A stretch of DNA of 32,881 nucleotides, taken from a virus. The translations under genes were made by a program, and so were the position numbers. Positions 1 through 32,881 of this stretch are shown piece after piece (positions within the stretch are counted from its first letter, which is position 1; each line of letters starts with the position of its first letter). Below the pieces are notes generated by a model, which saw nothing but the letters and a program-made list of their open reading frames with translations, was not told the DNA's origin and searched no databases. The stretch is taken from the IMG/VR virus record IMGVR_UViG_3300026531_000079, positions 1 to 32,881 of that record; one strand, written 5' to 3'.

Positions 1-543
1 CTATGTTCCCGTCTCCCGGCGATCCTTGCCACTGCGCCGGTCAATACCTTCCGGGATTTGGTCTGGACGATCATGCTGGCGGCGTTCGCCGTGCCGGCGA
101 TCCCCGCCACTATTTTTTGCAGCCATTTTTAAACCATTAGCAAGGCCTCTTAGATATATCTCAACATCTCTCAGGGCATTTATATCTAATTGCTCAATTT
201 CTATAAGGATTTCATTTATTGATACAGCTCGTTGTTGATCTTTGAATTTTTTTACGAGCTCAATATGTTTCATTTCAACTATGTTTGTGTCGTTAACATG
301 AGGGTTATTTTGTTGTTGAAAAATCTCACCGGTGCCATTTAAAAGCCATTCAGATGAAACCCCAATTGCGGTTAGTGCGGGAATCAATGAAATTGGCGCA
401 GTCCTTTCCCCTCTTTCGTAATGCTGGTAGGTACTTACGGCAATATTAAGCCTATTCGCCATTTCTTTCTGAGAAAGACCTATTGCCTTTCGGAGCTGTT
501 TTAGGCGGTTACCAAACTCTTTTTGGGTTATTTCGCTTGACAT
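1..543 (-). CDS. Phage repressor, XRE/Cro-CI family (Mu c analogue)
   Basis: This 180-residue protein has an N-terminal helix-turn-helix domain (about residues 8-70, with LSQKEMANRLNIAVSTYQ as the HTH core). It should bind operators in the adjacent intergenic switch and hold the early promoter off in the lysogen. It is transcribed leftward, divergent from the ner-like gene, exactly as c is placed in Mu. No S24 LexA-type peptidase domain is present, so RecA-stimulated self-cleavage is not expected. The C-terminus (about 145-180) is very basic and carries DRRxGxRR-type clusters; their role is unknown. The ATG at 541-543 is followed leftward by an uninterrupted frame ending at base 1. Repressor role is inferred from fold and position. 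Confidence 0.85.
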   Translation of the reverse strand: MSSEITQKEFGNRLKQLRKAIGLSQKEMANRLNIAVSTYQHYERGERTAPISLIPALTAIGVSSEWLLNGTGEIFQQQNNPHVNDTNIVEMKHIELVKKFKDQQRAVSINEILIEIEQLDINALRDVEIYLRGLANGLKMAAKNSGGDRRHGERRQHDRPDQIPEGIDRRSGKDRRETGT

Positions 544-558
544 AAAAACCCATTTGCG

Positions 559-586
559 GTTATAAGCTTATCTATAATTCCTTCAA
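559..586 (-). promoter_or_regulatory. Leftward repressor promoter with palindromic operator
   Basis: On the minus strand a TTGAAG -35 (581-586) and a TATAAC -10 (559-564) are separated by 16 bp and point into the repressor gene. The 10-bp perfect palindrome ATAAGCTTAT (562-571) overlaps this -10. A rightward TATAAT (573-578), pointing toward the ner-like gene, lies within the leftward spacer, although it lacks a good -35. One operator covering both promoters is the usual plan of a lysis/lysogeny switch. Motifs are seen; function is inferred. Confidence 0.5.
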
Positions 587-611
587 AAATAGACATGGCG
601 CCGGAGGTACA

Positions 612-854
612 ATGAATATCGGTTTTTCCCCTGCCACAATTCAATACCTGCTCAAAGAGCGAGGCATTACTCAGGCGCAGATTGCACGCCAATGCGGCGT
701 GCACCCCATGACCGTATCAAAGGTCGTAAACCGGCTTACGGTATCAGACCGCATAATGCGAGCTATAGCAACGGCGATAGGCGTGGATCACCATATCGTC
801 TTTGCAGACTACTACACCCAGCCACCAAAACGCGGCCGGCGCAAGGTGGCATAA
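612..854 (+). CDS. Ner-like small DNA-binding regulator
   Basis: This 80-residue protein consists mostly of a helix-turn-helix (about residues 15-45; ITQAQIARQCGVHPMTVSKV), followed by a short basic tail (KRGRRK). It is the first rightward gene, with a strong GGAGG at 606-region upstream of the ATG. Size and position match the Mu Ner/Cro-type protein, which turns down early transcription and the repressor gene during lytic growth. A stretch of 52 bp separates it from the next gene. The family assignment rests on fold and context rather than on a specific signature. Confidence 0.75.
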   Translation: MNIGFSPATIQYLLKERGITQAQIARQCGVHPMTVSKVVNRLTVSDRIMRAIATAIGVDHHIVFADYYTQPPKRGRRKVA

Positions 855-906
855 GAGCTAATTATATCGCTGCTTAAAGCTTACCAATAAGCCAGGACGG
901 GCGTCA

Positions 907-1398
907 ATGGCTAATAAGCCGGGAAAAATAGACAGGGTACCGCAGCAAATGAGCCTGCTGGATTGCCTTGAGCGCATTCAGGCCGAAAAAAGGGCCAGCC
1001 GCGATCCAGAGGGCAGCCTCAATATCAACGTGGCCCTGCGGCGAGCCATGAAACGCGCCATCAAACAATGCCACTTGAGCCGGCACCAGATAGCCGGCGA
1101 GATGTCCCACCTGGTGGGCGTTGAGATCACCAAGACCATGATCGATAGCTGGACGGCCGAGTCCAAGCCCCAGAACCGGCCGCCGGCGGAGTATATCCCG
1201 GCCTTTTGCAGGGCGACCGGCTCCAATGAACCACTTGAGGTGCTGACTGACGCGGCGGGCATATTCGCAATGCCGGGGCCGGACGCCCTGCGGGCCGAGA
1301 TCCAGCGTTTTGCTGAAGAGGAACGCCGCGCTCGCGCTGAAAAGCGCAAGCGCGAGCTATTTTTACAGGAAATAGAGAGTAAACGACGGCTGATATGA
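907..1398 (+). CDS. Early protein of unknown function upstream of transposase
   Basis: This is a 163-residue, charged protein with a central region (about 40-100) that looks like a DNA-binding fold: a basic helix, then SRHQIAGEMSHLVGVEIT, which resembles a helix-turn-helix. The C-terminal 35 residues are a highly charged probable helix (EEERRARAEKRKRE). It overlaps the transposase gene by 4 bp (ATGA), so the two are probably translationally coupled. Proteins in this slot occur in Mu-like phages without an assigned role. A role in transposition or regulation is only a contextual guess. Confidence 0.7.
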   Translation: MANKPGKIDRVPQQMSLLDCLERIQAEKRASRDPEGSLNINVALRRAMKRAIKQCHLSRHQIAGEMSHLVGVEITKTMIDSWTAESKPQNRPPAEYIPAFCRATGSNEPLEVLTDAAGIFAMPGPDALRAEIQRFAEEERRARAEKRKRELFLQEIESKRRLI

Positions 1399-3554
1399 GC
1401 GGGCTGACAGCAAAACAGATCGCCGAGCAAACCGGCAAAACCGTCCGATGGATACAGGCACGGGCCAAAAAGGAAGCCTGGCCGTACACCATTGCCACAG
1501 GCCGGGGCGGCAAAATTCCTCTTTATGCCGTATCGACCCTGCCCGAGGATATCCAGGCAGCTCTATTAAATAAGGAAAAGCCAGCCGAAAGCCTGCCGGT
1601 CGAATCCCCCGGAGGGATAAACCCAAACTTAAACCCAAATTCAAACAGGAAAGGAACGATAAAAACGGATATGTCAAGGCCAACCACCCTCGACCGGCAG
1701 GCGGTGGCCGCTGCCAGGGCCGACCTGGTCCGGGCTTACGTAGAGCACCTGAACCAGGCCGGCCGGGGCAGCAAAACCGCGGCCCGCAAGGGTTTTATGG
1801 CCGCCTACAACGCTGGCCAGTCATATCCGCGCCTGTTTGGGATACTTGGCCCGGTCTCCTGGCAAACCATCGAACGCTGGAAGAGATCCTTTGAGACAGC
1901 TAACCTGCCGGCCCTGGCCGACCGTCGCGGCCGGCCGGCCGGTACAGGGCTTTTGACCCCACAGCAGACCGAGATCCTGCTCTCGTGCGTCCTGCACCCC
2001 AATCGGCCCCTGATCGCCGAGGCCATCCGCATGGCAAAGGCGGTCATGGCCTCCAAGGGCATCGAAAACGGCCACAGCGAGCGCACCTACCGCCGCTGGC
2101 TGGCTCAATGGAAAGACCGCCACTACCATATCTGGGTGTGGACCAGGGAGGGCTCCAAGGCCTGGAACGACAAATGCGCCCTGTATATCGAACGGGACTA
2201 CGATACGATCGAGGTGGGCGACCTGGTGGTGGCCGACGGCCACATCCTGAATTTTGAAATCATCAACCCCTGGACCGGCAAGCCCAAACGGATGACCCTG
2301 ATCGTGTGGCGGGACATGAAGTCCAGCTATCCGCTGGGCTGGGAGATCATGCCCACGGAAAACACCCAGGCCATTGCCTCTGCCTTGCGCCGGTCCATCC
2401 TGCGCCTGGGCAAAATACCGCAGGTGGCCTACCTGGACAACGGCAAGGCCTTCGGCAGCAAGTTTTTCAACTCCGACCTTACAGAATCCGGCCTGTTCGG
2501 GCTGTTTGCCCGCCTGAACATCAAGACCATATTTGCCTGGCCTTATCACGGCCAAAGCAAGACCATTGAACGCTTTTTTCGGGATTTTGCCGAACTCGAA
2601 CGCTGGTGCCCCACCTACGTGGGCACGTCCATCGACAAGAAACCGCCCCGCCTGCTGCGCGGCGAGACCCTGCACCGCAAGGTCTATGAAAAATGGACCG
2701 GCGGCCAGTGCCTGACTATGGAACAGGCCCACCGGGCGATTGCGGCCTGGTTCGACCAGTACGTCCAGCGACCCCAGAGCGGCCACCTGAACGGTAGGTG
2801 CCCGGCAGAGGTTTTCGAGACCGGCCGCGGCCCGGGCGTGGACCCGGCTGAACTCACCTTCCTGATGATGGCCCAGGAGATCCGCCATATCAGGCGCAAC
2901 GGCATCCATTTCCTGGGCCGCAATTACTATCACCCGGAACTGTACGGCCGCCGCCACCAGGTCCTGATCCGCTACGACCTGCAAGCGCCAGAGGAGATCT
3001 ACGTTTTTGAAACCGACGGCCGCTTTATCTGTAGCGCGAAGCAAACCGAAAAGATCCACCCGGCAGCCGCCATCCTGGGCGATGACGAGGACCGGGAAAA
3101 GCTGCGTAAATGGATCGCCGAAAAGCGGCACCAGGAAAAGCTTGCCAGCATATCTGCCCGCAAATTCCTGGAAGACGAAGTCCTGCCGGCCCACCGCAGG
3201 CAGTTGGCCGCCGCCGGACTGCTGGAAACCGGACAAGAGGCGCCAACACAGGATGATCCTGCCCCGCAGCTTACCGCCGATGACGAGGCCAAGATCCTGG
3301 CCGAGGTGGCGGAATACGAAAAAGAACAACAGGCAGAAGCCCGCGACATGTGGTCCGAGCTGGAGGATCTGGGCGAGCTTGACCGCTACGAACGCCTGGT
3401 GGAAGCCGAGGCCCGCGGGCTTTTGATCCCCAAGCGCTGGGCGGCCTGGATGAAATACTTTGAGCAGACCCCGGCCTGGAAGCGCCAGGCCGACATTGGA
3501 TACTGGGACCAGGTGGCAGCCGCGGCCGCCATCATGTACCAGGTGCAACAATAG
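1395..3554 (+). CDS. A: Mu-type DDE transposase (MuA)
   Basis: This 719-residue protein catalyses strand transfer for integration and replicative transposition of the phage. An N-terminal winged-helix end/enhancer-binding domain (about 1-55; AKQIAEQTGKTVRWIQ) is followed by HTH-rich end-binding regions (about 95-260). The RNase H-like core carries a DDE triad at D281 (VVADGH), D348 (YLDNGK) and E392 (KTIERFF). The D-D spacing of 67 equals that of MuA. The beta-barrel domain follows (about 480-550), and then a charged helical C-terminus that in MuA contacts MuB. The start overlaps the preceding gene by 4 bp. It should act on repeats at the prophage ends, such as those near 31448-31486. Confidence 0.97.
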   Translation: MSGLTAKQIAEQTGKTVRWIQARAKKEAWPYTIATGRGGKIPLYAVSTLPEDIQAALLNKEKPAESLPVESPGGINPNLNPNSNRKGTIKTDMSRPTTLDRQAVAAARADLVRAYVEHLNQAGRGSKTAARKGFMAAYNAGQSYPRLFGILGPVSWQTIERWKRSFETANLPALADRRGRPAGTGLLTPQQTEILLSCVLHPNRPLIAEAIRMAKAVMASKGIENGHSERTYRRWLAQWKDRHYHIWVWTREGSKAWNDKCALYIERDYDTIEVGDLVVADGHILNFEIINPWTGKPKRMTLIVWRDMKSSYPLGWEIMPTENTQAIASALRRSILRLGKIPQVAYLDNGKAFGSKFFNSDLTESGLFGLFARLNIKTIFAWPYHGQSKTIERFFRDFAELERWCPTYVGTSIDKKPPRLLRGETLHRKVYEKWTGGQCLTMEQAHRAIAAWFDQYVQRPQSGHLNGRCPAEVFETGRGPGVDPAELTFLMMAQEIRHIRRNGIHFLGRNYYHPELYGRRHQVLIRYDLQAPEEIYVFETDGRFICSAKQTEKIHPAAAILGDDEDREKLRKWIAEKRHQEKLASISARKFLEDEVLPAHRRQLAAAGLLETGQEAPTQDDPAPQLTADDEAKILAEVAEYEKEQQAEARDMWSELEDLGELDRYERLVEAEARGLLIPKRWAAWMKYFEQTPAWKRQADIGYWDQVAAAAAIMYQVQQ

Positions 3555-3565
3555 GGAGGGGACGG

Positions 3566-4285
3566 ATGATCAAAACCAAGCCTGTGTTCGTCAAAACCAA
3601 AAACGTCCGCAATTTCGGTGTGCTCATGGACGGACTGGAGCTTGCCGCCGGCGAAGGACGCCTGGGCCTGGTCTATGGCCGGGCCGGCCGGGGAAAGACC
3701 CGCACCTGCCAGTGGTACACGGCCCAAAACGATGCTGTTTATCTGCGTATGGCAACTGTCTGGCGCACATCCGAACTGCCGTTTTTGCAGGCCCTGTGCA
3801 CCGAGTGCGGCTGGCAGGGCAATCCTCCTGGCCGCAAGGCAGTAGCGTTTACCGCTGCCGTGGATATGCTGGTGCAGCGGCCGCGACCGGTTTTCCTGGA
3901 CGAGATAGAAAAACTGGCGGGCTGGTTCCTGGACGTGGTGCGTGACCTGTCGGATCTTTCCGGGGCCCCCATCATCCTGGTGGGCGAAGAAGAGCTGGTC
4001 TCTGTCATGCGGCGCAACCGCCGGGTCTGGTCCCGGACATACCAGCAATTGCTGTTTGAGCCCATCGAGGTGCGCGACATCATAGTTTACGCCAAGGAAT
4101 TTGCCGGCCTGACCCTGTCTCCGGCTGTGGCCGGTATTTTCCACAAGGCCGCGGGCGGAGATTTCCGGATCGTGCGGCGCGACATCATCAACCTAGTGCA
4201 GATCCTCAACGCCAAGGGCACCGCCGAATGCGACCAGCAGACTGCCAAAATCGCCATCAAGACCGGTCTGGGAGGCACGGCATGA
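3566..4285 (+). CDS. B: Transposition target-selection ATPase (MuB)
   Basis: This 239-residue AAA+ ATPase has a Walker A motif GRAGRGKT (residues 38-45) and a Walker B motif PVFLDEIEK (about 108-116). MuB binds target DNA, activates MuA and gives target immunity. The protein is shorter than Mu B (312 residues) and starts almost directly with the ATPase fold, so it lacks the N-terminal HTH appendage of Mu B. It lies 11 bp downstream of the transposase and overlaps the next gene by 4 bp (ATGA). A GGGAGGGGACGG stretch gives the ribosome binding site. Confidence 0.93.
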   Translation: MIKTKPVFVKTKNVRNFGVLMDGLELAAGEGRLGLVYGRAGRGKTRTCQWYTAQNDAVYLRMATVWRTSELPFLQALCTECGWQGNPPGRKAVAFTAAVDMLVQRPRPVFLDEIEKLAGWFLDVVRDLSDLSGAPIILVGEEELVSVMRRNRRVWSRTYQQLLFEPIEVRDIIVYAKEFAGLTLSPAVAGIFHKAAGGDFRIVRRDIINLVQILNAKGTAECDQQTAKIAIKTGLGGTA

Positions 4286-4848
4286 GCGAGCGTTTCACCG
4301 ATCAGATACGGGCGGCGTTCCAGCGTCTGGCGGCGGAAAAATCCGGACCCATCGAACTGATGGCAGTGGCCCGGGAGCTGGACCTGCCCCTGAATGTTCA
4401 CCGCCGCAAACTGTACGTGGCCATGCGGGATTTTATCCGCCGGGGCGAGGTGGAGCGTATCAAACCCGGCCTTTACCGCTATATCGGCCTGACCAGCCAT
4501 GCCGGTGAAATCCAGCGCAAAATGTGGCGCCTGATCCGGGCCCGCAAATCGGACGGGGTAACCTACCAGGACCTGGTGGAGCTTTGCGGCGCCAGCCCGA
4601 ATTATGCCCGGGAGTATCTCCGGATGCTGACCAAGCGCGGGGTGCTCAAACGGATCGACCGGCGGCGGGCGGGCAACCTGCCCAGCCTGTTCCGGCTGAT
4701 CAACGATCCGGGTCCGGCTTTCCAGGCCAACCTGGAAAAAGCCGCAAAACTGCGCCGGTTGCGCCGCCAGGCCCTGGAGCGGATCGACGCCGCCTTTGCG
4801 GCCGTGCTGGAGGCCAGGCAGGCCCTGCTGGAAATAGAGGAGGAATGA
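4282..4848 (+). CDS. Winged-helix early protein, unknown function
   Basis: This is a 188-residue protein with two segments that resemble winged helix-turn-helix modules (about 5-70 and 75-140). Each has a conserved-looking helix pair ending in a basic wing (RRGEVERIKPGLYRYIG; KRGVLKRIDRR). A charged helical C-terminus follows. It is coupled by 4-bp overlaps to MuB upstream and to the zinc-ribbon gene downstream. The DNA-binding role is inferred from this pattern; no phage protein of known function is recognised. Confidence 0.7.
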   Translation: MSERFTDQIRAAFQRLAAEKSGPIELMAVARELDLPLNVHRRKLYVAMRDFIRRGEVERIKPGLYRYIGLTSHAGEIQRKMWRLIRARKSDGVTYQDLVELCGASPNYAREYLRMLTKRGVLKRIDRRRAGNLPSLFRLINDPGPAFQANLEKAAKLRRLRRQALERIDAAFAAVLEARQALLEIEEE

Positions 4849-5072
4849 TGAAACTCAACGAAACCTATCTGTGTCTTGACTGCGAATGGACCGGCCGGCC
4901 GGTGGCAGTCAATGGTGTCGATCAGTGTCCCCAGTGCGCCTCGCGGGCAGTCTTCCCACTGGCGGAATGGCTCAAGCCGAAAATCAATTTCAGGGTGGCA
5001 AACTATGCTCAGCAAAAAACAAATCGCGCTCGTGCATGTGGCGCGCTCCAAATTGGGGCTGTCAGAGCCTGA
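4848..5072 (+). CDS. Small zinc-ribbon protein
   Basis: The frame encodes 74 residues, or 75 if the ATG at 4845 is used. Two CxxC pairs (CLDC near residue 10 and CPQC near 27) form a probable zinc ribbon. The GAGGAGGAATGATG context supplies the ribosome binding site and overlaps the stop of the preceding gene. Its last 68 bp overlap the GemA gene in another frame. It belongs to the compact early operon. The role is unknown; small zinc ribbons often mediate protein-DNA or protein-protein contacts. Confidence 0.6.
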   Translation: MKLNETYLCLDCEWTGRPVAVNGVDQCPQCASRAVFPLAEWLKPKINFRVANYAQQKTNRARACGALQIGAVRA

Positions 5073-5400
5073 GTACCGGGCGGCCCTGGAATCTGTGGGG
5101 GTGGAGTCTGCCAAAAATCTCGACCAGGCCGGCCTGGACGCCCTGATGCGCCATTTCAGGTCCCTGGGGTTCCGGCCGCGGTCGGCCAGCCGTCAGCGGC
5201 GGCCGGCCTCGTCAAAGGAGGCCCTGATCGGCAAGATCGAGGCCGTCCTGGCCGACCTGTCCCTGCCCTGGTGCTATGCCGAGGGCATGGCCAGAAACAT
5301 GTTCGGCGTGGATCTGGTGGAATGGCTGACACCCAGGCAGCTGCACAAGCTGGTGGCGGCCCTGACCTATCACCAGCGGAGGCAGGGCAGGGCGCAATGA
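5005..5400 (+). CDS. gemA: GemA/gp16-family phage regulatory protein
   Basis: This 131-residue protein begins with a short basic helix (LSKKQIALVHVARSKLGLS) and carries the helical, basic body typical of the GemA/Gp16 (DUF1018) family. The C-terminal part contains MFGVDLVEWLTPRQLHKLVAAL, characteristic of the family. In Mu, GemA modulates host gene expression and DNA topology. The ATG at 5005 was chosen because family proteins start just before the SKKQI-type helix; a longer reading from 4876 would overlap most of the zinc-ribbon gene. It overlaps the next gene by 4 bp. Confidence 0.85.
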   Translation: MLSKKQIALVHVARSKLGLSEPEYRAALESVGVESAKNLDQAGLDALMRHFRSLGFRPRSASRQRRPASSKEALIGKIEAVLADLSLPWCYAEGMARNMFGVDLVEWLTPRQLHKLVAALTYHQRRQGRAQ

Positions 5401-5672
5401 GGTTGTCCAGGCATTTTATCGACAACTGGCAACGCCGGGTGGGCAACCTGCCCACGGTGGAAATGGTGCGCCGGATCATCAGCCAGGCCGTGCGGGTGCA
5501 ACGGGGCTGCTGTATGCGGCTTGCAAACGGCCGTCATTTCATCCGGTTGGCCATTTACTGGCACCCCGACCTGGACCTGATCATAACCGTCGATACGGTC
5601 AACAACGTGGCGGTCTCGGTGCTGTCGCGGGATGTCTACCGGAACAGGATGCAGGCAAAATGCAGCGAATAA
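5397..5672 (+). CDS. Early phage protein, unknown function
   Basis: This is a 91-residue protein with a basic N-terminus and a beta-rich centre (HFIRLAIYWHPDLDLIITVD). The ATG at 5397 overlaps the GemA stop (ATGA), which supports this start over a longer reading. The 3' end overlaps the following small gene by 13 bp. No family is recognised; position between GemA and Gam suggests a semi-essential early gene. Confidence 0.65.
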   Translation: MRLSRHFIDNWQRRVGNLPTVEMVRRIISQAVRVQRGCCMRLANGRHFIRLAIYWHPDLDLIITVDTVNNVAVSVLSRDVYRNRMQAKCSE

Positions 5673-5845
5673 ATAAATGGATAGAAGCCCTTGCGGGGCA
5701 CAACCTCCGGCTGCAGGCCGGGGATATGTCAACGATTGTAACAATGCTGGGCCTGTGCCGCTGCATTGAGGCGGCCCTGACCGGCATGCTGATCCAACAT
5801 AAATTCTGGAGAGGGCAAAATGAGCGATCAAACCCAGAAACATAA
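5660..5845 (+). CDS. Small early phage protein, unknown function
   Basis: The frame encodes 61 residues, mainly predicted helix, with several Cys/Met residues and no clear motif. It overlaps its upstream neighbour by 13 bp and its downstream neighbour by 26 bp, a pattern seen throughout this operon. No strong ribosome binding site is visible before the ATG. The call rests on the unbroken chain of overlapping genes; it could be spurious. Confidence 0.45.
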   Translation: MQRINKWIEALAGHNLRLQAGDMSTIVTMLGLCRCIEAALTGMLIQHKFWRGQNERSNPET

Positions 5846-6206
5846 AACCAGGCTGCTGATGGAGATGGCGCGCCACGTGGGCCGGTCCAACATGGTGGGC
5901 ATGGGTGAGCTGTATCGGGCAGTCTATGGCAAGGACTGGACAAACAGGATCAACGACACCCGGCGGCTGCGCAAACTGATCGCCGATTGCCAGGCAGACG
6001 GCGTTCCCATCTGTTCGGTGGTGTCCAGTACCGGTGGCGGGTATTACCTGGCCTCGGCTGGCTCCGAGCTTACGGACTATTGCACGCGCCTGCAGGACCA
6101 GGCCCTGCGCAAGCTGGCCAAGGTGGCCAAGCTGCGGCGCGTTGCCCTGCCGGACCTGCTTGGCCAGCTCCGGCTCCAGTCCGGCCGGCCTCCGGAGGCC
6201 CGATGA
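5820..6206 (+). CDS. Early phage protein with probable winged-helix fold
   Basis: This is a 128-residue basic protein. Residues 25-70 (MVGMGELYRAVYGKDW, then RRLRKLIADCQADGVPI, then GGGYYLA) match the usual order of a winged helix: two helices, a recognition helix and a glycine-rich wing. A GAGGGCAAA stretch precedes the ATG. The stop overlaps the Gam start (ATGA). It could regulate the middle/late switch, since no Mor or C homologue is visible here, but that is inference. Confidence 0.65.
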   Translation: MSDQTQKHKTRLLMEMARHVGRSNMVGMGELYRAVYGKDWTNRINDTRRLRKLIADCQADGVPICSVVSSTGGGYYLASAGSELTDYCTRLQDQALRKLAKVAKLRRVALPDLLGQLRLQSGRPPEAR

Positions 6207-6661
6207 ACGCCCCGGAGCAGTTGAGGGCACAGGCAGACGCCCTGCTGGAGCAGATCGCCACGGCGGCCGGGCAACTGGACCGGGTGCAGGACGAATACAC
6301 CCGCAGGCTGCGTCTGTTACAGCAGGCCCACCAGGAGGCTGCGGACCGGGCCAAAAAACAGCTTGCGGCAGCGGAAAAGACGCTGCGGGCCTTTTTGCGC
6401 AAGCACAAGGCGGCCCTGTTTGCCGGCCCGGACGACCGGGTCGAACTTGACCACGGAGCTGTCCTCTACAAGCTGGAATCCAGGGTGGTTCGGGCCAAGG
6501 GCATGCTGGCCCGGCTCAAGACAGCTGGCCGCACCGACCTGATCAAGATTGCCGAATCGGTGGACTGGGACAGGTTCGAGCCGTTGCCCGACGAGGAGTT
6601 GCACACCCTTGGCACCAGGCGCCGGACTAAAGAGCTTTTTGACTACGAGCTACGGAAATGA
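6203..6661 (+). CDS. gam: Host-nuclease inhibitor Gam (Mu Gam)
   Basis: This 152-residue protein has a long N-terminal coiled-coil-forming helix (about 5-75), followed by a compact domain with SRVVRAKGMLARLKTAG and a conserved-type end (VDWDRFEPLPDEEL). This is the layout of Mu Gam, a Ku-like protein that binds DNA ends and blocks exonucleases such as RecBCD. It is coupled by 4-bp overlaps on both sides. Length is close to Mu Gam (174 residues). Confidence 0.8.
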   Translation: MNAPEQLRAQADALLEQIATAAGQLDRVQDEYTRRLRLLQQAHQEAADRAKKQLAAAEKTLRAFLRKHKAALFAGPDDRVELDHGAVLYKLESRVVRAKGMLARLKTAGRTDLIKIAESVDWDRFEPLPDEELHTLGTRRRTKELFDYELRK

Positions 6662-6852
6662 CGCAAAAACGCTACGTCGAATTTTGCGGGGAACTCAAGT
6701 GGGAAACCGATCAGGCTTATCTGGTTTTTGACGGATCCCACGAGATCTGGCTTCCCAAGAGCAAAACCAAGGCCCGGCAATTGCGTGCCTGTTTCAACGA
6801 GTGGGAATTTATCGTTCCGGCCTGGCTTGCCAGGGAAAAGGGAATAATATGA
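6658..6852 (+). CDS. Small early phage protein, unknown function
   Basis: This 64-residue protein is aromatic- and charge-rich (YVEFCGELKWETDQAYLVFDG). It is linked to its neighbours by ATGA overlaps on both sides, and this coupling supports a real gene. No family is recognised. Confidence 0.6.
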   Translation: MTQKRYVEFCGELKWETDQAYLVFDGSHEIWLPKSKTKARQLRACFNEWEFIVPAWLAREKGII

Positions 6853-7415
6853 AACTTACCTGCCCGTCATGTGGCGCTGTCCACAGCGCAGAAGCCTGGG
6901 GCAATGACGCCCAGGCCAGGCAGTGCCTGAAAACAGTGGCTGAAATGCCCCGGGAGGTTTCTGCCAGGGCATTGGCCTACCTGGCGCTGTTTCGGCCCCA
7001 GTCCGGCCGGGGGCTTTCCTGGTCAAAGGCCCTGCGCCTGCTGTCTTCCCTGCAGGACCTGGTAGCCCGGCCCTATGTCCAGTGGGACCGCAAGCCGGCC
7101 CGGCCGAACTCGGCCAGGGCCTGGGGCCAGGCGATGGAGCAGATTATCGGCCATCCGCCACGGCGGCTGCCGCTCAAAAACCACAACTACCTGCGGGCCA
7201 TAGCCTGGGAGTTTGCCGACCAGATGGACCGGGACACCGAACGACGGAAAATCGAGGCCGAACGCACCGGTCGCCTGATGGCCGATCGTCCGGAGCGCCA
7301 TATTTCCGAGGTACTTTCATCCGAGCAGATAGCGGCCCAGGTGGCGGAGTTCAAGGCGCGGCTGAGAAAGCGCAAGGAGAAACAGGATGAAATATCTGAA
7401 AACAACCTGGGATGA
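6849..7415 (+). CDS. Early phage protein with N-terminal CxxC zinc motif
   Basis: This 188-residue protein opens with a CPSC pair at residues 5-8 (MKLTCPSCGAVHSAEAW), then helical, basic sequence and a charged C-terminal helix (AEFKARLRKRKEK). The ATG at 6849 overlaps the previous stop, and starting here puts the CxxC at the very N-terminus. It overlaps the next gene by 29 bp. The role is unknown; similar CxxC-headed proteins sit at this place in Mu-like phages. Confidence 0.7.
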   Translation: MKLTCPSCGAVHSAEAWGNDAQARQCLKTVAEMPREVSARALAYLALFRPQSGRGLSWSKALRLLSSLQDLVARPYVQWDRKPARPNSARAWGQAMEQIIGHPPRRLPLKNHNYLRAIAWEFADQMDRDTERRKIEAERTGRLMADRPERHISEVLSSEQIAAQVAEFKARLRKRKEKQDEISENNLG

Positions 7416-7590
7416 TGTGCGTAATGCGGAACGCCGGCCCCACACCCGGACGGCCGTCCATATAATCTGCCCGTTTTGCGGGTTTAAAACGGGGTATTTC
7501 CCGGGGTCTCTGGCGGGCACCGGTAAGCGCTGCGCCCTGTGCGGGGCGTTGCACACACAAAAAGGGTGGTCAATACGGAAAAGGAGGTAA
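7387..7590 (+). CDS. Small zinc-ribbon protein
   Basis: This 67-residue basic protein has CPFC (about 29-32) and CALC (about 49-52) pairs, a classic two-knuckle zinc ribbon. An AGGAGAAACAGG stretch precedes the ATG. It is the last gene of the GC-rich early operon before the AT-rich cargo begins. Its final codons (AGG AGG TAA) also form a strong Shine-Dalgarno-like GGAGG with no gene behind it. Confidence 0.7.
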   Translation: MKYLKTTWDDVRNAERRPHTRTAVHIICPFCGFKTGYFPGSLAGTGKRCALCGALHTQKGWSIRKRR

Positions 7591-7597
7591 AAAACTT

Positions 7598-7680
7598 ATT
7601 TTTCACCATAACAGTTAATAACACAATGAGATGACAAGCTATAAAAAATATTGACGCAATCTACTTGTTATGGTAAAAAT
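7598..7680 (+). ncRNA. Candidate structured RNA in the deaminase leader (AvcI-like position)
   Basis: The AT-rich stretch 7591-7717 has no gene. It contains a long imperfect inverted repeat: ACCATAACA (7605-7613) pairs with TGTTATGGT (7666-7674), and the stem extends by ATTTTT (7598-7603) pairing with AAAAAT (7675-7680), with only C7604 bulged. The loop is 52 nt. Deaminases of the AvcD type are controlled by a non-coding RNA, AvcI, encoded just 5' of the deaminase gene. Position therefore suggests an equivalent RNA. The pairing is seen; the RNA is inference. An alternative is an operator pair flanking the promoter. Confidence 0.4.
7651..7679 (+). promoter_or_regulatory. Probable sigma-70 promoter for the deaminase cargo
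   Basis: TTGACG (7651-7656) and TAAAAA (7674-7679) are separated by 17 bp. The -10 lies in the right arm of the inverted repeat, so a protein bound to the repeat, or an upstream RNA, could affect it. Predicted transcription would start about 30 nt before the deaminase ATG. An independent promoter fits a cargo gene expressed from the lysogen. Confidence 0.45.
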
Positions 7681-7717
7681 TACCTAATTTAATTAAATAC
7701 TTCCACCTTTTTCAACT

Positions 7718-9373
7718 ATGTCCTCAAATAAATATTATAATTTAATTATTGGGCTTGCCGGGCCGTATGGTGCTGGATGCAGTTCTATTGCAGAAGATTT
7801 AACAAATATCATTCAAAATAGGCCAGGCTGTACTGTTGTAAACATCCGTGTGTCGGAATTAATAAAACGTTATTATAAGATTATTACAGCAAGAGACCTG
7901 AAACTAAAAAGTAAAACAAAAGCTAATCGCAGAAAAATTCTCCAAGAAGCCGGGACTGAAATGAGACAGGAAGACCCGGAGATAATTGGTAAAGTAATCA
8001 TAACCGAGATATATGAAAAGGCTCTTTCAAAAGAAGAGAAAGGGCAGTTTGATATAGGAACAGCTGTATTTATTGTTGATAGTATTAAAAATCAAAATGA
8101 GCTGGAATTATTAAGAAAAACTTTCTCAAATGAATTTTTTTTACTTTTTCTATATTCTGATAGAGAAACTCGTTGGAGGAGGATGGTTGATTATAAGTCT
8201 TGGGATAAAAAAGACCGCGTAAAGTTTGAAGAAAGAGATTTAATAGACCAAGACGAAAAAAGCGAACGCCCAAGCGTTGGATATGCTGGGCAACAAGTCG
8301 GCAAGCTTGCCGGGATGGGTGATTATTATATTGTTAACGATCAAAACCGTGAATCTCTCTATAATGATGCTAAAAGATTTGTGAATTTATTATTTGGCGG
8401 CGGCAGCAATCAACCTACACTTGAAGAACGGTCAATGCACTTGGCTTTTTCTGCGGCGAACAGATCTTTTTGTTTGAGTAGACAAGTTGGCGCAGCCATT
8501 ATTGACGACAAGGGAGATGTATTAGGCGTAGGGCATAATGACGTACCAAAAGCGACAGGTGGACTATACCGGCAGGAAGATGAAAATGACAGAAGATGTT
8601 ACTTGGTAGGCGACATGCGTTGTATAAACCACGTAAATAAAGAGGAGCGTTTTAATTCGCTTTACAAAAAAATCATAAATGAAATACAAAAATATATTGG
8701 GCCATTAAAGAGTAAACCTAAAAATGGTTCAAGGTCTTTATCTAACTTTAAAGAATCGATTAAATCCTTAATTGAAGGTTCGCCCTTTCGCGAAGCAACT
8801 GAATACTGTAGGGCTGTTCATGCTGAAATGGAAGCCTTGTTGAGTGTCGCAAGGACAGGAAGAAGTCCTGTTGGTGCTACAATGTATGTAACCACAGAAC
8901 CATGCCACAATTGTACAAAACATATTATTTGCGCTGGGATAAAGAAGGTTGTCTTTATGGAACCATACCCAAAGAGCTTGGGCATGGAATTGCATTCTGA
9001 TGCTATTCATAGGGGAAGTAGCCTCCCTATGTGCTCTGATAACAAAGTCCTTTATACTGCATATCAGGGAGTTGCGCCATACAGATATCAGGATTTCTTT
9101 CAGGCTATTGAAGAGAGAAAAGACAATAATGGAAAATATATAAGACGAACAAAGGACCAGAAATCTTTTGAACCAAGGTTTGCTATGCGTTTAAATCGCA
9201 GAAAGCGAAAAGTGCGTCCAAAAGACTTGGATGCGATAACGGCCAGAGAAAAGGATATAGCAAATTCAATAGGATATATGCTGAATAATGGTCGTACAAT
9301 AAAGAAACATAAAATGGAGGATGACAAAGATGCGGGAGGGAAAGCAACGGGAGGTGTTGAGTCCAGAACTTAA
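7718..9373 (+). CDS. Kinase-like/deoxycytidylate deaminase fusion, anti-phage AvcD/dCTP deaminase type
   Basis: This 551-residue protein has an N-terminal P-loop nucleoside-kinase-like domain (about 8-230; GPYGAGCSS at 15-23, where the usual Walker lysine is Cys21). The zinc cytidine/deoxycytidylate deaminase domain (about 238-430) has H368-A-E370, the zinc histidine and catalytic glutamate, and PC396HNC399, the zinc cysteines. A basic tail of about 110 residues follows. In the known defence family, infection activates the enzyme, which deaminates dCTP/dCMP and starves phage replication of deoxynucleotides. The gene is AT-rich, unlike its neighbours, and lies between early and lysis genes as cargo. 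No Shine-Dalgarno precedes the ATG, but the start must be upstream of the P-loop. Activity is inferred from architecture. Confidence 0.88.
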   Translation: MSSNKYYNLIIGLAGPYGAGCSSIAEDLTNIIQNRPGCTVVNIRVSELIKRYYKIITARDLKLKSKTKANRRKILQEAGTEMRQEDPEIIGKVIITEIYEKALSKEEKGQFDIGTAVFIVDSIKNQNELELLRKTFSNEFFLLFLYSDRETRWRRMVDYKSWDKKDRVKFEERDLIDQDEKSERPSVGYAGQQVGKLAGMGDYYIVNDQNRESLYNDAKRFVNLLFGGGSNQPTLEERSMHLAFSAANRSFCLSRQVGAAIIDDKGDVLGVGHNDVPKATGGLYRQEDENDRRCYLVGDMRCINHVNKEERFNSLYKKIINEIQKYIGPLKSKPKNGSRSLSNFKESIKSLIEGSPFREATEYCRAVHAEMEALLSVARTGRSPVGATMYVTTEPCHNCTKHIICAGIKKVVFMEPYPKSLGMELHSDAIHRGSSLPMCSDNKVLYTAYQGVAPYRYQDFFQAIEERKDNNGKYIRRTKDQKSFEPRFAMRLNRRKRKVRPKDLDAITAREKDIANSIGYMLNNGRTIKKHKMEDDKDAGGKATGGVESRT

Positions 9374-9500
9374 AAGAATAAGAGATGTCGGCTTAAGAGC
9401 TGGGGAAGAACTTGATATCTATAGGAAGACACTTATAGAGAAGAGCGAGGAAAGCATTAAAATTATCAGGGAATTCAAGGCATCAAGCGAGTCTTATTGA
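9330..9500 (+). CDS. Small charged protein overlapping the deaminase 3' end
   Basis: This 56-residue frame overlaps the last 44 bp of the deaminase gene in another frame. A GGAGG at 9316-9320 stands 9 nt before the ATG at 9330; an in-frame ATG at 9321 is too close to it. The product is highly charged and mostly predicted helix (ELKRIRDVGLRAGEELDIY; EKSEESIKIIREFK). It shares the AT-rich composition of the deaminase and ends just before the AT-rich block does. It could be a partner or modulator of the deaminase; no family is recognised. Confidence 0.6.
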   Translation: MREGKQREVLSPELKRIRDVGLRAGEELDIYRKTLIEKSEESIKIIREFKASSESY

Positions 9501-9562
9501 TAGAAAATTGTTGAAATTTGTCTTATCTTTCTGTAAGTTAAAATAGTTTTTCAGATTATATA

Positions 9563-9615
9563 CCGCTGCCCGAAATATTGTCTGTAGGCAGCGGGTAGAC
9601 CCGGTTCAGGCCGGG
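9563..9615. other. Two adjacent hairpins at the cargo/late-gene junction
   Basis: Within the gene-free stretch 9501-9692, CCGCTGCC (9563-9570) pairs with GGCAGCGG (9587-9594). Right after it CCCGG (9600-9604) pairs with CCGGG (9611-9615). Base composition switches from AT-rich to GC-rich here, which marks the right edge of the cargo. A terminator-like hairpin follows at 9630-9674. Function of the first two hairpins is unknown. Confidence 0.5.
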
Positions 9616-9629
9616 CGGTAAACGGCCAC

Positions 9630-9674
9630 AAAAGGCCCAGCAGGTTGCGCAGTCGCAGCCTCCTGGGCCTTTTT
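9630..9674 (+). terminator. Rho-independent-type terminator after the cargo
   Basis: AAAAGGCCCAG (9630-9640) is matched by CTGGGCCTTTTT (9663-9674), giving an 11-bp stem ending in a T run. It sits 15 bp before the lysis gene's GGAGG. It would stop cargo and early transcripts, and may insulate the late operon. It is nearly symmetric (A run before, T run after), so it could act on both strands. Confidence 0.65.
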
Positions 9675-9692
9675 GCGTTTGGAGGCAGCCAA

Positions 9693-10223
9693 ATGAGACC
9701 TACCCACATCATCCTGCACCACAGCCTGACAAAAGACGGCCGGGCCCTGAACTGGCAGGCCATCCGGCGCTACCACACAAGCTACAGATGCCAGGGCCGC
9801 ATCGTGTCGGCCGCCGAGGCCAGGAAGTTGGCCGCTGCTGGTCTACATGTCGAGCCGCCCTGGGACGATGTGGGTTACCACTTCGGCATCGAACTGGTGG
9901 GATCGCAGTACGAGATCATCGCCGGCCGGATGCTCAACGCAACCGGGGCCCACTGTCCCCAGGCCGCCATGAACCACCGGTCCATCGGGATCTGTTTCGT
10001 GGGCAATTTCGACACCGCCCCGCCGCCGGTAGATCAATGGGCCGCCGGGGTGCGGCTGGTCAAATCACTGATGGAAAGTTTCGACATACCGGCCAAAAAC
10101 GTCCACGGCCACCGGAACTATGCGCCGTGGAAAACCTGCCCGGGTAAATGTTTCGACCTGGAGCGTTTCCGCCGGGCCCTGATCGGAGAAAAGCAGCAAT
10201 GTCTTCCATTGTTTCCAAAGTGA
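9693..10223 (+). CDS. Endolysin: N-acetylmuramoyl-L-alanine amidase (Amidase_2)
   Basis: This 176-residue enzyme would cleave the amide bond between MurNAc and the peptide stem to lyse the host. It has the T7-lysozyme/PGRP layout: the zinc histidine in IILHHS (H9), a VGYHFGIE core, and the C-terminal zinc site in [13 protein letters not shown] (H140, C149). There is no signal peptide, so export depends on the holin. A GGAGG at 9681-9685 supports the ATG at 9693; a longer reading would begin inside the terminator. It heads the late/lysis operon. Confidence 0.92.
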
Positions 10224-10795
10224 TCGACGGGATAAAGGCCGTGGCGCCGACGGTGGCCAACCTGGTGCTGCCCGGCTCCGGCCCCCTGGTCCACAAGCTT
10301 ATGCGGGCGGTCACCGGCGACAGCCCGGAGACTCCCATCGAGGAGGTGGCCGCCAAAATCGAGGCTGATCCCCACCTGCTGCTGGAACTGCGGCGTCTGG
10401 CCGTGGACCGGGAAGTGCGGCTGGCGGCCATAGAATCCGGCCGGCAGGTAAAAACCATCGAGGCGGTCAACGCCACCATGCGGGTGGAAGCCAGCCAGGG
10501 CCACCCCTGGTCCGGGGCCTGGCGGCCGTTTTGGGGATTTTGCTCGGCGGTCAGCTTCGGCCTGTGTGTCATCGGCATGATCGTCCTGGCGGCCTACGCC
10601 ATTTACGCCCGGCGCAGCGACCTTCTGGCCTCCGTCCCCACGCTGGCCATGTCCATAACCGCTCTGTTCGGCGTGCCTGGCGCCATCCTGGGGGTGGCCT
10701 CCTGGCACCGGGGCAGAATGCAGCGGGTGGCGGCCGGAGAGCAGCCCGGCCCCGGGCTGATCCCGGGGATCATCAAGGCCATGAAGGGGGCATGA
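10199..10795 (+). CDS. Holin, GTA_holin_3TM-like
   Basis: This 198-residue protein has a soluble N-terminal half with a charged helix, then a [12 protein letters not shown]-like motif region (about 103-115, here [13 protein letters not shown]). Membrane segments follow: [18 protein letters not shown] (about 120-138) and a second hydrophobic stretch (about 145-175). The W-RP motif before the membrane segments is typical of three-TM holins related to gene-transfer-agent holins. It overlaps the endolysin gene by 25 bp, consistent with a lysis cassette. Confidence 0.75.
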
Positions 10796-10989
10796 TGACC
10801 TGGATCTTAACAAAAAAACTCTCGTCCCGGCGGCTGGAGGTCATCGAGCAGCAGGTCACAAGCAGCTTCGAGAGCAGCTTCTGGCGGCCGGCCAACGTGC
10901 GGCGGGTGATCAGGGACCTGGTGGCCCATATCCGTTACCTGGAGCGCAAACTCGCCCGCAACAGGAGATGTGATGGACGCAGCCATTAA
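10792..10989 (+). CDS. Small basic protein of the lysis cluster
   Basis: This 65-residue protein starts with overlapping ATG codons (10792 and 10795) at the stop of the holin gene and overlaps the next gene by 17 bp. The N-terminus is mildly hydrophobic (MMTWILTKK), followed by a basic helix. It lies among membrane-active genes, so a role in lysis is possible, but no family is recognised. Confidence 0.55.
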   Translation: MMTWILTKKLSSRRLEVIEQQVTSSFESSFWRPANVRRVIRDLVAHIRYLERKLARNRRCDGRSH

Positions 10990-11323
10990 CCTCGGGCAAC
11001 TGGCAGGGGTGCTCTCGGCCTACGGACCCATCGGACTGCTGGTGGTGATCTGGTACGTGGATATTCGCATGATGCGCAAGATGGTGGCCGACCACCGCAA
11101 AGAGACCACTAAAATCCTGAGCGAGCACCGTCAGTACATGGATGACCTGCGGCGGATGTATGAAAACAACGTGGAACTGGTCAAAACCTGCGAGCGCCTG
11201 GCAACGGACCTGCACGAGACGGTGATTATGAATACCCAGGCCATGCAGCGCCTGGCCGACGATATCAACCGCAACCAGTTTTGCCCCCTGCAGAGGGTGG
11301 AAAAACGCGAGGTGGCCATATGA
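10973..11323 (+). CDS. Membrane-anchored coiled-coil protein of the lysis cluster
   Basis: This 116-residue protein has one N-terminal membrane segment (about 11-28; GVLSAYGPIGLLVVIWYV), followed by a long charged helix likely to form a coiled coil (about 32-100). This inner-membrane anchor plus periplasmic helix plan resembles an i-spanin or holin-accessory protein. AGGAG at 10963 supports the ATG at 10973; GTG at 10970 is an alternative. No lipobox-bearing o-spanin partner is seen, so the spanin call is tentative. Confidence 0.65.
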   Translation: MDAAINLGQLAGVLSAYGPIGLLVVIWYVDIRMMRKMVADHRKETTKILSEHRQYMDDLRRMYENNVELVKTCERLATDLHETVIMNTQAMQRLADDINRNQFCPLQRVEKREVAI

Positions 11324-11562
11324 GCGAGCGTCTCAAATTCGTGGGCCGACTGACCGAGGAAAAACTGAAAAACAAGAAATTGCGGCTGCGGGCCAACGGG
11401 CTGGTTAGGTCGCTGCGTGACCTGCTGGACCCGTTTGTCGATCCGGTGCAGATCGACGGCGAGCAGGTGTCGGCCCTGGCCTTCGACCTGGCGGCCTGCC
11501 TGGCCGACCTGGCCGAATCCGACCGCAAGGTGGCCGCCATCGCAAAGGCCCTGGGGAGGTAG
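11320..11562 (+). CDS. Small helical phage protein, unknown function
   Basis: This 80-residue protein starts with the ATGA overlap of the previous gene. It is helical, with a basic N-terminal half and an acidic second half (FDLAACLADLAESD). It links the lysis cluster to the terminase genes. No family is recognised. Confidence 0.6.
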   Translation: MSERLKFVGRLTEEKLKNKKLRLRANGLVRSLRDLLDPFVDPVQIDGEQVSALAFDLAACLADLAESDRKVAAIAKALGR

Positions 11563-11564
11563 CG

Positions 11565-12185
11565 ATGGGCGAGGAGATCTCCTGGGAGATCCGCCAGCGG
11601 GCCGAAGAGCTGTACGTGGAGGCCGGTCTGACCTACGAGCAGGTGGCGGCTAAGACCGGCGTATCGGTCTCCCAACTCAAGCGCTGGGGCCGGGGCAACC
11701 CGGATCTGGATCTGCCGTCCTGGCCCGAGCGCCGCCGCCGGTACCGCCAGGCCCTGGCCGATATCCGGCGTGACACTGTGCTGCTGCGCCAGCGCCTGAT
11801 CAAAAAAGCCCTGGATTCGCTCAACCCCCAGGACGTGTTTGCCATCAGCAGCATCGAGGCGGTGGCCGCAAGGGCGGCCAAGAAAGATATGGTGGAAGAA
11901 AAGTTATCTTCGTCAATATCTTCTCCAGAAACTGCCATCAAGACGCCTGAAGACGCCATAGATGCTCTGCAAACGGTCATTGAGAAGAAGATCAACATAT
12001 TGCTGACAAAACCGCAAGCAATGTCGCTTGCGGCGGTAAAGGATATAAAACAGGCCATCGAACTGGTAGAGAAGATGAAAGCAAAATACGGCCGGCAGAA
12101 AGAAAAGTCAGACGGTGGCGATAGCGATGCCGACCGCCGCCGGCTGATTGCCGAGGTCGATCGCATCCTGGGGGTGGCCCGGTGA
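11565..12185 (+). CDS. Terminase small subunit (Mu gp27-like / DUF1804-like)
   Basis: This 206-residue protein has an N-terminal helix-turn-helix (about 7-40; YVEAGLTYEQVAAKTGVSVSQLKRW) followed by long helices. It lies directly before the large terminase subunit and overlaps it by 4 bp, as expected for the DNA-recognition subunit of the packaging motor. Part of the coding sequence (about 11885-12070) is less GC-rich and encodes a linker-like segment (KLSSSISSPETAIKTPED). Confidence 0.8.
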   Translation: MGEEISWEIRQRAEELYVEAGLTYEQVAAKTGVSVSQLKRWGRGNPDLDLPSWPERRRRYRQALADIRRDTVLLRQRLIKKALDSLNPQDVFAISSIEAVAARAAKKDMVEEKLSSSISSPETAIKTPEDAIDALQTVIEKKINILLTKPQAMSLAAVKDIKQAIELVEKMKAKYGRQKEKSDGGDSDADRRRLIAEVDRILGVAR

Positions 12186-13534
12186 GCGGGTATTTTTTGC
12201 CATACCAAGTCGACTGGCTGGCCGACAAATCCCGGCGCAAGATCTGGGAGAAAAGCCGGAGAATCGGGGCCACCTACGTGCAGTCCTACGAGGACGTGCG
12301 TGACTGTGTGAAGAACGCCGGCCTGCCGGTGTGGTTTTCCTCTGCCGACGAGTCCGCGGCCAAGGAATACATCATGTACTGCCAGCAATGGGCCAAGATT
12401 TACAAAGCCGCCGGCAAGATCCTGAGTATCGGCGAAGAGGTGCTGGACGAAAGGCGCGCCATCCGTGCGCTTGTGATCCGTTTTGCAAACGGCTCGCGCA
12501 TCCACGGGCTGTCGAGCAACCCGACGGCCTTTCGCTCCAAGGGTGGCAAGGTGGTCTTAGATGAGTTCGACTGGCACACGGACCAGCAGGCCATGTACGC
12601 CGCAGCCAAGCCGTGCGTGACCTGGGGCTTCGACCTGCGGATATTGAGCACCTACCAGAGCGCAGGCGGCCTATACGCTCAGTTTATACGGGACGCAAAG
12701 CAGGCCCTGGCCGACGGGCGGCAGCCGACCTTTTCCCTGCACACGACCACGATTTTCGACGCGGTGGACCAGGGCCTGGTGGACCGTATCATGGGCCGGC
12801 CCACCACTGAGGCTGAGCGCAAGGCATGGCTGGAAGAAGAACGGGCCGCCTGTGTGGATGAAAACATCTGGCAGCAGGAGTATTGCTGTGTGCCGGTATC
12901 CGAGGCCGACGCTTTCCTGACCTGGGACCTGATCCGGCCATGCGAAGATCCGGAGGCGGGCAAATCCGAGTTTGCCGGCAGCGGGCCGTTTTTCGTGGGC
13001 ATGGACATCGGCCGCCGGCGCGACCTGACAGTGATCTGGGTGGTGGAACAAGTGGGCGATGTGTTCTGGACCCGGCAGGTGGACAGACTCAGAAAAGCCA
13101 CCTTCGCGGCCCAGGACGAGGCTTTGGACCAGGTGATGAAGCGCTACAACCCCCTGCGCCTGTGCATGGACCAGACCGGCCTTGGCGAAAAACCGGTAGA
13201 GGACGCCAAGGAGCGATACGGTGAGCACCGTGTCGAGGGCGTGCTTTTCACTGGTCCGGTCAAGCAGGAGTTGGCCTTCGGGCTGCGCCGGCGCTTCGAG
13301 GACCGGCAGGTGCGGTTGCCGGTGGACCAGAAGATTCGCCGGGCCCATCACGCCGTGAAAAAGACCGTCACGGCCGCGGGCAATATCCGGTTCGATGCAG
13401 AGCGCACCGCCAAGGGCCACGCCGACGAGTTTTGGGCTCACGCCTTGGCCCTGCACGCGGCCGACAGCCCCGCCGGCCCGGTCCAATACAGGAGCCTTGG
13501 GCGGCGGCGGATGGCAATCAAGGGAGCATGGTGA
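12182..13534 (+). CDS. Terminase large subunit (Mu gp28-like)
   Basis: This 450-residue packaging motor uses ATP to translocate DNA into the prohead. The atypical Walker A region is EKSRRIGATYV (about 23-33), and the Walker B is VVLDEF with D127-E128. The RNase H-like nuclease domain follows, with D275 in FVGMDIGRRRDLT and later acidic residues. The start is GTG at 12182 within a GTGA overlap with the small subunit. In Mu-like phages it performs headful packaging from integrated copies. Confidence 0.93.
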   Translation: MSGYFLPYQVDWLADKSRRKIWEKSRRIGATYVQSYEDVRDCVKNAGLPVWFSSADESAAKEYIMYCQQWAKIYKAAGKILSIGEEVLDERRAIRALVIRFANGSRIHGLSSNPTAFRSKGGKVVLDEFDWHTDQQAMYAAAKPCVTWGFDLRILSTYQSAGGLYAQFIRDAKQALADGRQPTFSLHTTTIFDAVDQGLVDRIMGRPTTEAERKAWLEEERAACVDENIWQQEYCCVPVSEADAFLTWDLIRPCEDPEAGKSEFAGSGPFFVGMDIGRRRDLTVIWVVEQVGDVFWTRQVDRLRKATFAAQDEALDQVMKRYNPLRLCMDQTGLGEKPVEDAKERYGEHRVEGVLFTGPVKQELAFGLRRRFEDRQVRLPVDQKIRRAHHAVKKTVTAAGNIRFDAERTAKGHADEFWAHALALHAADSPAGPVQYRSLGRRRMAIKGAW

Positions 13535-15081
13535 TGGGCAAGATAGTGGATCAATTCGGACGTCCGTTTTACACCCGCACCAGGCCCCAGCGGCAGGTGC
13601 TGGCCGCAGCCCCCCTGCTGGATTCCTGGCGGCAGTACGTGGCCGCGGGGCTGACCCCGCGCAAGCTGGCAGCCACGCTGAAGCAGGCCGACGCCGGGGA
13701 CGTGGCCCGCCAGGCAGAGCTGTTCGAGCAGATGGAAGAACGCGACGGCCACCTGCTGGGCGAGCGCGGCAAGAGGGTCAACGTCATCATGGACGTCAAG
13801 TTCAATGTCAAGCCGGCCGCAGACGACTCCAGGGCCGTGCAGGTGGCAGAATTCGTCGACAAGACCCTGAAGGCGCTTACCGACTACCCGGACCTTCTGG
13901 TGGCCCTGCAGGATGCCGTGGGCAAGGGGTTCGCGGCCGCCGAGCCCATCTGGGACGTGTCCGCCGGCCAGGCAGTGCCCACGCGCTTCGAGTTTGTCTC
14001 CCAGCGCAGGTTCCTGTTCGCTGACAGGTCCGGGCTTGTGCGCAGAACACCGCTGCTGCTGACAGACGATGCGCCAACCGGTGTTGAGATCCCGGCCTGG
14101 AAAATCATCCTGCACAGCTACGGCGGCAAATCAGGCCACCCTGCCCGGGCCGGCATCTACCGGGTCTGCGCCTGGTGGTACCTGTTCAAAAACTACGCGG
14201 TCAAGGACTGGCTGGCCTTTTGCGAGGTCTACGGCATGCCGCTGCGCATCGGAAAATATGCGCCGGGGGCCTCTGAGGACGACAAACGTGCCCTGGCCGA
14301 GGCTGTGACCAGCCTGGGCTCGGATGCGGCCGGTATCATTTCGACTGCCACCCAGATCGAGCTTGTGGAATCGGTCAAGGGCAAGGCCTCGGGCGACCTG
14401 TACCAGGCCCTGGCAAAGTTCGCCAACCGGGAAATGAGCAAGGCTTTGCTGGGCCAGACTTTGACTGCCGAAGTCGGCGACAAGGGCAGCTATGCCGCCA
14501 GCAAGACCCACAACGAGGTGCGCCGCGACCTGCTGCTGGCAGACGCCCGGGCCCTGGCCGCCACCATCCGCACCCAGCTTATCCGGCCCCTGGTGGGGTT
14601 CAACTTCGGCTGGGACGCGCCGGTGCCGCTTTATGAGGCCAGCCTGGAAGAGCCCGACGACCTGTCGCAAACCGCCGAATGGATCACCAGTCTGCTGGAC
14701 CGCAACGTGACCATGCCGTTGGCGTTTATCCGGCGCAAGTTTGGGATTCCCGAGCCGCAAAAAGGCGAGGAAGTAGTCGGCGGGCCAAACGTGGCGGCGG
14801 CAAAGATCGTGGCCAAGGCGGCCGCCGGCACACCGAACCAGGAGGCAATCGACGCCCTGGCCGACCAGGTGGCGGCCGCGGCAGCCGCCGCGGTTGAAGT
14901 AAATGAGCAGGCCATCGTGGAGGCGGTGCGCAGCGCCGGCAGTTGGGACGAGGCCATAGAGGCCGTGCTGGGGCTGTATCCGACACTCGATATGGACCAG
15001 GTGGCGGAGCTTTTGGAGCGGGCCATGCTCAACAGCGAACTTTTCGGAAGATGGACGGTGGAAGATGAAACCGGTGCCTGA
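13534..15081 (+). CDS. Portal protein (Mu gp29-like, DUF935)
   Basis: This 515-residue protein forms the dodecameric portal through which DNA enters the head. The DUF935 body is recognisable (KRVNVIMDVKFNVKPAADD; ALQDAVGKGFAAAEPIW; YGMPLRIGKY). An Ala-rich, charged C-terminal region resembles gp29-type tails. The ATG at 13534 overlaps the terminase stop and lies 7 nt after AGGGAG; an in-frame ATG at 13528 is an alternative. It overlaps the F-like gene by 17 bp. Confidence 0.92.
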   Translation: MGKIVDQFGRPFYTRTRPQRQVLAAAPLLDSWRQYVAAGLTPRKLAATLKQADAGDVARQAELFEQMEERDGHLLGERGKRVNVIMDVKFNVKPAADDSRAVQVAEFVDKTLKALTDYPDLLVALQDAVGKGFAAAEPIWDVSAGQAVPTRFEFVSQRRFLFADRSGLVRRTPLLLTDDAPTGVEIPAWKIILHSYGGKSGHPARAGIYRVCAWWYLFKNYAVKDWLAFCEVYGMPLRIGKYAPGASEDDKRALAEAVTSLGSDAAGIISTATQIELVESVKGKASGDLYQALAKFANREMSKALLGQTLTAEVGDKGSYAASKTHNEVRRDLLLADARALAATIRTQLIRPLVGFNFGWDAPVPLYEASLEEPDDLSQTAEWITSLLDRNVTMPLAFIRRKFGIPEPQKGEEVVGGPNVAAAKIVAKAAAGTPNQEAIDALADQVAAAAAAAVEVNEQAIVEAVRSAGSWDEAIEAVLGLYPTLDMDQVAELLERAMLNSELFGRWTVEDETGA

Positions 15082-16348
15082 ACCATTGCCGCCAAAAGAA
15101 GCAATTCGCTTCTGGCAGGACAAGGTGCGGCTTTCCCCGGGCCAGTTCCGGCGGCTCGCCGATGCGGCCAGGACAAAAGCCTTTGCCGTGGCCGGCATTG
15201 CCAGGGGCGCCGAGCTTGAGACGGTCTTTTCCGCCATGAGCCGGGCCATCGCCAAGGGTACATCGTTTGCGGATTTCAAGCGCGATTGCGAGCAGATATT
15301 TGCCCGCCGCGGCTGGACCGGCCGCCGGGCCTGGCGGGTGGATAACATCTTTCGCACCAACATCCAGACTGCCTACAGCGTGGGGCGTTACAAACAGGCG
15401 ATGCCGCTTGCCGACAGGTTTTTCGGCCAGTACGACGCCGTGGGAGATGTCCGCACCCGGCCGACCCACGCGGCCCTGGACGGCAAAATCTTTCCCCTGA
15501 ACCATCCGTTCTGGAACACCTGGTGGCCGCCCAACGGCTTCCGCTGCAGGTGCTCGGTGATCTACCTGCACAAGTACACTGTGGAAGAAGAGGGCCTCAA
15601 GGTGGAAAGCGACGATCCCACCGGCAAGCTGATAGAGCCGGTGGACCCGGTCACCGGCCAGAAGATGCCGGCCCGGCCGCTGATGCCCGATACCGGGTTT
15701 GCCCATCATCCGGGCAAGACCGTCTGGGGCGGGATCGTGGACGCGGCCGCCGCACGGGATGACGGGCGACTTCGGCAGTGCCGGCCACTGCCAGGGGCGG
15801 CAGATTACCGGCTGCCGGCTGCCAGGAACATGAAGAGGCTGGCGTTTCTGCCGAAGTTGCTGCCCTCAACGGCTGAATTAAAGGCAGAGGGAATGAGCAA
15901 TCGGCAGATAGCGCGGTATTATCAGGAACAATTCCAGCAGGCCTTTGGGATGAAAGACGGTGAAAAAGTATTTTTCATCGATGGCGAGCCACTGATCATA
16001 AGCGAACGCGTGGTTTTCGGCCGTAAGGGGCGTTTCAAGCTGACCAAGGGTGACCGTGGCCGTTTCATCCCCTGTTTTGTCCATGCAGTATCCGATCCTG
16101 ACGAGGTCTGGTTGACGCCCATGATTGCCCCGGATGGCCGGTGGATATTAAGGCGACGCCACCTCAAGTTTTACCGCCACCAGGAACGCAACCTCGGCAT
16201 ATTCTGCGTGTTGGATATTGATGGCGGTACCTGGACAGGAGTGACGATTTACGATGTCGAAAGCGGGCAAAGCGGGCCCGCCGGGCAGAATCTGCTTGAC
16301 GGGCCCCTGGGCTACAGGCGCGGCGTGCTGCTGTACAGGAAAAGATAG
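15065..16348 (+). CDS. Head morphogenesis protein F (Mu gp30-like) with PBECR-type nuclease-like C-terminus
   Basis: This 427-residue protein has the Mu F-like head morphogenesis domain (about 20-170), including RTRPTHAALDGKIF (H135) and NHPFWNTWWPPN, then the terminal CRCSV (C161, C163). Residues about 258-427 form a separate domain. Its DPDEVWL (345-351), a run of beta strands and the final YRRGVLLYRK match my recollection of the phage-Barnase-EndoU-ColicinE5/D-RelE-like (PBECR) nuclease family fused to phage structural proteins. F is packaged near the portal, so such a domain might enter the host with DNA. The C-terminal call is by pattern, not by search. Confidence 0.85.
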   Translation: MKPVPEPLPPKEAIRFWQDKVRLSPGQFRRLADAARTKAFAVAGIARGAELETVFSAMSRAIAKGTSFADFKRDCEQIFARRGWTGRRAWRVDNIFRTNIQTAYSVGRYKQAMPLADRFFGQYDAVGDVRTRPTHAALDGKIFPLNHPFWNTWWPPNGFRCRCSVIYLHKYTVEEEGLKVESDDPTGKLIEPVDPVTGQKMPARPLMPDTGFAHHPGKTVWGGIVDAAAARDDGRLRQCRPLPGAADYRLPAARNMKRLAFLPKLLPSTAELKAEGMSNRQIARYYQEQFQQAFGMKDGEKVFFIDGEPLIISERVVFGRKGRFKLTKGDRGRFIPCFVHAVSDPDEVWLTPMIAPDGRWILRRRHLKFYRHQERNLGIFCVLDIDGGTWTGVTIYDVESGQSGPAGQNLLDGPLGYRRGVLLYRKR

Positions 16349-16452
16349 GCGGTCGATCTTTCCGGATCGTACGGTAGGCGCCTTCGCCCCGGAGGTATCG
16401 ACATCCTCCGGGCCATAACGCCGCCGTTTCGTCCCGGCCGCCCATCTCGCAA
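16344..16452 (-). ncRNA. Candidate structured RNA between F and protease genes
   Basis: The gene-free stretch 16349-16645 folds strongly. A closing stem joins 16344-16354 (GATAGGCGGTC) to 16436-16446 (GGCCGCCCATC), with 10 of 11 positions pairing. Inside are CCCGGAGG/CCTCCGGG (16388-16395/16405-16412) and CGATC/GATCG (16354-16358/16365-16369). An alternative 10-bp stem pairs 16431-16440 with 16471-16480. A promoter-like sequence on the minus strand starts just upstream of the fold. The pairing works equally on the plus strand, where it would be part of the late mRNA. No known riboswitch class could be matched. Confidence 0.4.
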
Positions 16453-16649
16453 TGAAAAATTATCACCGGTCGGCCGGGACTGTCAAGCGGGTGATCAAAC
16501 CCCCGCGGAGGGGAAACGGAACCGTATTAAAACCATCTTTAAATCGCCGGATTTTGGACGATCGGACTGCCGCGCGGAGGTGTGCAGCCGGAAAATCGGG
16601 ATCGGCCGAAATTCGGCCTCTGAGAGCATACAGGAAAAGTAAAACATGA
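16452..16649 (+). CDS. Possible small basic ORF before the protease gene
   Basis: A 65-codon frame ends in an ATGA overlap with the protease start, the same coupling seen elsewhere in this phage. The product would be very basic and low in hydrophobic residues, with no motif. No ribosome binding site precedes its ATG, and much of it lies over a minus-strand promoter and hairpins. It may be chance. Confidence 0.2.
   Translation: MKNYHRSAGTVKRVIKPPRRGNGTVLKPSLNRRILDDRTAARRCAAGKSGSAEIRPLRAYRKSKT
16459..16486 (-). promoter_or_regulatory. Consensus-like minus-strand promoter
   Basis: Read on the minus strand there is a perfect TTGACA (complement at 16481-16486) and GATAAT (complement at 16459-16464), 16 bp apart. 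It points left, against the late genes, into the structured stretch 16344-16452. No minus-strand gene follows, so it would make a non-coding or antisense RNA. Confidence 0.45.
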
Positions 16650-17677
16650 AGCCTGAAAAAATTCTCACGATGATCGCCGCCATGACCGCCGAGGCCGAAG
16701 CCGCCGGCGACCTGCCCCGGTGGATGCCGCTTTTTGCCGACGGCTGGGTCGAGGTCGAGGGGGAAAAGCCGTTCCTGGTGGACAGCCAGGCGTTCGACCT
16801 GGTCTACGAGCATTTTTTGCGCCGCGGCAACGACATTGTCATCGATTACGAGCACCAGACGCTTGAAAACGTTCAGGCGCCGGCCGCAGGCTGGATCACC
16901 GACCTGCGCTACCGGCCGGGCGCAGGAATTGAGGCCCGGGTCAGCTGGACGGCGCGGGCCGCGGAATACATCCGCAACCGGGAGTACCGCTATTTTTCGC
17001 CGGTATTTGCCGTGCGTAAATCAGACCGGCGCCTTGTGGCCATCTTCTCGGTGGCCCTTACCAACGCGCCGCGCACAAACAACCTAACGCCGATCCTTGC
17101 CAAGCTGGCAGGGGCATACGAGGAGGACCAGCCCATGAAGGAATTGCTGAAAAAACTGGTGGCCAAGCTCAAGCTGGCCGACGACGCCGGCGCCGACCAG
17201 GTGCTGGAAGCAATCGACAAACTGCAGCAGGCCGCATCCCGGCCGACGGTGGCCAAACAGATCATCGAGGCCCTGGACCTGGAGGGCGAGCCCGGCACAT
17301 CAGAGGTTGTGGCCAGCATCTACGCCCTGAAGCAGAAAGAAACGGCCTCGGTCTCCCGGGAAGAATTTGCGGCCTTGCAGGCCAAGCTGGCCCGGCGCGA
17401 AGCCGACGAGGCCGTGGCCGCGGCCCTTTCGGCCGGCAAAATCACTCCGGATCAGAAAGAATGGGCCGCCAAATACGCCCTGCGCGATCCTGACGGCTTT
17501 GCCGCCTTTGTGGCCAAGGCGCCGGTGGTGGTGCCGCTGGACAAGCTGCCCGGCGGCCAAAAGAAAGCCGGCGCAGACAACCAGGAGCTGGACGAGATCC
17601 AGGTGCAGATCAACAAGCAACTGGGCATCGACAAGGAGACCTGGGAAAAGTACGGCCCCAGGCAGGCCGAGGCCTGA
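16646..17677 (+). CDS. I: Prohead protease with scaffold (Mu I, gp32-like)
   Basis: This 343-residue protein matures the prohead by cleaving scaffold. The N-terminal protease domain (about 20-150) has DYEHQT with H70 and SVALTN with S135, the probable catalytic His/Ser pair of Mu I-type proteases. The C-terminal half is helical and Ala/Lys/Glu-rich (about 164-343), typical of a scaffold. A ribosome binding site and in-frame ATG inside the gene would allow a separate scaffold product. Confidence 0.9.
   Translation: MKPEKILTMIAAMTAEAEAAGDLPRWMPLFADGWVEVEGEKPFLVDSQAFDLVYEHFLRRGNDIVIDYEHQTLENVQAPAAGWITDLRYRPGAGIEARVSWTARAAEYIRNREYRYFSPVFAVRKSDRRLVAIFSVALTNAPRTNNLTPILAKLAGAYEEDQPMKELLKKLVAKLKLADDAGADQVLEAIDKLQQAASRPTVAKQIIEALDLEGEPGTSEVVASIYALKQKETASVSREEFAALQAKLARREADEAVAAALSAGKITPDQKEWAAKYALRDPDGFAAFVAKAPVVVPLDKLPGGQKKAGADNQELDEIQVQINKQLGIDKETWEKYGPRQAEA
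17135..17677 (+). CDS. Z: Nested scaffold protein (Mu Z analogue) from internal start
   Basis: An AGGAGG at 17121-17126 stands 8 nt before an in-frame ATG at 17135 (Met164 of the protease). It would give a 180-residue helical scaffold identical to the protease C-terminus. Mu makes its scaffold Z in this way from within I, as lambda makes Nu3 from within C. The signal is as strong as any ribosome binding site in this phage. Confidence 0.7.
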   Translation: MKELLKKLVAKLKLADDAGADQVLEAIDKLQQAASRPTVAKQIIEALDLEGEPGTSEVVASIYALKQKETASVSREEFAALQAKLARREADEAVAAALSAGKITPDQKEWAAKYALRDPDGFAAFVAKAPVVVPLDKLPGGQKKAGADNQELDEIQVQINKQLGIDKETWEKYGPRQAEA

Positions 17678-17719
17678 CGCAAGTAAAGACTGAAACCGAT
17701 AAAAAGGGAGAAGGGGAAA

Positions 17720-18115
17720 ATGGCAGACAGGATGACAGACATGAGATCCGGCGAGGTGATAGCGGTGCCGGTGGCCGCATCCACGGTCATCGAGGCCGGC
17801 AAGATGGTGGCCCGCAACAGCTCGGGCTATGCCGTGCCGGCAGCCGACGCGGCCGGCCTGGTGGTGCTGGGAAAAGCCCGGCGGCACGTGGACAACGGCA
17901 GCGGCGCCGACGGCGATGCGCAGGTAACCGTGCGCCGCAAGGCGGCCTTCAAGTATGCCAACAGCTCCACCAACGCCGTAACCCGCGCCCACGTGGGCAC
18001 AAACATCTACGTGGAAGACGCCCAGACCGTGGCATCAAGCGGAGGCACCAACAGCATCGTGGCCGGCAAATGCATCGATGTTGAAAGCGACGGGGTCTGG
18101 GTAGAAATCGAGTAA
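17720..18115 (+). CDS. Head decoration/capsid cement-like protein
   Basis: This 131-residue beta-rich, Gly/Ala/Val-rich protein (GEVIAVPVAASTVIEAGKMVARN; GYAVPAADAAGLVVLGKA) lies between scaffold and capsid genes. That is the position and composition of gpD-like or DUF2190-like capsid-stabilising proteins. A GGGAGAAGGGG stretch precedes the ATG. Confidence 0.75.
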   Translation: MADRMTDMRSGEVIAVPVAASTVIEAGKMVARNSSGYAVPAADAAGLVVLGKARRHVDNGSGADGDAQVTVRRKAAFKYANSSTNAVTRAHVGTNIYVEDAQTVASSGGTNSIVAGKCIDVESDGVWVEIE

Positions 18116-18161
18116 TTCGCCACGGCCCGGCGCAGACGCCAAAACGAAAAGGAGAAAAACC

Positions 18162-19040
18162 ATGATCGTCAACCAGGCAGCCCTGGCGGGCATTTACAGG
18201 AGCTTCAAAACCATTTTCAACCAGGCTTTCGACGAGGTGTCGCCCATCTGGCCGCAGGTGGCCATGCGGGTGCCGTCCACTGCCCGCAGTAATGATTATA
18301 AGTGGCTGGGATCGTTCCCGGCCATGCGCGAGTGGGTCGGCGACCGGGTGATCAAGGACCTGGCGGCCCACGGCTACGAGATCGTCAACAAGAGCTTCGA
18401 GGCCACGGTGGCCGTAAACCGTGACGACATCGAGGACGATCAGATCGGGCTCTACACGCCGATGGTCCAGGGCCTGGCCCAATCGGCAAAGCAGCATCCG
18501 GACGTGCTGCTTTTCTCCCTGCTCAAGCAGGGTTTTTCCACCACCTGCTACGATGGGCAGTATTTTTTCGACACCGACCACCCGGTGGGAGGTTCCACGG
18601 TGTCAAACAGCGGCGGGGGAACCGGCGCGCCGTGGTTTTTGCTGGATCTTTCCCGGCCCATCCGGCCCCTGATCGTCCAGATCCGCAAGGAGCCCGAGTT
18701 TGTGGCCGTTATCGATCCGAACAGCGACAACGTCTTCAAGCGCAAGGATTACTACTACGGCGTGGACGACCGCAAGAATGTCGGATTCGGCCTGTGGCAG
18801 CTTGCCTACGGTTCCAAGCAGGACCTGACTGCCGCCAATTACGACGCGGCCAGGGCCGCAATGATGAGTTTCAAGAACGACGAGGGCCAGCCCCTTGGCA
18901 TCAAGCCAACTCATCTGGTGTACGGCCCATCCCTGGACGGCGCCGCCCGCAAGTTGATCGCCGCCGACCGGCTGGACAACGGCGCGACCAACCCCTGGTA
19001 CAACACCGTGGAGCTGATCCCCGCGCCCTGGCTGGCCTAG
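18162..19040 (+). CDS. T: Major capsid protein (Mu gpT-like)
   Basis: This 292-residue protein forms the icosahedral head. The gpT-family signature is clear: IYRSFKTIFNQAFDE near the N-terminus, then VPSTARSNDYKWLGSFPAMREW, and YDGQYFFDTDHP, where Mu-like capsid proteins have the FFDTDHP motif. AGGAG precedes the ATG. Confidence 0.95.
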   Translation: MIVNQAALAGIYRSFKTIFNQAFDEVSPIWPQVAMRVPSTARSNDYKWLGSFPAMREWVGDRVIKDLAAHGYEIVNKSFEATVAVNRDDIEDDQIGLYTPMVQGLAQSAKQHPDVLLFSLLKQGFSTTCYDGQYFFDTDHPVGGSTVSNSGGGTGAPWFLLDLSRPIRPLIVQIRKEPEFVAVIDPNSDNVFKRKDYYYGVDDRKNVGFGLWQLAYGSKQDLTAANYDAARAAMMSFKNDEGQPLGIKPTHLVYGPSLDGAARKLIAADRLDNGATNPWYNTVELIPAPWLA

Positions 19041-19069
19041 CAGATAACCGAAGACAAGGAGACGGACCC

Positions 19070-19288
19070 ATGATCAGAATCACATCCAAGCGTGACGGGT
19101 TCTGGCGCTGCGGAATGCGGCACGGCGCCGAGCCCAAATTATACCCGGACGACCGCTTTGACGAGGAAGAACTTGCCCGGCTCAAGGCCGAGCCCATGCT
19201 GATAGTCGAAACCGGCCTGCCAGATCCGAAGGACAGTGCCAAGAGCAGGAAAAAAGAGAAGACCGGCAAGGGTAAGGAAGAAAAATAA
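19070..19288 (+). CDS. FluMu gp35-like small protein
   Basis: This 72-residue protein begins IRITSKRDGFWRCGMRHG, the signature of the Mu-like gp35 N-terminal domain, and ends in a Lys/Glu-rich tail. AAGGAG precedes the ATG at 19070. It lies in the conserved place between T and gp36. Its role in assembly is not established. Confidence 0.85.
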   Translation: MIRITSKRDGFWRCGMRHGAEPKLYPDDRFDEEELARLKAEPMLIVETGLPDPKDSAKSRKKEKTGKGKEEK

Positions 19289-19711
19289 ATGTACTGCACC
19301 AAGGCGGACATACTGGAACAGCTGGACGAGGACATCCTCGTCCAGCTTACCGACGACAACGACACCGGTTCTGCCGACGATGCGGTGATCCAGCGGGCCA
19401 TAGACGATGCGGCGGCCGAAATCGACGCTTACTGCGGCATGCGTTACCCGGTGCCCTTTGACCCGGTGCCGGCCATCATCCGCAAGGTGTGCGTGGAAAT
19501 GAGTATTTGCAACCTGTACGCCCGGCGTCAGGGTGTACCGGAAGACCGCAAGGCCCGCTATGACGCGGCCGTGCGCTTTTTGCGGGACGTGGCCCGCCAG
19601 GTGGTGACCCTGGGAGCGCAGGACCCTGACAGCCCGCCGGCAGATGCAAACCGGCCCCGGATTACTTCCAACGGCCGGCTGTTTACCCGCAGCGATCTGG
19701 AGGATTTCTGA
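19289..19711 (+). CDS. Mu gp36-like (DUF1320) head-completion protein
   Basis: This 140-residue protein has the DUF1320 pattern: CTKADILEQL at the start, AIDDAAAEIDAYCGMRYPVPF, and VCVEMSICNLYARR. The family forms head-tail connector/adaptor-like proteins. It directly abuts gp35 upstream and overlaps the next gene by 1 bp. Confidence 0.88.
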   Translation: MYCTKADILEQLDEDILVQLTDDNDTGSADDAVIQRAIDDAAAEIDAYCGMRYPVPFDPVPAIIRKVCVEMSICNLYARRQGVPEDRKARYDAAVRFLRDVARQVVTLGAQDPDSPPADANRPRITSNGRLFTRSDLEDF

Positions 19712-20226
19712 TGCGCCTGTGGTTCAAATACGACAAGCTGCCGGTCGAGCGCAGGCTCCGCAAGGTGCTGTCCCGCATGGATGACCTGACCCCGGCCATG
19801 ACCGAATGCGGCCTTGTGCTGCTGGGCTCGGTGGCCCGCAATTTCAAGGACGGTGGCCGGCCCGTGCGCTGGAAGCCGTCTGCCAGGGCCGCTGCCGGAG
19901 GCAAAACCCTGATCGATACCGCCCGGCTGAAAAACTCCATGACCATGCGGGCAGGCCGCAGGCACGTTGCCGTGGGCACCAACGTGGCCTATGCCGCCAT
20001 CCACCAGTTCGGCGGCCGGATCAACAAGACCGTGGCGGTCCGGGCCCATCGCCGTTTGCTGGTGCAGGTGTTCGGCCACAAGGTTACCGTGCGCCGGGTG
20101 CGGGTACGGGCACACAGCCGCAAGATGGATATCAAGATCCCTGCCCGGCCGTTTTTGATGGTCCAGGATGAAGACAAGCGTATCATGCGCCGCATCCTCG
20201 GAGATTACATATGTCTTCGCAAATAA
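19711..20226 (+). CDS. G: Virion morphogenesis protein (Mu G / tail-completion S family)
   Basis: This 171-residue protein has the Phage_tail_S/virion morphogenesis layout: LTPAMTECGLVLLGSVARNF, LIDTARLKNSMTMRAG and VGTNVAYAAIHQFGGRI (about 85-110). It ends with the conserved-type IPARPFL segment. Its last four codons and stop lie in the palindromic repeat 20215-20331, so the repeat has supplied the present C-terminus. Confidence 0.85.
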   Translation: MRLWFKYDKLPVERRLRKVLSRMDDLTPAMTECGLVLLGSVARNFKDGGRPVRWKPSARAAAGGKTLIDTARLKNSMTMRAGRRHVAVGTNVAYAAIHQFGGRINKTVAVRAHRRLLVQVFGHKVTVRRVRVRAHSRKMDIKIPARPFLMVQDEDKRIMRRILGDYICLRK

Positions 20227-20331
20227 TCCGATATCTTTGTTGCGCTGCGCCCCGCCGCGACTGCGGCGTACTTCCATGTACGCCTCGTCGCCCGGGGCTT
20301 GCGACGCCTCGATCTCGAACTCTTTGCGAAG
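20215..20331. repeat. 117-bp imperfect palindromic element (REP/BIME-like)
   Basis: CTTCGCAAA (20215-20223) is inverted at TTTGCGAAG (20323-20331). Inside, GTAC-centred arms (CGGCGTAC and GTACGCC, around TTCCAT near 20275) form the tip of a long hairpin, and GC-rich arms pair in between. It fills the gap between G and the next tail gene and runs into the end of G. It looks like a dispersed host-genome repeat rather than phage DNA; copies elsewhere would show this. Confidence 0.7.
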
Positions 20332-20359
20332 CCATGATCCGATCAGGAGCTTGCACGTC

Positions 20360-20791
20360 ATGAAAGATCTGCTGACAGCAATCAAACAGAAATTGCAGAC
20401 CGAGCTTGGCTACGTGCGCGATGCGGATATTTTCATCACCGAAGACGAAATGCTGCTTCCAGAAGCGGTAAAATTTCCGGCGGTGGCCATCAAGGACGGA
20501 CGGGTAACGCGCACCCTTGACGACAAGACAACCATCGGCATCGATGCGCGGGTGCGGGTGTCGGCCTATGCCCAGGTGCTCAAGGTGGAACAGTCGGTCA
20601 TGGGAGATCGCGGCGTGCTACAGATGACGGCCGACATCATCGCCGCCCTGGAAGAAAACAACCTGGGCCTTGACGGTGTCTATCACGCTTTTGCGACGTC
20701 CATCGAGGCCAGCCGGCTTTTCGGCGACCGGCAGGAGATGATCCAGAAGCAAACCGTCGAGCTCCAGTATTTACGTTTCAAGCCGCGTTAA
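20360..20791 (+). CDS. Tail terminator/completion-type protein (Mu gp37 position)
   Basis: This 143-residue protein starts with an amphipathic helix (MKDLLTAIKQKLQTELGYV), then alternating beta strands and a final helix/strand. That is the usual fold and size of tail terminator or DUF1834/gp37-type proteins. It lies between head-completion and tail-tube genes. AGGAG at 20345 supports the ATG at 20360; an upstream in-frame reading runs through the repeat and is unlikely. Confidence 0.65.
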   Translation: MKDLLTAIKQKLQTELGYVRDADIFITEDEMLLPEAVKFPAVAIKDGRVTRTLDDKTTIGIDARVRVSAYAQVLKVEQSVMGDRGVLQMTADIIAALEENNLGLDGVYHAFATSIEASRLFGDRQEMIQKQTVELQYLRFKPR

Positions 20792-20804
20792 AGGAGAATA
20801 GAAA

Positions 20805-21209
20805 ATGTCTTATCCCATCCACGGCAAGGTGACCCGCGTTGCCAAGAACAATGTGCCCATCGTTGGGGGCATTGAGTACAACCTGGAGTTCTCCGTCGAC
20901 CTGGACGACAACAGCAACACGGGCGAGAACTGGAAAAAATGGCTGGCCGGCCAGGGCGAATGGGGCGGAACCATGCAATACAGCCTGGACCCCACCAACC
21001 CGGAACAAAAAGCCCTGATAGACGCCATCGTCTGCGCCAGCCCCGGCACGGTCCTCACCGACGTTGTCTTCCGGCTGGAAGACTCGGGCGATTACTTTTC
21101 CGGCGACATAATCATCACCAGCTTTTCCGTGCCGGCCACCGTCAGCGGCAAGGTCACCGGCTCTTTCAATTTCAAGGGCCAGGGCGCACCAAGCCTGACC
21201 GTGGCATAG
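20805..21209 (+). CDS. Major tail tube protein
   Basis: This 134-residue beta-rich protein has the pattern of siphovirus tail tube subunits: IEYNLEFSVDLDD, a WKKWLAGQGEWGGTMQY core and VSGKVTGSFNFKGQG at the end. It comes before the chaperone and tape measure genes, as expected. No sheath gene follows, so the tail is non-contractile, unlike that of Mu itself. Confidence 0.78.
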   Translation: MSYPIHGKVTRVAKNNVPIVGGIEYNLEFSVDLDDNSNTGENWKKWLAGQGEWGGTMQYSLDPTNPEQKALIDAIVCASPGTVLTDVVFRLEDSGDYFSGDIIITSFSVPATVSGKVTGSFNFKGQGAPSLTVA

Positions 21210-21221
21210 GGGGAGTGCGCC

Positions 21222-22100
21222 ATGACCGCGACCCACGGGAAATTCGCCAATGTCTTTATCTTTCGCAAAAACGGCTTTGTCGGAAGCGGCCGCAACGATC
21301 TGTCCTGGGGCTCAGGATACACCGGGACCGCCACGGCCGTCTTCCAGGTGCGCATCGAGGCTGCCGGCAGCCCGGACAGTTTCTCCTGGCGCAAAGATGG
21401 CGGAAGCTGGTCTGCATCGGTTGCCATCACCGGCGCCGATCAGGATCTTGTTGACGGCCAGGCTATCCGCTTTGGCTCCACATCGGGGCATACGGTGGGC
21501 GATACCTGGAGCATCGGGCACCTGGTTGACGAGCCGGCCGACGCGGCCGGCACATCGGCCCAGATCAAGGAATCATCCCGGCGCATGCTCAATCCCAACG
21601 TCGCCGTAACCTTTAGCGACAGCGGCGGTGCCCGCTGCCTGCGCATCGACCATGCCGACGGCCGGGCCTGGTTCGATGCCGCCCCGGCCACGGTGACAGC
21701 CAGCGGCAAAAACGGCTTTGTGCCGGAAGCGGCCCTGCAAAAGGCCGGCTATCTCTATGAATGGACCCTGGACCTGGGCCTGGACCTGGCAGATGGCAGC
21801 GTCTTTCAGCAGCAGTGGAAGACCTGGCTGCCCGGCCAGGCCGAGGCAAGCGGGACGGCGGGCGGCTTTTTCGCCGGGCCCATGTGGTTTGATGCCCTGC
21901 GCGAGACCGCCGGGCAGGAGCCGGCCTTCTTTTTGTTGCAGCTTTTTTCCTACGATCCTGACAACGACGGCAGCGGCGATCACCTGGTCGCCTGGGTGCA
22001 GTTCACGGGTTTTGACCTGTCGGCGCCGGTATCAGAACCGGTCAAAGAGAAGACGTCTTTCAAGGTTTGCGGCCTGCCGGTGTTTGCCCTGCGCGTTTGA
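21222..22100 (+). CDS. Second tail-tube-like protein with N-terminal inserted domain
   Basis: In this 292-residue protein, residues about 180-292 resemble the preceding tail tube protein (YEWTLDLGLDLADGS; WKTWLPGQAEASGTAGGFF). The N-terminal part (about 25-100) is a beta-rich module of a type common in phage structural proteins (GSPDSFSWRKDGG; TGHTVGDTWSIG). It may be a minor tail tube or tube-surface protein. The module is bounded by a direct DNA repeat (21265-21291 and 21706-21734). Confidence 0.72.
   Translation: MTATHGKFANVFIFRKNGFVGSGRNDLSWGSGYTGTATAVFQVRIEAAGSPDSFSWRKDGGSWSASVAITGADQDLVDGQAIRFGSTSGHTVGDTWSIGHLVDEPADAAGTSAQIKESSRRMLNPNVAVTFSDSGGARCLRIDHADGRAWFDAAPATVTASGKNGFVPEAALQKAGYLYEWTLDLGLDLADGSVFQQQWKTWLPGQAEASGTAGGFFAGPMWFDALRETAGQEPAFFLLQLFSYDPDNDGSGDHLVAWVQFTGFDLSAPVSEPVKEKTSFKVCGLPVFALRV
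21265..21734 (+). repeat. Direct repeat bounding the inserted domain of the second tube gene
   Basis: GCAAAAACGGCTTTGT then CGGAAGCGGCC occurs at 21265-21291 and again at 21706-21734; the second copy has two extra bases (GC) between the blocks. The two copies are 441 bp apart, and both reading frames remain open, so the encoded residues agree up to NGFV and then differ. This looks like an insertion or duplication footprint. Confidence 0.65.
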
Positions 22101-22116
22101 TCACAAGGAGAAGTAC

Positions 22117-22542
22117 ATGGATCTTGCACAGTATATCGAAAAAAATGAGCAGTCTTTCGAGATGTGGGTCGAATATGACGGCTTTGAGCTGCAGGTGGCC
22201 TACGTGGCCAAAGACGGCCTGCGCCGCCTGATCGACGCAAGCCGCATACGGCGCTTCGATCCCCGGACCCACCAGGCAACCGACGATGTGGACGACAAAA
22301 AGCTTGCCCGCAACCTGGCAAAACTGATCCGCGACTGGCGCGGCCTGACCATGGGCAAGATGGCCGAGCTTATCCCGGTCAAGGTGGATCCTGACGATAT
22401 GGACCGGCCCGTGCCCTACACTGCCGGCAATGCCGAGATCCTGGTGGCCCAGGCATACGGGCTGGACAGGTTCCTGGTGGACACGGTTACCGACCTGCAG
22501 GCCTTCCGGGAGGCGGAGCTGGCGGCAGAAGTAAAAAACTGA
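22117..22542 (+). CDS. Tail assembly chaperone (G analogue)
   Basis: This 141-residue protein is in the slot between tail tube and tape measure, where siphoviruses encode the G chaperone that coats the tape measure during tail assembly. The N-terminal part is beta-type (MWVEYDGFELQVAYVAKDG) and the C-terminal part helical. AAGGAGAAGTAC precedes the ATG. Its stop directly follows a canonical -1 slippery heptamer. Confidence 0.75.
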   Translation: MDLAQYIEKNEQSFEMWVEYDGFELQVAYVAKDGLRRLIDASRIRRFDPRTHQATDDVDDKKLARNLAKLIRDWRGLTMGKMAELIPVKVDPDDMDRPVPYTAGNAEILVAQAYGLDRFLVDTVTDLQAFREAELAAEVKN

Positions 22543-22883
22543 AAGACTTCGCACGGCAGTTTGCCGCGCTGGGCCGGGAGCCGTGCGAAGAGTGCCGGCG
22601 GGCAGCAGCAGACGGGCTGAAAGACCCTGATTGCGGCACCTGCAACAAATTGCTCCTGCTGCCTGCAAACGTCCCGGCCTGGCAGATAGTAAGGCAGTTT
22701 GGATCAGGGCTGATCTGCCGGCAGTTCACCGGCAAGGCCGCCTGGTGGGGGCCGGATCTGAGCGCCCTGGATTTTGTCTTCCGGGTTTTGCGCATCCCGG
22801 CAGAAGAGCAGCCGGCAATGCTGACCAAGATCATGGCGGCCCTGGAAGTATTCATCCGAGAAGAGGTCAAATCTCATGGCTGA
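22117..22883 (+). CDS. Tail assembly chaperone GT, by programmed -1 frameshift
   Basis: After codon 141 a -1 slip at A AAA AAC (22533-22539) avoids the TGA at 22540-22542 and continues from CTG 22539 through an open frame to the stop at 22881-22883. The product would be about 255 residues. The T part has cysteine pairs (CEEC, CGTC) and a helical end. It overlaps the tape measure start by 8 bp. No independent start suits the T frame, except ATG-less codons or an ATG-like reading deep inside at 22650-region. G/GT frameshifting is conserved in siphoviruses. Confidence 0.75.
22533..22539 (+). promoter_or_regulatory. -1 ribosomal slippery heptamer
   Basis: A AAA AAC is in the correct phase of the G frame (AAA at 22534-22536, AAC at 22537-22539), immediately before the stop TGA. 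It is one of the strongest bacterial -1 slip sites. The GC-rich sequence just after could provide a stimulatory structure (GCACGGC and GCCGTGC near 22551-22585 are complementary). Confidence 0.75.
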
Positions 22884-24318
22884 AAAGCTGACATTCGAAA
22901 TCGAGGTGGACGACAACGGATCGGTCAAGATGCGCCGTTTTGCGCGCACGCTGGATGATACCGGCCGCAGCAGCAAAAGGTTTGCCGGCAGCGCCGGCGC
23001 GCTGGCATCCAGGCTGGCCGGCCTGGTCAAGGGAGCTGCCAGCGCCGCGATCAAGATCGCCGCTGTCGGTGCCGCGGCCGCCGCGGCTGCCGGAGCCTTT
23101 GCCGCCTGGCAGGTCAAGCGCCTGGCAGCATCGTTTATCGACACCGGAGCGGCAATGGACAAGCTGCGCGTGTCCCTGGACACCATCACCAAGGGCCAGG
23201 GTGCCGAGTGGTTCGACAAGCTCAACCGCTGGGCCCTGAAAATGCCCATCAACACCGTCAAGGCCATCAAGGCTTTCACGATGATGCGGGCAATGGGCCT
23301 AAAACCGACCATTGACGACATGACAACCCTGGTGGACACCACCAGCGCCCTGGGAGGCGAGGCCGACACCCTGGAGGGAATCGCCCGGGCCCTGGGCCAG
23401 ATCAAGACCAAGGGCAAGGTGTCGGCCGAAGAGCTGATGCAACTGGCAGAACGAGGTGTGCCGGCATACCAGATCCTGCAGGAAAAGCTCGGACTGACTG
23501 CCGAACAGCTGGGCAATATCGGGGCTGCCGGCATCGATGCCAACACGGCCGTGACCGCCCTGCTGGAGGGCATGTCAGAGCGCTTCGGAGGCCAGAGCAA
23601 AAAGATCCAGGGCATGTGGTCGGGCATGATCGAATCGCTCAAATCCTACTGGGTGGAGTTCAAGCGCCTGGTGATGGATTCCGGGGTCATGGCCTGGCTG
23701 GAAGAAAATCTGCGGGCCATCGTGGACTGGGCCGACGAGCTTTACAACAGCGGCACCATGCAGCAATGGGCCCAGGACCTGGCCGATTACATCATCGGCC
23801 TGGGTGAGCGGATCAAAGCGTTCGTCGGGCAGGCCATTGGCGGATGGCATAACCTGGAGGAAACCGTACGCAGCGTTTTTGCCAATATCCGCAATTGGGC
23901 CGACCAATTGCTGCCATCGTTAAAGGCTGTCTTGACAGTAGCCGGTGCCGTTGCCCGGGCAATCAACGTCACCGGCAAGGCCATCGGCAACGCTGCCGGT
24001 CGGCTGTACACCGATGCCGAGCGCAGGGTCAACGAGATTGCGGCCTCAAAAGCAAAGCAAGCGGCCCCTGCCAAAGCCCCCTCTTATGCGTCCGGCACGG
24101 GCCCGGCCGGGCTGCCCTATACCGGCCTTTTCCTGGGGCACAAGGGCGAAATAGTGAAGAACCCGGCCGAATCCGAGGCAGAACGGCGCGGCCGGTCGAA
24201 TGCTTCCGGCGGCAACACCTATATTTTACAGCCGACCTTCATGACCGGCGATGCAGGCTCCATTGCCCGGGCCTTCGCGGAATTCCGCCGCCTGGAAAAG
24301 CGCTGGGGAACAGTCTAG
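22876..24318 (+). CDS. Tape measure protein
   Basis: This 480-residue protein has a tape-measure N-terminus (FEIEVDDNGSVKMRRFARTLDD), an Ala-rich hydrophobic segment (about 50-80) and a TMP domain (about 90-260; VKAIKAFTMMRAMGLKP; AEELMQLAERGVPAYQIL). Helical sequence follows to a Gly-rich end. The length of the tape measure sets tail length; at the usual 0.15 nm per residue it predicts a tail of roughly 70 nm, short for a siphovirus. Confidence 0.9.
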   Translation: MAEKLTFEIEVDDNGSVKMRRFARTLDDTGRSSKRFAGSAGALASRLAGLVKGAASAAIKIAAVGAAAAAAAGAFAAWQVKRLAASFIDTGAAMDKLRVSLDTITKGQGAEWFDKLNRWALKMPINTVKAIKAFTMMRAMGLKPTIDDMTTLVDTTSALGGEADTLEGIARALGQIKTKGKVSAEELMQLAERGVPAYQILQEKLGLTAEQLGNIGAAGIDANTAVTALLEGMSERFGGQSKKIQGMWSGMIESLKSYWVEFKRLVMDSGVMAWLEENLRAIVDWADELYNSGTMQQWAQDLADYIIGLGERIKAFVGQAIGGWHNLEETVRSVFANIRNWADQLLPSLKAVLTVAGAVARAINVTGKAIGNAAGRLYTDAERRVNEIAASKAKQAAPAKAPSYASGTGPAGLPYTGLFLGHKGEIVKNPAESEAERRGRSNASGGNTYILQPTFMTGDAGSIARAFAEFRRLEKRWGTV

Positions 24319-25053
24319 ATGGCATCCATTGTCCTTTATACCCGCAATATCCTGGAGTCGGCCACCGTTACCGTGCCCGGCCAGGATGACGGTTTTCCGG
24401 CCGCCCGCCTCCGGGACCGGGCCATATCGCTGTATTGGAGCTGGAGCGCAAACGGCGATCTGCATATTACCGTGGACCAGGGCAGTGACCCGGCGCCGGT
24501 GGATTTTCTGGCAGCCGGCCGTCACAATTTTTCCGGCCGGCAGATAAGCTGGCAGTACTCCAGTGATGGTTTTGCTTCCGATATCCACGATGCCGTTTCG
24601 CCCTGGACCCAGCCCGACGGGAAATTGGTAGTCAAGCACCTGGCCGCGCCGGTGACAAGCCGCTGGTGGCGCCTGGTGGTGGCCGCGGCCGAAAGCCCCC
24701 GCTGCGGGGAGGTGTTCATGGCCGCAGGCCGCGGCTTTGATGTCAAGACAATGCCTGCGCCCGTAGCCGGGGACAAGGACAACGTGGCCTGGACGCCGAC
24801 TGTCGGCGGGCTGGAGCGAGCCTGCAAGCTGGGAGATCCGCGCCGTATGCGGGAATACGGCCTGCGGCTTTCGCCTGCCGAGCAGGCGGAGTTTGCCGCG
24901 GCAATGGCCGAGCTTGACGGCTATAGTAAGCCTTTTTTCATCCTGGACCACAAGGGCGAGTGCTTTTTATGCCGGCTGCAGGATGTGCCCGAATCTGTCG
25001 AGGATCACAAAACCCACGCCCGGATAAACCTGGCGGTGATCGAAATGCTGTGA
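24319..25053 (+). CDS. Distal tail-type protein
   Basis: This 244-residue beta-rich protein follows the tape measure directly (1 bp gap to its stop). In siphoviruses this slot holds the distal tail protein that joins tube to baseplate/hub. It includes a WRLVVAAAESPRCGEVF segment and ends with a compact domain (YSKPFFILDHKGECFLCRL). The call is by position and beta-rich character. Confidence 0.6.
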   Translation: MASIVLYTRNILESATVTVPGQDDGFPAARLRDRAISLYWSWSANGDLHITVDQGSDPAPVDFLAAGRHNFSGRQISWQYSSDGFASDIHDAVSPWTQPDGKLVVKHLAAPVTSRWWRLVVAAAESPRCGEVFMAAGRGFDVKTMPAPVAGDKDNVAWTPTVGGLERACKLGDPRRMREYGLRLSPAEQAEFAAAMAELDGYSKPFFILDHKGECFLCRLQDVPESVEDHKTHARINLAVIEML

Positions 25054-25067
25054 GCAGGAGGAGATAG

Positions 25068-25223
25068 ATGATGACCACCTTGCAACTGTACCAACTGCTG
25101 GTCGACACGGCCGCCGATGCCAACCGGCTGGCCGTGATGCTGCGGGATGAAAAGATGACCAAGAAAGAAGCAGAAGCCCGCTTCAAAGAAAAAATAGAAG
25201 AAGTAAAAAACCGTCTGAAATGA
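25068..25223 (+). CDS. Small helical protein between distal tail and hub genes
   Basis: A 51-residue frame (ATG at 25068; second ATG at 25071) is preceded by AGGAGGAGAT and overlaps the hub gene start by 4 bp (ATGA). The product is helical with a Lys/Glu-rich C-terminus. It shows the same coupling as other genes here, so it is likely real. The role is unknown. Confidence 0.65.
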   Translation: MMTTLQLYQLLVDTAADANRLAVMLRDEKMTKKEAEARFKEKIEEVKNRLK

Positions 25224-28003
25224 AAAACCTGTCGTCCCAGGCCCGGGCTGCCGTTGACTGCCCGTTTGTCGAGCCGATCCGCCTGCTCACCATCGAGCTG
25301 GATGCGGCCACGGTGCGCCTTTGCGACCGCGTTTTCGGCCAGGCCGGAAGCGAATGCGTCTTTGACGGCCAATTGTACGAGCCGATTGTGCTTTCCTGGG
25401 GCGAGATAGCCTGCGGCAGGCTCGATCCTGCCACCTGGGAGACAACAGCCCCCGGCCAGTGCACGGTTGTCATCGACAACACCACGCCGGTAGGCGGTGC
25501 GGCGTGCTTTTCGGCCCTGTTCAAGCCGGCGGCCCCGCATTTTGCCAGGGTGAAAATCTGCGAGATCTACAGCCAGGCGGCCGCTGCCGGCGATGCGGTC
25601 TGCCTCTTTGTCGGCCAGATCGAGGACGTAATCAACATGGCTGCCGACCAGGTAACCCTGCTTTGCAGCAGCTTCGAGCTGGCAGTGGCCAACCGCTTCG
25701 CCCATACGATCCTTTGCGCCGAAGATTTTCCGGGCGCAGATCCTGACGACCTGGGCAAGATGATACCCCAGGTCTGGGGCCGGGCCCGCAAGGTGCCCTG
25801 CCTGGCAGTGGATGCCGGCGGCAAATCGACTCTGGTGACAGCCATGACAGCCGACAGCCCCGGCAATGGCGGCACCCTGGAACTTTCCGATGCAAGCGCC
25901 TTTCCCACCGGGGCCCACGTGATCCAGGTCGATGGTGAGCAGATTGCCGTTGCTTCGCGGGCCGGCAACATCCTGACCCTGGCCTCTTCCGGCGCCCGGG
26001 GCCACAACGGCACCGAGGCCACCGACCACGACGCGGGCTCGGCCGTGGCCGAGATCCAGACCGACTACGTCTACCTGGCAGCCGATCACCCGGTGCAGGC
26101 AATAGATGCGGTCTACGTGGACCACATCCGCCAGGTGGACGGGTTCACCGCCTACACCGGCCGGCCCAATGATGAGCTTTCCGGCTACCCGGGACGAGCC
26201 GCGGTAGTCTTTCACACCCTGCCGGTGTTCAAAAAGCAGGTCAACCTGGCGGCCCATGACACCATCGACGTCAAGGACACCATTGGGGTTGACGATACAA
26301 TCGGCGTCAAGGACACCATCGGCGTGACCCAGGGCAGCCACGCCCACAGCAGCCCTGAGGTCATTGTCAACTGGCGTTTCGACGTTGTGACCGGCACATC
26401 AGGATCGTCAGATCCGTTGTCGCCGTGGAACCTGTGCGACAACGATTACAACAGCGTATGCGGTTTCGACGCGCTCAACAGCTGGGCCGTAATCGGCAAG
26501 GCCAGCTACCAGGATTACGCCGGCCCTCCCACGGCCTACAGGCTCTGCATGGCCTGCGGCGCCATCCATGATCAGAACACATCGCCCAACAGGCAGATAT
26601 ATATGTCGTTCGGCAGCGGGGGCCTGACAGCCTATCCCAACAACAGCGGGCAGGTGATCAAAGGGTCCTGGATCGCCGTAAACTCCGACACCAATACATG
26701 GGAAAAATTCAACGGGCTCAAGGCGCGGATTGAAAAAGTCTACGGCGGCAACGGTGCCGACTATATCCGCGAGGCGTGGATCGAGGTCAAATACACACCC
26801 GCCACAAACAGCAGCCCGGCCGCCGGGGTGGGCAAGACCGGGGCGGCCACAAAATCCGGGGCCGCAACCAAGACCGGGGCGCCCACAAAGACCGGAACGG
26901 TAACCATCTCCGGTAACTCCACGGCCGAAACGGTGATCGGCAACCGGGTGTCCTGCGATCTGCGGGGCCGCATCGACGCAGACGGTTCCATAACCGGCAC
27001 GGCCGGCGCTCTGATCGAGCGGCCGGACCATATCTGCGCCGATATCCTGATTCGCGGCTGCCAACAGGCCGGCGAGGTTATCGACTCGGCGGCCTATGCC
27101 GCGGCCGGAGCCCGGTATGCCGCTGCCGGCTTTACCCTGGCCGTGGTGTTGCTGCAAAGACCGTGCGTCCGGGCCCTGGTCGACCGCATCGCCTTCCAGA
27201 GCCGGTCAATCGAGTACTGGGAGGCCGGCAGCCACCGGCTCAAATACATCCCGGTCCGGGAGCAGGCCGCGGCCACCATCGGCCGGCACCACGTGGATCA
27301 GGACAGCCTGCAGGTTTCGTTTACCGACCGGGTGGACATCAAAAACACCCTGACCGCCCGCTATGCCCGGGACTGGTCAGGATACGAGGACCCTGTCGAG
27401 GCCCTGCGGGCCACGGTAACGGCCGAACATACGGCCAGCGCTGACAGGTACGGCCCGCTGAGCGGTGATCCGTTGTCGCTGCCATATGTCATGGATTCCG
27501 GCCAGGCCGGTTCCGTGCTGGCCTGGCAACTGGAGGATCTGGCCGCACCCCGCCTGGTGGTGACCCTCACCGGTGGCTACGGCCTGGCGGCCATCGAGCG
27601 TGGTGATGTCGTCACCTTCGATGTGGCATCCCAGCCGCTGTCAGCTGCGTTGCTGGGCCTGGTTGCCTCCGGCGACCGGTTCCGGGTGATCGACAAATCG
27701 TATCTGGTCGGCGGCCTGAAGCTGCAGGCCGTAGCCCTCAATTACTGGGTGTACCGCAAAGATCTGGCCGCCGGCTATGACATCCTGGCCGCCACCGGCC
27801 TGGCTGCCGGCTATGACATCCTGGCCCAAGCTTCGGCCATTGCCGGCTATGACATCCATGCCAACCAGACAGCCACCGCCGGCTATGACATCCTGGCCCG
27901 GATCATTGTCAGCGGACGCTACGACATCCAGACCAGGGCCGATGGCTGGGGAAATAGTGACACCTGGGGCGATTCCGATGCCTGGGGCGGCGCTATAATA
28001 TAA
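25220..28003 (+). CDS. Large tail hub/host-specificity protein with internal repeats
   Basis: This 927-residue protein is probably the central tail hub. The N-terminal part (about 1-190) resembles the hub/lysin-type domains of transposable siphoviruses (RLLTIELDAATVRLCDRV; VFVGQIED-like CLFVGQIEDV). The middle holds a six-residue repeat DTIxVx four times (26258-26329) and a Thr/Gly/Lys low-complexity run (26830-26905). A later domain (about 580-840) has FTDRVDIKNTLTARYARDW, typical of hub proteins. The C-terminus has five 12-residue AGYDI repeats. AGGAG is not seen, but the ATGA coupling to the small upstream gene is clear. Confidence 0.75.
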   Translation: MKNLSSQARAAVDCPFVEPIRLLTIELDAATVRLCDRVFGQAGSECVFDGQLYEPIVLSWGEIACGRLDPATWETTAPGQCTVVIDNTTPVGGAACFSALFKPAAPHFARVKICEIYSQAAAAGDAVCLFVGQIEDVINMAADQVTLLCSSFELAVANRFAHTILCAEDFPGADPDDLGKMIPQVWGRARKVPCLAVDAGGKSTLVTAMTADSPGNGGTLELSDASAFPTGAHVIQVDGEQIAVASRAGNILTLASSGARGHNGTEATDHDAGSAVAEIQTDYVYLAADHPVQAIDAVYVDHIRQVDGFTAYTGRPNDELSGYPGRAAVVFHTLPVFKKQVNLAAHDTIDVKDTIGVDDTIGVKDTIGVTQGSHAHSSPEVIVNWRFDVVTGTSGSSDPLSPWNLCDNDYNSVCGFDALNSWAVIGKASYQDYAGPPTAYRLCMACGAIHDQNTSPNRQIYMSFGSGGLTAYPNNSGQVIKGSWIAVNSDTNTWEKFNGLKARIEKVYGGNGADYIREAWIEVKYTPATNSSPAAGVGKTGAATKSGAATKTGAPTKTGTVTISGNSTAETVIGNRVSCDLRGRIDADGSITGTAGALIERPDHICADILIRGCQQAGEVIDSAAYAAAGARYAAAGFTLAVVLLQRPCVRALVDRIAFQSRSIEYWEAGSHRLKYIPVREQAAATIGRHHVDQDSLQVSFTDRVDIKNTLTARYARDWSGYEDPVEALRATVTAEHTASADRYGPLSGDPLSLPYVMDSGQAGSVLAWQLEDLAAPRLVVTLTGGYGLAAIERGDVVTFDVASQPLSAALLGLVASGDRFRVIDKSYLVGGLKLQAVALNYWVYRKDLAAGYDILAATGLAAGYDILAQASAIAGYDIHANQTATAGYDILARIIVSGRYDIQTRADGWGNSDTWGDSDAWGGAII
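26258..26329 (+). repeat. Four 18-bp tandem repeats inside the hub gene
   Basis: GACACCATCGACGTCAAG and three variants follow without a gap at 26258, 26276, 26294 and 26312. They encode DTI(D/G)V(K/D/T). It is an in-frame repeat, so copy number can change without breaking the gene; it may be a flexible linker. Confidence 0.9.
27770..27949 (+). repeat. Five 36-bp repeats at the hub gene 3' end
   Basis: GCCGGCTATGACATCC recurs at 27770, 27806, 27842 and 27878, exactly 36 bp apart, with a degenerate fifth unit at 27914. They encode 12-residue units starting AGYDI. A short W-G-(N/D)-S-D repeat follows to the stop. Confidence 0.9.
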
Positions 28004-28019
28004 GGAAAAGGAGGATATC

Positions 28020-28493
28020 GTGGCAATCCAGGTGAACAAGATAAAATTTTACCGCTGCAGCCAATGGTCGGAGGGAAGCGACCACGGCGGCGATATTGAC
28101 ACTGCAAATGAAATCGCATCGGGCGCTGACCAGAACATATTCGATGATGTCAGCGATGCCCAGCGGGTGGCGGGCTCCACCGAGTACCGCAAGATCTATG
28201 TGCGCAACGAAAACGACGACACCTGGCTGCAAGTTGTGGCCTGGATCGCCCAGTTCACGCCGGCTGAAAACGACGAGATCGCCATTGCCCTGGGGACGAA
28301 CTCGGGAACCGTCAGCAGTGAAGGCTCGGGGGCAACCTACGTCAGCCCGGACGCCAAGGATCACGCAGACGCCCTCAATATCGGCGATCTGGCCAAAAAC
28401 GCCTACCAGGCCATCTGGATCAGGCGCAAGGTGACTGCCGGCGGAGATGGCTATTCCAACAACAGTTTCACCCTGGCCTTCGAATCGTCATAA
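28020..28493 (+). CDS. Tail-associated beta-rich protein
   Basis: This 157-residue protein starts with GTG at 28020, preceded by AAGGAAAAGGAGG. It is beta-rich, with NIFDDVSDAQRVAGSTEYRKIYVRNEN, a pattern common in phage tail or fibre-associated proteins. It lies between hub and receptor-binding genes. The exact role is unknown. Confidence 0.6.
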   Translation: MAIQVNKIKFYRCSQWSEGSDHGGDIDTANEIASGADQNIFDDVSDAQRVAGSTEYRKIYVRNENDDTWLQVVAWIAQFTPAENDEIAIALGTNSGTVSSEGSGATYVSPDAKDHADALNIGDLAKNAYQAIWIRRKVTAGGDGYSNNSFTLAFESS

Positions 28494-28505
28494 AGGAGCA
28501 CAACC

Positions 28506-29789
28506 ATGCCTGTTACGACCTACAATTGCGACAGCCTGACCGGCGGCAGCGGCCGGGCCCTGGATGCCCTGAAAAGGGCCGACCTCGCCGACGGCGACCG
28601 GGCCGTGGTGCATACCGGTGGCCAGACCATGCGCTTTTTGTATGTTGCCGCGGCCACCGACGCCGAGGATACCAGCACCCATCCTTACAAGGTACGCCCG
28701 GACGATTTCTCCAGCTCCGGTGTCTGGATCGAGCAGACACCGGCAAACAGCGAACTGCTCCAGAACCACGGCCCGGCCGAGCTGATTGCCGGCCGTAAAA
28801 ATCACATCATCAACGGCGATTTCCTGATTTGGCAACGGGGAGACGATTTTACCGGGCTTGCATCTGCCAAATATACTGCCGACAGGTGGCAGTATGTCGC
28901 TGGCAACCTGTCAGCGGCTATGCGGGTATATCGATTTGCGGACGTGCCTGATGGTGGCAGTGGATCATACCGATCCCTGTACTCATGCAAGCTGGAGGTG
29001 AAAACCGCTGATGCGACAGTCGATAACAGTTATGCGTTTTTCAGACAGATGATTGAAGGCTATAATTTTGTGTCTCTGCGCCATAACCCGTGTGTTTTAT
29101 CGTTTTGGGTAAAATCCTCAAAAACGGGGACGTATTGCCTGTCTCTGCGTAACAGCGGCCATGATTTGTCATTTGTCACAGAATACACCATTGATCAGGC
29201 CAATACCTGGGAACACAAGGAGATTCCCATTACCTTCGACAATTTCAATGGCACCTGGAATTACACCAACGGAGTGGGGTTACGGGTCGAGTTCCAACTT
29301 GCAGTTGGCAGCGATCATCAAACTACTTACAAGGATCAGTGGCGCTCGGAGAACAAGCTGGCCACATCCAGCCAGGTCAACTTTCTGGACACGGTGGGTA
29401 ACACGTTCCAACTTTCCCAGGTGCAGCTTGAGCCGGGGGAGCATCCAACACGGTTTGATTACAGGCCCTACCAAGAAGAATTAGCTCTGTGCCAAAGATA
29501 TTTTATTAAATTCAACTTTAATCCCACCTGCAGTTACCGCGGGGTTGGTGCCGGTTCTGGCGGCAATGAATCCGCGGTAAACTTCTCGTTTCCTCAGGAA
29601 ATGAGAGCTATCCCGAATGCAGACAAGCTTCAGGATTGGAAATATTACGATGGCAGTAATTGGGTAGTTAAATCAACTACCCTATATGTTTCCAAAAATG
29701 ATTTCATTATCGGCGTGGCCGGCAATGATAACAACGCCCATTTAGTTTTTCCACAAACCAAATATGCGTTTTTTGATGCCGAGATATAG
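28506..29789 (+). CDS. Tail fibre/receptor-binding protein with carbohydrate-binding-like domain
   Basis: This 427-residue protein has an N-terminal part (about 1-85) likely to attach to the tail. The segment NHIINGDFLIWQRG (about 99-112) opens a jelly-roll carbohydrate-binding-like domain (to about 320; ADRWQYVAG; LSFWVKSS; FQLSQVQLEPGEHPTRFDYRPYQEELALCQRYF). The last 100 residues may be the receptor tip. From about 28850 the DNA is clearly less GC-rich than the N-terminal part, as in often-exchanged receptor-binding tips. GGAG precedes the ATG. Confidence 0.75.
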   Translation: MPVTTYNCDSLTGGSGRALDALKRADLADGDRAVVHTGGQTMRFLYVAAATDAEDTSTHPYKVRPDDFSSSGVWIEQTPANSELLQNHGPAELIAGRKNHIINGDFLIWQRGDDFTGLASAKYTADRWQYVAGNLSAAMRVYRFADVPDGGSGSYRSLYSCKLEVKTADATVDNSYAFFRQMIEGYNFVSLRHNPCVLSFWVKSSKTGTYCLSLRNSGHDLSFVTEYTIDQANTWEHKEIPITFDNFNGTWNYTNGVGLRVEFQLAVGSDHQTTYKDQWRSENKLATSSQVNFLDTVGNTFQLSQVQLEPGEHPTRFDYRPYQEELALCQRYFIKFNFNPTCSYRGVGAGSGGNESAVNFSFPQEMRAIPNADKLQDWKYYDGSNWVVKSTTLYVSKNDFIIGVAGNDNNAHLVFPQTKYAFFDAEI

Positions 29790-30384
29790 ATTCGCGGTTA
29801 TCATCTTGCTTATTTTAAATGGTTCCCCGTGCCTTGCCAGCGGCCCGACGCTGGCCTGGGACCCGGTGTCCCCGCCCCCCGAAGGCTATCGCCTGTTCCA
29901 GCGGCTGGCGGGTACGCACTACGATTACCGCCGGCCTGTCTACCAGGGCCCGGCCCTGGAATATACGCCCACGGGCCTTGTGCCCGGCAAACGTTATTGC
30001 TGGGTGGTCCGGGCCTACGACCACGGCTGCGAGAGCGAAGATTCCAACGAGGTGTGTTTCCGGCCGCCTGCGGCCGGCAAAGTATCTGGCATCAACCTGC
30101 AACGAAAGGATGGCAAGATGTATCTGGTGACAAGTCAGATGCCAAAAGATCAGGTCGATTACTACGAGGTGGAGATCGATGACCAGGTAGTGCGGGCCGA
30201 GGCCGAAAAGGCCGGCGGCCAGGCGCGTTTGCACTATGAACTGCCCGAATCGCTGGCCAGCGGCAAACATACCGTCCGTATCCGGGCGATCAACACGTGG
30301 GGAAAGGGGCCCTGGTCGTCCCCTTTCGAATTTACCAAGGTTTTACCTGGCCCGGTCTCTGGCATTGGCTTGTCTGTAGACTGA
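29776..30384 (+). CDS. Secreted fibronectin type III-like protein
   Basis: This protein has about 202 residues from the ATG at 29776 (206 from the in-frame ATG at 29764). A signal peptide (RYRFAVIILLILNGSPCLAS) is followed by two FN3-like repeats: one with WDPVSPPPEGYRLFQR and YCWVVRAYD, and one with HTVRIRAINTWGKGPWSSPFEF. It overlaps the fibre gene by 14 bp. A signal peptide is unusual for a tail protein, so it may act in the host envelope during lysogeny or be a fibre-linked late protein. The function is unknown. Confidence 0.7.
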   Translation: MPRYRFAVIILLILNGSPCLASGPTLAWDPVSPPPEGYRLFQRLAGTHYDYRRPVYQGPALEYTPTGLVPGKRYCWVVRAYDHGCESEDSNEVCFRPPAAGKVSGINLQRKDGKMYLVTSQMPKDQVDYYEVEIDDQVVRAEAEKAGGQARLHYELPESLASGKHTVRIRAINTWGKGPWSSPFEFTKVLPGPVSGIGLSVD

Positions 30385-30444
30385 CAGGAAGACCGGCCAG
30401 GCTCCTGACCTGGAGGATCAAACCACTGGAATAGTTGGAGGCCA

Positions 30445-30472
30445 CCCCGGACAAGTGCCGGCTTGTCCGGGG
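30445..30472. other. Perfect 11-bp hairpin after the FN3 gene
   Basis: CCCCGGACAAG (30445-30455) and CTTGTCCGGGG (30462-30472) enclose a 6-base loop. No T run follows, so it is not a standard intrinsic terminator. It lies in the gap 30385-30568 before the methyltransferase gene and might slow transcription or protect mRNA ends. Confidence 0.6.
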
Positions 30473-30568
30473 CGAAAGGCTGATCACGGCTCAGCCCAAC
30501 ATCTGATAAACAGACGGCCTCCGTGCCCGGGACCCGAGCGCGGAGCTATATATCACATGAGGGAGCCC

Positions 30569-31327
30569 ATGAACAGCCCATTGGCCTATATCGGCGGCAA
30601 ATCCAAACTGGCAGAAACCATTATCGACATGATGCCGGATCATAAATCCTATTGCGAAGTCTTTGCGGGAGCTGCCTGGGTGTTTTTTCGCAAGCCACCT
30701 TCTAAATACGAGGTCATAAATGATCTGGATAGCGACCTGGTCGCATTCTACCGGGTTTTGCAGCATCACCTGGAGGAGTTTTTGCGCCAGTTCAAATGGC
30801 TGCTGTCATCCCGTGAGTGGTTCGAGGACTGGAAGCGCCAGCAGGCAGCCGGCGGCCTGACCGATATCCAACGGGCAGCCCGCTATTATTATCTGCAACG
30901 GCTCTGTTATGGTGGTCGGGTGCGCAACCGTACCTTCGGCGCCGGCCCCATGTCCAGGCCCAGGATCAACTTGCTGCGCATTGAGGAAGAGCTTTCCGAG
31001 GTGCACCTGCGCCTGGCCGGCGTGATCATCGAACATTTGCCGTGGCAGGAATTTATCAGGCGCTACGACAGGCCCCAGACCCTAATGTACCTGGACCCGC
31101 CATACTACAAAGCACCATACTACGATCACAACATGGAGCTGGATGATTACCAGCAACTGGCTGATTTGCTTGAACAGACAGACTGCAAGTGGATTTTGAG
31201 CATCAACGATCACCCTGAAATGCGCCAGGTGTTCGACTCATTTAATTGTCACCAGGTTTCGCTGAAATACACAGTTGCCAAGGACAAACAAACGACAGGA
31301 AAGGAGCTTTTGATAACCAATTTTTGA
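30569..31327 (+). CDS. Dam-type (D12) adenine-N6 DNA methyltransferase
   Basis: This 252-residue enzyme has the D12-class signature: LAYIGGKSKL (SAM-binding start), CEVFAGAAWVFF (motif I, about 29-40) and D176PPY (catalytic motif IV). It would methylate adenine in a short target, commonly GATC-like for this class, protecting phage DNA from restriction. It is the last phage gene, the place where Mu has mom. ATG 30557 (four residues longer) is an alternative start. No matching endonuclease is present. Confidence 0.9.
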   Translation: MNSPLAYIGGKSKLAETIIDMMPDHKSYCEVFAGAAWVFFRKPPSKYEVINDLDSDLVAFYRVLQHHLEEFLRQFKWLLSSREWFEDWKRQQAAGGLTDIQRAARYYYLQRLCYGGRVRNRTFGAGPMSRPRINLLRIEEELSEVHLRLAGVIIEHLPWQEFIRRYDRPQTLMYLDPPYYKAPYYDHNMELDDYQQLADLLEQTDCKWILSINDHPEMRQVFDSFNCHQVSLKYTVAKDKQTTGKELLITNF

Positions 31328-31379
31328 GGTGGCCGCCCGCAAAAATTACTAGCCGGGCACAAACTAGCAAAATATTTTC

Positions 31380-31419
31380 AACCTGTCGGCCAACCGCTCC
31401 GGAGTCGAACAGGTTTTTT
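31380..31419 (+). terminator. Terminator at the end of the phage late region
   Basis: AACCTGT (31380-31386) pairs with ACAGGTT (31409-31415), followed by TTTT to 31419. The loop is 22 nt and contains further complementary bases (CCGGAG). It follows the methyltransferase gene and precedes the end repeats. Confidence 0.6.
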
Positions 31420-31447
31420 GCGCCCTGGCTTTCAGGTCAAAATATTT

Positions 31448-31486
31448 TTCTCATATTTTTTGTCAATTTTCTCATATTTTTTGTCA
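31448..31486 (+). repeat. Candidate phage right end: tandem transposase-site repeats
   Basis: TTCTCATATTTTTTGTCA occurs at 31448-31465 and 31469-31486, 21 bp apart (two helical turns). Closely spaced repeated sites near the end are what MuA-type transposases bind, and the second copy ends in CA. Sequence after 31486 reads as a host GIY-YIG fragment. The repeat is seen; its role as the phage end is inference. Confidence 0.5.
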
Positions 31487-31602
31487 CGTTACAATTGTAT
31501 TTTGAGCGATACGATGACAAGCATGCAGCGGCCCATCGAGAGAGGCAGATCAAGGGCTGGCGCAGGGAGAAGAAGTTATCATTGATAAAATCAGGCCGGT
31601 GA
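31487..31602 (+). pseudogene. GIY-YIG nuclease, C-terminal fragment cut by the prophage
   Basis: The frame encodes LYFERYDDKHAAAHRERQ then IKGWRREKKLSLIKS, which matches the typical C-terminal half of small GIY-YIG nucleases (LVYFExxDDxxxAIxREKQIKxWRRxxKxxLI). The GIY and YIG parts are missing. If the prophage entered this gene, the N-terminal half should lie left of the prophage with a 5-bp target duplication, perhaps CGTTA (31487-31491). It ends early at a TGA (31600-31602), before the usual NPxWxDL. Confidence 0.6.
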
Positions 31603-31644
31603 GCTTGTCCTGAGCGTCAGCGAAGGAAGTCCTACCCGGGGAGC

Positions 31645-31700
31645 CAAAAAAAGATCGCCCTGTCGATTTTGTGAACCGGCGGGGCGTTTTTTATTTTTTT
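31645..31700 (+). terminator. Terminator-like hairpin in host DNA
   Basis: AAAAAAAGATCGCCC (from about 31646) is matched by GGGCGTTTTTT (31682-31692), with a long inner loop; an interrupted T run continues to 31700. The A run before and T run after suggest a bidirectional terminator between the GIY-YIG fragment and the convergent Fic gene. Confidence 0.55.
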
Positions 31701-31717
31701 GAAGAGACATTGTGGGG

Positions 31718-31837
31718 TGACAAAAAATATGAGAAATTGATTTTGGCTGGTTTTGGGGCCTTTTTGGGGCACTTTTATGAAACGTTTTAGGCACTTGTGT
31801 GGAACTCTAAGTGCGAATTTTCTCATATTTTTTGTCA
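31718..31837. repeat. 120-bp element with 18-bp inverted ends matching the phage end repeats
   Basis: TGACAAAAAATATGAGAA (31718-31735) is the exact inverse of TTCTCATATTTTTTGTCA (31820-31837), and the same 18-bp sequence forms the right-end repeats at 31448 and 31469. The element begins TG and ends CA, and touches the stop codon of the Fic gene. Flanking 5-mers (TGGGG and CTACG) do not match, so no clear target duplication is seen. Confidence 0.6.
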
Positions 31838-32881
31838 CTACGGAATCACTTCCCACCTGGCGCCCCGTCCCCTGCCGACAAGGCGGACCTTGCCTTGTTT
31901 TTTCAGCTCCGCAAGAATCTTTTTTATCAGTTGGGTGCTGGCCGACGGCAACTGGGCCGCAAGGTCCCCCAGCGTGAACTGCTCCAACTGGGCGAGCACG
32001 GTCTGTTTGACCAGGTCGCTCTTGGCAGGACGCGCTTCCGTCGATTCCACCTGCCGCTCGAATTCTTTGTAAGCGCGCCGCAACATGCTCAGGAAGTAAT
32101 TCCACCAGGGAATGATTTCGTTTTTACCTTCATGCCATCTCTGAGAACATTCAGCCAGCACACTGTAGTACTCTTCTTTACTGTCCTCGATAAGACGCTC
32201 CAGGCTGACATACCTCGCAACCTGAAAACCATGCGCCTGGAGTAAAAGCGTTGTAACCAAGCGGGAAACACGCCCGTTCCCATCACGAAACGGGTGGATG
32301 CACAAAAGATCGAACACGAAGGTGGCCACAAGTAAAAGCGGCGGGAGGCGTTCGTCATCGCAGGCTTCCCGGTAGTTCCGGCAAAGCGCATCCACAACCT
32401 TAGGAGTTTTCTTGGCGGAGGTGGGAACAAACCTGATTTTCCTCTCGCCGTTGGGCAAAATTTCGATAATCTCATTGTCGCGCTTCTTCCATTCACCTGC
32501 ATCACCGGAAAGCCCGCCCTGGGCGAGTGCGTGAAGCCGCTGGATAACCTTCGGAATGATAGACACCTGGCGCTTGCGCGAAAAAATCCAGTCTAACGCC
32601 TGTCTGTAACCTGCGAGTTCCTCTTCCGAGCGATCCCGGGGCTTGGCCTTTCCAAGAACCACCGGACGGAGCCGGTCAGCCGGTATCGTAACCCCCTCAA
32701 TCCGGTTCGATGATTCCACACTCTGGATTATGGCCTGTTCACGCAGAACTTCGAGAACCTCGGGTTTCTGTCTGATCCAGAGTTCCTGTTTTCCCCGGGC
32801 TTCCATACACGATCCGAGAAGCCAGCCCGTACCAACCGGGATCGACATTTCGGTCATTTTTTTGGGGTCCAGCGACAGCAT
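31838..32881 (-). CDS. Fic family AMP-transferase, class II, with C-terminal winged helix
   Basis: This 347-residue protein carries the catalytic Fic motif HPFRDGNGR (196-204); His196 is the base that transfers AMP from ATP to a target hydroxyl. An N-terminal inhibitory helix motif SxxxEG (S58-E62-G63) marks class II self-inhibited Fic proteins. The C-terminal part (about 295-347; LGDLAAQLPSASTQLIKKIL) looks like a winged helix. The gene runs leftward toward the prophage and ends immediately beside the 120-bp repeat element. It is host, not phage, DNA. Confidence 0.93.
   Translation of the reverse strand: MLSLDPKKMTEMSIPVGTGWLLGSCMEARGKQELWIRQKPEVLEVLREQAIIQSVESSNRIEGVTIPADRLRPVVLGKAKPRDRSEEELAGYRQALDWIFSRKRQVSIIPKVIQRLHALAQGGLSGDAGEWKKRDNEIIEILPNGERKIRFVPTSAKKTPKVVDALCRNYREACDDERLPPLLLVATFVFDLLCIHPFRDGNGRVSRLVTTLLLQAHGFQVARYVSLERLIEDSKEEYYSVLAECSQRWHEGKNEIIPWWNYFLSMLRRAYKEFERQVESTEARPAKSDLVKQTVLAQLEQFTLGDLAAQLPSASTQLIKKILAELKKQGKVRLVGRGRGARWEVIP

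Follow-up and report, generated by a model that had tools for sequence, protein, structure and literature searches.

Deaminases that destroy the DNA building block dCTP are known phage-defence enzymes, and among the described systems closest to the locus reported here are those of the AvcID type, of which representatives from Vibrio cholerae, V. parahaemolyticus and E. coli ETEC have been tested. In these systems, AvcI, a noncoding RNA located upstream of avcD, inhibits AvcD (PMC10511110, PMC9455884). Phage infection removes the RNA, which frees AvcD to deaminate dC nucleotides; the AvcID relatives that have been tested show this activity and protect against some phages (PMC10511110). The enzyme itself is already known, and the only control of anti-phage dCTP deaminases (DCDs) described in the accessible literature is by an RNA antitoxin, in a few gammaproteobacterial systems.

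Here, we describe a DCD locus carried by a Mu-like element in a viral DNA stretch of 32,881 nucleotides (IMG/VR record IMGVR_UViG_3300026531_000079, positions 1 to 32,881; hereafter, the window), which begins 213 bases from the contig end. The features on which the analysis rests are collected in Table 1.

Table 1. Features of the DCD block, its carrier and the right end of the window, with the evidence for each assignment
Feature	Coordinates	Strand	Evidence
MuA-type transposase of the carrier	1395..3554	+	phrog_310, 387 bits
MuB-type transposition protein	3566..4285	+	phrog_296, 111 bits
Mu Gam-like end-protection protein	6197..6661	+	phrog_491, 50.5 bits
Early gene phrog_2161, anchoring the variable slot on the left	6849..7415	+	homologues located the slot in relatives
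AT-rich leader with inverted repeat	7591..7717	+	fold z -1.9
Weak promoter-like match TTGACG-18-AAAAAT	7651..7680	+	9/12 match
Anti-phage dCTP deaminase (DCD/AvcD type), 551 aa	7718..9373	+	PADLOC dCTPase, NF041025, predicted structure, PDB fold matches
Small partner ORF, 56 aa	9330..9500	+	nearest DCDs have an ORF of 54-60 aa in the corresponding position; first of 11,145 in the leave-one-out search
Terminator-like hairpin and T run	9632..9674	+	fold of 9500-9695, z -4.2
Amidase (lysis) gene, anchoring the variable slot on the right	9693..10223	+	phrog_822, 81 bits
DNA methyltransferase	30578-31327		PADLOC MTase_II, 261.8 bits
Fic-type candidate bordering the window's right end	31838-32881	-	PADLOC SoFic, 113.8 bits

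A first-pass annotation of this DNA, made from the letters alone, had read the 551-aa ORF as an AvcD-like protein with a kinase-like P-loop domain followed by a zinc deaminase domain, and this reading is borne out. Judged from its sequence, the product is a known type of anti-phage enzyme, predicted to destroy dCTP, with all catalytic residues present. The best-matching models are PADLOC dCTPase (442.8 bits across residues 8-531; a model without a stated cut-off) and NCBIfam NF041025, anti-phage dCTP deaminase (388.3 bits, 12 bits short of the curated cut-off of 400); both are far ahead of the models of dCMP deaminases. The HAE motif corresponds to H368/E370 and the PCxxC motif to P395-C396-x-x-C399, and H368, E370, P395, C396 and C399 are all invariant in an alignment of 31 relatives. 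The P-loop-like N-terminus reads GPYGAGCSS, without the usual lysine. Structure prediction covering both domains yielded a confident model (mean pLDDT 84, pTM 0.82), one half of which resembles dCMP deaminases and the other half adenylate-kinase-like proteins among the PDB fold matches. The full-length gene is present in a single copy in its genome. In an unrooted quick FastTree, the window DCD is placed with loci to which NCBI gives the name anti-phage dCTP deaminase, within a clade with support of 97-100.

The window enzyme therefore shares with the anti-phage dCTP deaminases (NF041025; PADLOC dCTPase) the two domains, full-length alignment, the catalytic residues and the mobile-element setting, and differs from them in falling under the NF041025 cut-off, in the lysine-less P-loop and in forming its own clade with a small ORF downstream. 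The T4-type and other phage dCMP deaminases have the zinc deaminase domain and fold in common with it, but their match extends over only about a third of it and the kinase-like half is missing from them. An origin from phage dCMP deaminases was rejected on the partial coverage and the family scores.

The carrier is a Mu-like prophage, as initially annotated, with MuA, MuB and Gam homologues and an early-to-lysis gene order, and the block lies where it had been placed, between an early gene and a lysis gene. The block has a GC content of about 38%, compared with about 61% in the flanks. With MuA and phrog_2161, the early gene, serving as anchors, we read the corresponding slot among related elements, namely, the Mu-like prophages of five genomes (G011, G028, G045, G048 and G056) and viral contigs, with MuA proteins 44-60% identical to that of the window; in the prophages, MuB accompanies 7 of 8 MuA loci, and Gam or phrog_2161 is found in several. 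A DCD was found in none of the slots read. Unlike in the window, the slot is occupied by regulators with Rha, BRO-N or ORF6N domains, by a DUF4747 pair, by other small ORFs, as in the viral contigs with both anchors, or by a lysis gene alone. In one case (L027), the early gene is directly followed, by eye, by a lysozyme gene, with a holin-like gene also present; in a related Mu-like viral contig (L012:12026-13425), the slot contains a DUF4747 protein and a 178-aa, apparently membrane-bound ORF, both at 39-42% GC and with no PADLOC match. Because of its foreign composition and the DCD-free slots of the related elements, we take the block to be AT-rich foreign cargo in a variable slot between early and lysis genes. 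Full-length DCDs are common in viral contigs in general, and one of these contigs, L191, has MuA- and MuB-like genes inside the 10 kb examined, with 28-29% identity to those of the window.

These observations bear on the purpose of the gene. The dCMP deaminases of many lytic phages do give weak partial matches, as would be expected if the deaminase were a nucleotide-metabolism gene serving the replication of the Mu-like phage itself rather than defence. We consider this highly improbable, given that the protein resembles the two-domain anti-phage family over its full length, that related elements lack the gene in the slots read and that the composition of the gene is AT-rich and foreign.

At the opposite end of the window, four exact copies of TTTCTCATATTTTTTGTCA (three direct and one inverted, with 0.01 expected by chance) lie within 31447-31837 and adjoin the divergent Fic-type candidate gene.

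The first-pass annotation had further endowed the block with its own promoter, leader and terminator, and these fared less well. The promoter-like match scores at chance level for its region (9 matches versus 5.4 +/- 2.1 in shuffles). The clear terminator-like hairpin, with a stem at 9632-9671 and a T run to 9674, is located in GC-rich phage DNA to the right of the block, immediately before the amidase gene. The leader holds up as an AT-rich segment of 127 bases with an inverted repeat, CCATAACAG ... TTGTTATGG, but support for it is weak, with the modest fold score given in Table 1 and no significant match in an Rfam scan of the block. Inspection of the sequence revealed no Shine-Dalgarno-like site before the deaminase ATG.

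Among the tested AvcID systems, the protein of ETEC plasmid p58 aligns with residues 8-507 of the window enzyme (33%). The window differs from AvcID in having a small ORF downstream of the enzyme gene and none upstream, within the leader. By extension from AvcI, reported as an upstream noncoding inhibitor of AvcD (PMC10511110, PMC9455884), the leader could encode an antitoxin RNA that inhibits the enzyme, with the downstream ORF being incidental or of minor importance. The leader is foldable and contains the inverted repeat, in keeping with such a role; however, it is just 127 bases long, matches no Rfam family (in a scan without an AvcI model) and does not, by eye, obviously resemble the leaders that precede the nearest DCDs, whereas the downstream ORF retains its position across the clade. 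RNA control thus appears unlikely to be the main mode of regulation here, and the coupled small gene is a better control candidate than the weak promoter, leader and terminator.

This second gene of the block had been missed in the earlier annotation. It overlaps the end of the deaminase gene by 44 bases, and GGAGG at 9317-9321, about eight bases before its start, constitutes a strong ribosome-binding site. The nearest DCDs, L049 (54% identity), L220 (52%), L050 (47%) and L030, carry an ORF of 54-60 aa in the corresponding position, and in the sister loci L092 and L097, a small ORF follows 19 and 53 bases past the DCD gene, respectively. No homologues of a 59-aa reading of the small ORF were detected in the loci first searched; the pattern emerged when close relatives were added. 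Every one of the nearest DCDs has a coupled small ORF, compared with about 7% of other long ORFs (the counts of coupled ORFs, 51/153 versus 64/870, include duplicates).

Sequence comparison of these small ORFs gave a less uniform picture. Identity between the ORFs of the clade is 9-24%, and leave-one-out searches were weak with five clade members and mixed with seven. With seven, the ORFs of the window and L030 each ranked first among the non-training ORFs of a set of 11,145, followed by L097 (rank 5), L092 (rank 13) and L220 (rank 17); L049 ranked 373 and L050 was missed, so that two of the seven went unrecovered. Because of these two cases, sequence homology across the clade is only partly supported, and the position of the ORFs is the stronger evidence. 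The low identity, the failure of L049 and L050 and the coupled small ORFs after some other long ORFs are all compatible with chance reading frames next to a deaminase that acts as a single-gene system. We regard such an explanation as unlikely in view of the contrast between the background of about 7% and the nearest DCDs, the first ranks of the window and L030 ORFs, and the conservation of partners at the protein level in other DCD lineages.

The L030 locus has a peculiarity of its own: in this genome of the same family (reverse complement, about 2614-9089), the DCD is interrupted by two insertions, both of which carry an ORF for an IS110-like transposase. By eye, we noticed two ORFs upstream of the DCD, one dUTPase/dCTP-deaminase-like with a hydrophobic tail and the other NUDIX-like.

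We consider it likely that the block is a two-gene anti-phage cassette acquired by the Mu-like prophage, in which a DCD/AvcD-type enzyme is combined with a 56-aa protein, probably through coupled translation. By analogy with the tested relatives, the enzyme would deaminate dCTP and dCMP upon infection by another phage, starving the invader of a nucleotide. The 56-aa protein, probably translated from the same message, would most likely bind the enzyme, keeping it off or sensing infection; inhibitor, sensor and activator of the DCD are all candidate roles. The argument of the first-pass annotation that the carrier phage must control a putative nucleotide-depleting enzyme is reasonable, and restraint of the enzyme by the small protein would also allow survival of the prophage that carries it. 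The logic of the window would then likely be that of an AvcD-like enzyme controlled by a co-translated protein rather than by RNA.

Most other DCD copies, too, seem to be accompanied by an adjacent tiny, conserved gene, one without a name in the family libraries searched. A recognisable small-protein gene lies next to the DCD in 75 of 138 dereplicated loci; 53 loci have no recognised partner and 10 are at contig edges. The 75 partners comprise 29 QL downstream, 26 LW upstream, 10 WP downstream, 5 LW downstream, 4 of the window's type and 1 QL upstream. Downstream partners are marked by QLxLxF, by WPxWK or by the window's type, and the WPxWK form, the third of the downstream forms, occupies its own part of the DCD tree (L178, L167, L172, L162, L215 and others). 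More generally, partner type mostly tracks the DCD tree in the quick FastTree analysis. The window ORF contains neither the QLxLxF/L motif nor the C-terminal A..LxW helix and shows no similarity to the QL and LW partners in profile comparison; position alone is common to them.

Iterated profiles built from hand-picked seeds matched 26 QL and 33 LW ORFs among 11,144 small ORFs of DCD loci, all beside a DCD; the ORF of L054 was tagged 'other' solely because its start is 158 bases before the DCD end. The seeds were picked by eye from rule-made lists, so motif counts within each partner form are partly circular; the adjacency of the non-seed matches (12 QL and 16 LW, by our own count) is unaffected. 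The upstream and downstream forms align with each other at the profile level (probability 88.7%). Comparison of 13 upstream partner sequences with Pfam and of 11 downstream QL sequences with NCBIfam yielded no family match, only single weak hits. Searching genomes of the same phylum and of the same order with the QL and LW profiles gave no matches, a result that carries no weight. Among close partner pairs, simple NG86 estimates put dN below dS, at 0.01 versus 0.13 (L052/L053), 0.23 versus 0.99 (L067/L134), 0.22 versus 0.79 (L051/L103), 0.42 versus 1.22 (L043/L048) and 0.35 versus 0.86 (L144/L147); the reading rests on such pairs, of which the window's clade has none, and distant pairs are saturated, with some ratios near or above 1. 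No convincing case of a DCD-partner fusion was found. In L085, L070, L170 and L045, the overlapping ORF after the DCD is larger, measuring about 160-190 aa rather than 50-75 aa.

In Gammaproteobacteria, for which the comparison set left out the V. cholerae and V. parahaemolyticus loci, the partner is upstream of the DCD, at the position given for the antitoxin RNA AvcI. These upstream ORFs do not contradict an RNA role because one transcript could serve both. The upstream small ORF of ETEC plasmid p58 is annotated as a hypothetical protein and falls outside the LW profile, and its relative in L114 matches that profile weakly (E = 0.11); in a Vibrio coralliilyticus locus added later, the upstream ORF, which is unannotated, ends in AASKLDW (E = 0.0013). 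We tentatively suggest, with slightly less than even confidence, that anti-phage dCTP deaminases are two-protein systems, in which a partner gene of 50-75 aa adjoins the enzyme gene in most loci, including upstream at the AvcI position, with the window representing a distinct downstream form.

A small-protein gene conserved across the family would change the annotation, expression and testing of DCD systems. The window offers a useful case, since its small ORF is downstream, so that the protein and the leader can be separated in tests, and this in a setting where the carrier phage must tolerate its own nucleotide-depleting cargo. The QLxLxF motif of the QL form, absent from the window ORF, resembles the bacterial sliding-clamp-binding hexapeptide; if this motif does bind the clamp, a link between the defence enzyme and the replication machinery would be suggested.
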